From: an uncultured Pelagibacteraceae bacterium
GTDB lineage: Bacteria > Pseudomonadota > Alphaproteobacteria > Pelagibacterales > Pelagibacteraceae
Length of the DNA: 64,000 bases
Reading direction: 5' to 3'
Assembly: GCA_902587755.1 (NCBI GenBank)
Contig: CACIMN010000003.1
Coordinates: forward strand, 62,001-126,000
Shown here in pieces: positions 1 to 64,000 of this stretch. The position numbers were made by a program, and so were the translations under genes. Numbering within the stretch: the stretch's first letter is position 1; each line of letters begins with the position of its first letter. Under the pieces are notes generated by a model that was given only the letters and a program-made list of their open reading frames with translations, was not told where the DNA came from and searched no databases.

Positions 1-791
1 CCTCTCATACCCACACATGCACCAACCGGATCAAGTGATGTATCAACTGCTTTTACACATATTTTTGCTCTACTTCCAGGATCTCTCGAGGAAGATTTAA
101 TTTCTATTAATCCATCATAAATTTCTGGAACCTCCTGAACAAAAAGTTTTTCCATAAATTTAGGATGAGCTCTAGATAAGAATATTTGTTGTCCTCTTGG
201 CTCTCGTCTTACATCAAAGCAATAAGCTTTAATTCTATCTCCAGCTTTAATATTTTCACGAGGAATTAACTCATTTTTTTGAATTATTGCCTCTGTTCTA
301 CCTAAGTCAACTATCACATTTCCAAATTCTAATCTTTTTACAATACCACTTAATATTGTATCTTTTTTGTCTATGAAATCATTAAATTGTCTCTCTCTCT
401 CTGCTTCTCTCACATTAAAACTAATTACTTGCTTTGCGGTTTGCGCAGCTATTCTTCCAAAATCAAATGAAGGAAGTGGTTGCAATACTTCATCGCCAAT
501 AGATTTATCTTTGTTTGTTTCATTTAAAATTATAGCATCCTCTAATTTTATCTGAGTATTTGTATTTTCAGGATTTTCAGCGATGACTAGTTTTCTAAAG
601 AGCTCAATATCTCCACTGTCTCTATTGATAGAAACTTTAATTTCATTTTCTTGACCAAATTTAGATTTAGCAGCTTTTGCAATACCAGTTTCCATTGAAC
701 TTATAATAAGTTCTTTATCAATAGATTTTTCTAAAGCCACAGCTTCAGCAATTCTTAATAATTCGAGTTTATCTGCTCTTTTGTTTAACAT
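1..791 (-). CDS. nusA: Transcription termination/antitermination factor NusA (3' part off the window)
   Basis: NusA binds RNA polymerase and nascent RNA and modulates pausing, intrinsic termination and antitermination. Translating the minus strand from the ATG at 789-791 gives a protein starting MLNKRADKLELLRIAEAVA, with the NusA N-terminal domain followed by an S1 region (VIVDLGRTEAII) and the start of the KH region (FLSRAHPKF, DPVGACVGMR). About 263 residues are visible and the gene runs off the left edge. It lies about 100 bases downstream of metK. In many alphaproteobacteria rimP precedes nusA; no rimP is present here. A terminator-like hairpin sits 14 bases before the start codon. The identity is certain; the gene is partial only because of the window edge. 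Confidence 0.96.
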   Translation of the reverse strand, partial: MLNKRADKLELLRIAEAVALEKSIDKELIISSMETGIAKAAKSKFGQENEIKVSINRDSGDIELFRKLVIAENPENTNTQIKLEDAIILNETNKDKSIGDEVLQPLPSFDFGRIAAQTAKQVISFNVREAERERQFNDFIDKKDTILSGIVKRLEFGNVIVDLGRTEAIIQKNELIPRENIKAGDRIKAYCFDVRREPRGQQIFLSRAHPKFMEKLFVQEVPEIYDGLIEIKSSSRDPGSRAKICVKAVDTSLDPVGACVGMR

Positions 792-805
792 AATTTTATC
801 TGCTC

Positions 806-833
806 AAAAAAAAAATGGGCTAATGCCCATTTT
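806..833 (-). terminator. Intrinsic terminator-like hairpin just before nusA
   Basis: AAAATGGGC (812-820) and GCCCATTTT (825-833) form a perfect 9-bp stem with a TAAT loop. Read on the minus strand the stem is followed by an uninterrupted T run (811-806). It can terminate transcripts from metK, but it ends only 14 bases before the nusA ATG, so it could equally act as an attenuator in the nusA leader. Confidence 0.75.
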
Positions 834-856
834 GTAAATTCAATAATGTTGATGGA

Positions 857-884
857 AATATAGTAAAGTTTTTTTTTAATTCAA
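857..884 (-). promoter_or_regulatory. Candidate sigma70-type promoter for nusA
   Basis: On the minus strand, TTGAAT (884-879) and TATATT (862-857) are separated by 16 bases. They match the -35 and -10 hexamers at 4/6 and 5/6. The predicted transcript would start near 850 and run through the hairpin at 833-806 before reaching the nusA start codon at 791. This rests on motif reading only, and such motifs are common in A+T-rich DNA. Confidence 0.4.
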
Positions 885-893
885 CAGAAACTA

Positions 894-2060
894 TTAAGAA
901 AAAACACTAATTTTATCTATTTTTTCCCACGAAAATGAACCGTTTTCTTCAGCAGCTCTACCAAAATGACCATAAGCTGCTGTTTTTTCATATATAGGTT
1001 TATTTAGTTTCAACATTTCTCTAATACCTCTGGGGCTTAAATCAAAATTTTCTTTAATTTTTTCTACAACAAATTTATTTTTATCTAAATCATTGTCAAA
1101 TAAATCAACATAAATTGACAAAGGCTTTGATACACCAATTGCATAAGCTAATTGAATTAAACATTTTTCAGAAATTTTTGAAGCTACTATATTTTTGGCA
1201 ATATATCTTGCTGCGTAAGCTGCTGATCTATCAACTTTGGTTGGGTCCTTTCCTGAGAAAGCTCCACCACCATGCGGTGCAGCTCCACCATAAGTATCTA
1301 CAATAATTTTTCTACCTGTGAGACCACAATCTCCATCAGGGCCACCAATCACAAAATTTCCTGTCGGATTTACATAAAATTCATCTTCATCAAAACCCTT
1401 TAGAAAATTTTCAGGAATAGATTTAAGCATGTAAGGCCTTAATAAATCTCTAACTTGTGCTTGATTAACATCAGGTGAATGTTGTGATGATATAACGACT
1501 GATTTGACTTTTGAAGGTTTTCCATCAATATATTCAAAAGTAACTTGGCTTTTTGAGTCTGGTTCTATATTTTTTAATTTTCCAGATTTTCTGTCCTCAG
1601 CCATCAATCTTAAAATTTTATGTGAATAGTGAATTGGTGCTGGCATCAACACATCTGTTTCATTGCAAGCATAACCAAACATTATACCCTGGTCTCCAGC
1701 CCCTTCATCTTTATTACCTGATGAATCTACTCCCATAGCAATATCAGTTGATTGAGAGTGTAAATGACTTTCAATTTTTGTGGCTTCTTTCCAAGTAAAT
1801 CCATCTTGGTCATAACCAATATCTTTTATACAATTTCTTACTTTTTCAATTAATTCATTTTGTTTAATTTCAGGTCCTCTTACTTCACCAGCTAAAACAA
1901 CTTTATTTGTTGTAGTTAATGTTTCACAGGCAACTCTTGAATGTGGATCTCCAGAAATAAAACTATCAACAACCATATCTGAAATCCTATCTGACACTTT
2001 ATCCGGATGGCCTTCTGATACAGACTCACTTGTGAAAAGATAATTTTTTAAATTACTCAT
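894..2060 (-). CDS. metK: S-adenosylmethionine synthase
   Basis: This enzyme makes S-adenosylmethionine from methionine and ATP in the cytoplasm, supplying methyl groups to, among others, RsmG and RsmI encoded in this window. The 388-residue length is normal. Visible signatures are the N-terminal [12 protein letters not shown] segment, [12 protein letters not shown] (the conserved hexapeptide region) and the glycine-rich [16 protein letters not shown] loop. The start overlaps the end of lnt by 8 bases, suggesting translational coupling. In related genomes a small HTH regulator often lies between lnt and metK, and trmB and rimP follow metK; none of these is present here. Confidence 0.98.
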
Positions 2061-3597
2061 TTCTAAGTTTATTAAATGAAAATATTAAAAAAATATACAA
2101 CAAAATTATGAATCCAAAAATTTTATTTCCAAATTTTGCAAACAGAGTCATATCTATTTTTCTTGACTCACTTAAATCTATGTAACCAGATTTATGTATT
2201 TCAACTTTTTGCTCAATAATTCCCATTGGGTTAATTATTGCTGTTACCCCATTATTTGCAGATCTTAAAACATATTTACCGCTCTCTATCGCTCTAAAGA
2301 CACTATGAGTAAAATGTTGCTCTGGGCCAATTGATTTACCAAACCAACCGTCTTCAGAAATATTTACAACATAATCAAAGTTACTATTTGCAAAAATTTT
2401 ACCAGAATAAATTATTTCATAACAAATGAGAGGCAATATTTTTACAGAAAAATTATTATATTTCAGATCTATTATTTTTCTTGTTTCACCTTTTGAATAT
2501 GATTGGTAGTTCTTAGTAATTGTTTTTAAGCCAATTCTTTTTAATAATTTTTCAAAAGGTAGAAATTCACCAAAAGGTACTAGATTAATTTTGTTATACG
2601 AATTTATTATATTTAGATTATGATCAAAAACAGATAACGAATTATAATATTTAATTGTTTTATTTTCCTCTCCTTTGCTGTTAATTCCAATTACTAACAA
2701 ATGATTTTGGTTAAATTTATTTTCAAATAACCATTTGTATTCTTTTAGCTGATCTTGTGAAACACCTGGGATTATACCTTCTGGCCAAACAAAAATTATT
2801 TTTTCATTTTTTTTATGTGAGCTGATTTCAATTAACTCTTCTATTGTTTTTATAGGATCAATATTGTCATAAAATCTATCTATACTTATATTTGAACTTA
2901 TAATTCTTATTTTATAATCAAGTTTTTTTACCTCTTGATTATTAAATTTTTGTAAATTTTGTAAACCAAGTACATAAAATGAAATTGTTGTAATAAGAAA
3001 TGCAACACAAACACTGATATCTTTTTTATTATCTCTTAAAATAAATATTGAAGGACTTGTAAATAATGAAATACAGAAAAGATTAAAGCTGTAAGTTCCT
3101 ATAATTGATGTAATATTTAAAATTTCGATTTGATTTGAGAAACTATAAGCAATTAAATTCCAAGGAAAACCAGTTAATATTGATCCTCTTAGAAATTCTA
3201 CTATTCCAAATATTAGCGAAAAAAGAAAAAATGAACTCAAATTTTTATTTGGTCTTAAAATCGCAAATAAGTAAGAAATTAAAGCATAAAATAAAGCCAA
3301 AAAACTAGGTATTAAAACTATTGAAAAAGGTATTAAAAACTTAAAGTTTTGATCAAAAGTTAATGATATATAGATCCAATATAAATTACTTACAAAATAA
3401 CCAAACCCAAATAACCAACCATAAAGAAAAAATATTTTTTTGTTTTTATAAGACTCAATTTTTTTTATTAAAAATATATAAAATAAACTAAATGTTAAAA
3501 AATTTATTACGACATAATTGAATGGTGGTAAACTTAAAGAAGTAAGTACTCCTAATAAGAATAAAAAAATTAATTCAATATAAAATTTATTTTTCAA
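2053..3597 (-). CDS. lnt: Apolipoprotein N-acyltransferase
   Basis: Lnt is an inner-membrane enzyme that adds the third acyl chain to the N-terminal cysteine of lipoproteins. The 514 residues show several hydrophobic helices over the first ~200 residues, then a carbon-nitrogen hydrolase domain. The catalytic triad can be read as Glu in WPEG, Lys in [11 protein letters not shown] and Cys in PLICYE. A final C-terminal membrane segment ([13 protein letters not shown]) is present. The gene abuts ybeY (1-base gap) and overlaps metK. The transporter-associated corC/tlyC gene usually found between ybeY and lnt is missing. Substrates are likely to include the lipoproteins encoded at 14736, 28759 and 31889. 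Confidence 0.95.
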
Positions 3598-3598
3598 T

Positions 3599-4060
3599 TT
3601 AATATAATTTTGATTTTACAGCTTTAAATAATAGATTTTCCTCTTTTAACATTTTGGAATAATCTTTATTTTTTTTATGATCAAAACCTAAAAGATGAAG
3701 AAAACCATGTATGAATATTTTTGTAACTTTTTTTTTAAATGATTTTAAATCTTGTGATCTTGGTTTATCTAGATAATTATAGCTGATGATAATATCTCCA
3801 AGATAGGTATTTTTTGAAATTTTTATTTTTTCATCTAAGGGAAAAGATAAAATATCTGTAGATTTATTTTTTTTTCTAAAGATTTTATTTAATTTTTTAA
3901 TATTCTTATTATTTGAAAGTAATAGTGTAAAGGTTACTTTTTTATTCAAAAATTTGTATTTTTTTGGAAAAGCTTTACATATATTCTCAAAAAAAATATC
4001 CTTATTTTTAAGCCTTTTTGACCAAGCCTTCTCCTCAGAGAAGACATTAATACTAATCAT
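3599..4060 (-). CDS. ybeY: Endoribonuclease YbeY (rRNA maturation)
   Basis: YbeY is a zinc-dependent single-strand endoribonuclease needed for 16S rRNA 3' processing and ribosome quality control. The metal-binding signature HGFLHLLGFDH (H-x3-H-x5-H) is intact near residues 118-128. The central segment with STDILSFPLDE and YLGDIIIS is also typical. At 153 residues it is of normal size. Its start overlaps the end of phoH by 8 bases, the standard phoH-ybeY pairing. Confidence 0.95.
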   Translation of the reverse strand: MISINVFSEEKAWSKRLKNKDIFFENICKAFPKKYKFLNKKVTFTLLLSNNKNIKKLNKIFRKKNKSTDILSFPLDEKIKISKNTYLGDIIISYNYLDKPRSQDLKSFKKKVTKIFIHGFLHLLGFDHKKNKDYSKMLKEENLLFKAVKSKLY

Positions 4061-5048
4061 TATTTGAGTATGCTTTAACTATTTTAGAAACTAGTGGATG
4101 TCTAACTACATCTGAATGATCAAAATCAACTATTGATATTTCCTTTAAATGTCCAAGCAACTCTTTTGATCGGACTAATCCTGAAATGTTTTTATTTGGT
4201 AAATCAATTTGAGAAGGATCTCCATTAACAACTATTTTTGAATTTTCTCCAATACGTGTTAAAAACATTTTAATTTGGGTATCCGTGGCATTTTGTGCTT
4301 CGTCTAAAATTGCAAAAGAATTTTTAAGAGTTCTACCTCTCATAAAAGCCAAAGGTGCAATCTCTATATCTCCAATCTCAATCATTCTCTGTATTTTTTC
4401 AAAGTCGAAGAGATCATATAATGAGTCATATAAAGGTCTTAGATAAGGATCTACTTTTTCCTTCATATCACCAGGTAAAAACCCTAAACGTTCCCCTGCT
4501 TCTACAGCTGGTCTTGAAAGAATAATTCTCTCAATCTTTTTTTCTAAAAGCATAGTTAAACCTACGGCTACTGCCAAAAAAGTTTTTCCTGTTCCTGCTG
4601 GTCCTGCTGAAATTATAATATCACTCTCCCTCAGAGCTCTCACATAGCTTTTTTGCTTTTCAGATCTAGGAATTATAGATTTTTTGGGAGTTTTTATAAT
4701 ATCTGTAACGTTATTATTTTTTACTTTTTCATTAATCATAAAGTTATCAACTGATGAAAATATATCTTTATTCTCTATAGTTCCATTATTAATAAACTGA
4801 TTAGCCAAAAATTGAATAGCGTTTTTAATTTTTTCATTCTCTTCAGGTGTTGATTTAATTAAAATTGAATTTCCCCTTGAGTATAAGCTGCAATTTGTAA
4901 TTTTTTCTAATTCTTGTAAGTTTTTATTAAATTCCCCAACAACACCCATTAACAAGTTATTATCATGAAATATAACACTTAAAGAATTGTTATCTGAATA
5001 AACAAATTTCAAAGACTGATCGATATTTTTTTTATTTATTTCACTCAA
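4053..5048 (-). CDS. PhoH-like ATPase (YbeZ type)
   Basis: A cytoplasmic P-loop ATPase of the PhoH family, generally encoded next to ybeY and thought to act with it in RNA metabolism. The 331 residues contain an N-terminal RNA-binding-like region (about 1-110), then Walker A GPAGTGKT, the LSRPAVEAGERLGFLPG segment, Walker B with AILDEAQN, and a VVNGDPSQIDLP sensor motif. It lies 3 bases downstream of miaB and overlaps ybeY, so the three are probably co-transcribed. Confidence 0.93.
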   Translation of the reverse strand: MSEINKKNIDQSLKFVYSDNNSLSVIFHDNNLLMGVVGEFNKNLQELEKITNCSLYSRGNSILIKSTPEENEKIKNAIQFLANQFINNGTIENKDIFSSVDNFMINEKVKNNNVTDIIKTPKKSIIPRSEKQKSYVRALRESDIIISAGPAGTGKTFLAVAVGLTMLLEKKIERIILSRPAVEAGERLGFLPGDMKEKVDPYLRPLYDSLYDLFDFEKIQRMIEIGDIEIAPLAFMRGRTLKNSFAILDEAQNATDTQIKMFLTRIGENSKIVVNGDPSQIDLPNKNISGLVRSKELLGHLKEISIVDFDHSDVVRHPLVSKIVKAYSNND

Positions 5049-5051
5049 GAT

Positions 5052-6380
5052 CTATGCCACCTTCTGACCCGAATTTGTTATAATCTCACCAAATAAAGTG
5101 TTTCTATTACTGTTTTTAATTCTTACTTGCACTATTTTTCCGATGTCAGTCTTTTTACCATTAAAAATTACAGATGTCATATACTCAGATCTACCAAAAG
5201 CTTTGTTTTTATCATCAGTTAAATTTTCAACTAAAACATCAATAATTTTTCCCTCCAATGATTTGTTCATTTTAATTTGATTTTCAGATAAAATATTTTG
5301 AATTTTTTCTAATCTTTCTATAGAGATTTTTTTTTCAATTAATTCATAATTTTCAGCTGCTGTTCCAGGTCTTGGGCTAAAAATAAAAGAAAAAGAATTA
5401 ATAAATTTAACTTTTTTAATTAAGTCAAAAGTATCTTTAAAATCCTGATCTTCCTCACCGGGATAACCTATTATAAAATCACTTGAAAATTCTATCTTAG
5501 GATTAATTTCTTTTAATCCATCAAAAGTTCTTAAATATTGTTCAATAGTATGTTTTCTATTCATTGACTTTAAAATTTTATTGGATCCACTTTGAACAGG
5601 TAAATGCACAAGAGGCATTAGCTTTTTAGAAGTTTTATATACTTCAAGTAAATCCTCTGTCATATCCCTTGGATGAGATGTTGTATATCTAACCCTTTTA
5701 ATTTCAGATAATTTTTCAATATTTAAAATTAAATCTGATAATCTATATCCTGCATTATTATAAGCATTCACATTCTGACCCAATAAAATTATTTCTTTTG
5801 CACCATTGTCCGCTAGATACTTTGCTTCATCTAAAATTTGTTCAAATGGTCGAGAATATTCAGGACCCCTTGTATATGGGACTACACAAAAATGACAAAA
5901 CTTATCACATCCCTCTTGAATGGTTAAAAAGGAGGAAACTTTTCCAGCTTCATTTTTTATTTTACTTAAATATTTAAATTTAGAAACTGCATCAAACTCT
6001 GTCTCTTCTATCTTTTTCTTTTTTTCAGTATAATTTAAAATTGTATCATTAATTTTATGATAAGCTTGAGGACCAATAACTAAATCTATATAAGGTTCTC
6101 TTTTAAGCATTTCCTGATTTTCTGCTTGAGCTACACACCCTGAAATTATCACCAATGGCTTTTTTTTTGATCTAAAAATTTTTTTTACTCTACCTATTTC
6201 GTGATAAACTTTTTCTTTTGCCTTATCTCTTATGTGGCATGTGTTCAAAAGATAACAGTTTGCTTCCTCATATTTCTCTGTTTTTTCATAACCAATTTTT
6301 TTAACTGAATCATATATTCTATTAGAATCATACTCATTCATTTGACATCCAAAAGTTTTAATAAATATTTTTTGATTCAT
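5052..6380 (-). CDS. miaB: tRNA-2-methylthio-N6-dimethylallyladenosine synthase MiaB
   Basis: A radical-SAM methylthiotransferase that converts i6A37 to ms2i6A37 in tRNAs reading UNN codons. The N-terminal UPF0004 domain carries its three cluster cysteines in FGCQMN, NTCHIRDKA and SGCVAQ. The radical-SAM cluster motif is CDKFCHFC (C-x3-C-x2-C), followed by VPYTRGPE. A C-terminal TRAM domain is present. At 442 residues the length is normal. It is tightly packed between fur (2-base gap) and phoH. The presence of IRDKA and of the TRAM domain favours MiaB over RimO or MtaB. Confidence 0.96.
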   Translation of the reverse strand: MNQKIFIKTFGCQMNEYDSNRIYDSVKKIGYEKTEKYEEANCYLLNTCHIRDKAKEKVYHEIGRVKKIFRSKKKPLVIISGCVAQAENQEMLKREPYIDLVIGPQAYHKINDTILNYTEKKKKIEETEFDAVSKFKYLSKIKNEAGKVSSFLTIQEGCDKFCHFCVVPYTRGPEYSRPFEQILDEAKYLADNGAKEIILLGQNVNAYNNAGYRLSDLILNIEKLSEIKRVRYTTSHPRDMTEDLLEVYKTSKKLMPLVHLPVQSGSNKILKSMNRKHTIEQYLRTFDGLKEINPKIEFSSDFIIGYPGEEDQDFKDTFDLIKKVKFINSFSFIFSPRPGTAAENYELIEKKISIERLEKIQNILSENQIKMNKSLEGKIIDVLVENLTDDKNKAFGRSEYMTSVIFNGKKTDIGKIVQVRIKNSNRNTLFGEIITNSGQKVA

Positions 6381-6382
6381 AA

Positions 6383-6796
6383 TTATTGGGAATTTTTCTT
6401 TACCCCATATAATTCTAATTTATGGTCTACTAATTTGTATCCATATTTTTCTGCAACTTTTTTTTGCAGTTTTTCAATTTCTTCGTCTACGAATTCTATA
6501 ATTTCACCAGTTTTCACATCTATTAAATGATCGTGATGACCTTCATTAAGCTCCTCATATCTTGCTTTTCCACCTTTAAACTCATGCTTTGTTAATATTC
6601 CAGATTCTTCAAATAATTTTACCGTTCTATAAACAGTTGCAATACTAATTTTTGGATCGATTTTAGATACTCTATTATAAAGCTCATCCACATCAGGATG
6701 ATCACTAGACTCTGACATTACCTGTGCAATCACTCTTCTTTGATCAGTTAATTTAACACCTTTTGCTAAACATTTTTGTTCTATTGTTTCTGACAT
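6383..6796 (-). CDS. fur: Fur-family metalloregulator
   Basis: A 137-residue ferric-uptake-regulator-type repressor with an N-terminal winged helix (TDQRRVIAQVM, ISIATVYRTVKLFEESGIL) and a C-terminal metal-binding/dimerisation domain (EGHHDHLIDVKTGEIIEF). The C-terminal CxxC zinc site found in many Fur proteins is absent, as in a number of alphaproteobacterial Fur/Mur proteins, so iron versus manganese sensing cannot be decided. The Irr-type HHH motif is not seen. It lies between tsaB and miaB; a rimI gene usually sits at this junction but is not present. Confidence 0.93.
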   Translation of the reverse strand: MSETIEQKCLAKGVKLTDQRRVIAQVMSESSDHPDVDELYNRVSKIDPKISIATVYRTVKLFEESGILTKHEFKGGKARYEELNEGHHDHLIDVKTGEIIEFVDEEIEKLQKKVAEKYGYKLVDHKLELYGVKKNSQ

Positions 6797-6805
6797 AAAA
6801 TAATT

Positions 6806-7192
6806 TTAACTTAAATAAATAGGGTTAATCAAATTTTTTTTAATATTAAATTTATCACACAAATCAGGGATATTTTCGTATTTTATGTCTTTTTCACCTT
6901 TAAAATCTTTAATGCTATAACAATAGTAATCAATATTATTAGTTAATTTAAATGCTTTTACTATAGAAAGTGAATTCCTTATTCCCGCAAAGCTTCCAGG
7001 CCCTCTATTTAAATAAATTGTATTAATGTCTTTCAAGTTTAAATGATAAGAATTTAAAAAATCATTAATAATCAAAGTTAATTTTTCATAATTAATTTTA
7101 GTATTCTCTTTAGTAATATTATAAATATCATTACTAGTAATGATCATTAAAAAAATTTTTTCACTGGTTACATCAATAATTAGTTTATTCAT
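6806..7192 (-). CDS. tsaB: Short TsaB-like protein (t6A37 tRNA modification subunit)
   Basis: TsaB is the scaffold partner of TsaD in threonylcarbamoyl-adenosine (t6A37) synthesis. The start at 7192 gives a 128-residue protein beginning MNKLIIDVTSEKIFL, followed by the signature NRGPGSFAGIRNSLSIVKAF. Typical TsaB is about 200-230 residues. Here the second half is almost gone, yet the protein ends in PIYLS, which resembles the usual TsaB C-terminal PxYLR tail, suggesting internal shortening rather than simple truncation. An in-frame upstream TTG at 7243 exists, but the domain begins at the ATG. The 5' end overlaps the opposite-strand deacetylase gene by 53 bases. Confidence 0.8.
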   Translation of the reverse strand: MNKLIIDVTSEKIFLMIITSNDIYNITKENTKINYEKLTLIINDFLNSYHLNLKDINTIYLNRGPGSFAGIRNSLSIVKAFKLTNNIDYYCYSIKDFKGEKDIKYENIPDLCDKFNIKKNLINPIYLS

Positions 7193-8201
7193 AATTATTT
7201 TATTTTCTAATGTCAGTTCTAAATCAGATGAAAATAATATCAAATACTATTCTAAAGATGAAGGAATTCTATCAATAATGTATCATCGTTTTAATGAGAA
7301 TAGGTACCCTTCAACCAATATTAAAATGGATATGTTTGAGAAACATATAAATATAATAAAAAAATCAAATTTAAATTTTCTCAATCCAAATAATTTTGCA
7401 GAAAAATTTAACATGCCAAAATCAGAAAAAGAAATTCTTATAACTATCGATGATGCCTTTAAATCTTTTTATACTGAAGCATGGCCCTATCTAAAAGAAA
7501 ACAAAATTCCTTTTATTTTATTTGTTTCAACTGAACCAGTGGGAAAAACAGGTTACATGACTTGGGATCAAATTAAAGAGGTTGAAAGTTATAGTTTTGC
7601 AAATATAGGACACCATTCGCATAGTCATGAATATCTTATAGATGTAAGTAATGAAGAGTTTATTTTAGATATTGAAACAGCTAATAAAATTTTTTTAAGT
7701 GAACTTGGTTATATCCCTAACCTTTTCTCATATCCTTTTGGTGAATACTCTAAATTTATGAAAGATTACATATCAAAAAATTTCAAATTCGGATTTGGTC
7801 AACATTCAGGTGTAATTGATTTAAATAAAGATAAGTTTGAATTACCAAGATTTCCTATTAATGAGAAGTATGGTGAATTAAAGAGATTTGAATCAATCAT
7901 AAATTATTTTCCATTAGAATATGAAAAAATTTTTCCTGAGGAAAAACAACTATTCAAAGATACAAATCCCCCTAGATTTAAAGTTGATTTTTTTAAAGAG
8001 CAAAAAAATTTAGAGAACATAAATTGTTATTCTAATGAAGGTGATGTTTGGGAAAAATCAAAAACAAAATTTTTGAATAACTCTCTAACAATTGAATTTA
8101 GAGAACCATTTAAACCTAGGAGAGGAAGGATAAATTGTTCTCTTAATGACAATGGTAAATGGAGATGGTTTGGTGTTCAATTTCCTATAAAAAAAAACTA
8201 A
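7140..8201 (+). CDS. Exported polysaccharide deacetylase-family protein
   Basis: A NodB-fold (carbohydrate esterase 4-like) protein. An N-terminal hydrophobic signal or anchor segment (about residues 8-24) is followed by ILSIMYHRF, the catalytic-type motif ILITIDDAFKSF (metal-binding TxDDx), the histidine motif IGHHSHSHEYL and FSYPFGEYS. The ~60-residue C-terminal extension containing NCYSNEGDVW, RRGRINCSL and WRWFGVQF lies outside the NodB core. Substrate unknown; N- or O-deacetylation of an envelope or capsular glycan is an inference. The start at 7140 is preferred because later ATGs would remove the signal segment. The 3' end overlaps the Bax-like gene by 4 bases. Confidence 0.85.
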   Translation: MIIKKIFSLVTSIISLFIIILFSNVSSKSDENNIKYYSKDEGILSIMYHRFNENRYPSTNIKMDMFEKHINIIKKSNLNFLNPNNFAEKFNMPKSEKEILITIDDAFKSFYTEAWPYLKENKIPFILFVSTEPVGKTGYMTWDQIKEVESYSFANIGHHSHSHEYLIDVSNEEFILDIETANKIFLSELGYIPNLFSYPFGEYSKFMKDYISKNFKFGFGQHSGVIDLNKDKFELPRFPINEKYGELKRFESIINYFPLEYEKIFPEEKQLFKDTNPPRFKVDFFKEQKNLENINCYSNEGDVWEKSKTKFLNNSLTIEFREPFKPRRGRINCSLNDNGKWRWFGVQFPIKKN

Positions 8202-9262
8202 ATTAAACTTTCTAAATCTTTACTTGAGGGTAAGAGTCTCGCTTCATCAAAATCTTTTAAGCTATTTTGTTCAATAATTTTCTGCAAAACTTCAATATAC
8301 TGATTACCCGTTTCAGCATACTTATCTAAATGGCTGGATAAAATTATACTATCTAGAGCTTTATTTTGATTTCTAAGTTCTGTTCTTGCTTTTCTCAAAT
8401 TTTTATAAGTCGAGTGAGTGTTAAGATTTCTCAAATATGCTCTTACAGACAACTGCAAGCTATGGAATTTCATAACCTTATGATCTTTGCCTTCATCAGC
8501 ATTTTTAGGCTTTAATCCTTCTCCAGACCAGGTCCATTGTCCAAATAAAGCGTTTCCTTTTAATGCAAATCTCGAAGTCCCCCAACCCGTCTCTTTAGCT
8601 GCTTGTGCTATAGCCAAAGAAACTGGTATCTCATCCATTCTTATTTTTAGTGTAGATAAATCGTTTTGTCTTACACCATATTGTTTATATTTTTTTTCTA
8701 ACCATTTTTTCTCAATTTCAGTGTTGCTATTTTTACTTAGAATAGCGAAAAGTCTTTTTCTATCAATTCTGATTTTATTGTTCTCTTTGATAATCAAAGG
8801 TAAAACAATTTTTATAAACATTTCCTTTCTTTTTTTGGTATTTGCAATATTTTTAATTTCATTTGGTAATAACCCAATATCTATCGGTTTGACTAATTTT
8901 GAATCTCTTACATCTTTCAAATTATAATTTAAATCCTTAAATAATGAATCAATCTCTGATGTTGTGTATCTAACCAGATTTATTTCAGAATTATTTTCCT
9001 CTAAAATATCATACAACAAATCTCTCTCATCACTTTCCAGAGCAGAGTCCTCCTCAATTATATTATCTCTATTTAATGTGTCATCTAAAATATTTTTAGA
9101 ATTATTAGTAAATTCTTTTTTGTTAAAATTTTTTTCTGTAAAACTGATAATTATTGGTGTCACATAAAAAAATGAAATTACAATAAAAGAACTAAGTATA
9201 AATCTTGAAACTAAATTAAAACTTTTGTTTTTTATAAAGCCAGATTTCTTAAATTTTTTCAT
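8198..9262 (-). CDS. Bax-like glucosaminidase-domain protein
   Basis: A membrane-anchored protein of 354 residues with a single N-terminal transmembrane helix (about residues 20-42), a poorly conserved linker, and a C-terminal mannosyl-glycoprotein endo-beta-N-acetylglucosaminidase-type domain. Key sequences are SLAIAQAAKETGWGTSRFA, with the catalytic Glu in the KETGWG segment, then GNALFGQWTW and LSVRAYLRNLNTH. This is the arrangement of the Bax family, predicted to cleave peptidoglycan glycan strands in the periplasm. It is followed 5 bases further on by nfu-type gene coding in the same direction. Confidence 0.85.
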   Translation of the reverse strand: MKKFKKSGFIKNKSFNLVSRFILSSFIVISFFYVTPIIISFTEKNFNKKEFTNNSKNILDDTLNRDNIIEEDSALESDERDLLYDILEENNSEINLVRYTTSEIDSLFKDLNYNLKDVRDSKLVKPIDIGLLPNEIKNIANTKKRKEMFIKIVLPLIIKENNKIRIDRKRLFAILSKNSNTEIEKKWLEKKYKQYGVRQNDLSTLKIRMDEIPVSLAIAQAAKETGWGTSRFALKGNALFGQWTWSGEGLKPKNADEGKDHKVMKFHSLQLSVRAYLRNLNTHSTYKNLRKARTELRNQNKALDSIILSSHLDKYAETGNQYIEVLQKIIEQNSLKDFDEARLLPSSKDLESLI

Positions 9263-9267
9263 AATTA

Positions 9268-9810
9268 TTACTGTATTGCCACAACCTCTTTTACTTCAGG
9301 TAAATAATGACATAAAAGATTTTGAACACCTTGTTTTAAAGTCATAGTTGAACTAGGACAGCCAGAACAACTTCCTTGCAATTGCACCTTTACAACTCCA
9401 TCTTTAAATTCTTTAAATTTAATATCACCTCCATCTCGAGCAACAGCAGGTCTTATTTTTTCTTCTAAAATTTTAACAATTTTTGACTCAATTTCACTTA
9501 AGTTTAAATCTTCTTCTTTTAGATTTTCATCAATTACGAATTCTTTACCATCTGCGTAAAAGTCATTTATTAAAGAAATTACGATATGTTTTATATCATC
9601 CCACTTAATGCTTGCATTCTTATTTACTGAAATAAAATCTTGACCTAAAAAAATGCCCTCAACACCATTTATTGACAAAATATTTCTCACCAATTCATTT
9701 TGTATATCTTCTTTGTTGGTGATTTCATAAGGACCACTATTTGAAACTTTCTTGCCAGGAAGAAATTTTAAAGAATTTGGATTTGGTGTCACTTCTGTTT
9801 GCACGAACAT
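9268..9810 (-). CDS. NifU/Nfu-family Fe-S cluster scaffold or carrier protein
   Basis: A 180-residue Fe-S carrier. The N-terminal Nfu_N domain (QTEVTPNPNSLKFLPG) is followed by a C-terminal NifU-like domain (IRPAVARDGGDIKF) with the cluster-ligating motif CSGCPSS (CxxC). This two-domain form is the mitochondrial/alphaproteobacterial NFU1 type. Likely clients in this window include MiaB. It lies upstream of the Bax-like gene on the same strand; its neighbourhood with trpS and murJ is commonly seen in alphaproteobacteria. Confidence 0.94.
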   Translation of the reverse strand: MFVQTEVTPNPNSLKFLPGKKVSNSGPYEITNKEDIQNELVRNILSINGVEGIFLGQDFISVNKNASIKWDDIKHIVISLINDFYADGKEFVIDENLKEEDLNLSEIESKIVKILEEKIRPAVARDGGDIKFKEFKDGVVKVQLQGSCSGCPSSTMTLKQGVQNLLCHYLPEVKEVVAIQ

Positions 9811-9862
9811 AAATTATATATAGTGAATATTTTGAAAATTAAAACTTGATAATAAATTTTTA

Positions 9863-10864
9863 CTAAAAACCTACTATTTCTTTAATTCTTTTAATCTTTT
9901 TTGAAGCAATCTTATTTGCTTTTTCAACTCCATCTAGAAGAATTTCATCTAAATAACTTTTATCTCCTAAAAGTTTTTTTATCTCATTTGAAATAGGTTC
10001 AATTTTATTAACAAGTTCTTCAGCTAATTGTTCTTTGAATTCTGAAAAATTTTTACCTGAAAAATTTTTTACTGAGTTTTGCAACGTAGAATTAGTTAAA
10101 CTTGAATAAATTCCTAAAAGATTCTTTGCTTCTAATCTTTCCTTAAGCTCTTCTATGTCTCGTGGCATAGGCAAAGGATCTGTTTTTGCTTTTTTGATTT
10201 TATTTATTATTTGATCTTTATCATCTGTTAAATTAATTCGACTTAAATCTGATAATTCTGATTTACTCATTTTTTTTGAACCATCTTTTAAACTCATTAT
10301 TCTTGAAAACTCTTTTTGAATTAAGGGTTCAGGAACCTGAAGAAAATTTTCTAAATCAAAATCATTATTAAATTTTTGAGCTATATCTCTACATAATTCC
10401 AAATGTTGTTTTTGATCATCACCCACGGGTACATGAGTAGCATCGTATAAAAGAATATCAGCCGCCATAAGAACTGGATAAGAGTATAATCCAATACTAG
10501 CTTTCTCCTTATCTTTTCCAGCTTTCTCTTTGAATTGGGTCATTCTATTTAACCAACCCATTCTAGCAACACAGCTTAATATCCATGCTCCTTCTGCATG
10601 AGCAGCCACACTAGATTGATTAAAAATTATACTTTTTTTTGGATCTATTCCGCTTGCTATAAAAGTTGCAACAGTTTCTCTAATATTATTTTTTAATTCT
10701 TTGGGATCCTGCTTTACTGTAATAGCATGCAGATCAACTACACAAAAAATACATTTGTTATCATTATCATTGTTTAAGTCTACAAAATTTTTTATAGCAC
10801 CTAAATAATTTCCTAAATGAAGATTACCTGTTGGCTGAACACCAGAGAAAATTTTTTTACCCAT
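9863..10864 (-). CDS. trpS: Tryptophan--tRNA ligase
   Basis: A class I aminoacyl-tRNA synthetase charging tRNA-Trp. The HIGH-type motif is [13 protein letters not shown] near the N-terminus, and the KMSKS loop is intact (SKKMSKS, about residue 200). Segments [27 protein letters not shown] and MPRDIEEL are characteristic. The 333-residue length is normal. The start lies 3 bases after the end of murJ, so the two are probably co-transcribed. Confidence 0.97.
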
Positions 10865-10867
10865 AAA

Positions 10868-12397
10868 TTAGTACTTTAATTTAATATCATCCATTTTAAA
10901 AGCTTTGATGAAATAACACACAATTAAATAAAACAATAATCCCAATATAGCAGATAAAACTAAATATAAAGATTTAATAGATTGATTGAATGCTAATTCG
11001 TTTTGAAAAAAATTTAACAAAAAGTTAAAAAATAAACCCATCATAATTGATGCAAAAATTATTTTAATAAATTTAATAAAAAATATTTGATTAAAATAAA
11101 ATAATTGTCGATTTTTTAAAAATAAAAATAACAGTATAGAATTAAACCAAGATGAAATAGATGTGGCTATTGGAATTATTATAAAACCTATCTCACTAAA
11201 ATAATACAAACTAACAAAAATATTAACTAATACTGAAATCAAGGAAATGTAAAATGGAGTTTTGGTATCATGGTTTGCAAAGAAAAAACTTGAAAAAACC
11301 TTTATCAGGGCAAAAGCAGGTAGACCTAAAGCAAAATAATATAAGGCTAAGCTTGAGTTGCTCACTGAGTTTTCATTAAAAGAGCCATAACCAAATAAAG
11401 CTGAAATAATTTGTTCTGATCCTATGATTAAAGCGATAGTTGCTGGAAGACTTAAGAATAAACTTAATTCAAGGGCTTTATTTTGTATAAGCAAAATCTT
11501 ATTTTTTTTTTTTGATTCAATATGTTTTGAAAGCTGCGGTAGTATTACAACACCAATCGCAATGCCAGCTATAGCTAAGTTAATTTGATAAATTCTATCA
11601 GCATAATATAAATAAGAAACTGCACTTGCTTGAAATGATGCAATTATAGTACCAATTAATATATTAATTTGAGTAACACCTGATGAAAAAATACTTGGTA
11701 AAAGTTTTTTAAAAAAAAATTTAACCCTGTTACTTACTTTTAATTTGAAACTAAATTTAAGTGAGTAATATTTTGAAACATATTTATATAAAAATATTAA
11801 TTGTAAAAAACCAGCAAAAGAAACTCCATAAGATAAATAGTACACTAAATTATCACCTAAATCTTTTGAAAAAATTAACACTAAAATTAAAACAATATTC
11901 AATACTATTGGGGCTGCAGCAGAAGCTGCAAATTTATTGTGTGAATTTAGGATTGCAGAAAAAAATGAAGCTAAACAAATAAAAAACAAAAAAGGAAAAG
12001 TAATTCTTGTTAAATTAATTGCTACCTCCATTTTTTCTAAATCACCAACGAATCCTGGAGCAATAATTGATACAAATGCAGGCATGAAAATTTCAATTAT
12101 TATTGTTAAAAATAACAAACCTAAAAAAAGAAGATTAAAAATATCATTGGCAAATTTGTTTGCTTGTTTTTTTCCCTTAGTAATTTCTGATGAATAACTT
12201 GGAACGAATGCTGCGTTAAAGGTGCCTTCTGCAAACAATCTTCTAAAAGTATTCGGAATTCTAAATGCTACAAAAAAAGCATCGGCCAACATCCCTGTTC
12301 CTAGAAAAATTGCTATTAAAATATCTCTTAAATAACCCAACAATCTACTAATGATAGTATAAAAACCAAATGTGCCTGTTGACTTAAGTAAGTTCAT
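10868..12397 (-). CDS. murJ: Lipid II flippase MurJ (MviN)
   Basis: An inner-membrane MOP-superfamily transporter that flips the peptidoglycan precursor lipid II. The 509-residue sequence is almost entirely hydrophobic helices, consistent with about 14 transmembrane segments. The conserved MurJ opening is visible (TGTFGFYTIISRLLGYLRDILIA, then ADAFFVAFRIPNTFRRLFAEG and AFVPSY). Arginines in the RIPNTFRR loop match those implicated in substrate handling. It is divergent from maeB, with a 52-base gap. Confidence 0.96.
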   Translation of the reverse strand: MNLLKSTGTFGFYTIISRLLGYLRDILIAIFLGTGMLADAFFVAFRIPNTFRRLFAEGTFNAAFVPSYSSEITKGKKQANKFANDIFNLLFLGLLFLTIIIEIFMPAFVSIIAPGFVGDLEKMEVAINLTRITFPFLFFICLASFFSAILNSHNKFAASAAAPIVLNIVLILVLIFSKDLGDNLVYYLSYGVSFAGFLQLIFLYKYVSKYYSLKFSFKLKVSNRVKFFFKKLLPSIFSSGVTQINILIGTIIASFQASAVSYLYYADRIYQINLAIAGIAIGVVILPQLSKHIESKKKNKILLIQNKALELSLFLSLPATIALIIGSEQIISALFGYGSFNENSVSNSSLALYYFALGLPAFALIKVFSSFFFANHDTKTPFYISLISVLVNIFVSLYYFSEIGFIIIPIATSISSWFNSILLFLFLKNRQLFYFNQIFFIKFIKIIFASIMMGLFFNFLLNFFQNELAFNQSIKSLYLVLSAILGLLFYLIVCYFIKAFKMDDIKLKY

Positions 12398-12449
12398 AAA
12401 TCATATTAGTCTTAATTTTACCCCAATTGTACACTTATTGTTATCAGAA

Positions 12450-14735
12450 ATGAAAAAAACAAAAATTGATCATTACACAGATAAAGAAGCTTTAGATTTT
12501 CATAAAGACAAAAAACCAGGCAAGATTGAGATTATTTCCTCGAAAAATATGACAACAAAGCGTGATCTCGCTTTAGCATATTCTCCAGGAGTTGCTGCTC
12601 CTGTAAAAAAGATAAGTGAAAACCCAGACGCAGCTTATGATTACACAAGTAAAGGAAATCTTGTTGCTGTAATAAGTAATGGTTCAGCAATATTAGGAAT
12701 GGGAAATTTAGGTGCTCTAGCATCAAAGCCTGTGATGGAAGGAAAGGCTGTATTATTTAAAAGATTTGCGGACATCGACTCAATTGATTTAGAAATTGAT
12801 TGTAAAGAAACTAATGAAATAATTAATTCAATTAAAAATTTTGCTCCTAGTTTTGGTGGAATAAATTTAGAAGATATAGCAGCCCCAGATTGCTTTGTAA
12901 TAGAACAAAAATTAAAAGAAATTTTAGATATACCAGTTTTTCATGATGATCAACATGGGACAGCAATTATAACAACTGCAGCATTAATTAATGCCTTAGA
13001 TATCTGTGGCAAATCAATAAAAAAAATTAAAGTCGTAGTAAATGGGGCTGGAGCTTCCGCACAAGCCTGTACTGAACTATTCAAAAACTCAGGAGTAAAA
13101 TCTGAAAATATAATAATGCTAGACAGAAAGGGCGTTATTTACGAGGGAAGAACTGAGGGAATTGATCAATGGAAATCCAGATATGTGGTTAAAACTAAAC
13201 ATAGAACTTTAAAAGATGCTATTAAAGGTGCAGATGTTTTTTTAGGATTATCTGCGAAAGGTGTTCTTAAAAAAGAGATGGTAAAATCTATGGCAAAAAA
13301 TCCAATTATATTTGCTTGTGCTAACCCTGATCCAGAAATTACCCCAGAGGAAATTAGTGACGTTAGAAAAGACGCAATTGTTGCAACAGGGAGATCAGAT
13401 TATCCAAATCAAGTAAATAATTTAATTGGGTTTCCCTACATTTTTCGAGGAGCTTTAGATGTTAGATCCAAAACGATAAATGAAGAGATGAAAGTTGCTG
13501 CAGCTAAAGCTATAGCTAAACTTGCAAGAGAGGACGTTCCTGATGAAGTAGTTGCGGCCATGGGTGGAGAGAGACCTCACTACGGAAAAGATTACATAAT
13601 CCCCTCTACATTTGATCCTAGATTAATTAGTGTGATACCAGCAGCAGTAGCTAAAGCAGCTATAGAAAGTGGAGTAGCTAGAAAAAAAATTGATGATTTT
13701 GAACTTTATAAAGAGCAACTAAAGCAAAGACTGGACCCAACAGTAACTATTATGCAAGGTATAAACTCATTTATCAAAAAAAATCAAAAAAAAATTGTTT
13801 TTGCAGATGGTGAAGATGAAAATACTTTAAAAGCTGCCATAGCATTTAAAAATTCCAAACTTGGTATTCCAATCTTAGTTGGTAAAGAAAGTAAAATTAA
13901 AGAACAGATAAAAAATATTGGATACAGTGATAATTTTGACATTGAAATTGTTAACTCAAAAGATGAGGAAAAAAGAAAAAGATACGTCAAACATCTATTT
14001 AAAAAATTACAAAGAGAACAGGGATTATTAGAGCGAGATTGTGATAGAATGATTAGAAATGATAGAGTTGTGTGGGCCACAAGTATGGTAGCTTGTGGTG
14101 ATGCCGACGGTGCTGTAACAGGTAATACGAGAAGATTTGGAGCTTCATTTGAAAAAATCAAACAAGTGGTAGACGTCAGAAAAGGAGAGATAATGTTTGG
14201 ATTAAACATGATAGTTCATAAAGGAAGAACTATTTTTGTTGGTGATACTAGTGTCCATGAATATCCAACTTCAGAACAAATGGCGGAAATGGCAATATCA
14301 ACTGCTAGAGTAGTAAGACTTTTTGGGTTTGAGCCTAAAGTTGCTTTTGTATCTCATTCTACATTTGGACAACCTCTAACAAGCAGAACAAAACATATTC
14401 GGAATGCGGTTGAGATTTTGAAAGAAAAAAAAGTAGATTTTGAATTTGATGGGGACATGCAACCAGACGTTGCTCTAAATCCTGAATACAAAGAACTTTA
14501 TCCTTTTGCAAAAATTGTTGGTAAAGCAAATATTTTAATAATGCCAGGACAACATAGTGCCGCAATTTCATACAAATTAATGAAAACAATAGGAGATACA
14601 AAAGTTATAGGTCCTTTATTAATTGGATTAGGGTTACCTATCGAGATAGCTCCTCTAAGGTCATCAACTTCAGAAATAATTAATCTCGCCTCAATAGCAG
14701 CATATTCTGCTGACGTGATAGATTACAAAATATAA
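12450..14735 (+). CDS. maeB: NADP-type malic enzyme with C-terminal phosphotransacetylase-like domain
   Basis: It decarboxylates malate to pyruvate with reduction of NAD(P), linking the TCA cycle to pyruvate. The ATG at 12450 gives 761 residues starting MKKTKIDHYTDKEALDFH; an in-frame ATG at 12372 would add 26 residues that overlap the murJ 5' end and look non-conserved. N-terminal malic domain: LALAYSPGVAAPVK, GNLGALASKPVMEGKAVLFK, FHDDQHGTA. NAD(P)-binding region: VVVNGAGASAQAC. From about residue 425 a phosphotransacetylase-like domain follows (VFADGEDENTLKAA, NILIMPGQHSAAI), which in this family is regulatory rather than catalytic. Confidence 0.96.
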   Translation: MKKTKIDHYTDKEALDFHKDKKPGKIEIISSKNMTTKRDLALAYSPGVAAPVKKISENPDAAYDYTSKGNLVAVISNGSAILGMGNLGALASKPVMEGKAVLFKRFADIDSIDLEIDCKETNEIINSIKNFAPSFGGINLEDIAAPDCFVIEQKLKEILDIPVFHDDQHGTAIITTAALINALDICGKSIKKIKVVVNGAGASAQACTELFKNSGVKSENIIMLDRKGVIYEGRTEGIDQWKSRYVVKTKHRTLKDAIKGADVFLGLSAKGVLKKEMVKSMAKNPIIFACANPDPEITPEEISDVRKDAIVATGRSDYPNQVNNLIGFPYIFRGALDVRSKTINEEMKVAAAKAIAKLAREDVPDEVVAAMGGERPHYGKDYIIPSTFDPRLISVIPAAVAKAAIESGVARKKIDDFELYKEQLKQRLDPTVTIMQGINSFIKKNQKKIVFADGEDENTLKAAIAFKNSKLGIPILVGKESKIKEQIKNIGYSDNFDIEIVNSKDEEKRKRYVKHLFKKLQREQGLLERDCDRMIRNDRVVWATSMVACGDADGAVTGNTRRFGASFEKIKQVVDVRKGEIMFGLNMIVHKGRTIFVGDTSVHEYPTSEQMAEMAISTARVVRLFGFEPKVAFVSHSTFGQPLTSRTKHIRNAVEILKEKKVDFEFDGDMQPDVALNPEYKELYPFAKIVGKANILIMPGQHSAAISYKLMKTIGDTKVIGPLLIGLGLPIEIAPLRSSTSEIINLASIAAYSADVIDYKI

Positions 14736-15329
14736 TTATTCTCTTTGAATTCTTAAATCTTCAACAAGCATAATACTTGCTATTACATCTTCAACATCTA
14801 ATATTTCTTGAGCTTCACTTATTACCATATCTTTTTCCTCAGATGTCAAAGCAATTCCATAAATATAAATTTTCTTCTTATAAGTATCTATTTGATAATT
14901 AGTTGCTTTAATATTTTTATTTACAATAATAGCTGTTCGAAGTTGAGATGTTATCAAAATATCTTTAGCAGATTGCTTAAAATTAAATTCCTCTTTAATT
15001 TTTGTGTCATTTTTTACTGATCTCGCTCCTTTTGTTTCCCAAGCTAATTTTGTTATCAACAATTTCTCCTCTGGAGTATCTACTTTTCCAGTTATAAAAA
15101 TTCTACCATCTAAAACCTTTGTTTTTACTAAAAGAAGAAATTTTTTATCAAGAGATAGAATTTTTGCGCTTATAGTTTTTTGCATTATGGAATCATCTAT
15201 TTGAGTTCCAACTGTTCTTGGATCTAGAGCAACTGAAACACCGGTACCAAAAAGACCCTTAGAAGCAACACCTGCACAACCACTTAAAAAAAAAGCTATA
15301 AAGATAAATATTAAAAATTTATTTTTCAT
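14736..15329 (-). CDS. BON-domain outer-membrane/periplasmic lipoprotein
   Basis: A 197-residue predicted lipoprotein. The signal peptide ends in a lipobox (FFLSGCAG, acylated Cys near residue 18). Two BON repeats follow: one with KTISAKILSLDKKFLLLVKTKVLDGRIFITGKV split over about residues 50-80, another with TSQLRTAIIVNKNIKA and IYIYGIAL. BON domains in the OsmY/DolP group bind phospholipids and support envelope integrity. The start overlaps the rsmI 3' end by 11 bases. DolP is encoded near rsmI in gammaproteobacteria too, which supports a DolP-like role, although this is inference. Confidence 0.85.
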   Translation of the reverse strand: MKNKFLIFIFIAFFLSGCAGVASKGLFGTGVSVALDPRTVGTQIDDSIMQKTISAKILSLDKKFLLLVKTKVLDGRIFITGKVDTPEEKLLITKLAWETKGARSVKNDTKIKEEFNFKQSAKDILITSQLRTAIIVNKNIKATNYQIDTYKKKIYIYGIALTSEEKDMVISEAQEILDVEDVIASIMLVEDLRIQRE

Positions 15330-16182
15330 TTTTTAATTTGAGACAATAATTGTATATTTCTTTCTTAGATAGAGCAGAATTTTGAGTTAAAATTTCTGTA
15401 ATTTCTCTAATAGATAATTTATTAATCATTTTCTTTATTGTATTCATATCTGATTCACTCAATTTTTTAGATATTTTTTTGATTATTTTTTTTTCAGAAA
15501 TTACAACAGTAAGCTCGCCTTTTGGTTCTTTTTTAAATAGCTCTAATTCATCTACTTTTTTACGAATAAACTCCTCAAATATTTTTGTGATTTCTCGACA
15601 AAAAACTATATTTCTTCCTTTAAAGTTTTTTTTAATTTCTGGAATTATTTTGTTAATTTTTTTAGGAGAAATAAAAAAAACTAAAGAATTTTCAGTTTCA
15701 GAAAGTTTTTTTAATTCATTGGTTAAGAGTTTTTTTTTGTCGGGTAAAAAACCATAAAATAAAAATTTATCAGAAAATCCACTAATTGAAATAGCTGTAG
15801 TAACAGCTGAAGGCCCTGGAATAGGAAATATCCTTATCTCATTTTTAATACACTCATTTACCAATATTGAGCCTGGATCAGAAATACTAGGCGTACCAGC
15901 ATCAGATATTAATGAAATTATTTTTCCAGATTTAAGATAATTAACAATTTTTAAAACATTTTTTTTCTCATTAAATTTATGATTTGAAATCAAGTTTGAT
16001 TTTATTTGATATTTATCCAAAAGAATTTTTGAAACCCTAGTGTCTTCACACATTATATAATCAGAATTCTGTAAAACTTCAGTTGCTCTATAAGTTATAT
16101 CTTTTAGATTTCCCAAAGGAGTTGACACTAAATAGAGACCATTTTTGTATTCTTTTAATTTAAATTGTGGCTTTATGATCAT
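15319..16182 (-). CDS. rsmI: 16S rRNA 2'-O-ribose C1402 methyltransferase RsmI
   Basis: A SAM-dependent methyltransferase of the tetrapyrrole-methylase fold acting on C1402 in the decoding centre. Key motifs: LYLVSTPLGNLKDITYRA, DYIMCEDTRVSKILL, ISLISDAGTPSISDPGS and IPGPSAVTTAISISGF. The 287-residue length is normal. It is divergent from the LpoA-like gene and overlaps the BON lipoprotein. In many alphaproteobacteria yraN and gshB follow rsmI; neither is here. Confidence 0.96.
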   Translation of the reverse strand: MIIKPQFKLKEYKNGLYLVSTPLGNLKDITYRATEVLQNSDYIMCEDTRVSKILLDKYQIKSNLISNHKFNEKKNVLKIVNYLKSGKIISLISDAGTPSISDPGSILVNECIKNEIRIFPIPGPSAVTTAISISGFSDKFLFYGFLPDKKKLLTNELKKLSETENSLVFFISPKKINKIIPEIKKNFKGRNIVFCREITKIFEEFIRKKVDELELFKKEPKGELTVVISEKKIIKKISKKLSESDMNTIKKMINKLSIREITEILTQNSALSKKEIYNYCLKLKNEK

Positions 16183-16216
16183 AATTTAGCTTAAAAAATA
16201 TTATACTAACATTAAA

Positions 16217-17371
16217 ATGATCAAATTAATTAAAATAATTTATTTTATTTTTGTAAGTTTATACTTTCTTTTTTTTCAAGCTGTTAATGCACAAGAAAAA
16301 ATTAAAATAGGTTTATTAGTTCCCATGACAGGCAATAACAAACAGATTGGTGAATCGATTATTAAAGCGGTAAGTTTAGCTATCAAAGATATAAATAATA
16401 ATTCAATTGAGATTTATCCAAAAGACACCGCTTCAAAAGCAAATCAAACTTTAAAATCAGCATTTGAATTAAGTGAAATGGGGATCAAAATTGTTATTGG
16501 CCCTGTATTCCATGAAAGTTTATCTTATTTAGATGAAATGAAGAGTTTAACATTTTTATCTTTAACAAATAAAACTTTAGATCTTCCAAAAAATGTAATT
16601 TCTGCAGGGATTAATTCTACATCTCAATTCAATACAATAAAAAAATTTTTAGAAATCAATAATATACAAAAAACCGTTTTTTTAACGCCAATTCGAGATT
16701 ATGAATTTGAGATTAAAGAAGGGATGAAATATTCAAAAATAAAAATTTATAAGGATTATGAATATAACACTGAGCCAACAAAACTAACAAAACAAATAGA
16801 GGAAATTACAAATTATAAAATAAGAAAACAAAATTTAAAAAATGAAATAATTAGAATTAAAAATTCTAACGAAGTGAACAAAGAAAAAAAAATTAAAAGA
16901 TTAGAAAAAAGATACACCTTAGGTGGTTTGAATTTTGATGCAATTATGATTTCAGATTTTGATGAAAGTTTAAAAAGTGTTTTTACATCACTTTTGTACA
17001 CAGACGTACTTCCTAAAAACAAATATTTTATTACTTTAAATCAATGGTTTGACGAAAGTTTAATAAATGAAACTGAAATTCAACCTTTATATTATCCATC
17101 AATAAATAAAGAAAATTTTGAAAACTACAAAATAAAATATTACAACGCTTTTAATGAAGATCCAACTCATTTGTCTTTATTAAGTTATGATCTTGTTGGT
17201 TTAGTTTATTATTTATCTCTAAACTCAGATGTAAATAATCTCAATAAAATTTTTAAAAAAAAAAATTCATTTAAAGGGAAAATAGGAATTTTTGATATTA
17301 AAAATAATAAAATAAATCACAGATTAAATTTTTACAAAATTGAAGATAAAAAACTTATAGAAATTTTTTAA
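16217..17371 (+). CDS. LpoA-like periplasmic-binding-fold protein (penicillin-binding-protein activator family)
   Basis: A 384-residue exported protein with a signal peptide ending near VNA (about residue 25) and a type I periplasmic-binding fold (KIKIGLLVPMTGNN, MGIKIVIGPVFHESLSYLDE, LSLLSYDLVGLVYYL). The gene stands divergent from rsmI, the conserved position of the LpoA/YraM family, which activates penicillin-binding protein 1A. A lysine-rich helical insertion at about 195-235 (RIKNSNEVNKEKKIKRLEKRY) precedes GLNFDAIMISDF. A branched-chain amino-acid-type ABC substrate-binding protein is the alternative, but no transporter genes are adjacent. The 3' end overlaps convergent rdgB by 17 bases. 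Confidence 0.75.
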   Translation: MIKLIKIIYFIFVSLYFLFFQAVNAQEKIKIGLLVPMTGNNKQIGESIIKAVSLAIKDINNNSIEIYPKDTASKANQTLKSAFELSEMGIKIVIGPVFHESLSYLDEMKSLTFLSLTNKTLDLPKNVISAGINSTSQFNTIKKFLEINNIQKTVFLTPIRDYEFEIKEGMKYSKIKIYKDYEYNTEPTKLTKQIEEITNYKIRKQNLKNEIIRIKNSNEVNKEKKIKRLEKRYTLGGLNFDAIMISDFDESLKSVFTSLLYTDVLPKNKYFITLNQWFDESLINETEIQPLYYPSINKENFENYKIKYYNAFNEDPTHLSLLSYDLVGLVYYLSLNSDVNNLNKIFKKKNSFKGKIGIFDIKNNKINHRLNFYKIEDKKLIEIF

Positions 17372-17957
17372 TTTTTTTGAAAGCTTTGTATCTATGATCC
17401 ATCCTATATTTTTGAAATGGCTTCATTTCTCCAAAAGTTTTTCTTTTATTTAAGGGAATAAAAATTGGATCATAACCAAATCCATTTTTTCCTTTTGGTT
17501 TATGAGAAATATGACCCTCAACTTTTCCTAGAACACAAGCAATTTTTCTATTTAGATATGAAATAGAGAGTGCACAAACAAATCTTGCTTTAATTTTTTT
17601 GTTTTTCCAATTTTTATTTTTTTTGTTTAGCTCTCTATAAACTTTTCTTATAGCTTTACTAAAATCTCCATACCTTCCTCCCCATCTCGCAGAATAAATT
17701 CCTGGATTTTTATCCAAAAAGTCTATCTCTAAACCAGAGTCATCTGCTAAACAAATTAATCCTGTTTTTTTTGAAAAATATTTAGATTTAATCAATGAGT
17801 TTTCCTTAAATGTCTCTCCATTTTCAACTGGACTCTTGAGATTAAATTCAGATGTGGAATGAATTTTAATACTTTTTGGTAACAAACTCTTGATTTCACG
17901 TAATTTACCTTTGTTATTGGTGCCAATGAGTAATTTATTAATTTTTTGTTTAGACAT
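17355..17957 (-). CDS. rdgB: XTP/dITP diphosphatase RdgB (HAM1 family)
   Basis: A house-cleaning nucleotidase that hydrolyses dITP/XTP to monophosphates, preventing their incorporation into DNA. Motifs: LLIGTNNKGKLREIKSLL, CLADDSGLEIDFL, NPGIYSARWGG and GFGYDPIFIP, ending in DHRYKAFKKI. The 200-residue length is normal. It is divergent from grpE with 36 bases between start codons. The same neighbourhood in other alphaproteobacteria usually includes rph and hrcA; neither is seen here. Confidence 0.96.
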   Translation of the reverse strand: MSKQKINKLLIGTNNKGKLREIKSLLPKSIKIHSTSEFNLKSPVENGETFKENSLIKSKYFSKKTGLICLADDSGLEIDFLDKNPGIYSARWGGRYGDFSKAIRKVYRELNKKNKNWKNKKIKARFVCALSISYLNRKIACVLGKVEGHISHKPKGKNGFGYDPIFIPLNKRKTFGEMKPFQKYRMDHRYKAFKKIKKFL

Positions 17958-17993
17958 CTAGAAATTATAAAAATCCTTACCATATAAAAGGCT

Positions 17994-18647
17994 ATGGAAA
18001 AAGAGGAAAACCAAAATATCACTTCTGAAGATCAAAACCAAGATACAGTAATAGAAACTGAGAAACCTGAAGAAAACTTGGCCGAAGAAAAAAAACAAGA
18101 AACAGTCCAAGAACCTAAAGAAGAAATTAAAGAACCAACTCCAGAAGAAAAAATTGCTGAACTCGAAGATAAAGTAGCAAGAACTTTTGCTGAAATGGAA
18201 AATCAAAGAAGAAGATTTGAAAAAGAAAAAGAGGATGCATTTGAATATGGTGGTTATAGTTTTGCTAAAGAAGCATTAAATTTGATTGATAACTTAGATC
18301 GATCAAAACATGTCTTAGAGAGTGATGATAAGTTAAAAGAAACCGAAGCATTAAAGAAGACACTTGAGCACTTAGATATAATAAAAAAGGATTTAATTTC
18401 TATATTTGAAAAAAATAATATTAAACCTATTGAAAGTCTTAATAAAAAACTAGATCCAAACTTTCATCAAGCAATGATGGAAATAGAGGATGATACGAAA
18501 GAACCTGGAACAATAATCCAGGAAATTCAAAAAGGATTTACTATAAAAGACAGATTGCTTAGACCCTCATTAGTAGGGGTATCAAAAAAAGTTACAGCAA
18601 AAGAGGAAAAAACCGAGGAAAATAAGGAAAATACAGAAAATAAATAA
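17994..18647 (+). CDS. grpE: Nucleotide exchange factor GrpE
   Basis: GrpE stimulates ADP release from DnaK. The 217-residue protein has a low-complexity Glu/Lys-rich N-terminal segment (about 1-55), a coiled-coil helix (KIAELEDKVARTFAEMENQRRRFEKE) and the C-terminal beta-wing region (KLDPNFHQAMMEIEDD, GFTIKDRLLRPSLVGVSK). It heads the grpE-dnaK-dnaJ cluster. The acidic N-terminus is longer than the E. coli equivalent but of ordinary type. Confidence 0.96.
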   Translation: MEKEENQNITSEDQNQDTVIETEKPEENLAEEKKQETVQEPKEEIKEPTPEEKIAELEDKVARTFAEMENQRRRFEKEKEDAFEYGGYSFAKEALNLIDNLDRSKHVLESDDKLKETEALKKTLEHLDIIKKDLISIFEKNNIKPIESLNKKLDPNFHQAMMEIEDDTKEPGTIIQEIQKGFTIKDRLLRPSLVGVSKKVTAKEEKTEENKENTENK

Positions 18648-18659
18648 TTATGAGATCAA

Positions 18660-18687
18660 CTTGTAGTTTCACATTTAAACCCTATAT
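18660..18687 (+). promoter_or_regulatory. Candidate RpoH (sigma32) heat-shock promoter for dnaK
   Basis: CTTG (18660-18663) and CCTATAT (18681-18687) are separated by 17 bases, a close fit to the alphaproteobacterial sigma32 pattern CTTG-N17/18-CYTAT-T. It lies in the 63-base grpE-dnaK gap, with the -10 element 23 bases before the dnaK ATG, giving a short leader. No CIRCE operator is seen. Confidence 0.65.
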
Positions 18688-18710
18688 GACGAAAGAGAGA
18701 CACTAATATT

Positions 18711-20636
18711 ATGAGTAAGATTATTGGAATAGACTTAGGAACAACAAATTCATGTGTTGCTATTATGGAAGGAACACAAGCTAAGGTTTTAGAAAATGCT
18801 GAAGGGGCAAGAACTACTCCATCAGTTGTAGCATTTACAGATGAAAATGAAAAACTAATTGGACAACCAGCAAAAAGACAAGCTGTTACTAATCCTGAAA
18901 ACACTATTTTTGCGGTAAAAAGATTAATTGGAAGAAATTTTGATGATCCAACAGTAAAAAAAGATGTGGAAGCCGCACCTTTTAAAATAGTCAATTCAGA
19001 AAAAGGTGATGCTTGGATTGAGGCTAAAGGCGAAAAATATTCTCCCTCACAAATATCTGCATTTATTTTACAAAAAATGAAAGAGACAGCTGAAAAATAT
19101 TTAGGTCAAGCCGTAACAAAAGCTGTTATTACAGTACCAGCATATTTTAATGATGCCCAAAGACAAGCAACAAAAGATGCCGGAAAAATCGCTGGGCTAG
19201 AAGTTTTAAGAATTATTAATGAACCAACTGCTGCATCACTTGCATATGGTTTAGATAAAAAACAAAACAAAAAAATTGCTGTTTACGATTTAGGTGGTGG
19301 AACATTCGATGTTTCTATCTTGGAATTAGGTGATGGTGTTTTTGAGGTTAAATCAACTAATGGTGATACTTTTTTAGGTGGTGAAGATTTTGATAATGCT
19401 ATTGTTGATTACTTAGTTTCTGAATTTAAGAAAGATAATGGCATTGATTTGAAATCAGATAAACTTGCATTACAAAGATTGAAAGAAGCTGCAGAAAAGG
19501 CAAAAATAGAATTATCGTCTGCTGAACAAACCGATATAAATTTGCCTTTCATTACAGCTGATAAAACTGGTCCAAAACATATTAATTTAAAAATGACTAG
19601 AGCTAAACTTGAAGCTTTAGTTGAAGATTTAATTGCTAAAACAATGCCACCATGTAAAACTGCTTTAAAAGATGCGGGAATTACTGCTAGTGAAATCGAT
19701 GAAGTAGTAATGGTTGGTGGTATGACTAGAATGCCAAAAGTTTTAGAAGAAGTAAAAAACTTCTTTGGAAAAGATCCTAACAAAAGTGTAAACCCTGATG
19801 AAGTAGTTGCAATGGGTGCTGCTATTCAAGCAGGTGTTTTACAAGGCGATGTTAAAGATGTACTTCTATTAGATGTAACTCCTTTATCGCTTGGAATCGA
19901 AACACTTGGTGGTGTCTCTACAAAACTAATTGATAAAAATACAACAATACCAACTAAAAAAAGTCAGGTATTTTCAACTGCTGAGGACAATCAGCCAGCT
20001 GTATCTATTAGAGTTCTACAAGGTGAAAGAGAAATGGCAGCTGATAATAAAGCCTTAGGCAATTTTGAATTAGTAGGTATTGCGCCAGCACCAAGAGGAG
20101 TGCCTCAAATTGAAGTAACTTTTGATATTGATGCTAATGGTATCGTAAATGTTTCAGCTAAAGACAAAGGAACTGGTAAAGAACAAAAAATTCAAATCCA
20201 AGCTTCTGGTGGTTTAAGTGATGAGGAAATTGAGAAAATGGTAAAAGATGCAGAAGCTAATAAAGAAGCTGATAAAAAGAAAAGAGAGTCAGTTGATGTT
20301 AGAAATCAAGCTGATACTTTAATTCACTCTACTGAAAAGAATTTAAAAGAACATGGATCAAAAATTTCAGATGCAGAGAAAAAAGCAATTGAAGATGCAT
20401 CAGGCGCTGTAAAAGAGGCTTTAAAAGGTGAAGATATTGAAGATATCAAGAAAAAAACTGAAGCTTTAGTTCAAGCTTCAATGAAACTTGGAGAAGCAAT
20501 CTATAAATCACAACAAACTGCAAAACCAGAGTCTGGTAAAGATGATGGTGGAGATGATGCAGGCAAAAAAGACGAGAATGTTGTCGATGCTGATTTCGAA
20601 GAAGTAAAAGACGAAAATAAAGAAAAAAGCGCTTAA
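18711..20636 (+). CDS. dnaK: Molecular chaperone DnaK (Hsp70)
   Basis: ATP-driven Hsp70 chaperone, 641 residues. The nucleotide-binding domain shows [43 protein letters not shown]. The linker [16 protein letters not shown] leads into the substrate-binding domain, and the lid region ends in an acidic, disordered tail. Its partners grpE and dnaJ flank it. A heat-shock-type promoter precedes it, so it can probably be induced independently of grpE. Confidence 0.99.
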
Positions 20637-20665
20637 ACTGACATCTAATTGTCTGGGGTAATTTG

Positions 20666-21793
20666 ATGGCTAAAAGAGACTATTATGATGTCCTAGGCGT
20701 TAATAAAAGCGCAAGCCCTGACGAATTAAAATCCGCGTATAGAAAATTAGCTGTTAAATATCACCCTGATAAAAATCCTGGAGATGCCAAGGCTGAAGAA
20801 AAATTTAAGGAAGCTAGTGAAGCCTACGGAATACTTTCAGACAAAGAAAAAAAACAAAACTACGATAACTTTGGTCATGCAGCTTTTGAAAATGGTGGTG
20901 GTAGACCAGGTGGAGGTTTTGGTGGTTTTAGTGGGGCAGATTTCTCAGATATATTTGAAGATTTCTTTGGAGATTTTGGTGGAGGTGGAAGGTCAAGAAG
21001 CAGAAAATCAAATAATAGAGGTTCAGACCTAAGATATGATTTATCTATTTCATTGGAAGAAGCTTACCATGGAAAGAAACAAGATATTAAGTTTTCAACA
21101 ACAGAACAGTGTGGTACATGCAGAGGAAATGGATCTAAACCAGGCTATTCTCCTGACAGATGCTCATATTGCGGTGGTAATGGTAGAATAAGGTCAAACC
21201 AAGGCTTTTTTACTGTTCAACAAACTTGCCCTCAATGTAATGGAAATGGTGAGGAAATTACAAATCCATGTAATGACTGCAGTGGTCAAGGTAAAAAACA
21301 AGCTTCAAAGAAAATATCAGTAACAATTCCTAAAGGTGTAGACGATGGAACAAGAATTAGATTAGCGGGAAAAGGTGAAGCTGGAACGAGAGGTGGAGCG
21401 ACAGGTGATCTTTATCTATTTATTAATGTAAATTCTCATAACTTATTTAAAAGATCTGATGAAAATTTATTTTTTGAATTTCCACTTTCTTTAGCAGACG
21501 CAGCTTTAGGAACAACTATTGAAATTCCAACTATTGACGGCGGAAAAGCTAAAATTAAAATTCCTGATGGAACTCAAAATGGTAAACAATTTAGATTAAA
21601 GGGTAAAGGTATGCCATTTATGAGAAGAGGTGATTTCGGGGATTTATATGTCCAAGTTAAAACAGAGGTACCTGTATATTTGAATAAAAAACAAAAAGAA
21701 TTATTGGAGCAATTTAGAGAAATTGAAAATGATAAATCAAATCCGAGTATTAAAAAATTTTTTCAAAAAGCAAAAGATTTCTGGAAAAATTAG
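20666..21793 (+). CDS. dnaJ: Co-chaperone DnaJ (Hsp40)
   Basis: DnaJ delivers substrates to DnaK and stimulates its ATPase. Domains in order: J domain with the HPDK motif (YHPDKNPGD), Gly/Phe-rich linker (about residues 75-110), a zinc-binding region with four CxxCxGxG-type repeats ([32 protein letters not shown]), and C-terminal substrate-binding domains. The start is taken at the ATG at 20666 (375 residues), with GGGG about 8 bases upstream; a TTG immediately before it is in frame but unnecessary. Confidence 0.98.
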
Positions 21794-21800
21794 CCTCAAA

Positions 21801-22817
21801 TTATAAAGTCCCGGCCAAAGCTGGATTACCACTTATATCTTTAATTAAATAAGGTTTTACACCTCCTTTTTGGTTCAATAAATTTTTACAATTATAACCA
21901 AGTCGCTTTAATTTGAGACCTTTGCAAGATTTTTTTATCCAAATTTCATCGAAATATAACTTAAATGCCATTTTTGAGGTCGTATAAATTCCAAACTTAA
22001 AATCCCAACGATTTTTACCAAAATACTTTTCAACATCACCATGGGTTTTCCAAATCGTTTGTCCTTTCTGATCAACTTTAAGATCACCATTAATCCAAAT
22101 TTTGAAATAACCTTTTTCTGGATCAGAGTTAAAGTTAATATTATGGATAATGTCTATCCATTTTCCCTTAAGACTTAGTAATTCATCCCAATTCAATAAT
22201 TTAAACTCCTGATAGGCTTTTATACAAAAATTAGCGCCCGTAGAACCATCTCCAGAGCCAGCTGAGCAATTTTTATTTGGTTTGTCCAATACAAAATATC
22301 CTTTTTTAGAACCATTTTTCATAGTTAATCCAACAAAATTTTTTAGATCAGTTTCTAGCATAGGTTCATAAACTTCTATATCGTTATGCCATTGCTGTAT
22401 AGTTAGTCTTCCTCCCCATTTAAAATCTTTGGGTATCAAGAGTGACATTGACATCCATACATTATCGTCCTTTTTTTTTCCAATCTTTCTTCCACTTACC
22501 TCAACTCTTTTTTTTGACTCAGCATTAGCTCTTTTACAATCTGCCTTTGAGCCAATACAACCAGTTCCTAAAGTGAGTTTCAAAGCGGTGTCACCATATC
22601 TAGGATTCTCTTTGGTGACTTCTAAAAAATTATAATCAAGATTGTTTTCTTTTTTAAAATTTTTATAAAATTGTTCTCTAATAATTTTAAAACCACCTTT
22701 AACATTGACTGTAGTATCGTCTTTTTTGATTTTTAAATTTTTATGAAATATCGCTTCTTCAGCAAAAACAAAAGTGCAAAAGCTAAATAAAAAAATAATT
22801 TTTATAATATAATTCAT
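21801..22817 (-). CDS. Secreted polysaccharide-lyase-like (heparin-lyase-I fold) protein
   Basis: A 338-residue exported protein with a clear signal peptide (about 1-19, ending VFAEE). The body has features of the Polysacc_lyase/heparin-lyase-I-like beta-jelly-roll family: a KKRVEVSGR segment, DNVWMSMSLLIPKDFKWGG, a Q-x-H motif in TIQQWHND, LLSLKGKWIDIIHNINFNSDP and GYFKIWINGDLK, with a late RWDFKFGIYTT strand. A possible glycan-degrading or glycan-binding periplasmic protein; whether lyase catalysis is retained is unknown. Several cysteines (about 90, 99, 190, 203) could form disulfides. It converges on dnaJ with a 7-base gap and diverges from dapB. Confidence 0.65.
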   Translation of the reverse strand: MNYIIKIIFLFSFCTFVFAEEAIFHKNLKIKKDDTTVNVKGGFKIIREQFYKNFKKENNLDYNFLEVTKENPRYGDTALKLTLGTGCIGSKADCKRANAESKKRVEVSGRKIGKKKDDNVWMSMSLLIPKDFKWGGRLTIQQWHNDIEVYEPMLETDLKNFVGLTMKNGSKKGYFVLDKPNKNCSAGSGDGSTGANFCIKAYQEFKLLNWDELLSLKGKWIDIIHNINFNSDPEKGYFKIWINGDLKVDQKGQTIWKTHGDVEKYFGKNRWDFKFGIYTTSKMAFKLYFDEIWIKKSCKGLKLKRLGYNCKNLLNQKGGVKPYLIKDISGNPALAGTL

Positions 22818-22860
22818 TTCAATTAATATAAGTAGTGTATATTATAATAAAAAAATACTA

Positions 22861-23637
22861 ATGAAAAAAATTAATTTAGCGATTTCAGGTTGCATGGGTA
22901 GGATGGGCCAGCAATTAATTAAGTCTACAAAAAAAAATAAAAACTTTAAACTAGTTACTCTTACAGAAAATAGATTAATAAATAAAAAGTTTAACGGAGT
23001 TAAACTCGAGTTAAATTCTGTCAAAGCTTTTAAAAAAACTGATGTAATTATTGATTTCACAGTACCAAGTTGTACTCTTGAAATTCTCAAAATAGCATCA
23101 AAACTGAGGAAAAAATTGGTAATTGGAACCACCGGATTTACTAGAAGCCAAGAAAATCAAATTAAAAAATATTCAAAAAAAATACCTATTCTAAAAGCAG
23201 GTAACATGAGTTTAGGTGTAAATTTATTAATGTATTTAACTGAGATTGCATCAAAGTCCCTAAATGATGAATATTTGAGTAAAATATTTGAAGTACACCA
23301 CAAGCATAAGAAGGACTACCCATCTGGTACTGCGTTAATGCTTGGTAAAGGAATTGCAGATGGAAAAAATAAAAATTTATATAATTTAATTGGTAAAAAA
23401 TTCCTTAACAAAAAATCTTTTCCTTATGGAAAAAAAATCAATTTTAATTCAATTAGAAAAGGTGAAATAATTGGCGAACATGAGGTCAAATTTTCAAGCG
23501 GAAAGGAAATAATTACATTAAATCATGAGGCTTTTGATAGAGCGCTATACTCGGACGGAGCTTTAACTGCCTCTAAATGGTTGATGAAAAAAAAACCAGG
23601 TTTATATTCTATGAGAGATTTGCTTAACTTTTCATAA
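22861..23637 (+). CDS. dapB: 4-hydroxy-tetrahydrodipicolinate reductase
   Basis: DapB catalyses the NAD(P)H-dependent reduction step of the diaminopimelate/lysine pathway, feeding peptidoglycan and protein synthesis. It has an N-terminal Rossmann motif (SGCMGRMGQQ), VIDFTVPSCTLE, VIGTTGF, and the catalytic region EVHHKHKKDYPSGTALMLGKG. The 258-residue length is slightly short but normal for the family. The stop codon shares a base with the nth start (TAATG), indicating translational coupling. Confidence 0.97.
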   Translation: MKKINLAISGCMGRMGQQLIKSTKKNKNFKLVTLTENRLINKKFNGVKLELNSVKAFKKTDVIIDFTVPSCTLEILKIASKLRKKLVIGTTGFTRSQENQIKKYSKKIPILKAGNMSLGVNLLMYLTEIASKSLNDEYLSKIFEVHHKHKKDYPSGTALMLGKGIADGKNKNLYNLIGKKFLNKKSFPYGKKINFNSIRKGEIIGEHEVKFSSGKEIITLNHEAFDRALYSDGALTASKWLMKKKPGLYSMRDLLNFS

Positions 23638-24290
23638 TGAATGAAAGAGAAAAAGCAAAAGCAATCATTAAAACTTTAAATAAAATTTATCCTAAAGCTC
23701 CTGTTCCTCTAAAAAGTAAAAATACTTTCACACTTTTAATTTCTGTGCTGCTTTCTGCACAATGTACTGATGTTAATGTTAATAATGTAACAAAAGATAT
23801 CTATCCAAAATACTATAAGCCAGAACACTTTGTAAAATTAGGAAGAAAGAAAATTGAAAAATTAATAAGAAAAATTGGTATTTTTAGAATTAAAGCAAAA
23901 AGCATTTACTTAATGTCAAAGCAAGTGTTAGAAAAACACAAGGGTAAAGTGCCTAAAACTTTTGAGGAACTTGAAAAACTACCTGGTGTAGGGCACAAAA
24001 CAGCAAGTGTGGTAATGTCCCAAGGTTTTGGATATCCAGCTTTTGCTGTTGATACTCATATTCATAGACTTGCACAACGATGGGGATTAACAAATGGAAA
24101 AAATGTAGTTCAAACTGAAAAGGATTTAAAAAGAATATTTCCCAAAAAGACCTGGTCTAAACTTCATTTACAAATAATTTTTTATGGAAGAGAATATTGT
24201 AAAGCAAGAGATTGTTATGGTTTAACTTGCAAAATATGTACTACTTGCTACCCAAATAGAAAAAAACCTGTTATTACCAAAAAGGCTTAA
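23637..24290 (+). CDS. nth: Endonuclease III (DNA glycosylase/AP lyase) with atypical cysteine cluster
   Basis: A base-excision repair glycosylase for oxidised pyrimidines. The helix-hairpin-helix motif LPGVGHKTASVV includes the catalytic Lys, and AVDTHIHRLAQR contains the catalytic Asp. The 217-residue length is normal. The C-terminal cysteines read C-x4-C-x4-C-x2-C-x2-C (YCKARDCYGLTCKICTTC) instead of the usual C-x6-C-x2-C-x5-C, so cluster binding may use different ligands or be altered. It is sandwiched between dapB and a PfkB kinase with virtually no gaps. Confidence 0.94.
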   Translation: MNEREKAKAIIKTLNKIYPKAPVPLKSKNTFTLLISVLLSAQCTDVNVNNVTKDIYPKYYKPEHFVKLGRKKIEKLIRKIGIFRIKAKSIYLMSKQVLEKHKGKVPKTFEELEKLPGVGHKTASVVMSQGFGYPAFAVDTHIHRLAQRWGLTNGKNVVQTEKDLKRIFPKKTWSKLHLQIIFYGREYCKARDCYGLTCKICTTCYPNRKKPVITKKA

Positions 24291-24291
24291 T

Positions 24292-25221
24292 ATGAAAATT
24301 TTAGGAATAGGAAACGCAATAGTAGATGTAATTTGTAAAGTTGACGATAATTTTATTACTGAAAATAATCTTACAAAAAGCACAATGAAATTATTTTTTG
24401 ACGAGAATGAATTTAAAAATTTATTAAAAAATCTTAAAATAGAAAAAACTGTTTCCGGAGGATCTGTGGCAAACTCCATAGTCGGTATATCTCAGCTTGG
24501 TGATAAAGCAGGATTTATAGGTAAAATTTCAGATGATGAATTTGGTAGTAATTACGAAGAAGGTTTAAACAAAGAAAAGGTGGAATTTTTTTATTCAAAG
24601 AAGAAAGAGATGTTACCGACAGGAACATGTTTAATATTGGTAACGCCAGACTCAGAAAGAACAATGTGTACTTTTCTTGGAATAGCAGGAAAAATTAACG
24701 AAAAAGATGTTAGTGTTGATGCAATTAAAAAAAGTGAGATAATATTTTTAGAAGGTTATTTATGGGATGAGGGAGAACCCAAGCAAGCATTTGATAAAGC
24801 TATAAATAATGCAAACAAGGTTGCTATGTCACTCTCTGATCTCTTTTGTGTAGATAGACACAAACCTAATTTTTTAAACCTTGTAAAAAATAAAATTGAT
24901 ATAACTTTTGCCAATGAACAAGAAATTACTTCTTTAATTGAAGCAAAAAATTTTGATGATGTAATCAATTTTTCAAAACAACTTAATAAATTAATAATTA
25001 TAACTAGAGGGGAAAAAGGTGCAGTTGCTATTAATGGAGATGAAGTTATAGAAAATGATATACAAAAAAATCTTAAAATTGTTGATCTCACAGGTGCAGG
25101 TGATCTGTTTGCTGCAGGATTTTTACATGGTTACATAAATAAATTATCTACAAAAGAATGTCTCGAAAAAGGTACTGAAATGTCATCAAAAGTAATACAG
25201 CAAATCGGAGCAAGAATTTAA
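24292..25221 (+). CDS. PfkB-family sugar/nucleoside kinase (adenosine-kinase-like)
   Basis: A ribokinase-superfamily kinase of 309 residues. N-terminal glycine motif GGSVANSIVGISQLG, and the C-terminal PfkB signature DLTGAGDLFAAGFLHGYI with the catalytic Asp in the GAGD. The overall sequence style (LGIGNAIVDVICKVDD, FFYSKKKEMLPTGTCLILVTPDSERTMCTFLG split over two regions) resembles alphaproteobacterial adenosine-kinase-like proteins. Substrate is not certain. It follows nth by one base and converges on arfA. Confidence 0.88.
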   Translation: MKILGIGNAIVDVICKVDDNFITENNLTKSTMKLFFDENEFKNLLKNLKIEKTVSGGSVANSIVGISQLGDKAGFIGKISDDEFGSNYEEGLNKEKVEFFYSKKKEMLPTGTCLILVTPDSERTMCTFLGIAGKINEKDVSVDAIKKSEIIFLEGYLWDEGEPKQAFDKAINNANKVAMSLSDLFCVDRHKPNFLNLVKNKIDITFANEQEITSLIEAKNFDDVINFSKQLNKLIIITRGEKGAVAINGDEVIENDIQKNLKIVDLTGAGDLFAAGFLHGYINKLSTKECLEKGTEMSSKVIQQIGARI

Positions 25222-25222
25222 A

Positions 25223-25342
25223 TTAAACTTTTTTTCTTTTGAAACTCCCCTTGCCTTTTTTAGGCTTAACTATTTTTAGTTTATATTTTTTGGTAAATAA
25301 ATCTTTAGCAATTGGGTTTTTCTTATTTGATTTGGTAGCCAT
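25223..25342 (-). CDS. arfA: Alternative ribosome-rescue factor A (ArfA), 39 residues
   Basis: A small gene found by reading the minus strand between the PfkB kinase and the winged-helix gene. It encodes 39 residues beginning MATKSNKKNPIAKDLF and ending IVKPKKGKGSFKRKKV. The KxKKGKGS[YF]xRK segment is the hallmark of ArfA, which recruits a release factor to ribosomes stalled on non-stop mRNA when trans-translation is insufficient. The NPxAKxLF segment before it matches alphaproteobacterial ArfA forms. It is shorter than the E. coli protein because the C-terminal hydrophobic tail is absent. The start codon overlaps the end of the upstream winged-helix gene by 20 bases. Confidence 0.85.
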   Translation of the reverse strand: MATKSNKKNPIAKDLFTKKYKLKIVKPKKGKGSFKRKKV

Positions 25343-25886
25343 TTTTTTCACTAATAATAAATTCATTATCATTAAAAGTTTTTAAAATTTTTTTTCTTAA
25401 TCGATAAATATGTGTCTCTACAGTATGCGTTTCAATATCAGATTGATAACTCCATACTTTTTCTTGTAGTTCATCAATACTAACAGGTTTATTTGATTTA
25501 GATAAATAAGTTATTGTGTTAATTTCTTTTTCAGTCAACTTAAGTTTAGTAGTATCAATAAACATTTCTCTAGAATTTAGATCAATAATATAATTGTTTA
25601 CTTTTACCTCTGACTGACTGTTAAATTGATTTTTTAAGAATTCAATATTTATTTTTTCAATTAATTTAAAAATATTGATTGGTAAATTATCTAAAACGTA
25701 TTGATTACTGATATATGAGAACTTTGTATTTGATATAACTAAATAATTACTTAAGTTTTTTACTTTTTCTTTCAAAGAACTTTCGTTGTCAATAAAGATA
25801 ATCTTTAAATTTAAATCTAAACTAACTTCATCAAGAATATGATATAATTCAACAAATTTAAATATTATTAAATTCTGAGTACTCAC
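25323..25886 (-). CDS. Orphan OmpR/PhoB-type winged-helix DNA-binding protein
   Basis: A putative transcription regulator. The C-terminal ~95 residues form a Trans_reg_C winged helix (LKLTEKEINTITYLSK, PVSIDELQEKVWSYQSD, THTVETHIYRLRKKIL, FIISEKNGYQIK). The N-terminal ~90 residues resemble a receiver fold in length, but no phosphoacceptor Asp/Lys set is apparent, and no histidine kinase is encoded nearby. The GTG at 25886 (187 residues) is chosen because it avoids overlap with the divergent YkuD gene starting at 25899; ATG 25925 or TTG 25934 are alternatives. The 3' end overlaps arfA. Confidence 0.72.
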   Translation of the reverse strand: MSTQNLIIFKFVELYHILDEVSLDLNLKIIFIDNESSLKEKVKNLSNYLVISNTKFSYISNQYVLDNLPINIFKLIEKINIEFLKNQFNSQSEVKVNNYIIDLNSREMFIDTTKLKLTEKEINTITYLSKSNKPVSIDELQEKVWSYQSDIETHTVETHIYRLRKKILKTFNDNEFIISEKNGYQIK

Positions 25887-25898
25887 AAAAAAGAGAAT

Positions 25899-26393
25899 AT
25901 GACAATTTTTGTAAAAAATAAACATACACTTCAAATAGATGAATTTAAATTTAAGTGTTGTATTGGTAGAAAAGGTACAACTAAAAGTAAAAAGGAGGGA
26001 GATAAAAAAACGCCAAAGGGCGTGTTTGAAATTGAAAATCTTTATTTTAGGAGGGATCGTAAAAAAAAACCATCAACCTCACTTAAATGTATTGAAATTA
26101 AGAAAAACATGGGTTGGTGCAATGATATTTGTTATCCAAAAAAATATAATAAACTAATTAAAATTGAAAAAAAAACTAAACACGAAAAATTAAAAAGAAA
26201 AGATTACAAATACGATTTCTTAATTCCAATAAAGTATAACTTTAAAAAACCTGCTATTGGTTTAGGAAGTTGTATTTTCATTCACCTGACAAAAAATTAC
26301 AAACCCACAGCTGGATGTATCGCTTTAAAAGAAAAAGATTTTTTAATTATGCTTAAATTAATTAAAAAAAATTCAAAAATAAAAATTTTCTAA
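25899..26393 (+). CDS. L,D-transpeptidase (YkuD) family protein
   Basis: A 164-residue protein with a YkuD-type catalytic motif: IFIHLTKNYKPTAGCIALKEKD, with His followed by the (S/T)xGC segment containing the nucleophilic cysteine. GDKKTPKGVFEI is the typical upstream GxxxTPxGxF signature. The family makes 3-3 peptidoglycan cross-links or attaches lipoproteins. There is no obvious signal peptide, as in a subset of small proteobacterial members, so export is uncertain. It converges on yggS with a 4-base overlap. Confidence 0.87.
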   Translation: MTIFVKNKHTLQIDEFKFKCCIGRKGTTKSKKEGDKKTPKGVFEIENLYFRRDRKKKPSTSLKCIEIKKNMGWCNDICYPKKYNKLIKIEKKTKHEKLKRKDYKYDFLIPIKYNFKKPAIGLGSCIFIHLTKNYKPTAGCIALKEKDFLIMLKLIKKNSKIKIF

Positions 26394-27049
26394 GATCTTT
26401 GTCCAAAAATACTAGACCCAACTCTAATATATGTTGAGGAATGTTTTGCAGCTAAAATATAATCTGAAGACATACCCATGCTTAATTCAGGTAGACCTAT
26501 GTCTTTATTTAACTTATTCATTTCACCAAAATAAACCTCTGCATCACTATTAATAGGAGGAATACACATCAAGCCGATCACTTCTAAACCAATTTCTTTA
26601 CTAAAAGAAACTAATTGAGCTACCTCATTTTTATCGATTCCTGATTTTTGATTTTCATCGCCAATATTGACTTGCAAGAAAACTTTTATTTTTTTATTAA
26701 TTTTATTTTGTTCATCTACAATTTTTCTTGCAAGTTTTTCACTATCCACTGAGTGGATATAGTCAAAGATTTTTACTGCAAATTTAACTTTGTTGGTTTG
26801 TAGTTTTCCAACCATATGTAATCTTATTTTAGGATATTTTTTTTTTATCTCCGTCCATTTCTCTACTGCCTCCTGGACTTTGTTTTCTCCATAATCATAA
26901 TGACCATACTCAATTAATGGTAATATTTTATCAATTTTGAATGTCTTTGATACTGCAACAATTTTAGGATTGTTATTAATATTTAATTTATTAAGCTGAA
27001 TTTTAATATTATCCTTAATCTCTAATAAATTTTTAACTGCGTTATGCAT
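26390..27049 (-). CDS. YggS/PLPBP-family pyridoxal-phosphate homeostasis protein
   Basis: A PLP-binding protein with an alanine-racemase-like TIM-barrel fold that buffers cellular PLP. The ATG at 27049 gives 219 residues starting MHNAVKNLLEIKD. PLP lysine motif: KIVAVSKTFKID; further signatures are YGENKVQEAVEKW, HMVGKLQTNKVK, LQVNIGDENQKSGI and ELSMGMSSDYILA, ending VRVGSS-like (IRVGSSIFGQR). A longer in-frame reading to 27121 would overlap the divergent TenI-like gene and looks non-conserved. The start codon is part of an ATGCAT palindrome shared with that gene. Confidence 0.95.
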   Translation of the reverse strand: MHNAVKNLLEIKDNIKIQLNKLNINNNPKIVAVSKTFKIDKILPLIEYGHYDYGENKVQEAVEKWTEIKKKYPKIRLHMVGKLQTNKVKFAVKIFDYIHSVDSEKLARKIVDEQNKINKKIKVFLQVNIGDENQKSGIDKNEVAQLVSFSKEIGLEVIGLMCIPPINSDAEVYFGEMNKLNKDIGLPELSMGMSSDYILAAKHSSTYIRVGSSIFGQRS

Positions 27050-27574
27050 ATGTATATGATTAATAAATATTACTTTATTAATAAATTTGATACAAATATT
27101 ATCAATAAGCAAGATAAGCAAACTGCTATTATTTATAGAAATTATGATTCTAAAATAATAGATAAATTGCTTATTCTTAAAATAAAAAAATATTGTAGAT
27201 TTAAAAATATTAAATTTTATTTATCCAATAATATAAAACTAGCATTAAAATTAGATTTGGATGGTGCATATATACCTTCTTTTAATAAATCCACACAACA
27301 CCTGGCTTTTTCATTAAAAAAAAATTTTAAAATTATTGGATCGGCTCACAATATTAAAGAAATAAAAATAAAAGAACTTCAAAAAGTTAAAATCATTTTC
27401 ATATCTTCTTTATTTAAAAAAAACAAAAACTATTTAGGTATTAATAAATTTAAATTAGTTTCCAATTTAACGAGTAAAAAAGTTGTTGCCTTGGGAGGTA
27501 TTTCTAAAAAAAATCTCAGTTTACTTAGACTTTTAAATAATTTTGAATTTGCCGGTATATCTTATTTTGAATAA
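27044..27574 (+). CDS. TenI/ThiE-like (thiamine phosphate synthase family) protein
   Basis: A 176-residue TIM-barrel protein of the thiamine monophosphate synthase/TenI family. It has the pattern KFYLSNNIKLALKLDLDGAYIPS, IIGSAHNIKEIKI, VKIIFISSLFKKNKNYLG and the closing VVALGGISKKNLSLL. True ThiE proteins are ~200 residues with a conserved HLGQ motif; here that position reads AYIPS, so enzymatic activity is doubtful. It is divergent from yggS, with start codons overlapping by 6 bases. ATGs at 27050 and 27056 are alternative starts. It ends just before a strong hairpin. Confidence 0.7.
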   Translation: MHMYMINKYYFINKFDTNIINKQDKQTAIIYRNYDSKIIDKLLILKIKKYCRFKNIKFYLSNNIKLALKLDLDGAYIPSFNKSTQHLAFSLKKNFKIIGSAHNIKEIKIKELQKVKIIFISSLFKKNKNYLGINKFKLVSNLTSKKVVALGGISKKNLSLLRLLNNFEFAGISYFE

Positions 27575-27602
27575 AAAAAAGGCCCCTAAAAAGGGGCCCT
27601 TT
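27575..27602 (-). terminator. Intrinsic terminator of the porin gene (possibly bidirectional)
   Basis: GGCCCCT (27581-27587) pairs with AGGGGCC (27592-27598) around an AAAA tetraloop. On the minus strand the stem is followed by an eight-T run, ideal for terminating the porin transcript. On the plus strand the following CCCTTTAATAATTTT is weaker but could serve the TenI-like gene. Confidence 0.88.
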
Positions 27603-27625
27603 AATAATTTTCAATCTAAATTAAA

Positions 27626-28564
27626 TTAGAATGCAAATGACGCAGAGATTTTCCATCTTTCAGCTTCACCTGCTTTACCAGTAGAGTGATCAACACCTGT
27701 AGCTTCGATTGCAGCTGCAGAAATAGTCATACCTCCTGAAGTGAATGAAGCAGAAACAGCTTCTACTTCCTCATCAGTTGTTTGACCACCTGTGCTGTGC
27801 GTTTCAGAACCGTACGTGATTGATAAATCATCTGATACTGTGTACGATATTTTGTATGATTCTACTTCATCATCATTTCCTGAATCTACATCATAATCAG
27901 TTTGAGATAAACCAAAAGTGAATGATCCATATGCATACGAACCTTTGATAGTTGTTGCATCTGCTTCTGAACCTACAGTTTCAGTTTGACCTGCACCATA
28001 GCTTACAGATAATCCTTCAATTCCAGCGTATGTGAAACCAATCGCTGACGCAGATGGTCCACCTGCTCCTCCTGGAGAGTATGAAGCTTGTACTGTTAAA
28101 TCATCCATTAATGATGGAAGAGTATACATCATACTGTTGTTACCTGCTTCTGACGCTGATGGAGATGAGATACCTAATCCGTTATCCCAAATATCACCCG
28201 CTGCTGTACCGTCTAAAGTTGACTGAGCAGAAGATCCACCTTCACCAGAAAATACTAATGTACCCATGCTGTCATTACTTAAAGTTAAAGAATGACTATC
28301 AAATGGTCCACTTCCGATTGCAGTGTCATCACCTTGGTCGATTACGAAAGATAGAGATACGTTAATACCACCATCTGTTTCACCAGAACCTGAAAAAGTT
28401 AATTGGTTACCCATTGTCCAACTTTTTCCGTGAGACGTTCCACCAGAGTTATTTTTAACTCCGATTGAAGCTGATCCAGCTACTGACATTGCGCCAGCGT
28501 AAGCTGAAGTAGCTAATAGAGAACCTGCTAAAGCAGTTAACCCTACTTTTTTAAAGTTGTTCAT
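27626..28564 (-). CDS. Outer-membrane porin (beta-barrel)
   Basis: A 312-residue general porin. It has a signal peptide (MNNFKKVGLTALAGSLLATSAYA), then Gly/Ser/Thr-rich alternating strands typical of the Gram-negative porin family, and ends in a terminal Phe (WKISASFAF), the signal recognised by the BAM complex. The acidic, glycine-rich loops are consistent with a small-solute channel. A strong Shine-Dalgarno (AAAGGAG, 28579-28573) lies 8 bases before the ATG, unusual in this window and consistent with high expression. The gene is monocistronic, with its own terminator and a 194-base upstream region containing palindromes. Confidence 0.9.
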   Translation of the reverse strand: MNNFKKVGLTALAGSLLATSAYAGAMSVAGSASIGVKNNSGGTSHGKSWTMGNQLTFSGSGETDGGINVSLSFVIDQGDDTAIGSGPFDSHSLTLSNDSMGTLVFSGEGGSSAQSTLDGTAAGDIWDNGLGISSPSASEAGNNSMMYTLPSLMDDLTVQASYSPGGAGGPSASAIGFTYAGIEGLSVSYGAGQTETVGSEADATTIKGSYAYGSFTFGLSQTDYDVDSGNDDEVESYKISYTVSDDLSITYGSETHSTGGQTTDEEVEAVSASFTSGGMTISAAAIEATGVDHSTGKAGEAERWKISASFAF

Positions 28565-28758
28565 ATTAATTACTCCTTTAAATTATTGTTAATTATTAAT
28601 AATAAACAGGTAATGTTTACCATCACTGTTTAAGTTTATGCTTTATTTTCAGTGTTTTTTTAAATTTTCTTAAAAGTGTTGCATATTTACATCACTTTTT
28701 TCCTTGTATTGCATAAATTTTATCAAATAAAATATTTATACTGTATAAGCTTAAAATT
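28565..28758. promoter_or_regulatory. Divergent porin/DUF3576 intergenic region with palindromes
   Basis: A 194-base A+T-rich gap between the porin (minus) and lipoprotein (plus) genes. It contains GGTAA-tgt-TTACC (28609-28621), nested in AACAG...CTGTT, and AAAAGTG (28672-28678) mirrored by CACTTTT (28693-28699). These are candidate operators or leader structures for the porin gene. No confident -35/-10 pair was assigned, and no other gene is visible. Confidence 0.4.
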
Positions 28759-29313
28759 ATGAAAATTGAGACAACATCAGTAATACTAAAAAAATCCTTC
28801 CTGTTATTTATGATGTTAGTGTTATTTTCTGGGTGTAATGGCAAATTTCCAGGTGCTGATGCGAGAAAGTTCCCTGACGATCCTGCTCTTAGGGTAAAGA
28901 AAAATCTTGAGGAGGGACGAGGCTTCAAAGTTAATGATGTATTTTCTAATAAACAGCGTAGTGGTACATTCGATTTTGCAAATTCTAATGAACTTTGGAG
29001 AGCTTCTTTAGATGTAATTGATTTTATGCCATTATCCTCTGTTAACTATAGCGGAGGAATAATAATTACTGACTGGTACTCAACAAATGAGAACCAAAAC
29101 GAAAGTATAAAAATTTCAATAAGATTTCTCACTAATGAAATTAGATCTGATGCTTTAAATATAAAAATTTTTACAAGAAAATGTGAATTAAATCTGAATA
29201 ATTGTACATTTACAGAAACGAATAAAGTTCTTGTAAGTGAACTTACAAAAGAAATTTTAAAAAAAGCAGCACTTTACAAACAAAAAGGCGAAAAAAAAAA
29301 GGATGAAAACTAA
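28759..29313 (+). CDS. DUF3576-type lipoprotein
   Basis: A 184-residue predicted lipoprotein: signal segment with lipobox (LVLFSGCNG, Cys near residue 30), then a conserved FDFANSNELWRASLDVIDFMPLSSVNYSGGIIITDWYS region, split here over about residues 70-110. This is the pattern of the alphaproteobacterial DUF3576 family, which commonly sits directly upstream of leuS, as here. Function unknown; the position next to leuS-lptE suggests a role in the outer membrane, but only by association. Confidence 0.8.
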   Translation: MKIETTSVILKKSFLLFMMLVLFSGCNGKFPGADARKFPDDPALRVKKNLEEGRGFKVNDVFSNKQRSGTFDFANSNELWRASLDVIDFMPLSSVNYSGGIIITDWYSTNENQNESIKISIRFLTNEIRSDALNIKIFTRKCELNLNNCTFTETNKVLVSELTKEILKKAALYKQKGEKKKDEN

Positions 29314-29353
29314 ACAAAGTTTGTAAAATAAAAATTCATAAATTTATAGATAA

Positions 29354-31888
29354 GTGGAAAGATATAACTTTAAAAAGATTGAGTCTGAGTGGCAGAGACT
29401 TTGGGAAAGAGAGAAAACTTTCAAAACAAAAGTTGATGAAAGTAAAAAGAAATTTTATTGCTTAGAAATGTTTCCATACCCATCAGGTAAAATACATATG
29501 GGTCATGTTAGAAATTATACAATTGGCGATGTATTAGCCCGTTATAAAACACTTCAGGGTTTTAATGTTTTACATCCGATGGGATGGGATTCATTTGGAA
29601 TGCCTGCAGAAAATGCTGCAAGAGAAAACAATTTGGATCCAAAAAAATGGACAGAGCAAAATATTTCAAAAATGAAATCACAATTAAAAAAACTCGGTTT
29701 ATCAATAGATTGGGACAGGGAAATTTCAACATGTTCTGAAGATTATTATAAACATCAACAAAGATTTTTTTTAGAATTGTTAGAAAAAAAATTAGTTTAT
29801 CGAAAAGAAAATTACGTTAACTGGGATCCAGTTGACGAGACAGTACTAGCTAATGAACAAGTAATAGATGGTAAAGGTTGGAGATCAGGAGCAGTAGTAG
29901 AAAGAAAAAAATTAAGTCAATGGTTTTTTAATATTTCAAAATTTTCTCAAGAATTACTAGACGGCTTAAACAGCCTTGATAAATGGCCAAATAAAGTAAA
30001 AACAATGCAAAAAAATTGGATTGGAAAATCCTTTGGTTGTGAAATCGAATTTGCAATAGAAGGAAATCCTTCTGTAAAAAAAATAAAATGTTTTACTACT
30101 AGACCAGATACTCTTTTTGGGTTTTCTTTTTTAGCACTTTCTGCAGATCATGAAATTTCTAAAAATTATAAAAATGACCAGGAATTTTTAAAATTTAAAG
30201 AAGAATGCTCTAAAACCGGAACTACAGAAGAGGCGATTGCTGTAGGAGAAAAAATTGGTTTTAAAACAAACATGATGGCTATAAATCCACTAGATCCTAA
30301 ACAAAAAGTCCCAGTCTATTTTGCAAATTTTGTTTTAATGGATTATGGTTTTGGTGCAGTTTTTGGATGCCCAGGTCATGATCAGAGAGATTTTGACTTT
30401 GCTAAAAAGTACGGATTAGAGATAAAGACTGTTGTAAAACCAAATAATGAAAATGAAAATTTTAAAGTAACTACTGAAGCTTATGCTGGACCAGGTATTT
30501 TAATTAATTCTCACTTTCTAAATGGATTAAAGGCACCAGATGAGTCAGTTATTGAAACAATTAAAATTTTAGAAAAGAGAAATTTAGGAAAAAAACAAAT
30601 TAATTTTAGACTAAAAGATTGGGGTATATCGCGTCAGAGGTATTGGGGTTGTCCGATTCCTATAATTTATGACGAAAATGATAACCCTCACCCTATTCCA
30701 AAATCAAAGTTACCGGTTAAGCTTCCCGAAAATATTGAACTTAACGTTAAGGGAAATCCTTTGGATAGCGTTAAAAATTGGAAAGAAATTGACTTAGATG
30801 GCAAAAAATTTACACGTGAAACTGACACACTTGATACATTTGTGTGTTCATCATGGTATTATCTTAGATTTTGTTCGCCGAACGAAAATGAATATGGTTT
30901 TAAAAAAGAGGATATTGATTATTGGATGCCAGTTGATCAATACATAGGTGGTATTGAGCACGCTATCTTGCATTTACTTTATTCGAGATTTTTTATGCAA
31001 GCCCTTTCATTCAAAAATAAGAATTTTGAGTTATTAGAACCTTTTGATGGGTTATTTACACAAGGGATGGTTTGTCATGAAACGTATAAAGATCCAGATA
31101 ATAATTGGATTAGTCCTGATGAAGTTTTAAATATTGAAGGAGTTAAATGTCTTAAGAAAGACAAATCTATAAAAGTAACTATAGGTGCATCTGAGTCTAT
31201 GTCAAAATCAAAAAAAAATACCATTGATCCAGAAGACATTATCTTAAACTACGGAGCTGACTCAGCAAGGTTATTTATATTATCAGACAGCCCACCAGAA
31301 AAGGATGTTCAGTGGTCAGATGAAGGAATTACATCTGCATACAAATTCATCCAAAAATTATGGAATTTAAATTCTAAAATTTTGGATGAGATGAGTAAAG
31401 ATCACAAAAATGACCATGATAATGAATTAACAAAATATACAAATAGAATAATAAAAAAAATAACCGAGAATCTAGAGAATTTTAGTTATAATAAAATTGT
31501 TGCGAATTTTCATGAATTACACTCATTTTTTTCCAAACAAATAATGAATTCATACAAAAAAAGTACTTTAAAAGAAAATTATAGTAAAATTTTAATCACA
31601 ATGACACCTGTAATACCTCATTTTTCAAATGAATGTTTGAAACTAATTAATGCAAAAAGTTTTAAATGGCCCTCATATGATGAAAAAGATATTAAAGAGG
31701 ATATAATAAATATTGTTATCCAAATTAATGGGAAGAAAAGGTCTTTAATATCAACAAAACCAGATATTTCAGAAGAGAATTTAATGGAATTAATAAATAA
31801 AGACGAAAAATTATTTAAACACTTTAATGGAAAAGAAATCAAAAGAAAAATTTTTATCAAAAATAAATTAATCAATATAATAACTTAA
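29354..31888 (+). CDS. leuS: Leucine--tRNA ligase
   Basis: Class I synthetase charging tRNA-Leu, 844 residues, with an editing domain. HIGH motif: [16 protein letters not shown]; editing (CP1) domain around TTRPDTLFG, with the conserved catalytic Asp in [18 protein letters not shown] loop: [21 protein letters not shown] is also diagnostic. The start codon is GTG at 29354. The stop is immediately followed by lptE. A degenerate parS-like string at 30809-30822 within the gene is considered chance. Confidence 0.98.
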
Positions 31889-32344
31889 ATGACAAGAAAG
31901 TTTATAATTATATTTTTTATTCTGACACTGTATGGTTGTGGATTTAATCCAATATATAATGTCTCTAATGACATAAAATATAAAATTTTAGTTAATGAAA
32001 TGACGGGAGATCAATTTATCAACAACATAATAAGAGATGAAATCTTTAAAAGTTCCAACAAAAACTCTAAAGAAATTTTAAAAATAAATTTTAATACAGT
32101 TTATGAAAAAATAATTCTTTCAAATGATACGAAAGGATCACCATCCGAATTTCAAGTAAAAGCAAAAACAACATTTGAAATAATCTATAATAATAAAATA
32201 ATAATAAACGATTTTAATGAAAAACAAATTTTAAAAAACACGTCTGATTTTTTTGGGCAGAAAAATTATGAGGAAAATATTAAACAAAATTTTGCAAATT
32301 CTATTGCTAGGAAATTTAATTTAAGACTTTTAACAATCAAATGA
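31889..32344 (+). CDS. lptE: LPS-assembly lipoprotein LptE
   Basis: LptE plugs the LptD outer-membrane translocon for lipopolysaccharide. The 151 residues comprise a lipoprotein signal with lipobox (LTLYGCGFNPIY), then an alpha/beta fold with RDEIFKSS and SNDTKGSPSEFQVKAKTTFEI. Low sequence conservation is normal, but the leuS-lptE-holA order is a strong positional signature. It overlaps holA by 4 bases (ATGA). Confidence 0.87.
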   Translation: MTRKFIIIFFILTLYGCGFNPIYNVSNDIKYKILVNEMTGDQFINNIIRDEIFKSSNKNSKEILKINFNTVYEKIILSNDTKGSPSEFQVKAKTTFEIIYNNKIIINDFNEKQILKNTSDFFGQKNYEENIKQNFANSIARKFNLRLLTIK

Positions 32345-33321
32345 TTTTAAAAACATTTGAATCAAAAAAAATTAATTTAGATGTAAACAAAATAGTCCTA
32401 TTTTATGGACAAAATGAAGGACACAAGAAGGAAGAAATATCTAAATTATTAATAGCAAATAAAAATCGAGAGATTATAAAATATTCAGAAAATGAAATTT
32501 TAGAGAATTCTGAAAACCTTTATAATCATATCTTATCAGAATCCCTTTTTAGCCAAAAGAAAATTATAATTGTAAACAGAGCTTCTGATAAAATACTTAA
32601 GATAATTGAATATTTAAATGAAAAAAGTTTTTCTGATGTTTTCATAATAATAAATGCAAAAAATCTTGAAAAACAATCGAAATTAAGATCGTTTTTTGAA
32701 AAAAGTAAAGAGTTTATCGCAATTGCTTTTTACCCTGACAATAATCAAACTCTAGCGAAAAATGCAGCTTTATTTTTTAATGAAAATAAAATTCCAATGT
32801 CACAGGAAAACTTAAATTTAGTGATAAGTAAATGTTCAGGTGACAGAGGAATTCTTGAAAATGACTTAAATAAAATTAAATTGTTTAGTTTAAATAAAAA
32901 AAAAATTTCAACTGATGAATTAATTAAACTGATCAGTTTAATAGAAAATCACAATATTTCTGAGCTGATAGATAATTGTTTAGCTAAGAATAAAAATAAA
33001 ACTATAGCTATTTTAAATGAAAATCGTTTATCAACCGATGATTGTATAATCATAACGAGAACATTTTTAATCAAATTAAAAAGATTACTTAGATTATGTG
33101 AAAGTTATCAAGAAAATAAAAACCTAGAAAGCACTATCTTGCACGCTAAACCTCCAATTTTTTGGAAGGAAAAAGAAATTGTAAAACAGCAAATTAAAAG
33201 TTGGAGCTTAGTTCAAATCAAAAAATCAATTTATGAAATTAATAATATTGAAATGGAAATAAAAAAAAACTCTTCAAATTCATTAAATATTATTACCAAT
33301 TTTATTTTACAAATAGCTTAA
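32341..33321 (+). CDS. holA: DNA polymerase III subunit delta
   Basis: The clamp-loader delta subunit, which opens the beta sliding clamp. The 326 residues show the divergent AAA+-like N-terminal domain (IVLFYGQNEGHKKEEISKL), SLFSQKKIIIVNRAS, and C-terminal helices with SGDRGILENDLNKIKLFS. The sequence is typically poorly conserved; identification rests on these segments and on the leuS-lptE-holA cluster. It converges on parB. Confidence 0.92.
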   Translation: MILKTFESKKINLDVNKIVLFYGQNEGHKKEEISKLLIANKNREIIKYSENEILENSENLYNHILSESLFSQKKIIIVNRASDKILKIIEYLNEKSFSDVFIIINAKNLEKQSKLRSFFEKSKEFIAIAFYPDNNQTLAKNAALFFNENKIPMSQENLNLVISKCSGDRGILENDLNKIKLFSLNKKKISTDELIKLISLIENHNISELIDNCLAKNKNKTIAILNENRLSTDDCIIITRTFLIKLKRLLRLCESYQENKNLESTILHAKPPIFWKEKEIVKQQIKSWSLVQIKKSIYEINNIEMEIKKNSSNSLNIITNFILQIA

Positions 33322-33328
33322 TTAAAAC

Positions 33329-34171
33329 CTAGTAGTGGTTTTTAATAATATCGATAATTTTGTTAAGTTGGTCTAAATCTTTATACTCAAAACTTATTTT
33401 ACCCTTGTTTCTATGATTATTTTGTATATCAACATTTATGCCAATTTTATTAGAGATTGATAGTTCTAATGCAATAATATTAGTATCTTTCTTTTTACTT
33501 GATTTAATTTTTTTATTTTTAAAAACTCTCACAAAAGTTTCGGATTGTCTAACAGATAGTTTCTTTTCTAAGATTTTAGATGCTACAAAACTAGCATTAG
33601 AAAGACCAACTAAAATTTTTGCATGACCTGCAGTAATTTTTTGAGTCTCAATCAATTTTATTACGTCCTGAGGCAATGTTAAAAGTCTTAATGAGTTTGT
33701 TATATGGCTTCTGCTTTTACCGATAAATTTTGAGACTTTTTCTTGATCATATGAGAATTCATCAATCAATCTTTTGTAACCCTGGGCTTCTTCCAAAGGA
33801 TTTAGGTCATGCCTTTGAACATTTTCGACAATGGCAAATTCTAAAGATTTTAAATCATCGGCCTCAGTGATTACTACAGGTACACTATGAAGACCTGCTC
33901 TTTGAGCTGCAAGCCATCTTCTTTCACCAGCAATTATTTCGAATTTAGATATGTCATCATTTGATTTTCGAACAACGATTGGTTGTATCATCCCTCTTTC
34001 CTTAATTGAATTTGTTAATTCATCTAAGTTATTCTTATCAAATATTTTTCTTGGTTGATATTTATTAGGTACTAGTTCGCTTATGGATAATTGATTTTTT
34101 TGAGACTCAACCTTGTTTTCACCAATTAATGAAGATAAGCCTCTACCCAATCCTTTTTTAATTTTTTCCAT
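33329..34171 (-). CDS. parB: Chromosome-partitioning protein ParB
   Basis: A CTP-dependent clamp protein that binds parS and spreads on origin-proximal DNA. The 280 residues include the N-terminal CTP-binding segment (NKYQPRKIFDKNNLDEL, IAGERRWLAAQRAGL), the helix-turn-helix (SYDQEKVSKFIGKSRSHITNSLRLL) and a C-terminal dimerisation region. It forms an operon with parA, sharing one base at the junction. A parS-like site lies about 1.4 kb away in rsmG. Confidence 0.97.
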   Translation of the reverse strand: MEKIKKGLGRGLSSLIGENKVESQKNQLSISELVPNKYQPRKIFDKNNLDELTNSIKERGMIQPIVVRKSNDDISKFEIIAGERRWLAAQRAGLHSVPVVITEADDLKSLEFAIVENVQRHDLNPLEEAQGYKRLIDEFSYDQEKVSKFIGKSRSHITNSLRLLTLPQDVIKLIETQKITAGHAKILVGLSNASFVASKILEKKLSVRQSETFVRVFKNKKIKSSKKKDTNIIALELSISNKIGINVDIQNNHRNKGKISFEYKDLDQLNKIIDIIKNHY

Positions 34172-34965
34172 TACGCAGCGCTCCCTAATGATTTTTCTTG
34201 ATTAATAAATTCATCAGTAAAATTAAAATATGATTTACTTCCAGGACAGGATTTATCATAAATTAAAACCGGCACTCCATGTGAAGGTGCTTCAGACAAT
34301 CTAACATTTCTTGGTATAACTGTTGAGTAAACTTTTTCTCTAAAATAGTCTCTTGCTTCTTTCTCAACTTGAGATGAAAGCCTATTTCTTTTATCATACA
34401 TTGTTAGAAGTATGCCTCTAATTTTTAAATCTGGATTTAAACTTACTTTTATCCTTTCAATTGTTTTAATGAGCTGAGTTAAGCCTTCTAAAGCAAAAAA
34501 TTCTGTCTGCAATGGAACCAAAAGAGAGTTAGAGCATACTAATGCCATAACAGTAAGCAAGCTCAAAGAGGGTGGACAATCAATTAGAACATAATCGTAA
34601 GATCCTCTAGAACTGTTTAAATATGCAGCTAATTTAGCCTTTAATATAAAAGCCCTATTACTATCGTCAGCTGTCTCGACTTCAAGACCTGAGAGGTCAA
34701 CATTAGATGTGATGATATCTAAATTTTCGAACTGTGTCTTTCTTATTACCTCTTCAATTTCTTTACTTCCATTCAGTACTCCATAAATTGTATCACTGGA
34801 GGTGTTCATATTAGATAATCCAAGACCTGTAGTTGCATTTCCTTGTGGATCTAGGTCAATTACTAAAATTTTTTTATTTAAATAGGTCAATCCAGCTGCA
34901 AGATTTATCACTGTAGTGGTTTTTCCAACGCCACCCTTTTGATTTATTACTGAAATAATTTGCAT
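34171..34965 (-). CDS. parA: Chromosome-partitioning ATPase ParA
   Basis: A Walker-type ATPase that drives segregation of ParB-bound origins. Deviant Walker A: NQKGGVGKTTTVINLAAGL; switch regions: VIDLDPQGNATTGLG and DYVLIDCPPSLSLL. The 264-residue length is normal and there is no N-terminal HTH, consistent with the chromosomal (Soj) type. It follows rsmG by 21 bases and is coupled to parB. Confidence 0.98.
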   Translation of the reverse strand: MQIISVINQKGGVGKTTTVINLAAGLTYLNKKILVIDLDPQGNATTGLGLSNMNTSSDTIYGVLNGSKEIEEVIRKTQFENLDIITSNVDLSGLEVETADDSNRAFILKAKLAAYLNSSRGSYDYVLIDCPPSLSLLTVMALVCSNSLLVPLQTEFFALEGLTQLIKTIERIKVSLNPDLKIRGILLTMYDKRNRLSSQVEKEARDYFREKVYSTVIPRNVRLSEAPSHGVPVLIYDKSCPGSKSYFNFTDEFINQEKSLGSAA

Positions 34966-34986
34966 CTAATTTTATTTACCAAACTT

Positions 34987-35631
34987 TTAATTTTTTTTTT
35001 TAATTTTTTTTATATTTATTAAAAAAGAGTCTTCATTTGTTAAACTTTTCTTTTCTATATACTCCAACTCCCAATTTTTTTTGGAATTTTCAAAAATTTT
35101 TTTTCCACTCTTTCCCATAAAAAAAATTAAATTTTTATATTTTGAAAAATTTTCATATACTAATTCTAAAACTACTGGCATTGGTTTAAATGCTCTGGAC
35201 ATTATCGTTCCTGTTTCTAAATTTTTTATTTCAAAAATATTTTTTTGAAAAACCTTTGTGTTTAATTTTAATTTTTTTGAAACTTCTTTTAAAAAATGGC
35301 TTTTATGGTAGCTTTTTTCATAAAGGTGCACATTCATGTTATTTTTCATATTTTTTAGTATAATTGCCACGATTATACCGGGCATCCCCCCTCCTGAACC
35401 TATATCTGTGGTTGTATTACTATTTAAGTCAACAAAATCAATAATTTGTGCAGAATCAATAATATGACGGTCAATTATAGCCTTTTTTGATGCTGTATTT
35501 TGGCTAATTATGTTGAATTTTTTATTTTTTTTAAGAATCATAGATATATAGTTTTCAAAGTCCAAAAACGTTTCACGTGAAACATTTAAGTGATTGATTC
35601 TAGAATAAGAATTTAAAATTTCCTGATCCAT
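34987..35631 (-). CDS. rsmG: 16S rRNA (guanine527-N7)-methyltransferase RsmG
   Basis: A SAM-dependent 16S rRNA methyltransferase (GidB). The SAM-binding loop is TDIGSGGGMPGIIVAIIL; the MSRAF segment later is also typical. The 214-residue length is normal. The N-terminal NVSRETF motif (about residues 16-22) is encoded by a parS-like palindrome, a known dual use of rsmG sequence in several bacterial groups. It overlaps mnmG by one base, in the classical mnmG-rsmG-parA-parB order. Confidence 0.96.
   Translation of the reverse strand: MDQEILNSYSRINHLNVSRETFLDFENYISMILKKNKKFNIISQNTASKKAIIDRHIIDSAQIIDFVDLNSNTTTDIGSGGGMPGIIVAIILKNMKNNMNVHLYEKSYHKSHFLKEVSKKLKLNTKVFQKNIFEIKNLETGTIMSRAFKPMPVVLELVYENFSKYKNLIFFMGKSGKKIFENSKKNWELEYIEKKSLTNEDSFLINIKKIKKKN
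35569..35584. promoter_or_regulatory. parS centromere site inside rsmG
   Basis: The 16 bases read CGTTTCACGTGAAACA on the plus strand. They match 15/16 positions of the widespread parS consensus TGTTTCACGTGAAACA, with a perfect 14-base palindrome at 35570-35583. The site lies about 0.6 kb upstream of parA and within 8.3 kb of the putative oriC. Confidence 0.88.
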
Positions 35632-37502
35632 TAAGCTATATGCTTAATAGACTTTCTTTTAACATGTGACAACAAAATATATACAGCGGCAGGAGTTATT
35701 CCGTCAATTCTTAGAGCTTGACCCATTGTTTTGGGCTTTATTTCTTTAAATTTTGCTTTTACCTCATTAGATAAACCTGGTAGCCCGTCATAATTGATTT
35801 TATCTGGAATAATTAGGTTTTCGTCCCTCTTAAATGCTAAAATATCTGCTTTTTGCTTCTTTAAATACCCCCTATAATGAGCATTTATTTCTACTTGTTC
35901 ATCAATTTCTTTACTAAAAAAAGGTATATCGGACCATATTTCCCTAATTTTACTCATATTTACCCCTTTTTGAGTTAAAACTTCGCTAGATGATCTCAAT
36001 ATTCCGTCTTTTGCTATTTTTATTCCAAATTTCTCAGCTTTAGAGGGTGAGATCTTGGAATTTCTCATTTTTAAATTTATTTGACTAATTTGTTTAAATT
36101 TACTCAAATATATTGCTTTCCTCTCATTACCTATCAGTCCAATTTCTATTCCCTTTGCAGTTAATCTTTGATCAGCATTATCGGATCTCAAACTCAATCG
36201 ATATTCTGCTCTTGATGTAAACATACGGTATGGCTCAGCTACTCCTTTAGTCACCAAATCATCAATCATTACTCCTATATAAGCATCAGATCTATCAAGT
36301 ATGAATGGTTCCAATTTTTTTACTGAAAGGGCAGCATTTATTCCTGCTATAAGACCTTGTGCAGCAGCTTCCTCATATCCTGTTGTTCCGTTAATCTGAC
36401 CGGCAAGATAAAGATTGCTTATCTTCTTAGTTTCAAGAGTTAGGAATAGTTCACGTGGGTCTATATAGTCATATTCTATTGCATATCCTGGTCTTAATAT
36501 AGTAACATTGCTTAAACCATTGATATTATTACATATTTCTTGTTGAACATCAGCTGGAAGTGATGTCGATATACCATTTGGGTAAATTGTGTAATCATTT
36601 AGGCCTTCTGGCTCTAAAAATATCTGGTGACGAACTTTATCTGCAAATTTTACTATCTTATCTTCTATAGATGGACAATATCTTGGACCTACCCCTTTTA
36701 TACTACCAGAGTACATAGCGCTCTTTGATAAATTCTTTTCTATAATGTTATGAACCTTTTCGTTTGTATAAGTCATTCTACAAGATATTTGTTTATTTAG
36801 ATTTTTTTTAGTTAAGAATGAAAAAAAATATGGATCGTCATCTGCCAACTGTTCCTCTAAGTTTTCAAAATTAATTGTCCTTGAATCTAACCTTGGTGGT
36901 GTTCCAGTTTTTAATCTTCCAATTTTAAAATTATATTTTGCTAATTGTTCACTTAAACCTGTAGAAGGTTTTTCGTCGTATCTACCTGCTGGAGTTCTTT
37001 CATCACCTATATGTATCAAACCATTCAAAAAAGTTCCTGTTGTTAGTATTATCTTATTCGATAGCACTTTCTTTCCTTCTTTAGTTTGAAATCCACTTAT
37101 TGAGTTTTTATTAAAAATAAACTTTATAACAGGATCAGAAAAAACAGTTAAATTACAATAGTTTAGCAATATTTCTTGCATATATTTACGATAAAGTGAT
37201 CTATCTGATTGAGTTCGTGGTCCTCTGACTGCTGGCCCTCTACTTCTATTTAACAATCTAAATTGTATACCTGATTTGTCTGCTACATCTCCCATAACAC
37301 CATCAAGAGCATCTATTTCTCTAACCAAATGACCTTTGCCCAAACCTCCTATTGCCGGGTTACATGACATCTCACCGATAGTTTCTATTTTATGAGTAAA
37401 TAGGGCAGTGTTCACTCCAAGACGAGCAGAAGCTGCAGCAGCTTCACATCCAGCATGGCCTCCTCCAATTACAACTACATCAAATAACAAATCATTTTTC
37501 AT
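35631..37502 (-). CDS. mnmG: tRNA uridine-5-carboxymethylaminomethyl modification enzyme MnmG (GidA)
   Basis: An FAD enzyme that, with MnmE, installs cmnm5 on U34 of certain tRNAs. FAD-binding motif: [20 protein letters not shown]; other signatures are [35 protein letters not shown] and [17 protein letters not shown]. Catalytic cysteine in [10 protein letters not shown]. The 623-residue length is normal. The partner MnmE is encoded immediately upstream on the same strand. Confidence 0.98.
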
Positions 37503-37619
37503 AATCCAAATCTATATGTGATTATATAATTTACAAGATAGGCTTAATTTTTTGTAAATAAGCCTTATTTATCAACGTTTTTTGATAAAAAAAGAGCTAA
37601 AAACCAGCAAAATTGAGTA
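37503..37619 (-). promoter_or_regulatory. mnmE-mnmG intergenic region with inverted repeats and -10 hexamer
   Basis: This 117-base gap is long for the window. AGGCTTA (37540-37546) is mirrored by TAAGCCT (37559-37565), and TATCAA (37570-37575) by TTGATA (37582-37587). A perfect TATAAT (minus strand, 37526-37521) lies about 20 bases before the mnmG ATG; no good -35 accompanies it. A promoter for the mnmG-rsmG-parA-parB operon with an operator or hairpin is plausible. Confidence 0.4.
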
Positions 37620-38951
37620 TTATTTACCTATACAAAAATCGTTGAAAATACTACCTAATATCTCCTCTACATCAACTTTTCCAACAATCATACCTAAATG
37701 TCTAGTAGCTAATCTTAAATCTTCTGCAGCTATATCGAAATCTTCAATTTCTTTTTTTTGATTAAAATTATTTAAATGATCTAAACATTGTTGCAAATGT
37801 TGTCGATGTCTTTCTCTGGTAATTAAAATTTCATCACTTGAAATAAATTTGTTTTTTAAATTATTTTTTATTTTTAAAATTAACTCCTCGATGTTTTTAT
37901 TTTCTTTAATTGAAATTAAAACATGATTTATTTTTTTAATTTCTCGATTAATATCTTTTTCTAAAAGATCTGATTTATTTATAACTAATATTGCATTTTC
38001 ATCTAACAAACCCTCCAAAACCTCAGTAAAATCAGGGCTTTTTGCATCAATCACGACAAGCTTTAAGTCTGCTTCTTCTGCTCTATTAAGGGATAATTTA
38101 ATACCTTTCTTTTCTATCTCGTCCTTAGAGTCTCTTATCCCAGCTGTATCAGATATTATTACTGGATAACCATCTATATTAAGATGTGTTTCGATTACGT
38201 CTCTCGTTGTGCCAGCAATTTCGGAAACAATTGCTACATCTCGATTAGATAAATGATTCATCAGGCTAGATTTTCCAGCATTTGTTGGGCCAAGAATTGC
38301 AATTTTGAATCCCTCTCTAATTCTTTCTCCAACTTTTTGATCATTTAATATTTTTTTAATTTTATTTATTACCTCATTAGAACTTTTTTTAATTTCATTT
38401 AAAACATTATTTGGCAAATCTTCATCTGGAAAATCTATTTTAGCTTCAACATGTGATAAAATTTTCAAAAGTTTTTCTCTTAAAAAATTAAATTGGTCTG
38501 CTGATTTTCCATTCATAATTTTAATTGCTTGTTGTCTTTGGATTTCTGTTTCTGAAGAAATTAAATCAGCAATACTTTCTGCTTTAAGTAAATTTATTTT
38601 TCCATTTTGAAAAGCAAGTTTCGTAAATTCACCCGGTTCAGCCAATCTGCAATTTTTAATTTTCGAAATAGAGGAGTGCAGGGCATCTATTACGGCTTTA
38701 CTACCATGAACCTGAATTTCAGCCATATCTTCACCTGTGTAGCTCTGAGGTCCAGGAAACCATATTATTATTCCTTCATCAATAGGCTCAGAAGTGTTAA
38801 TTTTATTGACTTTTCTTAGGCATGCTTTTCTTGGCTCAGGGGGCTCTTTGCCAGTGAGCAATCTAATAACATCGGACGTTTCTTTACCAGAAACCCTTAT
38901 TACTGCAACACCAGATATTCCTGGTCCACTTGACAATGCATATATAGCCAT
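37620..38951 (-). CDS. mnmE: tRNA modification GTPase MnmE (TrmE)
   Basis: Partner of MnmG in U34 modification. The N-terminal formyl-THF-binding domain is followed by a helical domain with an inserted G domain: P-loop GPTNAGKSSLMN, switch region GTTRDVIET, DTAGIRD and NKSD. The protein ends in CIGK, the conserved C-terminal CxGK with the catalytic Cys. The 443-residue length is normal. Its 5' neighbour in many relatives is rho; here a sulfotransferase gene is interposed in the opposite direction. Confidence 0.98.
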   Translation of the reverse strand: MAIYALSSGPGISGVAVIRVSGKETSDVIRLLTGKEPPEPRKACLRKVNKINTSEPIDEGIIIWFPGPQSYTGEDMAEIQVHGSKAVIDALHSSISKIKNCRLAEPGEFTKLAFQNGKINLLKAESIADLISSETEIQRQQAIKIMNGKSADQFNFLREKLLKILSHVEAKIDFPDEDLPNNVLNEIKKSSNEVINKIKKILNDQKVGERIREGFKIAILGPTNAGKSSLMNHLSNRDVAIVSEIAGTTRDVIETHLNIDGYPVIISDTAGIRDSKDEIEKKGIKLSLNRAEEADLKLVVIDAKSPDFTEVLEGLLDENAILVINKSDLLEKDINREIKKINHVLISIKENKNIEELILKIKNNLKNKFISSDEILITRERHRQHLQQCLDHLNNFNQKKEIEDFDIAAEDLRLATRHLGMIVGKVDVEEILGSIFNDFCIGK

Positions 38952-38995
38952 TGGAAGAGTATAGCTTCTAATTTAAATTTGTGTAAAAATTAATT

Positions 38996-39832
38996 ATGAT
39001 TATTTGGCTAGCCTCTTATCCAAAAAGTGGAAATACATGGGTACGAATATTTCTGTCCTATATGCTCTCAAATGAAAAAAACATGGATATAAATAGAACA
39101 AAAATTTATCAATTTCCTAGAAGATTAAACTTTGAGGGAATTAGCAAAAATATTGATGATGGTAATGAGTTTGTAAAAAATTGTATTCACGCTCAATCTA
39201 AAATAAATTTGGACAATAAGTATAAAATTTTTAAAACTCATAATGCATTCTGGAAAAATGGAAATTATTCATTTACTGATTTAGAAAATACAATTGGTTG
39301 CATATATATTGTAAGAGACCCTAGGAACATTATCACATCTATTAAAAATTATTATGATTTTAAAAGTTATGAAGAGGCATTAAAGTTTTTAAGGGATGAC
39401 AAAAATATTATTGGAACTCTTCACAAAGTTAGACAGGGTAATGATTTGCCAACAATTATCTCCTCATGGAAAAATCACTACAATTCTTGGAAAAAGTTAA
39501 AAACTAATTATTTGTTAATTAAATATGAAGATATGTTGGTTGACCCTAGAAAAGAATTTTTGAAAATTATTAATTTTATTAAAAAAATCTCAAACATTGT
39601 GTTTGACGATTTTAGAATTGATAATGCTATTTCATTGTGTGAATTTAAAAATTTACAAGGTATTGAAAATAAAGACGGTTTTATTGAGGCTTCAAAGGAT
39701 AGATTGGGAAATTCAATTAAATTCTTTAATCTCGGTTCAGAAAATAAATGGCAAAATTTGCTTAACAAACAAATTATTGAAAATATAGAAACCAGTTTTA
39801 AAGAAGAAATGACTGAACTAAAATATCTCTAG
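38996..39832 (+). CDS. Sulfotransferase-domain protein, subgroup A
   Basis: A predicted PAPS-dependent sulfotransferase of 278 residues. The 5'-phosphosulfate-binding loop is IWLASYPKSGNTWVRIFL at the extreme N-terminus, the KTHNA segment follows near residue 81, and the 3'-phosphate-binding motif is CIYIVRDPRNIITSI. SSWKNHYNSWK and LLIKYEDML are typical of the Sulfotransfer_1 family. It ends EEMTELKYL, like the paralogues in this window. No signal peptide, so it is probably cytosolic. Acceptor unknown. The gene sits alone on the plus strand between mnmE and rho, both on the minus strand. Confidence 0.87.
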   Translation: MIIWLASYPKSGNTWVRIFLSYMLSNEKNMDINRTKIYQFPRRLNFEGISKNIDDGNEFVKNCIHAQSKINLDNKYKIFKTHNAFWKNGNYSFTDLENTIGCIYIVRDPRNIITSIKNYYDFKSYEEALKFLRDDKNIIGTLHKVRQGNDLPTIISSWKNHYNSWKKLKTNYLLIKYEDMLVDPRKEFLKIINFIKKISNIVFDDFRIDNAISLCEFKNLQGIENKDGFIEASKDRLGNSIKFFNLGSENKWQNLLNKQIIENIETSFKEEMTELKYL

Positions 39833-39835
39833 AAC

Positions 39836-41104
39836 CTAAGCGGGCTTGTTCATTGAGTTAAAAAATTCAGCATTATTTTTTGTATCTTTTAATTTTGAGT
39901 TTATAAACTCAATAGCATCCATAGTTCCCATTGGTGCAATTATTCTTCTAAGCACGTTCATTTTTTGTAAATCATTTTTATCAAACAATAATTCTTCTCT
40001 TCTTGTTCCTGATTTTGTTATATCAATTGCTGGGTATATTCTTTTATCCGCAATTTTTCTATCAAGTATTGTTTCACTATTACCTGTCCCTTTAAATTCC
40101 TCAAATATTACCTCATCCATTCTGCTACCTGTATCAATTAAAGCTGTAGAAATAATTGTTAATGAACCACCTTCTTCAATATTTCTTGCTGCACCAAAAA
40201 ATCTTTTGGGTCTCTGTAGTGCATTTGCATCCACACCTCCAGTAAGCACCTTACCAGAACTTGGTATTACAGCATTATATGCTCTTCCTAACCTTGTAAT
40301 TGAATCTAATAATATAATAACATCCTTTTTGTGCTCGGTTAGTCTTTTGGCTTTTTCTATAACCATTTCAGCTACTGCTACGTGCCTTTGAGCCGGTTCA
40401 TCAAAAGTAGAACTAATTACTTCGCCTTTTACAGTTCTTTGCATGTCTGTTACTTCTTCTGGACGTTCATCAATCAATAACACCATAAGATAACATTCGG
40501 GATAATTTTTGGCTATGGAGTTTGCTATGCTTTGCAAAATCATTGTTTTTCCAGCTTTAGGTGGCGAAATAATTATAGATCTTTGTCCTTTACCAATTGG
40601 GCTAACTAGATCAATTAGTCTAGGAGTTAAATCTTGTTTTTTTTCAACTTTGGTTGTTTCAACTTCCATGACCAATTGTTTATTTGGATAAAGGGGCGTT
40701 AAGTTATCGAATGCAATTTTATGTCTTGCTTTTTCTGGTTCTTCAAAATTTATCTTGCTAACCTGTAATAATGCAAAATATCTTTCTCCTTCTTTTGGAG
40801 CTCTAACTGGTCCTTCAACTGTGTCTCCAGTTCTCAAACCAAATTTTCTAATTTGACTCGGGCTCACATAAATATCATCTGGTCCTGGAAGATAATTTGA
40901 CTCCATTGCCCTTAAAAAACCAAAGCCATCTTGTAATAATTGCAAAACACCCACACCAGTAATTTCTTCTTTTTCGGCAACTTTTTTTAAAATAGCAAAA
41001 AGTATTTCTTGTTTTCTTAATGTGCTTGCATTTTCTATACCAAGTTCTTCAGCTTGCGTAATAAGCTGCTCGGATGATTTAAGTTTTAGTTCTTGGATAT
41101 TCAT
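39836..41104 (-). CDS. rho: Transcription termination factor Rho
   Basis: A hexameric RNA helicase that terminates untranslated transcripts. The N-terminal Rho_N and cold-shock-like RNA-binding domain ([30 protein letters not shown]) is followed by the ATPase domain: Walker [11 protein letters not shown], Walker B with [17 protein letters not shown]-loop and R-loop segments ([36 protein letters not shown] split here). The 422-residue length is normal, with no long disordered insertion. It has its own short leader with a promoter and palindrome upstream. Confidence 0.98.
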
Positions 41105-41115
41105 GATTAGTTTTT

Positions 41116-41168
41116 TGATAAGGACTTATCAGTTAGAAGTAATATATATGCTACAATCGTTTTTTCAA
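41116..41168 (-). promoter_or_regulatory. rho promoter and leader palindrome
   Basis: On the minus strand TTGAAA (41168-41163) and TATATT (41146-41141) are 16 bases apart, a good sigma70-type match. TGATAAG-ga-CTTATCA (41116-41131), a perfect 7-bp inverted repeat, lies at the predicted transcription start and 11 bases before the rho ATG (41104). It could be an operator or a small leader structure for rho autoregulation. Confidence 0.5.
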
Positions 41169-41170
41169 CC

Positions 41171-41605
41171 CTAGATTGGCTTAAAAATAGCCAAAAATAC
41201 AACAATAATCAAAATTACCGTTGGTATTTCGTTAATAATCCTAAAAAATTTTGCCGATCTTGTGTTTGTGGAATTTTTTAAAGCAGCAAGACATCTTCCT
41301 AAATAGTCATTATATGCTGATAGCAATATCATTAAAACAATCTTTATTTGAAACCATAATTGAGAGAAAATTTCTAACCCATTCAGATAGATTAATACCA
41401 ATCCAAAAATCCAAGTAAAAATCATTGCTGGTCGCATAATGTAAAAAAATAACCTTTTTTCCATTACCTCAAATATATCGGTTGCTTCTTTTTTCTCGTT
41501 ATTTTCAACATGATAAACAAAAATTCTTGGGAGATACAAAAGACCAGCCATCCAAGAAACAACCGCGATTAGATGTAAAGATTTAAATAATAAATACAAA
41601 TTCAT
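41171..41605 (-). CDS. hemJ: Protoporphyrinogen IX oxidase HemJ-type membrane protein
   Basis: A 144-residue four-helix membrane protein of the HemJ/CopD-like family, which oxidises protoporphyrinogen IX in bacteria lacking HemG/HemY. Conserved His and Arg positions are visible in FKSLHLIAVVSWMAGLLYLPRIFVYH and YIMRPAMIFTWIFGL. It is adjacent to hemH and hemE, forming a late haem-biosynthesis cluster of successive pathway steps (HemE, HemJ, HemH). Confidence 0.92.
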   Translation of the reverse strand: MNLYLLFKSLHLIAVVSWMAGLLYLPRIFVYHVENNEKKEATDIFEVMEKRLFFYIMRPAMIFTWIFGLVLIYLNGLEIFSQLWFQIKIVLMILLSAYNDYLGRCLAALKNSTNTRSAKFFRIINEIPTVILIIVVFLAIFKPI

Positions 41606-41608
41606 ATA

Positions 41609-42604
41609 TTAGATATTTCTTTCAATTAAGGACTTCAGCAAGATGATGTGATCATCATTATCATTTAAGCAGGGAATCATATCAAAATTTTTTCCTCCTG
41701 ATTTAATAAAGCTTTCTTTGCCTTGAATTAAAATTTCCTCCAAGGTTTCTACACAATCAGATGAAAAGCCTGGACAAATTGTAAGAACATTTTTAACCCC
41801 ATCTTTAGGTAAACTTTCTAGAGTTTTATCGGTATAGGGTTTAAGCCATTCTTGTGGGCCAAACCTAGACTGAAATGTGGTTTTAATTTCAATTGAATTA
41901 TATTTTTCTGAAATTAACCTTGTAGTTTTATGACAATAACAATGATAAGGATCTCCTTTATCAAAATATTTTTTTGGTATGCCATGATAAGAAGCTATTA
42001 TTAAATCGGGTTTCCAATTTATTTCATTGATCTTTCTGTTGATGGAATTAACAAGTGCATCGATATAAAGCGGATCAGACTCATAATGTGGTATTATTTT
42101 CAAAGAAGGTTGCCATCTCATTTTCATTAAAGATCTGTAAACTTCGTCACAAACTGTTGCCGTTGTAGCTGCCGCATATTGTGGATAGAGAGGTAGTATC
42201 ACTAAATTTTCACAACCCATTTCATGTAATTTATGAATCTTGCTTTTAATGCTTGGATTTCCATACCTCATTGCAAAATCTATGACAATATTTTCTTTTG
42301 ATAAAAATTTTGAAATTTTTTCACTTTGCTTTTTTGTATAAAAAAGAAGTGGAGAAATATTTTCACCTTTCATCCAAATTTTTTTGTAAGCTTTTGCAGT
42401 TTTAGAGGGTCTAAAATTTAAAATAAACAAATTTAAAATTATCTGCCAAATTACAGGGTTTACCTCGATTATCCTTCTATCAGAAAGAAACTCTTTTAAA
42501 TATTTTCTTATATCAAACCAACTAGTAGAGTCGGGTGTGCCTAAATTAATTAAAAGAACGCCTGTTTTTCCATATTTTATAGGAGGGTGATATTTATCAA
42601 TCAT
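41609..42604 (-). CDS. hemH: Ferrochelatase
   Basis: It inserts ferrous iron into protoporphyrin IX, the last step of haem synthesis. Signatures are GVLLINLGTPDS near the N-terminus, LPLYPQYAAATTATV, the catalytic His in IASYHGIPKKYFDKGDPY, and the C-terminal acidic helix ICPGFSSDCVETLEEI. The 331-residue length is normal. It abuts hemE and lies 3 bases before hemJ. Confidence 0.97.
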   Translation of the reverse strand: MIDKYHPPIKYGKTGVLLINLGTPDSTSWFDIRKYLKEFLSDRRIIEVNPVIWQIILNLFILNFRPSKTAKAYKKIWMKGENISPLLFYTKKQSEKISKFLSKENIVIDFAMRYGNPSIKSKIHKLHEMGCENLVILPLYPQYAAATTATVCDEVYRSLMKMRWQPSLKIIPHYESDPLYIDALVNSINRKINEINWKPDLIIASYHGIPKKYFDKGDPYHCYCHKTTRLISEKYNSIEIKTTFQSRFGPQEWLKPYTDKTLESLPKDGVKNVLTICPGFSSDCVETLEEILIQGKESFIKSGGKNFDMIPCLNDNDDHIILLKSLIERNI

Positions 42605-43606
42605 TTAATAATTTTTTACAATTTTTATAATATTTTCTACCATTATCGGATTAGTTTCAGGCAAAATTCCATGACCAAGATTAAAAATATATGGATGATC
42701 CTTAAAAATTTCTAGATATTTAGAGGCTTCTTTTTTTAAATTTTCATAATCAGTTAAAAGTATTTTGGGGTCTAGGCCGCCTTGTACAGGTATTTTAATA
42801 TCTTTTATTATTTTTTTCGGATCGACATTATAATCAATACTAACAGCATCAGGTTTAACAATATCACAAAATTCCTTATAATTTTTTATTTCTCTTGGAA
42901 AGCATATCACTGGTACATTTAAAGATTTTACGAAATTTACCAAACTTAAAGTTGGAGTATAAATATAATTTGGTAAATCTTTTTCTTCCAATAAACCTGC
43001 CCAACTATCGAAGATTTGAATTATATTTGCACCGTTTTCAATTTGATTTTTAATATGAACTTTTAAAAATTTTTCAATAATTAATAAAATTCTATTTATT
43101 AGAAAATTGTCTTTGAAAAAATCCTTTTTTAAATTCTTTTTAGGTGATTGTTGATTAATCATATAAACTAACAGCGTCCATGGAGCTCCAACAAATCCAA
43201 TAGTATTTTTGCCATTTAAATCTGGATTTAAGCTAACTTTTTTTATTGCTTTATAAACACGATGAATTTTTTCAACAAAATCAATTTCATCAACCTTTGC
43301 AATTTCATTTAAATTTAATTCTCCCAGTCTAGGTCCAAAATTTTTTTCAAATTTAACCTTTTGACCCAAACCATATGGTAACATCAAAATATCTGAAAAT
43401 ATTATTGCAGCATCCAGATTAAATCTCTTTAAAGGTTGTAGAGTTATTTCCGAAGACAAATCGTCATTTAAACACAGATTAATAAAATTAGGATTTTCTT
43501 TTCTAATTTCTCTAAATTCTGGTAAATATCTTCCTGCTTGTCTCATAATCCATATTGGATTAAATGAAGTATCTTTATTAATTATTACTTTATCTAATGG
43601 TTTCAT
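42605..43606 (-). CDS. hemE: Uroporphyrinogen decarboxylase
   Basis: It converts uroporphyrinogen III to coproporphyrinogen III. Diagnostic sequences: PIWIMRQAGRYLPEFRE near the N-terminus, GFVGAPWTLLVYMI, IIQIFDSWAGLL and NLGHGILPETNP. The 333-residue length is normal. The gene abuts hemH and forms the left border of the putative replication origin, a location conserved in Caulobacter and Rickettsia. Confidence 0.97.
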   Translation of the reverse strand: MKPLDKVIINKDTSFNPIWIMRQAGRYLPEFREIRKENPNFINLCLNDDLSSEITLQPLKRFNLDAAIIFSDILMLPYGLGQKVKFEKNFGPRLGELNLNEIAKVDEIDFVEKIHRVYKAIKKVSLNPDLNGKNTIGFVGAPWTLLVYMINQQSPKKNLKKDFFKDNFLINRILLIIEKFLKVHIKNQIENGANIIQIFDSWAGLLEEKDLPNYIYTPTLSLVNFVKSLNVPVICFPREIKNYKEFCDIVKPDAVSIDYNVDPKKIIKDIKIPVQGGLDPKILLTDYENLKKEASKYLEIFKDHPYIFNLGHGILPETNPIMVENIIKIVKNY

Positions 43607-43872
43607 AAATAATCTTTATTAATTATTGTAGTTGTATTATATCCTGTGAATAAAGATGATTACTTTTTATTAACATTATTTTCACAGTTTACTAACATCA
43701 TGTTTAACTAAAATTGTTTAAAATGAAGCTTTTTTCGATATATTGTTTTTGTGGATTGTTTTAAGCTATTTAATATTATTGTTGATAAAGACTAGATTTT
43801 ACAAGCTTAGTTTGAAAAATATTTAATTATGTAAAATATCTAAAATAATACAAATTTATTAACCGTTTATTC
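43607..43872. other. Putative chromosomal replication origin (oriC)
   Basis: A 266-base, very A+T-rich gap between divergently transcribed hemE and ppsR, the conserved oriC location described for alphaproteobacteria. DnaA-box candidates against TTWTNCACA are TGTGAATAA (43645-43653, exact on the minus strand), ATTTTCACA (43678-43686, one mismatch), TGTTGATAA (43780-43788, one mismatch) and TGTGGATTG (43750-43758, two mismatches). The stretch from about 43815 to 43865 is almost pure A+T and could be the unwinding element. No gene is visible. Coding strand bias switches here. parABS lies within 10 kb. Confidence 0.65.
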
Positions 43873-44700
43873 ATGAAAAATACATATAAAATATATTTAA
43901 TATCAGACTCAACTGGGGAAACTCTTGATAGAATTTTTCTTGCACTAAAGGCTCAATTTTTAAACATAGAGTATAAAGTTCGTTCATATTCATTTACACG
44001 TACAGAAAATCAAATTTTAAAAATTCTGGAAGATGCAGAACAAAATAAAAATTCAATCATTTTATACACCATTGTTGATAACAACTTGGCTAAATATTTA
44101 GCAAAGGTAAGTGAAAATAAAAATATCCCTTGTTTTGGCGTTTTGGGTAATTTAATTTTAAATTTTTCTAAAATACTAAATCAAAAAGCAACCCATGAAC
44201 CAAGCGGCCAACATATATTAAACGAGGAATACTATGATAGAATTGAAGCAATTCAATTTACAATGAATCATGATGATGGAAATTTAATAACTGAAATTGA
44301 AAAATCAGATATAATACTTGTAGGCGTTAGTAGAACAAGCAAAACCCCAACCTCTATATATCTTGCAAACAAAGGTTTCAAAACATCCAATATTCCTTTG
44401 GTAAATGAAAATTCATTGCCGGAAAAACTTAAACAAAATCCACAAATGACTTGTGTTGTAGGATTAAGCACAGAGCCGGAAAGATTGGCTGATTTAAGAA
44501 AAAACAGGATGAACTCACTTAGAGAAACGGAAAATATTACATATACAAATTTAGACAATATTAAAAAAGAGGTTTTAGATGCAAAAAAAACATTTCAAAA
44601 ATACAAATGGCCTCTTATAGACGTGACAAGGAAATCTGTAGAAGAAACCGCAGCATCAATTATTAAAATACATGAAATATATCTAAATAATGCAAAATAA
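43873..44700 (+). CDS. PpsR-type kinase/pyrophosphorylase (DUF299)
   Basis: A bifunctional regulatory protein that phosphorylates and dephosphorylates PEP synthase or pyruvate phosphate dikinase. The 275 residues contain YLISDSTGETLDRI, PSGQHILNEEYYDRIEAIQFTMNHDDG split over two stretches, a P-loop GVSRTSKTPTSIYLA and the late DVTRKSVEETAASI. It is the homologue of the gene next to the Caulobacter and Rickettsia origins. Which of the two enzymes is regulated cannot be told, since neither is in this window. It overlaps maf by 11 bases. Confidence 0.93.
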   Translation: MKNTYKIYLISDSTGETLDRIFLALKAQFLNIEYKVRSYSFTRTENQILKILEDAEQNKNSIILYTIVDNNLAKYLAKVSENKNIPCFGVLGNLILNFSKILNQKATHEPSGQHILNEEYYDRIEAIQFTMNHDDGNLITEIEKSDIILVGVSRTSKTPTSIYLANKGFKTSNIPLVNENSLPEKLKQNPQMTCVVGLSTEPERLADLRKNRMNSLRETENITYTNLDNIKKEVLDAKKTFQKYKWPLIDVTRKSVEETAASIIKIHEIYLNNAK

Positions 44701-45280
44701 AATTATTCTTGCTTCTAAAAGCAAAGTTAGAAAAGAAATTTTAGATAAAAATAATATTGAAAGTGTTGTAGAACACTCAAATGTAGATGAAGACATTGTA
44801 AAATTGAATTTAATCAAAGAAAGAGCAACACCAGAAATTATTTCAAAAAATCTAGCAGAACTAAAAGCAAATAAAGTTAGTTTAAAAAATATTGACCATA
44901 TAGTTCTAGGCGCAGACAGTGTTATAGATCTTGATGGCGAACTAATATCAAAACCTGAAAACAGAAAAGAAGCAATTGAAATATTAAAAAAACTTAATGG
45001 TAAATCACATTTTTTGATTAGTTCTGTTTGTATATCGAAAAATGGATCGATGATTTGGAATTATACTGATAAAGCAAAATTAACTATGAAAAATTTTTCC
45101 AAAAATGAATTAGAAGAATATTTATCTAAAATATCCGATGAAACTCTATACGCATATAACGTTTATCAAATTGAAGGTGAGGGAAGAAATTTATTTGCAA
45201 GCATAAGCGGTGATGAAGACACTATAATGGGTTTACCAATTAAAAAAATTAAGGAGTATTTAAAAATTCATGGAGATTAA
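44690..45280 (+). CDS. Maf-family nucleotide pyrophosphatase
   Basis: A nucleoside triphosphate pyrophosphatase (septum-formation/Maf family) that removes non-canonical or modified nucleotides. Motifs: ILASKSKVRKEIL at the N-terminus, VLGADSVIDLDGE with the catalytic Asp, KPENRKEAIEILKKLNGKSH and YAYNVYQIEGEG. The 196-residue length is normal. It is coupled to ppsR and aroE by overlaps (10-11 bases each) in the origin-proximal cluster. Confidence 0.93.
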   Translation: MQNKIILASKSKVRKEILDKNNIESVVEHSNVDEDIVKLNLIKERATPEIISKNLAELKANKVSLKNIDHIVLGADSVIDLDGELISKPENRKEAIEILKKLNGKSHFLISSVCISKNGSMIWNYTDKAKLTMKNFSKNELEEYLSKISDETLYAYNVYQIEGEGRNLFASISGDEDTIMGLPIKKIKEYLKIHGD

Positions 45281-46070
45281 AAGATATTTTGTTATAGGAA
45301 ATCCAATAAATCATTCATTATCACCTAAGCTTCAAAATTATTGGATTAAACAACATAATATTAATGCAGTATACGAAAAGTTAAAACTTGAAGAAAACGA
45401 AATTGAAAGTTTTATCGATAAGATAAGGAACCAAAAGATAGATGGTTGCAATATTACAGTTCCGTTTAAAAAGAAGGTGATCCCTTTTTTAGACAAATTA
45501 AGCTTTGAGGCAGAAAAAACTCAATCTGTAAACACAATCATTAATAATGGTGGAAATTTAATTGGACATAATACAGATATTTATGGTTTTGAAAAAGCAA
45601 TCAAAAGTTTAAATTTTGACATGAAAGGTAAGAAAGTACTAATATTAGGAGCGGGTGGAGTTGTTCCTTCAATTATTTTTGCTCTAAAAAAAATGCAAGC
45701 TTCTCAAATTATACTAACTAACAGAACTAAAAAAAAAGCAGAAGATATAAAAAAACAATTTTATGACCTGGTGTTTATAGACTGGGGGCAAGTAACAGAT
45801 TTTGACGTTGTTATAAACGCCACAAGTCTTGGATTAAACAATGAATTTATCAATTTAGACTTTTCAAATAGTGGGGATAAAAAATTATTTTATGATGTAA
45901 TCTATAACCCAGAAGAAACAAACTTTTTAAAAGAAGGAAAAAAATTAGGAAACCAAACCGAGAATGGGAAATTAATGTTTATATTTCAAGCATTTGAAGC
46001 ATTTAAGCTATGGCATGGAATTGAGCCAAAAATTAGTAGTGGTACACTAGAAATTTTAAATAATGATTAG
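45270..46070 (+). CDS. aroE: Shikimate dehydrogenase (NADP+)
   Basis: It reduces 3-dehydroshikimate in the chorismate pathway. Substrate-binding motif: IGNPINHSLSPKLQN; catalytic region with NITVPFKKKV (Lys) and NTDIYGF (Asp); dinucleotide-binding VLILGAGGVVPSI and TNRTKKKAE. The 266-residue length is normal. The start overlaps maf and the end overlaps coaE by 8 bases. Confidence 0.96.
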   Translation: MEIKRYFVIGNPINHSLSPKLQNYWIKQHNINAVYEKLKLEENEIESFIDKIRNQKIDGCNITVPFKKKVIPFLDKLSFEAEKTQSVNTIINNGGNLIGHNTDIYGFEKAIKSLNFDMKGKKVLILGAGGVVPSIIFALKKMQASQIILTNRTKKKAEDIKKQFYDLVFIDWGQVTDFDVVINATSLGLNNEFINLDFSNSGDKKLFYDVIYNPEETNFLKEGKKLGNQTENGKLMFIFQAFEAFKLWHGIEPKISSGTLEILNND

Positions 46071-46632
46071 AGTAGGAATTTTAGGAAATATAGGTTCTGG
46101 TAAAAGTTATGTTGCTAATCAATTTGGATACCCAGTATTTAATGCAGATCATGAAGTATCAAAACTTTACAAAAAAAATAAAAAGATTTTTTTCAAGTTA
46201 AAAAAAAAGTTACCAAAATATATAAATACCTATCCAATAAATAAAAAACAAATCACAGAAGCAATATTAAGTAATAAGACTAATTTAAAAAAAATAGTTA
46301 ATATTGTCCACAAAGAAGTTAGAAAAAAAATGGAATTATTTATTAAAAAAAATAAAAATAAAAAAATAGTTATTTTGGATATACCACTTTTGTTAGAAAA
46401 TAAAATTAATAGGAAGGGAGATATTTTAATTTTTGTTGATTCAAAAAAAAAAGAAATTGAAAAAAGATTAGTAAGGAGAGAAGACTTTAATCGTAAACTT
46501 TTTTACAAATTTAAAAAAATTCAATATAATTCAAATTATAAAAAAAGAAAGTCACACTTTATAATTAAAAATAATTTCATAAAAAAAAATGTTAACAGAG
46601 ATATTAGAAAAATTTTAAAGGAAATTTTATAA
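46063..46632 (+). CDS. coaE: Dephospho-CoA kinase
   Basis: It catalyses the final step of coenzyme A synthesis. P-loop: GILGNIGSGKSYVANQFG; FNADHEVSKLYK and IVILDIPLLLENKI are the family markers, with VRREDF in the lid region. The 189-residue length is at the short end. The sequence is extremely lysine-rich, reflecting A+T pressure. It is immediately followed by dnaQ. Confidence 0.94.
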   Translation: MIRVGILGNIGSGKSYVANQFGYPVFNADHEVSKLYKKNKKIFFKLKKKLPKYINTYPINKKQITEAILSNKTNLKKIVNIVHKEVRKKMELFIKKNKNKKIVILDIPLLLENKINRKGDILIFVDSKKKEIEKRLVRREDFNRKLFYKFKKIQYNSNYKKRKSHFIIKNNFIKKNVNRDIRKILKEIL

Positions 46633-47298
46633 ATGAAAGAGATAGTGTTGGATACCGAAACAACCGGAATATTAGTCAAAGAAGGCCACAGAATTGTCGA
46701 AATTGGATGTATCGAGTTAGAAAATTTAATTCCTACAAAAAATAAATTCCACTATTACCTGAATCCTGAGAGAAAAGTCTCAGAAAAAGCTTTCGAGGTT
46801 CATGGATATACGGATCAATTCTTATCTAAACAAAAGAAATTTAATGAAATTGTTGTTGAATTTTTAGAATTTATAAAAAACAAAAGATTGATAATTCATA
46901 ATGCAGAATTTGATCTGGCCCATTTAAATAATGAACTTAATTTGCTGGGTGAAAAAAATTTAAAAAATGAAATAATTGACACTTTAATATTGGCTAGAAA
47001 TAAATATCCAGGCTCGCCCGGTAGCCTTGATGCACTTTGTAAAAGATATAGGATCGATAACTCACGAAGAACTAAACATACAGCTTTAATAGACTGTGAT
47101 TTATTGGCAAAAGTTTATGTTAATCTAATTGACCAAAAAGAACCTACTTTAAATTTGCAAAATAGTGATCAAGAAATATCAAAAAAAATAAACTCTAATT
47201 TTGATTATTTTAAAAAAGTAGTTAAACCTTCAGAAGAAGAGCTTTCTAATCACAAAAATTATTTGAATAAAAATTTAAAAAAAAATTATTTTAATTAA
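46633..47298 (+). CDS. dnaQ: DNA polymerase III subunit epsilon (3'-5' proofreading exonuclease)
   Basis: The proofreading subunit of the replicase. ExoI motif: VLDTETTG; ExoII around HNAEFDLAHLNNEL; ExoIII with HTALIDCDLLAKVY. SPGSLDALCKRYRID is characteristic of DnaQ. The 221-residue length is normal, including a short C-terminal polymerase-binding tail. It ends the plus-strand origin-proximal operon and converges on secB with an 8-base overlap. Confidence 0.96.
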   Translation: MKEIVLDTETTGILVKEGHRIVEIGCIELENLIPTKNKFHYYLNPERKVSEKAFEVHGYTDQFLSKQKKFNEIVVEFLEFIKNKRLIIHNAEFDLAHLNNELNLLGEKNLKNEIIDTLILARNKYPGSPGSLDALCKRYRIDNSRRTKHTALIDCDLLAKVYVNLIDQKEPTLNLQNSDQEISKKINSNFDYFKKVVKPSEEELSNHKNYLNKNLKKNYFN

Positions 47299-47719
47299 AT
47301 CTTTGATTATATAAATTTTCAAAATCAACTTTTTTATCAAACTTAATATTAGGATACCCTGAGTCATGTAATAAATTTAACAATGCTTTTTCTAGCTTTG
47401 GATAAATTTCAACCTGCAAATCACATAGAATAATTTTTTCTAATTGCTCCTTTTTTCTAATGTCCTCATTGACTTGAATAATGGTAGCAAAAACTATTTC
47501 AAAAATTGATTTTTTTTTTGAGTTGCTTTTATCTCTAAAATTAAAAGTTGTATTAACCTCAATCATTTTATTTTTAAGTGCTTTAGAAGTTATATCTATT
47601 CCGAGTTGATATTTTGATATGTAATCTCTAACGTATAAGTATGTTTCAATGTCAGGAGTTTCGCTAGAAAGATCCTTAATATATTGACCTAAAATTTTAT
47701 ATTTTTCTGTCATTATCAT
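47291..47719 (-). CDS. secB: Protein-export chaperone SecB
   Basis: A tetrameric chaperone that holds preproteins unfolded for SecA. The 142 residues begin with KYKILGQYIKDLSSETPD, the SecB family opening, then FNFRDKSNSKKKSIFEIVFATIIQV and PKLEKALLNLLHDSGYPNIKFDKKVDF spread over the rest. The dnaQ-secB convergent arrangement is conserved in alphaproteobacteria. ATGs at 47719 and 47713 are both possible starts. The start overlaps the fxsA-like gene by 23 bases. Confidence 0.88.
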   Translation of the reverse strand: MIMTEKYKILGQYIKDLSSETPDIETYLYVRDYISKYQLGIDITSKALKNKMIEVNTTFNFRDKSNSKKKSIFEIVFATIIQVNEDIRKKEQLEKIILCDLQVEIYPKLEKALLNLLHDSGYPNIKFDKKVDFENLYNQRFN

Positions 47720-48122
47720 CCTCTATATCTTCAAATTCTCCATCAATAAACTTATCTCCTTTAAATTTTTTTTTAGAAAAATTTTTATCGAGATAAGTAA
47801 AAATAAGCTTTCTTGTTACTGGAAAAATAATTAAAAATCCAAAAACATCTGATAAAAATCCTGGAATAATCAAAAGTAATGCTGCAAATGCAATTGCAGC
47901 ACCCGATAATATTTCAAAAGTTGGGATTTCATTTTTACTTAAACTAACAAATCCAGATTTAAGAGTATTTAATCCTTCGTATTTTGCATAATATATTCCA
48001 ATAATTGCAGTGCTAAAAATTAATAAAATAGTAAATAAAGCGCCAATTTGAGATCCTATTTTTATTAAAAGATAGATTTCTAAAATCGGTAGTAAAATTA
48101 TACTTAATAATATTGAGTTCAT
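47697..48122 (-). CDS. FxsA-family membrane protein
   Basis: A 141-residue inner-membrane protein. The start at 48122 gives MNSILLSIILLPILEIYLLIKIG, followed by GALFTILLIFSTAIIGIYYAKYEG, AAIAFAALLLIIPGFLSDVFGFLIIFP and a charged tail ending near EFEDIEDD. The PGFLSDxxGFLL pattern is diagnostic of FxsA, the phage T7 F-exclusion suppressor family. Function otherwise unknown. It is divergent from the Tim44-domain gene, with the secB gene downstream. Confidence 0.87.
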   Translation of the reverse strand: MNSILLSIILLPILEIYLLIKIGSQIGALFTILLIFSTAIIGIYYAKYEGLNTLKSGFVSLSKNEIPTFEILSGAAIAFAALLLIIPGFLSDVFGFLIIFPVTRKLIFTYLDKNFSKKKFKGDKFIDGEFEDIEDDNDRKI

Positions 48123-48179
48123 TTGACCCAATCTAAATTGCTGGTTGAAATTAATCAACATAGTAATTACTATCAGATT

Positions 48180-48776
48180 ATGAATTATAGTTTTGAATAT
48201 ATAGATATTATTTTATTGGCGATGATAGCTGGATTTATTTTTTTAAGATTGAGGGGAATACTTGGAAAAAGGACCGGTTTTGAAGGTAAAGCTCCTGCAC
48301 AATTTAAAGAAGTTATTAATAATCTAAAAGCACAAGACACAAAAAAAATAGGTGACAAGTTTGATGATCAAGCTCAAGAAGAATTTTTGAAAGGTGCTAA
48401 AATTGCATATGAAACAATAATTACGGATTTCAGTGATAATGATAATCAAATCACAACTAGCAAACCTTTAATCAATAACGATATTTACAATAAATTTAAT
48501 GAGGCATTAAAAGAGAGAAGTTCTAAAGGACATAGAGCAGACATAACTTTTATTGGTGTAAATTCAGCAGTTATAAAAGAACATAAGAAAATAGGAAAAA
48601 TTTTAAATGTTACTGTCAATTTTATTGCAGAAGTAATTACTTGTATTAAAGACAAAGATAACAAGATTGTTTCAGGTGATCCAGAAAAAATAAAAAAAAT
48701 ATATGATACATGGGTGTTTTCTAAAGATGTAACTTCAGCAAATCCAAATTGGATGTTGGTCAATATATTAAATTAA
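48180..48776 (+). CDS. Tim44-like domain (TimA-type) membrane protein
   Basis: A 198-residue protein with one N-terminal membrane helix (YIDIILLAMIAGFIFLRLRGILG), then the characteristic GKRTGFEGK link and a Tim44-like domain (DKFDDQAQEEFLKGAKIAYETIITDF, ITFIGVNSAVIKEHKK, VSGDPEKIKKIYDTWVFSKDV split). Related to the mitochondrial import motor scaffold Tim44. In alphaproteobacteria it sits near fxsA and secB as here. The start is set at the ATG at 48180; the region upstream lacks conserved sequence. An mltA gene often follows but is absent. Confidence 0.88.
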   Translation: MNYSFEYIDIILLAMIAGFIFLRLRGILGKRTGFEGKAPAQFKEVINNLKAQDTKKIGDKFDDQAQEEFLKGAKIAYETIITDFSDNDNQITTSKPLINNDIYNKFNEALKERSSKGHRADITFIGVNSAVIKEHKKIGKILNVTVNFIAEVITCIKDKDNKIVSGDPEKIKKIYDTWVFSKDVTSANPNWMLVNILN

Positions 48777-49190
48777 TTGAATAACAGAATTTCAAATAAA
48801 GATAAAAAAGATTGGAACAATTTTATAAATTCTAAAGAAAAATTGCCCAACAAAGATCTCAAGAATAACCAAAAAAAAATCATAAATACAAAATCTCTTG
48901 ACCTGCATGGATATACTTTAGAGGATGCAAACAAAAAAATAGAAAATTTTATTTTAGAAAATTATCAAAATGGAATAACTAAATTGCTTGTAGTGACCGG
49001 CAAAGGTTTACATTCTGATGTTGAAAAGAATCCTTATGTTTCAAAAAACTTAAGTATATTAAAATATTCAATTCCTGAATTTATTCGAAATAACATCGAA
49101 TTAAATAAGTGTATAAACTCTTTTGCTGAAGCCTCTATTGAGGATGGAGGCAGCGGGGCTTTTTATATATATTTAAAAAAAAATAAGTAA
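48777..49190 (+). CDS. Smr-domain protein
   Basis: A 137-residue protein with a C-terminal Smr (small MutS-related) domain: SLDLHGYTLEDANKKIENF, LLVVTGKGLHSD and a late GGSGAFYIYLKK strand. Smr proteins are nucleases or nicking enzymes, some acting on collided ribosomes' mRNA. The start codon is TTG at 48777, directly after the stop of the Tim44-domain gene. Its end is 11 bases before the first of two tandem sulfotransferase genes. Confidence 0.88.
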   Translation: MNNRISNKDKKDWNNFINSKEKLPNKDLKNNQKKIINTKSLDLHGYTLEDANKKIENFILENYQNGITKLLVVTGKGLHSDVEKNPYVSKNLSILKYSIPEFIRNNIELNKCINSFAEASIEDGGSGAFYIYLKKNK

Positions 49191-49201
49191 ATATATAACG
49201 T

Positions 49202-50056
49202 ATGATTGTTTGGTTAGCCTCATATCCTAAAAGTGGAAATACATTGGTAAGAGCGTTATTGTCGTCATATTTTTTTTCAAATGATGGAATATTTAATTTT
49301 GAGATTATTAAAAATATAAAACAATTCCCACACATTGGTTTATTTGAGAATTTAGGAATTGATATAAAAAATGAAAAAGAAGTTATTAAAAATTATGTAA
49401 ATGCTCAGGCAAGTATAAATAAAAAAGACTCTATTCAATTTTGTAAAACTCATAGCTATTTATTTAATATTGATAATAATCCATTTACTGACTTAAATAA
49501 TAGTTTAGGCGCTATTTATATAGTTAGAGATCCAAGAAATGTTGTGACCTCATATGCGCATCATAACAGTATTTCAATAAATGAGTCTGCAGAGAGAATG
49601 ATTAATTCTATTAATTACGGAGGTAATTTAGAAAGTGATAATATTTCTGACAGAACTAAGGTTTATATGGGATCGTGGAGTAGTAATTTTAACAGTTGGA
49701 AATCTTTTAAATCTCCTGGAAAATATTTATTAGTAAAATATGAGGATTTAGTAAATGATAAAGAAAAAACATTTTATCAGATATTGAATTTTATTCATAA
49801 ACTAAAAAAAATTAATTTATCAATTGATAAAAAAAAAATTAATAACGTTATTAACTCAACAAGTTTTGAAAAATTAAAAGATTTAGAGAAGAAGGAAGGT
49901 TTTATAGAGAGCAAGGTAAATATAAAAACTGGAAAAAAAATTCCTTTTTTTAATTTAGGTTCAAAAAATAATTGGAAAAATATTTTAGAGGATGAAATAA
50001 GAAAAAAAATTGAAGACTCATTTAAAAAAGAAATGATAGAATTAGGTTATTTATAA
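49202..50056 (+). CDS. Sulfotransferase-domain protein, subgroup B (tandem copy 1)
   Basis: A 284-residue predicted PAPS-dependent sulfotransferase. N-terminal WLASYPKSGNTLVRALLSS is the 5'-phosphosulfate loop, KTHSYLF lies near residue 81, and GAIYIVRDPRNVVTSYAHH is the 3'-phosphate motif. LLVKYEDLV and a C-terminal KEMIELGYL follow. It is closely similar to the next gene (shared SSYFFSxDGIFNF and LGIDIxNExEV segments), indicating tandem duplication. Acceptor unknown. It lies between smr and hslU. Confidence 0.87.
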   Translation: MIVWLASYPKSGNTLVRALLSSYFFSNDGIFNFEIIKNIKQFPHIGLFENLGIDIKNEKEVIKNYVNAQASINKKDSIQFCKTHSYLFNIDNNPFTDLNNSLGAIYIVRDPRNVVTSYAHHNSISINESAERMINSINYGGNLESDNISDRTKVYMGSWSSNFNSWKSFKSPGKYLLVKYEDLVNDKEKTFYQILNFIHKLKKINLSIDKKKINNVINSTSFEKLKDLEKKEGFIESKVNIKTGKKIPFFNLGSKNNWKNILEDEIRKKIEDSFKKEMIELGYL

Positions 50057-50072
50057 TTTAAATGATATAAAC

Positions 50073-50918
50073 ATGATTATTTGGTTGGCATCATATCCAA
50101 AGAGTGGGAATACATTAGTCAGATCTATGCTTTCTAGTTATTTTTTCTCAAAAGATGGAATATTTAATTTTGATTTGTTAAATAATATAAAAAAATTTCC
50201 AGATTTTGGTGTATTTAAAACTTTAGGCATAGATATTACGAATGAAAATGAAGTAGTTAAGAACTATATAAATGTTCAAAAAGAAATTAACAAAAGAGAT
50301 GGTAATTCAATAAGATTTTTAAAAACACATGCTGCTCTAAATGATATCAATGGTTATAGATTTACAGATTTAAAAAATACCTTGGGGGCCATTTATATTG
50401 TGAGAGACCCAAGAAAAATTATTCTGTCCTATGCTAACCACAGTCAAATAACGTTAAGCGAATCTCTTAAAAGACTTATTGAATTACGTACAATTGGAGG
50501 TCTTAATGACAATCAAAATCAATCAGTGACTCACGTCGGATCATGGTCTACAAATTATCACTCTTGGAAAGAGTTCAACAAGGTTGGCAAATATCTGCTT
50601 ATAAAATATGAAGATCTAATATCCAAACCAGAAGATAACCTTAAAATTATTTTAGAATTTATCTCCAAAATTACTAATACAAAACTTGAAGTAGATAAAA
50701 AGAAGTTAAACAATGTTTTAAGCACAACTTCTTTTGAATATTTACAGAAATTAGAAAAAGAGAATAATTTTCCTGAGGCAATTAAAACTAAAGATGGAAA
50801 TTATGCTACTTTTTTTAAGTACGGAAAAAAAAATACAGGTAAAAATCTTCCTGAGGAAATTACTAAGGAGCTCGAAGATAACTTGAGTTCAGAAATGAGA
50901 GAATTAGGTTATCTTTAA
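50073..50918 (+). CDS. Sulfotransferase-domain protein, subgroup B (tandem copy 2)
   Basis: A 281-residue paralogue of the preceding gene, starting 16 bases after it. Its motifs are IWLASYPKSGNTLVRSML, KTHAALN, GAIYIVRDPRKIILSYANH (Lys replaces the usual Asn after DPR), LLIKYEDLI and the terminal SEMRELGYL. The catalytic-type features are retained in both copies, so neither looks like a pseudogene. It converges on hslU with a 1-base gap. Confidence 0.87.
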   Translation: MIIWLASYPKSGNTLVRSMLSSYFFSKDGIFNFDLLNNIKKFPDFGVFKTLGIDITNENEVVKNYINVQKEINKRDGNSIRFLKTHAALNDINGYRFTDLKNTLGAIYIVRDPRKIILSYANHSQITLSESLKRLIELRTIGGLNDNQNQSVTHVGSWSTNYHSWKEFNKVGKYLLIKYEDLISKPEDNLKIILEFISKITNTKLEVDKKKLNNVLSTTSFEYLQKLEKENNFPEAIKTKDGNYATFFKYGKKNTGKNLPEEITKELEDNLSSEMRELGYL

Positions 50919-50919
50919 T

Positions 50920-52293
50920 TTATAGTATAAATTTAGATAAATCAGTATCTTTAACCAAATTATCTAAATTTTTATTAATATATTCTTTATTAATAATTAT
51001 TTTCTCACCCGCACGGTCTGTAGCTGTGAAACTAATATCATCTAATATTTTTTCTATGATTGTGTGCAATCGTCTCGCACCAATATTTTCTACTGTAGTA
51101 TTAACTTCAGAAGCTATATTAGCAATTGTATCAATACCATTATCAGAAAATTCCAAATCTACATTTTCAGTTTTTAACAAAGCAACATATTGTTTAATTA
51201 GACTGAAGTCTGGCTCTCTTAAAATTCTTTTAAAATCCTCACTCGTTAATGCTTCTAACTCTACTCTAATTGGTAGTCTCCCCTGCAATTCTGGCAACAG
51301 ATCTGAAGGTTTAGCAAGTTGGAATGCACCTGATGCTATAAACAAAATATGATCAGTTTTTATGGGACCATGTTTGGTATTAACGGTTGTTCCTTCAATT
51401 AACGGCAAAAGATCTCTTTGAACACCCTCTCTTGAAACATCACCACCAACCCTGTCAGTTCTAGCTGAAATTTTATCTATTTCATCAAGAAAAACTATTC
51501 CATTATTTTCAGTTGAAAGTTTCGCAGCTTTGATAATTTTATCTTGTTCAATTAATTTATCCGACTCATCATTAATTAAAATTTCGTGGGACTCTTTAAC
51601 CGTCATTTTTTTCTTTTTTTCCTTATTGCCCATTGATTTTCCAATCATTTCACCAATGTTAATCATTCCAACATTTGCGCCAGGCATTCCAGGTATTTCG
51701 AAAGATGCACCACCAGATCCACTATCACTAACAGCTATTTCAATTTCGTTATCATCTAAATCACCATTTCTAAGTCTTTTTCTAAAACTTTCTCTTGTAG
51801 CTAAACTCGCTTTTTTCCCAACTAAAGCATCTAAAACTTTTTCCTCAGCTGCTTTTTGAGCCTGTGCAAAAACTTCTTTCCTTTTTTTTACTTTTTCCAT
51901 TGAGATTGCTATTTCAATTAAATCTCTGACGATTTGCTCAACATCTCTTCCAACATATCCAACTTCTGTAAATCTAGTGGCTTCAACTTTTACAAAAGGA
52001 GCTTCTGCAAGTTTTGATAATCTTCTGGAAATCTCTGTTTTTCCTACCCCTGTTGGTCCAATCATTAAAATATTTTTTGGCAAAACTTCATTTTTCATTT
52101 CACCCTTTAGAGCTTGTCTTCTCCATCTATTTCTTAAAGCAACCGCAACAGCTCTTTTAGCTTTGTTTTGTCCAACGACAAACCTATCTAGCTCCGAAAC
52201 AATTTCTCTAGGAGATAAAGAACTTACTAAAGAAGCTTCTTCTTTTTGATTTTTATCTTTAGGATGTAATTGAGTTACGTTAGAATTATCCAT
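50920..52293 (-). CDS. hslU: ATP-dependent protease ATPase subunit HslU
   Basis: AAA+ unfoldase of the HslUV (ClpYQ) protease. [33 protein letters not shown] near the N-terminus (split in the sequence), Walker [13 protein letters not shown], pore-loop region [18 protein letters not shown], Walker [10 protein letters not shown], and the sensor region [16 protein letters not shown]. The C-terminal Leu is conserved for activation of HslV. The 457-residue length is normal. It shares one base with hslV. Confidence 0.98.
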
Positions 52294-52808
52294 TATATTT
52301 TTTCAATTTTAACATTATCATTAGTGAATACACATATATCTGCTGCAACTTTAATTGCTTTTTTTGCCACCTCTTCTGCAGACATGTTGCCTTCAATTAA
52401 AACTTTTCCAGCAGCTAACGCGTAATTACCACCAGAACCTATTCCAATTACATCTCCCTCAGGCTCTAAAACATCACCAGTTCCAGAAATAATATAACTA
52501 TTACTTTTATCTCCAACTGCCATAAGAGCCTCTAATCTTCTTAAATATTTATCTGTTCGCCAATCTTTTGCTAATTCAACAGCAGCTCTTGATAAATTGC
52601 CAGCATGTTTTTCCAATTTTCCTTCTAATCTTTCAAATAGAGTTAATGCATCAGCAGTTGATCCTGCAAACCCAGCAACAACATCTCTTTTTTCAATTTT
52701 TCTAACTTTTGAAGCGGTGCTTTTAACAACTGTATTTCCCATACTTACCTGCCCATCACCAGCAACGACTACTTCATTATTTTTTCTTACTAATACAATT
52801 GTTGTCAT
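52293..52808 (-). CDS. hslV: ATP-dependent protease peptidase subunit HslV
   Basis: Proteasome-like peptidase of HslUV. Starts MTTIVLVRK, so Thr2 becomes the catalytic N-terminal nucleophile after Met removal. Other signatures: [35 protein letters not shown] and [13 protein letters not shown]. The 171-residue length is normal. Upstream on the minus strand, CTTG (52843-52840) and CCATTTA (52821-52815) are 18 bases apart, a weak sigma32-type match that would suit a heat-shock gene but has two mismatches at the -10. Confidence 0.98.
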
Positions 52809-52857
52809 ACTTAATAAATGGTAACTTTTTTTGATACTTCAAGTGTACATACTGATA

Positions 52858-52886
52858 TTGATATAGAGGGATTATGTATGTATACC
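52858..52886 (+). promoter_or_regulatory. Candidate promoter of the histidine operon
   Basis: TTGATA (52858-52863) and TATACC (52881-52886) are separated by 17 bases in the hslV/hisB divergent gap. They match the -35 and -10 hexamers at 5/6 and 4/6. The predicted transcript would have a leader of only a few bases before the hisB ATG at 52898. No attenuator with a run of histidine codons is visible. Confidence 0.35.
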
Positions 52887-52897
52887 ATTAAAAATAT

Positions 52898-53488
52898 ATG
52901 GCTAGAAAAGGAAAAGTATCTCGAAAAACAAAAGAAACCAGCATTAATGTTGAAGTAAATATTGATGGCAAAGGTAAGTACCAAATTGACACTGGTATAG
53001 GATTTTTGGATCATATGCTTGAACAATTATCAAAGCACTCTTTAATTGATCTTAAAGTTAAAGCGAAAGGAGATACTCATATCGATCTTCACCACACAAC
53101 AGAAGATACAGGTATTGCAATTGGAGAAGCTTTAAAAAAAGCAGCAAAAAAATTTGTAGGTATAAAAAGATATGCTCACACAGTTATACCTATGGATGAA
53201 ACATTAACTAGAGTTGCAATTGACGTTTCAAACAGACCTTATTTAATTTGGAAAGTAAAATTAAAAGTTGAGAAACTTGGCGAGATGGACACAGAACTAT
53301 TTAAAGAATGGTTCCAAGCATTTTCCCAATCTGCTGGTATTACAATGCACGTTGAAAATATTTATGGTGATAATAGCCACCACATAATCGAGTCTTGTTA
53401 TAAAGCATTGGCAAGATCATTAAGAGCTGCACTAGAGATGGATCCAAGAAACAAAAAAAGTATTCCATCCACTAAAGGCTCATTATAA
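52898..53488 (+). CDS. hisB: Imidazoleglycerol-phosphate dehydratase
   Basis: It catalyses the seventh step of histidine synthesis, yielding imidazole-acetol phosphate. The monofunctional 196-residue form, with no phosphatase domain. Manganese-binding motifs: [12 protein letters not shown] and [16 protein letters not shown] in the first half; [16 protein letters not shown] in the second. It opens the his cluster, divergent from hslVU. Confidence 0.97.
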
Positions 53489-53493
53489 GTTTA

Positions 53494-54120
53494 ATGAATG
53501 TCACAATTGTTGATTATAATTCGGGCAATATAAGCTCGGTGATAAACTCCTTTAAGGAAGTTGCTAAAGATAAAGTAAATATAGAGGTAACTTCAGATTT
53601 AAATAAGATTAAATCATCTGATAAAGTGGTTTTACCAGGACAGGGTTCGTTTAAAAGTTGTGTTGATGCACTTAACAACATCAATGGTTTAGTTGATACA
53701 TTAAGTGAATTTGTAATAAATAACAAAAAACCACTTCTAGGAATTTGTGTTGGATTACAAATGTTTGCAGACATTGGATATGAAGAAACTGAAACTAAAG
53801 GGCTTGGTTGGATTTCAGGAAAAGTATCAAAAATAGATAATCAAAATGGTAAATATAAACTTCCTCATATTGGATGGAATCAAATTAATATTGTAAAGGA
53901 TAGTAAAATTTTTAAAAACATAGAAAATAACTCTCATATGTATTTTGTTCATAGTTATGAATTTATTCCAAATGACAAAAGTGTAATTTCAGGAACAACA
54001 GATTATTCTTCAAATATTGTTTGTTCGGTTGAAAAAGAAAATATCTTTGGAACTCAATTTCACCCTGAAAAAAGTGATAAAACTGGATTAAAAATAATTA
54101 ATAATTTTATAAATTTATAA
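53494..54120 (+). CDS. hisH: Imidazole glycerol phosphate synthase subunit HisH
   Basis: The glutamine amidotransferase subunit that supplies ammonia to HisF. Class I GATase features: VLPGQGSF, nucleophilic Cys in LLGICVGLQMFAD, HIGWNQI, and the His-x-Glu of the catalytic triad in TQFHPEKS. The 208-residue length is normal. The gene lies 5 bases after hisB; its partner hisF is three genes downstream. Confidence 0.97.
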   Translation: MNVTIVDYNSGNISSVINSFKEVAKDKVNIEVTSDLNKIKSSDKVVLPGQGSFKSCVDALNNINGLVDTLSEFVINNKKPLLGICVGLQMFADIGYEETETKGLGWISGKVSKIDNQNGKYKLPHIGWNQINIVKDSKIFKNIENNSHMYFVHSYEFIPNDKSVISGTTDYSSNIVCSVEKENIFGTQFHPEKSDKTGLKIINNFINL

Positions 54121-55089
54121 ATGAAATTTTTTTTATTTATTTTAATCGTTAGTTTTACTTTTTTAAGCTCAAGTTTTGCTAAAATTCTTAATATCGAAAA
54201 TAAAATACAAATTGAAGTCCCATCGAGTCATAAATTTATAAGATATGATAATGCAGAGATAATGGAGTCTATTAATGAATTTAAAGATTCAATAGATGGT
54301 ATGGAGGTAGATTTTTATTTAGTTGGACCAAGTAAATATGTCAATTTAGAACAAGCCCTTTTTATTGATGGAGAAGATCCAATGGAAAATGAATATATAA
54401 AATCAATTATAAAAAAGTATGAGGGAATGTTTGAAAGAAAAATGCTTCAAGATCCACTTAAAGCTGGAAAATGGGTTATTTCTGAAATTAAAAAGATTAT
54501 GAAAAAAGAAAAAATTGATTTTATTACATATGCATTTGTAATTAATAAAACTCTGATAGAAATGTTTTCAGGTGAGGATGAGATTATTGATATATTAACA
54601 GATCTTCAGTCGATGAATAATTCAGAATTAATTAAACAAACAAAAGAAATAAAAAAACAGATAGCATCTATTGAGGGTGCCAGTAAAACAAAATATGCAT
54701 TTGGACCTACCACAATTACATATAATAAACTTAAAATTGATAAAAATAAAAATGGAAATTTATTTTTAAAAGGACCTAGTAAATTCTTTATGGCGATTAA
54801 TGAAACTATGACAATAGATGCGTTGTTGAATTTTTATTTAGGTGAACATAATAATAGAACATATGGTTTTATCTCAGTATGCTATGTAGATTGCTCGAAA
54901 TTCAACAGCAAATTTGATAAAATGATTAAGCCAGTTTTCTCTAAAATTGAAAAAAATGTGAAAACCAAAACTACCAACTCATCAAACAATGATTTGGTAG
55001 AACAACTAGAGCAGCTAAACAGTTTATATAAATCTGGAGTACTTACTAAGGAAGAATTTGAAAAAGCTAAGAAAAAAATTTTAAATTAG
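54121..55089 (+). CDS. Exported protein with C-terminal SHOCT-like domain, within the his operon
   Basis: A protein of 322 residues whose main body I do not recognise. A signal peptide (about 1-20, ending SSSFAK) is followed by a mixed alpha/beta body with LVGPSKYVNLEQALFIDG, YAFGPTTITYNKL and a paired-cysteine strand SVCYVDCSKF. The C-terminal ~30 residues (QLEQLNSLYKSGVLTKEEFEKAKKKIL, split) match the SHOCT pattern of short oligomerisation domains. Adjacent to hisH with no gap and to hisA with no gap, it is likely co-expressed with histidine genes, but no role in the pathway is evident. Confidence 0.8.
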   Translation: MKFFLFILIVSFTFLSSSFAKILNIENKIQIEVPSSHKFIRYDNAEIMESINEFKDSIDGMEVDFYLVGPSKYVNLEQALFIDGEDPMENEYIKSIIKKYEGMFERKMLQDPLKAGKWVISEIKKIMKKEKIDFITYAFVINKTLIEMFSGEDEIIDILTDLQSMNNSELIKQTKEIKKQIASIEGASKTKYAFGPTTITYNKLKIDKNKNGNLFLKGPSKFFMAINETMTIDALLNFYLGEHNNRTYGFISVCYVDCSKFNSKFDKMIKPVFSKIEKNVKTKTTNSSNNDLVEQLEQLNSLYKSGVLTKEEFEKAKKKILN

Positions 55090-55815
55090 ATGAAAATATT
55101 TCCTGCAATAGATATTAAAGATAAAAAGTGTGTTAGATTAGTTAAAGGAGAATTTGACAACAAAACTGATTACGAAATGTCCCCAGTTGAACAAGCAGGG
55201 AAATATAATGATCATGGTTTTAAAAACTTACATATAGTTGATTTAGATGGAGCTTTAACTGGTGAAACAGTTAATTCAGACATTATTAATGAAATAGTAA
55301 AAAAATTTGATCTCAAAATTGAAATTGGAGGGGGTATCAGAAACTTTGAAAGTATTAAGAAATATACTGATGCCGGTGTAGAGAAAGTGATTTTAGGAAG
55401 TGCCGCTATAAAAGATAAAATTTTTTTAAAAGAGGCATGTGAAAAATTTCCAAATCAAATTGCCTTAGGTTTAGATGCAAAAGATGGATATTTATCTGTC
55501 TCTGGTTGGAAAGAAAATTCTAATCAACTGACGCTAGATTACTTAAAAGAAGTAAATGATTATGGTGCAAGTAGATTGATTTATACTGATATAAATAGAG
55601 ACGGGATGAAGCAAAGTCCTAATTTTGAAGAGACTGCAAAGATTGCTAATACATCCAATTGTCCAGTAATCATATCGGGTGGAGTTTCATCAATTGACGA
55701 TATTAAAAAAGCTAAGGAGTTAAATAATAGTAATATCGAGGGTATAATAGTTGGAAAAGCCATCTATGATGGTGATATTAAATTAGACGAATTGGCGAAA
55801 GAATTACATGCTTAA
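55090..55815 (+). CDS. hisA: ProFAR isomerase HisA
   Basis: A (beta-alpha)8-barrel isomerase of the fourth step of histidine synthesis. Substrate-binding and catalytic segments: [19 protein letters not shown] (first catalytic Asp), [21 protein letters not shown] and YTDINRDGM (second catalytic Asp), followed by VIISGGVSS. The 241-residue length is normal. It overlaps hisF by 8 bases. Confidence 0.97.
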
Positions 55816-56563
55816 GAATAGAATTATACCATGTTTAGACGTTAAAAATGGACGTGTTGTAAAAGGCATTAATTTTGTTGATCTAAAAGATGCGGGCGAT
55901 CCTGTTGAACAAGCTAAAATTTATTCAGACGGTGGAGCAGATGAAATTTGTTTTTTAGATATTACCGCATCAAATGAAAATAGAGATACAATTTACGATG
56001 TAGTAGAGAAAACGTCTAAGAAATGTTTTGTTCCTCTGACAGTTGGAGGCGGCGTTAGAAGCGTTGATGACATCAATAAACTACTGAACTGTGGTGCAGA
56101 CAAAGTATCAATCAATACTGCTGCAATTCAAAATCCGGAAGTAGTTGAAGAAAGTTCAAAAAAATTTGGGTCACAATGTATTGTGGTTGCGATAGATGCT
56201 AAAAAAAATGGTGACAAATGGGAAATATTTACTCATGGTGGAAGAAATAATACTAGAATTGATGCCATAGAATTTGCAAAAAAAATGGAGGATAGTGGAG
56301 CAGGCGAGCTTCTAGTTACTTCTATGGATCGGGATGGTACCCAAGTTGGTTATGATATTGAGCTTATGTCTAAGATATCTTCTATGGTAAATATTCCAGT
56401 TATTGCTTCAGGTGGGGTAGGAAATCTAGATCATTTAGTAGATGGAATTAAATTAGGAAATGCAAGCGCAGTTTTAGCAGCATCAATATTTCACTATGGC
56501 AAACATTCTGTAAAAGAAGCTAAGGAGTATTTGGATTCAAAAGGAATTCCTGTTAGAATTTAA
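55808..56563 (+). CDS. hisF: Imidazole glycerol phosphate synthase subunit HisF
   Basis: The cyclase subunit that joins ammonia from HisH with PRFAR. Signatures: [18 protein letters not shown] (catalytic Asp), [39 protein letters not shown] (second Asp) and VIASGGVG. The 251-residue length is normal. It is translationally coupled to hisA and followed within 1 base by hisE. Confidence 0.98.
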
Positions 56564-56564
56564 T

Positions 56565-56837
56565 ATGCTTAACACATTAGAAAACTTAATTAAACTTGCA
56601 CGAGAGAGAAAATCTTCGCCTGTTGAAGGTTCTTATACTAATAAGTTGCTTACAGATAAATCATTAAGTAAAGCAAAAGTTTTAGAAGAAGTTGATGAAT
56701 TAATTGAAGCTGTAGAAAAAAATTCTAATAAAATTCATGAAGCTGCAGATGTATTTTACCACTTACTAATGTATTTAGAGGCTAATGATGTAAAAATTGA
56801 AGAGGTAATGTCAGAGCTAGAAAAAAGAAAAAAATGA
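56565..56837 (+). CDS. hisE: Phosphoribosyl-ATP pyrophosphatase
   Basis: A small all-alpha pyrophosphatase catalysing the second step of histidine synthesis. The 90 residues contain [29 protein letters not shown] (split) and the metal-binding HEAADVFYHLLMYLEA. It is the stand-alone form, not fused to HisI. The stop overlaps the HIT gene by 4 bases (ATGA). Confidence 0.95.
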   Translation: MLNTLENLIKLARERKSSPVEGSYTNKLLTDKSLSKAKVLEEVDELIEAVEKNSNKIHEAADVFYHLLMYLEANDVKIEEVMSELEKRKK

Positions 56838-57202
56838 GTTACGACGATAATAACATTTTTGCAAAAATTTTACGTGGAGAGATCCCTTGTAATAAAATTT
56901 ATGAGGATGATTTTGTTTTGTCATTTCACGACATCAATCCACAAAAAAAAATTCATGCTTTAGTTATTCCAAAAGGTAAATATATTGATTTAGATGATTT
57001 TAGTCTCAATGCTTCTTCAGAAGAGATGGTTGGATTATTAAAAGGAATTAATATAGTTGCCAAAAAGCTTGGTATTTCAACAGAAGTAGGCAAAGGCTAT
57101 AGAGCTTTAGCAAATATTAGTGATCATGGAGGACAAGAAGTGCCTCATTTGCATTTTCATTTATTTGGAGGTGAAAAAGTGGGGAAAATGGTTAGTGATT
57201 GA
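56834..57202 (+). CDS. HIT-family (HinT-like) nucleotide-binding hydrolase
   Basis: A 122-residue histidine-triad protein. It opens with NIFAKILRGEIPCNKIYEDDFVLSFHDINPQ (split), and the catalytic triad is HLHFHLF (HxHxH) preceded by GQEVPHL. HinT-type enzymes hydrolyse aminoacyl-AMP and AMP-lysine-like substrates. It is commonly found after hisE in alphaproteobacteria. It overlaps the GNAT gene by 8 bases. Confidence 0.95.
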   Translation: MSYDDNNIFAKILRGEIPCNKIYEDDFVLSFHDINPQKKIHALVIPKGKYIDLDDFSLNASSEEMVGLLKGINIVAKKLGISTEVGKGYRALANISDHGGQEVPHLHFHLFGGEKVGKMVSD

Positions 57203-57698
57203 AGAAGTAAAAAGAAATTATTTAGATATATATTCACTTCAGGATTTAAAAGAAGGCATGAAACCTTCTGATGATTATTCATTAAGTTTAATTGATCCAA
57301 TAAATTTTCAATTAAATAAATTTTTTTATAAGAATATTGGAAAAAAACATAAATGGGTAGATAGACTTACTTGGTCAGAAGAAAAATGGATAAATTATGT
57401 ATCATCTAAAAATGTAAGAACATATGTATTTAAATTTAAAGATGATCTAGTGGGTTTTTTTGAATTAATTTATCATGAACAAAAAAATGAAACTGAAATT
57501 GCATATTTTGGTATACTAGAAGAATACCAAAATAAAAAATTAGGCTCTTATTTACTATCTGAAGCTATTAAAAAGTCTTTCAAAGATAATGTTAGCCGCG
57601 TTTGGGTTCACACATGTTCATTAGATCATAGAAATGCTTTGAATAATTATATTGCGCGAGGAATGAAAGTTTTTAAATCTGAAAATCTTAAAATTTAA
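57195..57698 (+). CDS. GNAT-family N-acetyltransferase
   Basis: A 167-residue acetyltransferase-fold protein. The core motif A region is EIAYFGILEEYQNKKLGSYLLSEAI, with the acetyl-CoA-binding QNKKLGS in place of the usual Q/RxxGxG/A. The later VWVHTCSLDHRNALNNYIARGMKVF covers the following strands. The start is taken as GTG at 57195, after GGGG at 57181-57184; an earlier in-frame ATG at 57120 would overlap the HIT gene by 83 bases with non-GNAT sequence. Substrate unknown. Confidence 0.82.
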   Translation: MIEEVKRNYLDIYSLQDLKEGMKPSDDYSLSLIDPINFQLNKFFYKNIGKKHKWVDRLTWSEEKWINYVSSKNVRTYVFKFKDDLVGFFELIYHEQKNETEIAYFGILEEYQNKKLGSYLLSEAIKKSFKDNVSRVWVHTCSLDHRNALNNYIARGMKVFKSENLKI

Positions 57699-57705
57699 CT
57701 TATAA

Positions 57706-58974
57706 TTAATTATTTCTTAATTTTATTTTTAATTGATTTTCCACAAATCTTGAATAGAAAATTTGATTAGATATTTTTTTATAAGAATCATCTCCTATCA
57801 TTCTTGCAAATGAAAGCCAATTTCTAAATACTAATGCATCAAATAAAGATAATCCCTCTATAGTTGGGTTTGAATTTTTTTCAAAAATTAAATCAGGATT
57901 TTTTTCATCAAAATTTGTTTCTTGTTCTTTATTTTTTTCATCATATATCATCGCATCTTTATCTAATTTGTTATAATTTGGAAATTTTGGATAATATTCA
58001 GAACAACCTCTTTTGATTTTACAACTTAATTCTTTATTGAAATTTTTATAAAGAATTTTTTTTACCTGATTTAAAATTAACTCTGTTTCTTGAATTGAAT
58101 TGCAAAATATTAATCCTTTGTAATTACCTGAAACTCCTGGTCTTAACTCAATCATACATTTTCGTGAATTATCTTTTTCTAATTCAATTTTATCAAAAAC
58201 AATATACAACTTCATTAATTCTAAGACATTATCAACCTCTATTTGAATTTTATAACATCCAAAACAATGTTTAGGTATGAAATTTAAAGTGCTAAAAATT
58301 TTTTTATGTCTATTGCAATGAGGTGGTAACTGCTGCTCCCTATAAGTTTGAACTTTATCAAATTCTAAATCATTAACGTTATTTTCTAAAATTAAATTTA
58401 TTTTTTTGAATAATTCTTTGATCTCAAAATCTTCAATATTTTTTTCAGGGGAATACTCAAGTTTTATATTATTTATATTGTTGTGAGCTAAAATAATTTC
58501 CGAATTTCTCACATTTGTATTTCTAGTTTGAGACAACACATTAAGTAATCCTGTTAAAGATGGTTTTAAATCTTTTTTTAATTCAAGTGATTTTACATAG
58601 TGTTCAATAGCTTTTTCGTTTTCTCCTGTAGTATAATATACCCCAGCGAGGTTATTATAAAATTCAGGAGCATTTGGTTTTAATGCAATAGCCTTTTGAT
58701 AGTCTTCTTTAGTTTTTTCAAAATCATTTAATCTTGAGAATGTATATCCTCTATAAAAATAAAAAGTAGGATTATTAGAATTTAATTCTAAACATTGAGT
58801 AAAATTTTCAATTGCTGCACTTATATTATTTAGATACAAATATGAAATACCTTTTAAAAAATAATAATTAGGATTATTTTTCTCATTTTCATCCAAATTA
58901 TTTAAAGTATCAACAGCCTCAGAAAATTTTTTATTTTTTATTAACAATGAAATTTTTTCAATATTATTTTTCAT
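57706..58974 (-). CDS. TPR-repeat protein with unrecognised Cys/His-containing C-terminal domain
   Basis: A 422-residue protein. Residues about 1-150 are tetratricopeptide repeats (SAIENFTQCLELNSNNPTFYF, DFEKTKEDYQKAIALKPN, NEKAIEHYVKSLELKK). The ~270-residue remainder is not one I can name: it holds PPHCNRHKKIF and PKHCFGCYKIQIEV (a C-x2-C and several His), RKCMIELRPGVSGNYKGLIFC, KIKRGCSEYYPKFPNY and a helical end. The cysteines could bind metal or form disulfides. No signal peptide. It is isolated between a GNAT and lolA, with convergent and same-strand neighbours. TPR-sulfotransferase fusions exist in related bacteria, but no sulfotransferase motifs are present here. Confidence 0.75.
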   Translation of the reverse strand: MKNNIEKISLLIKNKKFSEAVDTLNNLDENEKNNPNYYFLKGISYLYLNNISAAIENFTQCLELNSNNPTFYFYRGYTFSRLNDFEKTKEDYQKAIALKPNAPEFYNNLAGVYYTTGENEKAIEHYVKSLELKKDLKPSLTGLLNVLSQTRNTNVRNSEIILAHNNINNIKLEYSPEKNIEDFEIKELFKKINLILENNVNDLEFDKVQTYREQQLPPHCNRHKKIFSTLNFIPKHCFGCYKIQIEVDNVLELMKLYIVFDKIELEKDNSRKCMIELRPGVSGNYKGLIFCNSIQETELILNQVKKILYKNFNKELSCKIKRGCSEYYPKFPNYNKLDKDAMIYDEKNKEQETNFDEKNPDLIFEKNSNPTIEGLSLFDALVFRNWLSFARMIGDDSYKKISNQIFYSRFVENQLKIKLRNN

Positions 58975-59025
58975 AATCTAATTATAAGTAATATATATTA
59001 CTTTGAATATAAATTCTTAAAAAAT

Positions 59026-59571
59026 CTAGTATTGTAGCGGGAGTTTAAATAAATCTTTATTTAATATTTGGTTAGTTTTAATTGACCAAAGATAAGTAAT
59101 ATTTAAATTTTGATATATATCTGTAGTTTGCCAACCCCTTAAATGAAATGTTTTTAAATCAAAAAAAATATTTATTTCATTATCATTTTCTATAAATTTA
59201 TAATTAATAAATTTATTATCTATAATTTTTTCCTCCATATTATTTATTTTTTTTAACATAAATTCTTTATCTAAAATTAAATTTAATGGAGTTTGTTTTA
59301 TGGGATATCGGTAGTAACCAGTATTGGTTTTTACCACAACAGATTTACTATTAGATACTAATATTTTATTACTCCCACCATTATATTTGCAGTAAATTTT
59401 TTTTGGATATTGTATAGTACAATTTCCATTTTCAATTTGCCCATTTATATTTTGTTCAAATTTAAAATTTAAATTATCTATTTTTTCAAAATGATTGATA
59501 ATTTCATTCTTATTATCTGCAAAGCTTTTATTAATAGTAATTAAAAAAAAAATAAATAATAATTTTCTCAT
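59026..59571 (-). CDS. lolA: Outer-membrane lipoprotein carrier protein LolA
   Basis: The periplasmic chaperone that ferries lipoproteins from LolCDE to the outer membrane. The 181 residues have a signal peptide (about 1-18, ending SFA) and the incomplete beta-barrel pattern LNFKFEQNINGQIENGNCTIQYPKKIYCKYN (split), then VSNSKSVVVKTNTGYYRYPIKQTPLNLIL. The position directly after ftsK is conserved in alphaproteobacteria. It shares one base with ftsK. Confidence 0.88.
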   Translation of the reverse strand: MRKLLFIFFLITINKSFADNKNEIINHFEKIDNLNFKFEQNINGQIENGNCTIQYPKKIYCKYNGGSNKILVSNSKSVVVKTNTGYYRYPIKQTPLNLILDKEFMLKKINNMEEKIIDNKFINYKFIENDNEINIFFDLKTFHLRGWQTTDIYQNLNITYLWSIKTNQILNKDLFKLPLQY

Positions 59572-61655
59572 TAAAGAACATCTCTCTTGCCTACATGATT
59601 TGCTTTACTTACTACTCCATCCACTTCCATCATATCAATAATCCTTGCTGCACGATTATATCCAATTTGCAGTTTTCTTTGAAGAAATGAAGTTGAAGCT
59701 TTTCCTTCAGATCTAATTATTTCTAATGCTCTATCATATAGTTCATCTCTTTCATCTTGATTTTGTTTACTTCCAGTCTCTTTCTCATCAGCAAAATTTA
59801 ATATTTCATCAACATAATCTGGTTCAGCTTGAGATCTCAGAGAGTCATTTATTTTCTCTATTTCAATATCTGAAACAAAAGGAGCATGAATTCTTATGAT
59901 ACGATTTGCAGAGGACATGTATAACATGTCGCCTTTTCCAAGTAATTGCTCAGCCCCTTGTTCCCCTAAAATTGTTCTACTGTCAATTTTCGAGGTGACT
60001 TGAAAAGATATTCTTGTTGGGAAGTTTGCTTTAATAGTTCCTGTTATTACATCAACACTAGGTCTTTGAGTAGCCATTATAATATGAATGCCAGCAGCTC
60101 GCGCCATTTGAGATAACTTTTGAATATAATTTTCTATTTCTTTACCAGCTACAAGCATTAAATCAGACATTTCATCAACTACTACAACAATATATGGCAT
60201 TGGAAGTTTGTGTTTAGAGTTATATCCATCTATATTTCTAACACCTTCTTTAGTCATTAATCTGTACCTACTTTCCATTTCTTTAACTACCCATCCAAGA
60301 ACAGAGGCAGCTTTTTTTGCTTCTGTAATAACTGGGCATAATAAATGTGGTATACCTTCATATGTTGATAGTTCTAGCATTTTAGGATCAATTAAAATAA
60401 ATTTGCATCTGTCAGGAGTGTGTCGATAAAGAAGAGATAATATAATTGTATTGATACAAACAGACTTACCAGATCCCGTTGTCCCTGCAATAAGAAGATG
60501 AGGCATAGAATAAAGATCACCTATTACTGCTTTGCCTGAAATATTTTTTCCAAGAGCAATTGGTAATTTGATTTCTTTTTTTTTAAAATCATTACTACCT
60601 AAAATTTCATTTAAATATACGTTTTCTCGGATAATATTTGGTAGCTCTATTCCAATAGTATTACTCCCGGGTATAGTTGAAATTCTTGCAGACTCTGAGC
60701 TAGTATTTCTCGCAATATCATCTGATAAATTTATAATTTTTGAGACTTTAACACCAGCAGCTGGCTCAAATTCATTTAGAGTTACAACTGGTCCGTGACT
60801 AACTTTTTTAATGACTCCGTTAACACCAAAATCCAGTAAAATTTTTTCTAAAAATTTTGGATCAGAAGTTTCAGTTTTATTTGAAATTTCTCTATCTTTT
60901 TTATTTGGACTTTTTAATAGATCTAAGCTAGGTAATTTAAACTTAATTTTTTTATCTACAGTTTCTTCAGCTTTAATAAAAGGCAGATCTTCTTGGATAA
61001 GATTTTTTATTTCATCCTGCGGTATATATTCTTTTATAATCTCATTTTTATAGGTGTAATTTTTCTCATTATCTTTTTTGAAAAATTGAGTAATTTTTCC
61101 TATTATTTTGTAAAATTTAGTTGGATTAAAATTAATACTTAAAAGAAATAAAAATAAAATTATTATAATTAATAAATAATAAGCGATACCTTCATTAACT
61201 GAAATAAATGAATTTAAAAAACTATCGCTTAAATATGTTCCTACAAACCCACCATTTCCATTTATATACAGTGTGAAAGCATTAGAGTGATAGTGATTCA
61301 AAAATAATGTTCCAAAAATTGAGTAAATTACAACAAAAAAAATATTTTCAATAATTAAAAAATTTTTTTTTACTATTAATATATTTATACCTGTAATTAC
61401 TAATGTTATTGAAATTAAATAAGATATTAGTCCTACAGATTGGAAAAAAAGATCAGAAATAATACTACCTCTTATGCCTAAAATATTTTTGATTTCGGTG
61501 TTTTTAGGAAATATAAAATTTGGATCTTCTGGGGTATAGGATAATAGAGAGATCAATAGCAATAATCCTGCAAAAAATATAACTATTCCAAAAATTTCAG
61601 CTAAACGTTTAAAAGCAAAATTAATTAACAAATTAGCAGTTTTTTTAATATTCAT
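59571..61655 (-). CDS. ftsK: DNA translocase FtsK
   Basis: A septal DNA pump that clears chromosome termini and links to cell division. Domains: about four N-terminal transmembrane helices (residues ~18-180), a short linker, then the motor with Walker A LLIAGTTGSGKSVCIN, Walker B VVVVDEMSDLM, DPKMLELSTYEGIPHLL and MATQRPSVDVITG, and a C-terminal gamma winged helix (STSFLQRKLQIGYNRAARIID). At 694 residues it is shorter than E. coli FtsK because the linker is reduced. Confidence 0.98.
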   Translation of the reverse strand: MNIKKTANLLINFAFKRLAEIFGIVIFFAGLLLLISLLSYTPEDPNFIFPKNTEIKNILGIRGSIISDLFFQSVGLISYLISITLVITGINILIVKKNFLIIENIFFVVIYSIFGTLFLNHYHSNAFTLYINGNGGFVGTYLSDSFLNSFISVNEGIAYYLLIIIILFLFLLSINFNPTKFYKIIGKITQFFKKDNEKNYTYKNEIIKEYIPQDEIKNLIQEDLPFIKAEETVDKKIKFKLPSLDLLKSPNKKDREISNKTETSDPKFLEKILLDFGVNGVIKKVSHGPVVTLNEFEPAAGVKVSKIINLSDDIARNTSSESARISTIPGSNTIGIELPNIIRENVYLNEILGSNDFKKKEIKLPIALGKNISGKAVIGDLYSMPHLLIAGTTGSGKSVCINTIILSLLYRHTPDRCKFILIDPKMLELSTYEGIPHLLCPVITEAKKAASVLGWVVKEMESRYRLMTKEGVRNIDGYNSKHKLPMPYIVVVVDEMSDLMLVAGKEIENYIQKLSQMARAAGIHIIMATQRPSVDVITGTIKANFPTRISFQVTSKIDSRTILGEQGAEQLLGKGDMLYMSSANRIIRIHAPFVSDIEIEKINDSLRSQAEPDYVDEILNFADEKETGSKQNQDERDELYDRALEIIRSEGKASTSFLQRKLQIGYNRAARIIDMMEVDGVVSKANHVGKRDVL

Positions 61656-61717
61656 ACAAATGAATCAATTATATCACTTTGTATCACCTAATTTTTATTG
61701 TTAAAATTAAAAATATT

Positions 61718-62791
61718 ATGAAAGTATGTATACTTGACAACGGGATAACAAGCTTAACCTTAGCCAAAGCTTTAGTTAACCAAAAAATCTACGTTGATAT
61801 AATTTCAAATAAAAATAGCCCCACAATGGCATCAAGAACAATAGGTATTTCAAGAAGTAATGTTGAATTTTTCAATAGTTATATTTTAAATATTGATAAA
61901 ATAATTTGGAAATTAAATAAAATAGAAATATTTACTGATAATTTAAAAAACGAAAAATTAATTGATTTTGAAGATAATAAAAATTACTTATTTTCAATAG
62001 TAAAAAATTCAGATCTTTATCAGTTACTAAAAAAAGATTTAGTTAAAAACAAATACTTTAAACAAATTAACTTAAATAAAAATTTAATATTTGATAAAAA
62101 ATATAATCTCATAATAAATACAAATTATTTTAGTCCAATAGCAAAAAAATATTTTCATAAAAAAATTTTAAAAAAATATAATAGTTTTGCTTTCACTACG
62201 ACTATAAAACATGAAAAAATTTTAAATAAAACTGCAAGTCAAATTTTTACTCAAAGAGGACCACTTGCATTTTTGCCTATTTCAAATTTTGAAACTTCAG
62301 TTGTTTATTCTTTGGATAATTTAAAAAATATCAAAGATGATTATTTGTATAGTTTAATCAAAAAATATAATTTAAAATACAAAATCAAAGGTTTTGATAA
62401 AATTCAATCAATTGAATTAATTTCGTCAAGTTTAAGATCTTATTATCATGAAAATATTCTTGCATTTGGTGATATGCTTCACAAAATTCATCCTTTGGCT
62501 GGTCAGGGCTTTAATATGACTATAAGAGACATAAAAATACTTATTAACATTATAACAAAAAAAATTGATTTAGGACTTCCAATTAACTACTTAGTAAATC
62601 AAGAGTTTGAAAGTAAATGTAAATCAAAAAATTATATTTTCTCTAATGGTATAGATTATGTTTATGAATTTTTTAATTTTGAAAGAAAAACACATTCTAA
62701 GTTACTAAGTAAATCAGTTAAATTACTATGTAATAATTCTATGATTAATAAATTCTTTACTAGAATAGCAGATCGCGGAATTAATTATTAA
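61718..62791 (+). CDS. UbiH/UbiF-type FAD monooxygenase
   Basis: A flavoprotein hydroxylase-family enzyme, 357 residues when started at the ATG at 61718 (MKVCILDNGITSLTLAKAL, a degenerate Rossmann motif). SRTIGISRSNVEFFN and the late ILAFGDMLHKIHPLAGQGFNMTIRD (GD and DxxHxxxPxxGQGxN motifs) place it in the UbiH/UbiF/VisC group, probably for ubiquinone ring hydroxylation. The N-terminal GxGxxG is altered to DNGITSL, so FAD-binding detail differs. The position next to ftsK-lolA is common in alphaproteobacteria. Confidence 0.87.
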   Translation: MKVCILDNGITSLTLAKALVNQKIYVDIISNKNSPTMASRTIGISRSNVEFFNSYILNIDKIIWKLNKIEIFTDNLKNEKLIDFEDNKNYLFSIVKNSDLYQLLKKDLVKNKYFKQINLNKNLIFDKKYNLIINTNYFSPIAKKYFHKKILKKYNSFAFTTTIKHEKILNKTASQIFTQRGPLAFLPISNFETSVVYSLDNLKNIKDDYLYSLIKKYNLKYKIKGFDKIQSIELISSSLRSYYHENILAFGDMLHKIHPLAGQGFNMTIRDIKILINIITKKIDLGLPINYLVNQEFESKCKSKNYIFSNGIDYVYEFFNFERKTHSKLLSKSVKLLCNNSMINKFFTRIADRGINY

Positions 62792-62792
62792 T

Positions 62793-63434
62793 TTATTGTA
62801 AAGTACTATTATTGAAAATATCATGACTATAAGTTGCTAAAATTTCAGCTATTCTTTGCTTTCTTATATTTAAATTTTCTGCTTCTAATAATACCTGCTT
62901 TTCTTCAAGTGAAAAAGGAGAGGCCATTGATAAAGCATTAATTGTTTCCTCAAGACTTTGTTTTTCTAGAGCTTTCCAATTAATTATAAATCCTTTTTTA
63001 TCAAATAAAGATTTTAAATCTTTGAAAATAAGCTCTAAATCCATAAATTTTATTTCTTGATCATCATTATCTAAATCTTTACTGAATTTACTGAAATCAA
63101 CCATAACTTCTCTGTATTTGTTATTAGTTTTAATCTCCTCAATTGTTTGAAATCTAATAATCCCCTTTATTTCAATTAAATATCTTCCATCATTTGTTTC
63201 TCGAAAACTTGTTATTTTTCCCAGACATCCAATTTTATGTAAATCAGGTTGTTCATTATTTTCGTTTTTTGATTTAACTGGTTGTATCATACCTATAAAT
63301 TTATTTGATTTCATAGCGTCATCAACCATATTTAAATATCTTTCTTCAAAAATATTTAAAGGAACTGTAGTCTTGGGGAAAATAATGAAATTACTTAAAG
63401 GGAATACAGGAATTGTTTTAGGAAAATTTTTCAT
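62793..63434 (-). CDS. Lon-substrate-binding (LON) domain protein
   Basis: A 213-residue protein consisting of the Lon protease N-terminal (LAN/LON) domain without ATPase or protease. Sequence: IPVFPLSNFIIFPKTTVPLNIFEERYLNMVDDAM (split), IGMIQPV, GCLGKITSFRETNDGRYLIEIKGI and a helical C-terminus with EETINALSMASPFSLEEKQVLLE. Such stand-alone domains are common in alphaproteobacteria with unknown roles. It converges on the UbiH-type gene with a 1-base gap and diverges from the last sulfotransferase. Confidence 0.92.
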   Translation of the reverse strand: MKNFPKTIPVFPLSNFIIFPKTTVPLNIFEERYLNMVDDAMKSNKFIGMIQPVKSKNENNEQPDLHKIGCLGKITSFRETNDGRYLIEIKGIIRFQTIEEIKTNNKYREVMVDFSKFSKDLDNDDQEIKFMDLELIFKDLKSLFDKKGFIINWKALEKQSLEETINALSMASPFSLEEKQVLLEAENLNIRKQRIAEILATYSHDIFNNSTLQ

Positions 63435-63481
63435 AAATTTTATTTACAATAAAAATATTATTAATCTATAATATTAATACA

Positions 63482-64000
63482 ATGATTTATTGGATCGCAT
63501 CCTATCCAAAAAGTGGTAATACCTGGCTTAGAATTCTTTTATCTTGTTATTTTTATACAAAAGATGGAGTTTATGATGAAAATTCTCTAAAGAATATCCA
63601 GCAATTTCCCGAAAAGCAATATTTTCACGAATTTAATTATAATCAAAATATAATTGGAGATACAACTAAATACTGGTTGAAGGCTCAAGAAAAGATAAAT
63701 GAGGATAAAAAATTAAGATTTTTTAAAACACATAATGTTTTTGGTCTTGTAAATAATTCTCATTTTACAAACAAAGAAAATTCTATAGGGTGTATTTACA
63801 TAGTTAGAGATCCGCGAAATATATTTACATCAATCAAAAACTTTTATGAGATGGACAATGATAAAGCACTTAAATGGATGATGAATCAAAATCAATATAT
63901 TTATGACATACACAATTTTGAAAAGGATGGTTATAGTGACTTTCAGTTTATAAGTTCTTGGGACAATAATTATAAGTCATGGAAATTGCAAAAAAAAATA
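63482..64000 (+). CDS. Sulfotransferase-domain protein, subgroup A (3' end off the window)
   Basis: A partial gene, 173 residues visible, with no stop before the window edge. It begins MIYWIASYPKSGNTWLRILL (5'-phosphosulfate loop), with KTHNVFGL and the 3'-phosphate motif GCIYIVRDPRNIFTSIKNFY. SSWDNNYKSWK aligns with the SSWKNHYNSWK of the gene at 38996. The subgroup markers SIGCIYIVRDPRN and TSIKNxY are shared with that gene rather than with the tandem pair. Acceptor unknown. Confidence 0.85.
   Translation, partial: MIYWIASYPKSGNTWLRILLSCYFYTKDGVYDENSLKNIQQFPEKQYFHEFNYNQNIIGDTTKYWLKAQEKINEDKKLRFFKTHNVFGLVNNSHFTNKENSIGCIYIVRDPRNIFTSIKNFYEMDNDKALKWMMNQNQYIYDIHNFEKDGYSDFQFISSWDNNYKSWKLQKKI

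Follow-up and report, generated by a model that had tools for sequence, protein, structure and literature searches.

A predicted chromosomal origin of replication in the hemE–ppsR gap of a SAR11 bacterium

Introduction

The gap between hemE and COG1806 is described in PMC1914354, where Brassinga et al. (2002) is cited, as the site of Cori in Caulobacter crescentus and of the predicted ori in Rickettsia. According to the available parts of PMC6669920 and PMC8287927, DnaA can pass from a box onto TAG-type triplets, opening the strand. Origins have been assigned via GC skew (excerpt of PMC9516812) or from four-fold sites together with the rRNA strand (excerpt of PMC2099444), and the read coverage of SAR11 is V-shaped with one origin, the position of which is not given in the accessible part of PMC9589681.

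Here we analysed a stretch of 64,000 nucleotides (G000:C3:62001-126000, hereafter the window) from a 1,286,243-base draft genome in 22 contigs. The genome belongs to the Pelagibacterales lineage to which the common name SAR11 is applied; in a scan of genome contigs, the named records closest to it are from uncultured Pelagibacteraceae, with one from Pelagibacterales. Cells of SAR11 bacteria rank among the most numerous in the ocean. Because these bacteria do not grow well in culture, growth estimates frequently rely on origin-to-terminus read coverage. For such estimates in draft genomes, an origin defined by sequence would provide a fixed anchor. The comparison presented below leads us to predict, with a probability of about 0.9, that the gap between hemE and ppsR is the single chromosomal oriC of this SAR11 bacterium.

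Results

The gap is flanked by hemE, encoding uroporphyrinogen decarboxylase (42605..43606, minus strand; URO-D, PF01208 in Pfam), and by ppsR (COG1806/DUF299, Kinase-PPPase; 43873..44700, plus strand; PF03618 in Pfam). We take the name "ppsR" to denote the PEP-synthase/PPDK regulator family, which is distinct from the like-named photosynthesis repressor. Since hemE starts at 43606 and ppsR at 43873, the limits 43607-43872 given in a preliminary description of this DNA are correct, and the predicted oriC is an intergenic module of 266 bp (43607..43872), characterised by a fixed length, low divergence and the best profile match. The switch from leftward to rightward genes reported at this point holds locally, the exception being one plus-strand ORF (38996-39832) in the leftward run. 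This ORF is one of three related ORFs flanking the origin region (with 49202-50056 and 50073-50918), which start with MI(I/V)WLASYPKSGNT and look sulfotransferase-like by eye. The A+T content of the gap is 81% versus 72% in the window, and it rises to 90% at 43812-43851, before ppsR; this stretch is indeed A+T-rich, and the wording "extremely" is too strong for a value at about the 97th percentile of 40-mers.

DnaA binds its boxes via domain IV. In the SAR11 protein, the box-recognition helix is RDHTT, as in E. coli, and the surrounding residues are likewise conserved. In the gap, the predicted box 1, or loader box (TTATTCACA, 43645..43653, minus strand), matches TTATNCACA exactly, as had been noticed before, and differs from TTATCCACA at one position. 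It is preceded by the triplet array TTG-TAG-TTG-TAT-TAT (43626..43640, plus strand), a DnaA-trio-like element read from the gap itself and from the TAG frame over 29 gaps (see below), which we propose as the single-strand loading and opening site, and by a 4-base spacer, ATCC (43641..43644, plus strand). Three predicted boxes follow on the plus strand: box 2 (TTATTAACA, 43667..43675, offset +22 from box 1), with a low divergence of 0.041; box 3 (ATTTTCACA, genus consensus ATATTCACA, 43678..43686, offset +33); and the weak box 4 (TTACTAACA, 43689..43697, offset +44), which is poorly kept in the near set of relatives (decamer divergence 0.198 and 0.398). Boxes 2 and 4 are absent from the preliminary description. 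Of the two sites that it listed as one-mismatch boxes, the one at 43780 (TTATCAACA, 43780..43788, minus strand, offset +135) is confirmed, while the one at 43678 has two mismatches from TTATNCACA. The picture of sparse boxes has therefore to be abandoned, since the gap has four sites at offsets 0, 22, 33 and 44, i.e. in an 11-bp register, as well as weaker ones.

The remaining part of the gap, towards ppsR, contains several further elements. Near-set conservation marks an island, TTTAAAATGAAGCTTTTTT (43717..43735), and the plus-strand sequence TGTGGATTG (43750..43758), the minus strand of which, CAATCCACA, is weakly DnaA-box-like. A TTTTACA element of low divergence lies at 43797..43803, and neither it nor the island at 43717-43735 matches any of the site consensuses tried. 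A ppsR-proximal site, TTATTAACC (43856..43864, plus strand), has TTATTAACA as its genus consensus, and other members of the family again have a box at this distance of about +214, within one mismatch in 4 of 28 cases.

Taken alone, these matches are of limited value. The 64-kb window has a single TTATNCACA (3.65 in shuffles) and 31 matches with at most one mismatch from TTATCCACA, against 21.3 in shuffled sequences, with 3 of 100 shuffles reaching 31. Three of the 13 TTATNMACA sites of the window fall into the gap, making it the densest 266-bp stretch found. With box matches so near to chance, an origin could not be called with confidence from one genome: the DnaA-box evidence from the own genome is weak, and it is the comparison with relatives that makes it strong.

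The near set comprised 81 loci, i.e. our own and those of 80 named genomes (in L070 the hemE start was extrapolated). Both genes are present at a distance of 266-270 bp in 80 of these loci, the remaining one (L059) being a contig end, and the gaps show 75.6-93.6% identity to our own. In a wider sample of 30 genomes of the family, hemE lies 261-294 bp from ppsR in 28. Pairwise divergence, calculated for 1,500 pairs among 72 of the 80 near genomes (eight without a full-length ungapped hemE match were omitted), is 0.126 in the gap versus 0.425 and 0.469 at the four-fold sites of hemE and ppsR, respectively. The least divergent decamer of the gap (43647-43656, 0.017) lies in box 1. After reduction to 29 gaps with less than 75% mutual identity, including six from the sister family f2, TTATNMACA occurs 57 times versus 5.0 in shuffles (sd 2.2, maximum 11 over 200 shuffles). 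The box-like sequences, the conservation of which had been named as decisive in the preliminary description, are thus kept among relatives, and kept in ordered positions.

Within the core, TAG/TAT-type triplets in one frame are followed by a spacer of 4 bases and an inverted box, with boxes 22, 33 and 44 bp beyond it. In the 29 gaps, 13 of the 15 strict plus-strand boxes at offsets 12-59 from box 1 fall on 22, 33 or 44, and 51 of the 60 TAG triplets within 30 bases before box 1 share one frame (offsets -19, -16, -13, -10 and -7). Six of the 29 anchors had been placed by eye because the automatic ones seemed wrong, and the score used for automatic anchoring itself favoured TAG, TAT and TTG; therefore, both tests were repeated. 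The register then amounts to 11/13 with automatic and 11/17 with box-only anchors, and the TAG frame to 42/49 and 33/54, respectively, so that both signals weaken under stricter anchoring yet persist. Since the most constrained part of the gap and the triplet array are both on the hemE side, the opening site is more likely to be there than before ppsR. The A+T-rich stretch before ppsR, initially singled out, is not the best candidate for it, and the melting site is likely to be on the hemE side of the gap.

The position of the gap on the chromosome was examined in closed genomes of relatives. In all ten closed genomes with a match, transcription of the 16S rRNA gene leads away from the gap; G063 gave no match, the own 16S lies on another contig, and for G005 and G009 the circle was closed using rounded genome lengths. 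When G043 (55% sampled) was examined by raw cumulative GC skew, the minimum extended over about 600-770 kb and was too flat to tell the gap from dnaA; strand-corrected four-fold sites were used instead. With these, the best-fitting switches in G043 are at about 590-620 kb and at about 1,280 kb, with the gap at 604.8 kb. Bootstrap support is 64% near the gap and 31% near dnaA, so that this genome alone does not distinguish well between the two. Pooling four closed genomes (G043, G063, G040 and G035; 1,451 ORFs) places the switch at -50 to +20 kb from the gap, with an optimum at -40 kb that is nearly matched at +20 kb. The sign of the four-fold skew is unusual: the strand inferred to be leading carries an excess of A in each of the four fits (near zero in one), together with an excess of C in G043 and G040 and of G in G063 and G035. 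A dif-like pattern proved uninformative as a terminus marker, being found in 3 of 12 genomes, while a reversed-pattern control was found in 4 of 12.

These data bear directly on the alternative that the true origin adjoins dnaA, about 63 kb off, as in many bacteria, and that the conserved gap is something else. In 11 of 12 genomes, dnaA and ppsR are separated by 61-72 kb, and in G005 by roughly 110 kb; the orientation of 16S is compatible with either place, and in the accessible part of PMC2031905 skew studies put origins at dnaA when a switch is nearby. Taken alone, G063 favours dnaA over the gap by skew and does not show the switch at the gap. Against this, the pooled likelihood (lnL) is 2.6 below the best position at the gap and 11.6 below it at dnaA, i.e. 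9 below the gap, and positions less than 30 kb from dnaA account for 1.7% of the bootstraps. No TTATNMACA occurs in the 3.2 kb around the own dnaA, and parS is found 7-20 kb from the gap and not near dnaA. We therefore consider an origin at dnaA very improbable. The switch, which according to the preliminary description should not lie far from the gap, is around it rather than around dnaA, albeit broadly. Strict box counts single out the gap in G063 and G035 (four boxes each), but not in G043 (one).

The partition genes are located in the leftward run: parB (33329-34171, minus strand; ParB_N, HTH_ParB and ParB_C in Pfam) and parA (34171-34965, minus strand; AAA_31 and ParA-like families in Pfam). 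The sole site of the parS pattern in the genome, GTTTCACGTGAAAC (35570..35583), is inside the ORF 34987-35631 and 8.0 kb from the gap, in agreement with the earlier placement of parABS within 10 kb. The parS-like pattern GTTNCACGTGNAAC occurs exactly once per genome in 12 of 12 SAR11 genomes, and the reversed pattern, used as a control, gave no sites in these 12 genomes.

The flanking genes are not constant in all relatives, which provides natural experiments separating the constraint on an origin from that on gene regulation, as hemE has moved in some lineages and ppsR has been lost in others. In genus g9 (G009 and G022), the element is still situated before ppsR, although hemE is missing from the adjoining 1.48 kb; in G022, hemE is near 412 kb and ppsR near 1,061 kb. 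By eye, the relocated hemE of this genus adjoins a heme-pathway-like gene. In the sister family f2, PF03618 was found in none of the 18 genomes listed, and a hemE locus was recovered in 13 of the 14 genomes tried, with all 13 gaps to the next long ORF measuring 271-281 bp and containing triplet arrays (e.g., TAGTAGTAGTTG) before CC-TGTG. In the seven f2 loci translated (among L213-L225), hemE is divergent to a gene that looks Maf-like by eye. The element, being kept with ppsR in g9 and with hemE in f2, follows the place and not one gene.

Uniqueness of the element was addressed with a profile of 22 gaps, none of them from the own genus, which was run on about 2 Mb of DNA made up of the window, four tiles of 400 kb each and a further 360 kb. 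The five gaps in this material are the five best matches (E 1.9e-4 to 0.023; next E 0.24). Our own gap is the top match of the window (E 6.8e-4), and the gap ranks first in each of the four tiles. The genus of the G040 tile is represented in the profile.

It may be argued that the gap is nothing else than a shared hemE/ppsR promoter region, in which box-like sequences are by-products of A+T richness. Divergent promoters are to be expected there, promoter-like matches are present, and the hemE promoter must overlap the core, which is no more than about 50 bp away from where hemE starts. Nevertheless, the promoter-like matches (5 versus 5.4 in shuffles) show no excess, the number and register of boxes exceed those of dinucleotide shuffles, and the element persists where hemE or ppsR is absent or elsewhere, which makes this explanation even less probable than an origin at dnaA. 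An RNA element in the gap was rejected as well, since a search of Rfam gave no match in 42500-45000. Finally, a terminus at the gap with the origin opposite, a reading to which we give a negligible chance, would follow from the reversed four-fold skew sign of G043, the would-be leading strand of which is C- and A-rich at these sites, and the skew fits are blind to origin versus terminus. Against it, all ten closed genomes with a 16S match would have this gene on the lagging strand, and 59% of the ORFs sampled in G043 run in the direction of replication if the gap is the origin. In addition, parS and the DnaA boxes sit at the gap, and the sign of the GC skew is inconsistent across the four genomes.

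The proposal of the preliminary description that the gap is a chromosomal origin is thus supported by conserved, positioned boxes and by a broad skew switch around the gap and not at dnaA.

Discussion

The arrangement of the core suggests how such an origin might operate. DnaA would bind firmly to box 1, and its binding to boxes 2-4, which share a helical face, would be weak and cooperative. From box 1, it would be guided onto the triplet strand 5' of this box, and by stretching it would open this strand on the hemE side, where two helicases would be loaded. ParB bound to the single parS would then separate the duplicated origins. The weak TTATTAACA-type boxes may render firing dependent on the amount of active DnaA.

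More tentatively, one can suggest that the origin of the SAR11 order as a whole is a compact module of nearly constant length (about 270 bp) driven mainly by DnaA, in which triplets and a loader box face weak boxes spaced by one helical turn. Lineages of this kind would have little or no IHF, CtrA or GANTC control, and their slow, unsynchronised growth would depend mostly on how much active DnaA is present. We consider this generalisation possible, the odds being somewhat against it.

With respect to location, the SAR11 gap corresponds to Cori and to the Rickettsia ori as these are presented in the accessible part of PMC1914354, and the placement of hemE beside the origin, mentioned in the preliminary description, refers to the same position. 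The likeness extends to the divergent flanking genes, the DnaA boxes, the A+T richness and the nearby parAB. Of the features that characterise hemE-linked alphaproteobacterial origins, divergent hemE/COG1806 flanks, a DnaA-box cluster and an A+T-rich stretch were all found here, together with a switch of strand asymmetry that is coarse in the four pooled closed genomes. Of 29 other loci of the class, 27 have hemE and COG1806 in divergent orientation, and the gaps between them measure about 327-899 bp (approximate values, as the starts were extrapolated from tblastn ends), so that the SAR11 gaps of 261-294 bp are short for the class sample. The SAR11 core profile matches 5 of these 29 loci at E < 0.1, in all cases inside the gap. 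A class-wide triplet array gained no support, candidates being scored in 9 of 27 gaps on the expected strand and in 7 of 27 on the other; by eye, TAG is near TGTGGATAA in many class gaps.

The two origins differ in their regulatory sites: five sites for CtrA and one for IHF are given for Cori (PMC1914354), while our own SAR11 gap contains neither CtrA sites (TTAA-N7-TTAA) nor IHF sites (both WATCAANNNNTTR and WATCAN5WTR were searched). In the 29 gaps, CtrA-type sites number 13 versus 6.9 in shuffles (sd 2.5) and IHF-like WATCAANNNNTTR sites 5 versus 1.9, i.e. the matches of the relatives are slightly above shuffles. GANTC has no match in the own gap and is mildly scarce in the 29 gaps (1 versus 4.3 shuffled, sd 2.0).

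The E. coli oriC (L212) presents TTATTAG, a spacer and TGTGGATAA in the same order and orientation as in SAR11. It differs in its longer spacer, in its other boxes and their spacing, and in being flanked by mnmG and mioC, and the SAR11 core profile does not match it at E up to 10.

A parallel in the way of working is offered by the basal unwinding system (BUS) of Bacillus subtilis and other bacteria, which, in the available parts of PMC8287927 and PMC6669920, likewise has TAG-type triplets 5' of a box, a short spacer and a fixed orientation; the extra opposite-strand boxes at 22, 33 and 44 bp distinguish SAR11 from it. The published box rule allows at most two mismatches from TTATCCACA; our box 1 has one, and 13 of the 29 gaps conform to the rule. 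As for the triplets, the rule asks for a run of three or more NAN no further than 16 bp from the box, of which the own array falls short, so that the gap is not a BUS member by the published rule. Yet this triplet rule is satisfied by 22 of the 29 gaps and by 58% of shuffled upstream stretches, which makes it non-discriminating in such A+T-rich DNA; 11 of the 29 SAR11-order gaps conform to both rules jointly. The in-frame TAG signal supports a BUS-like way of working.

The kind of origin is already known, and the new detail is its SAR11 architecture. Among the literature matches listed, there is no description of the SAR11 origin sequence, although DoriC or supplements may hold a prediction. 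We suggest that the hemE–ppsR gap joins the hemE-linked alphaproteobacterial origins by its place and would work like a trio-loaded origin, representing an alphaproteobacterial case in which triplets are combined with helically spaced weak predicted DnaA sites.
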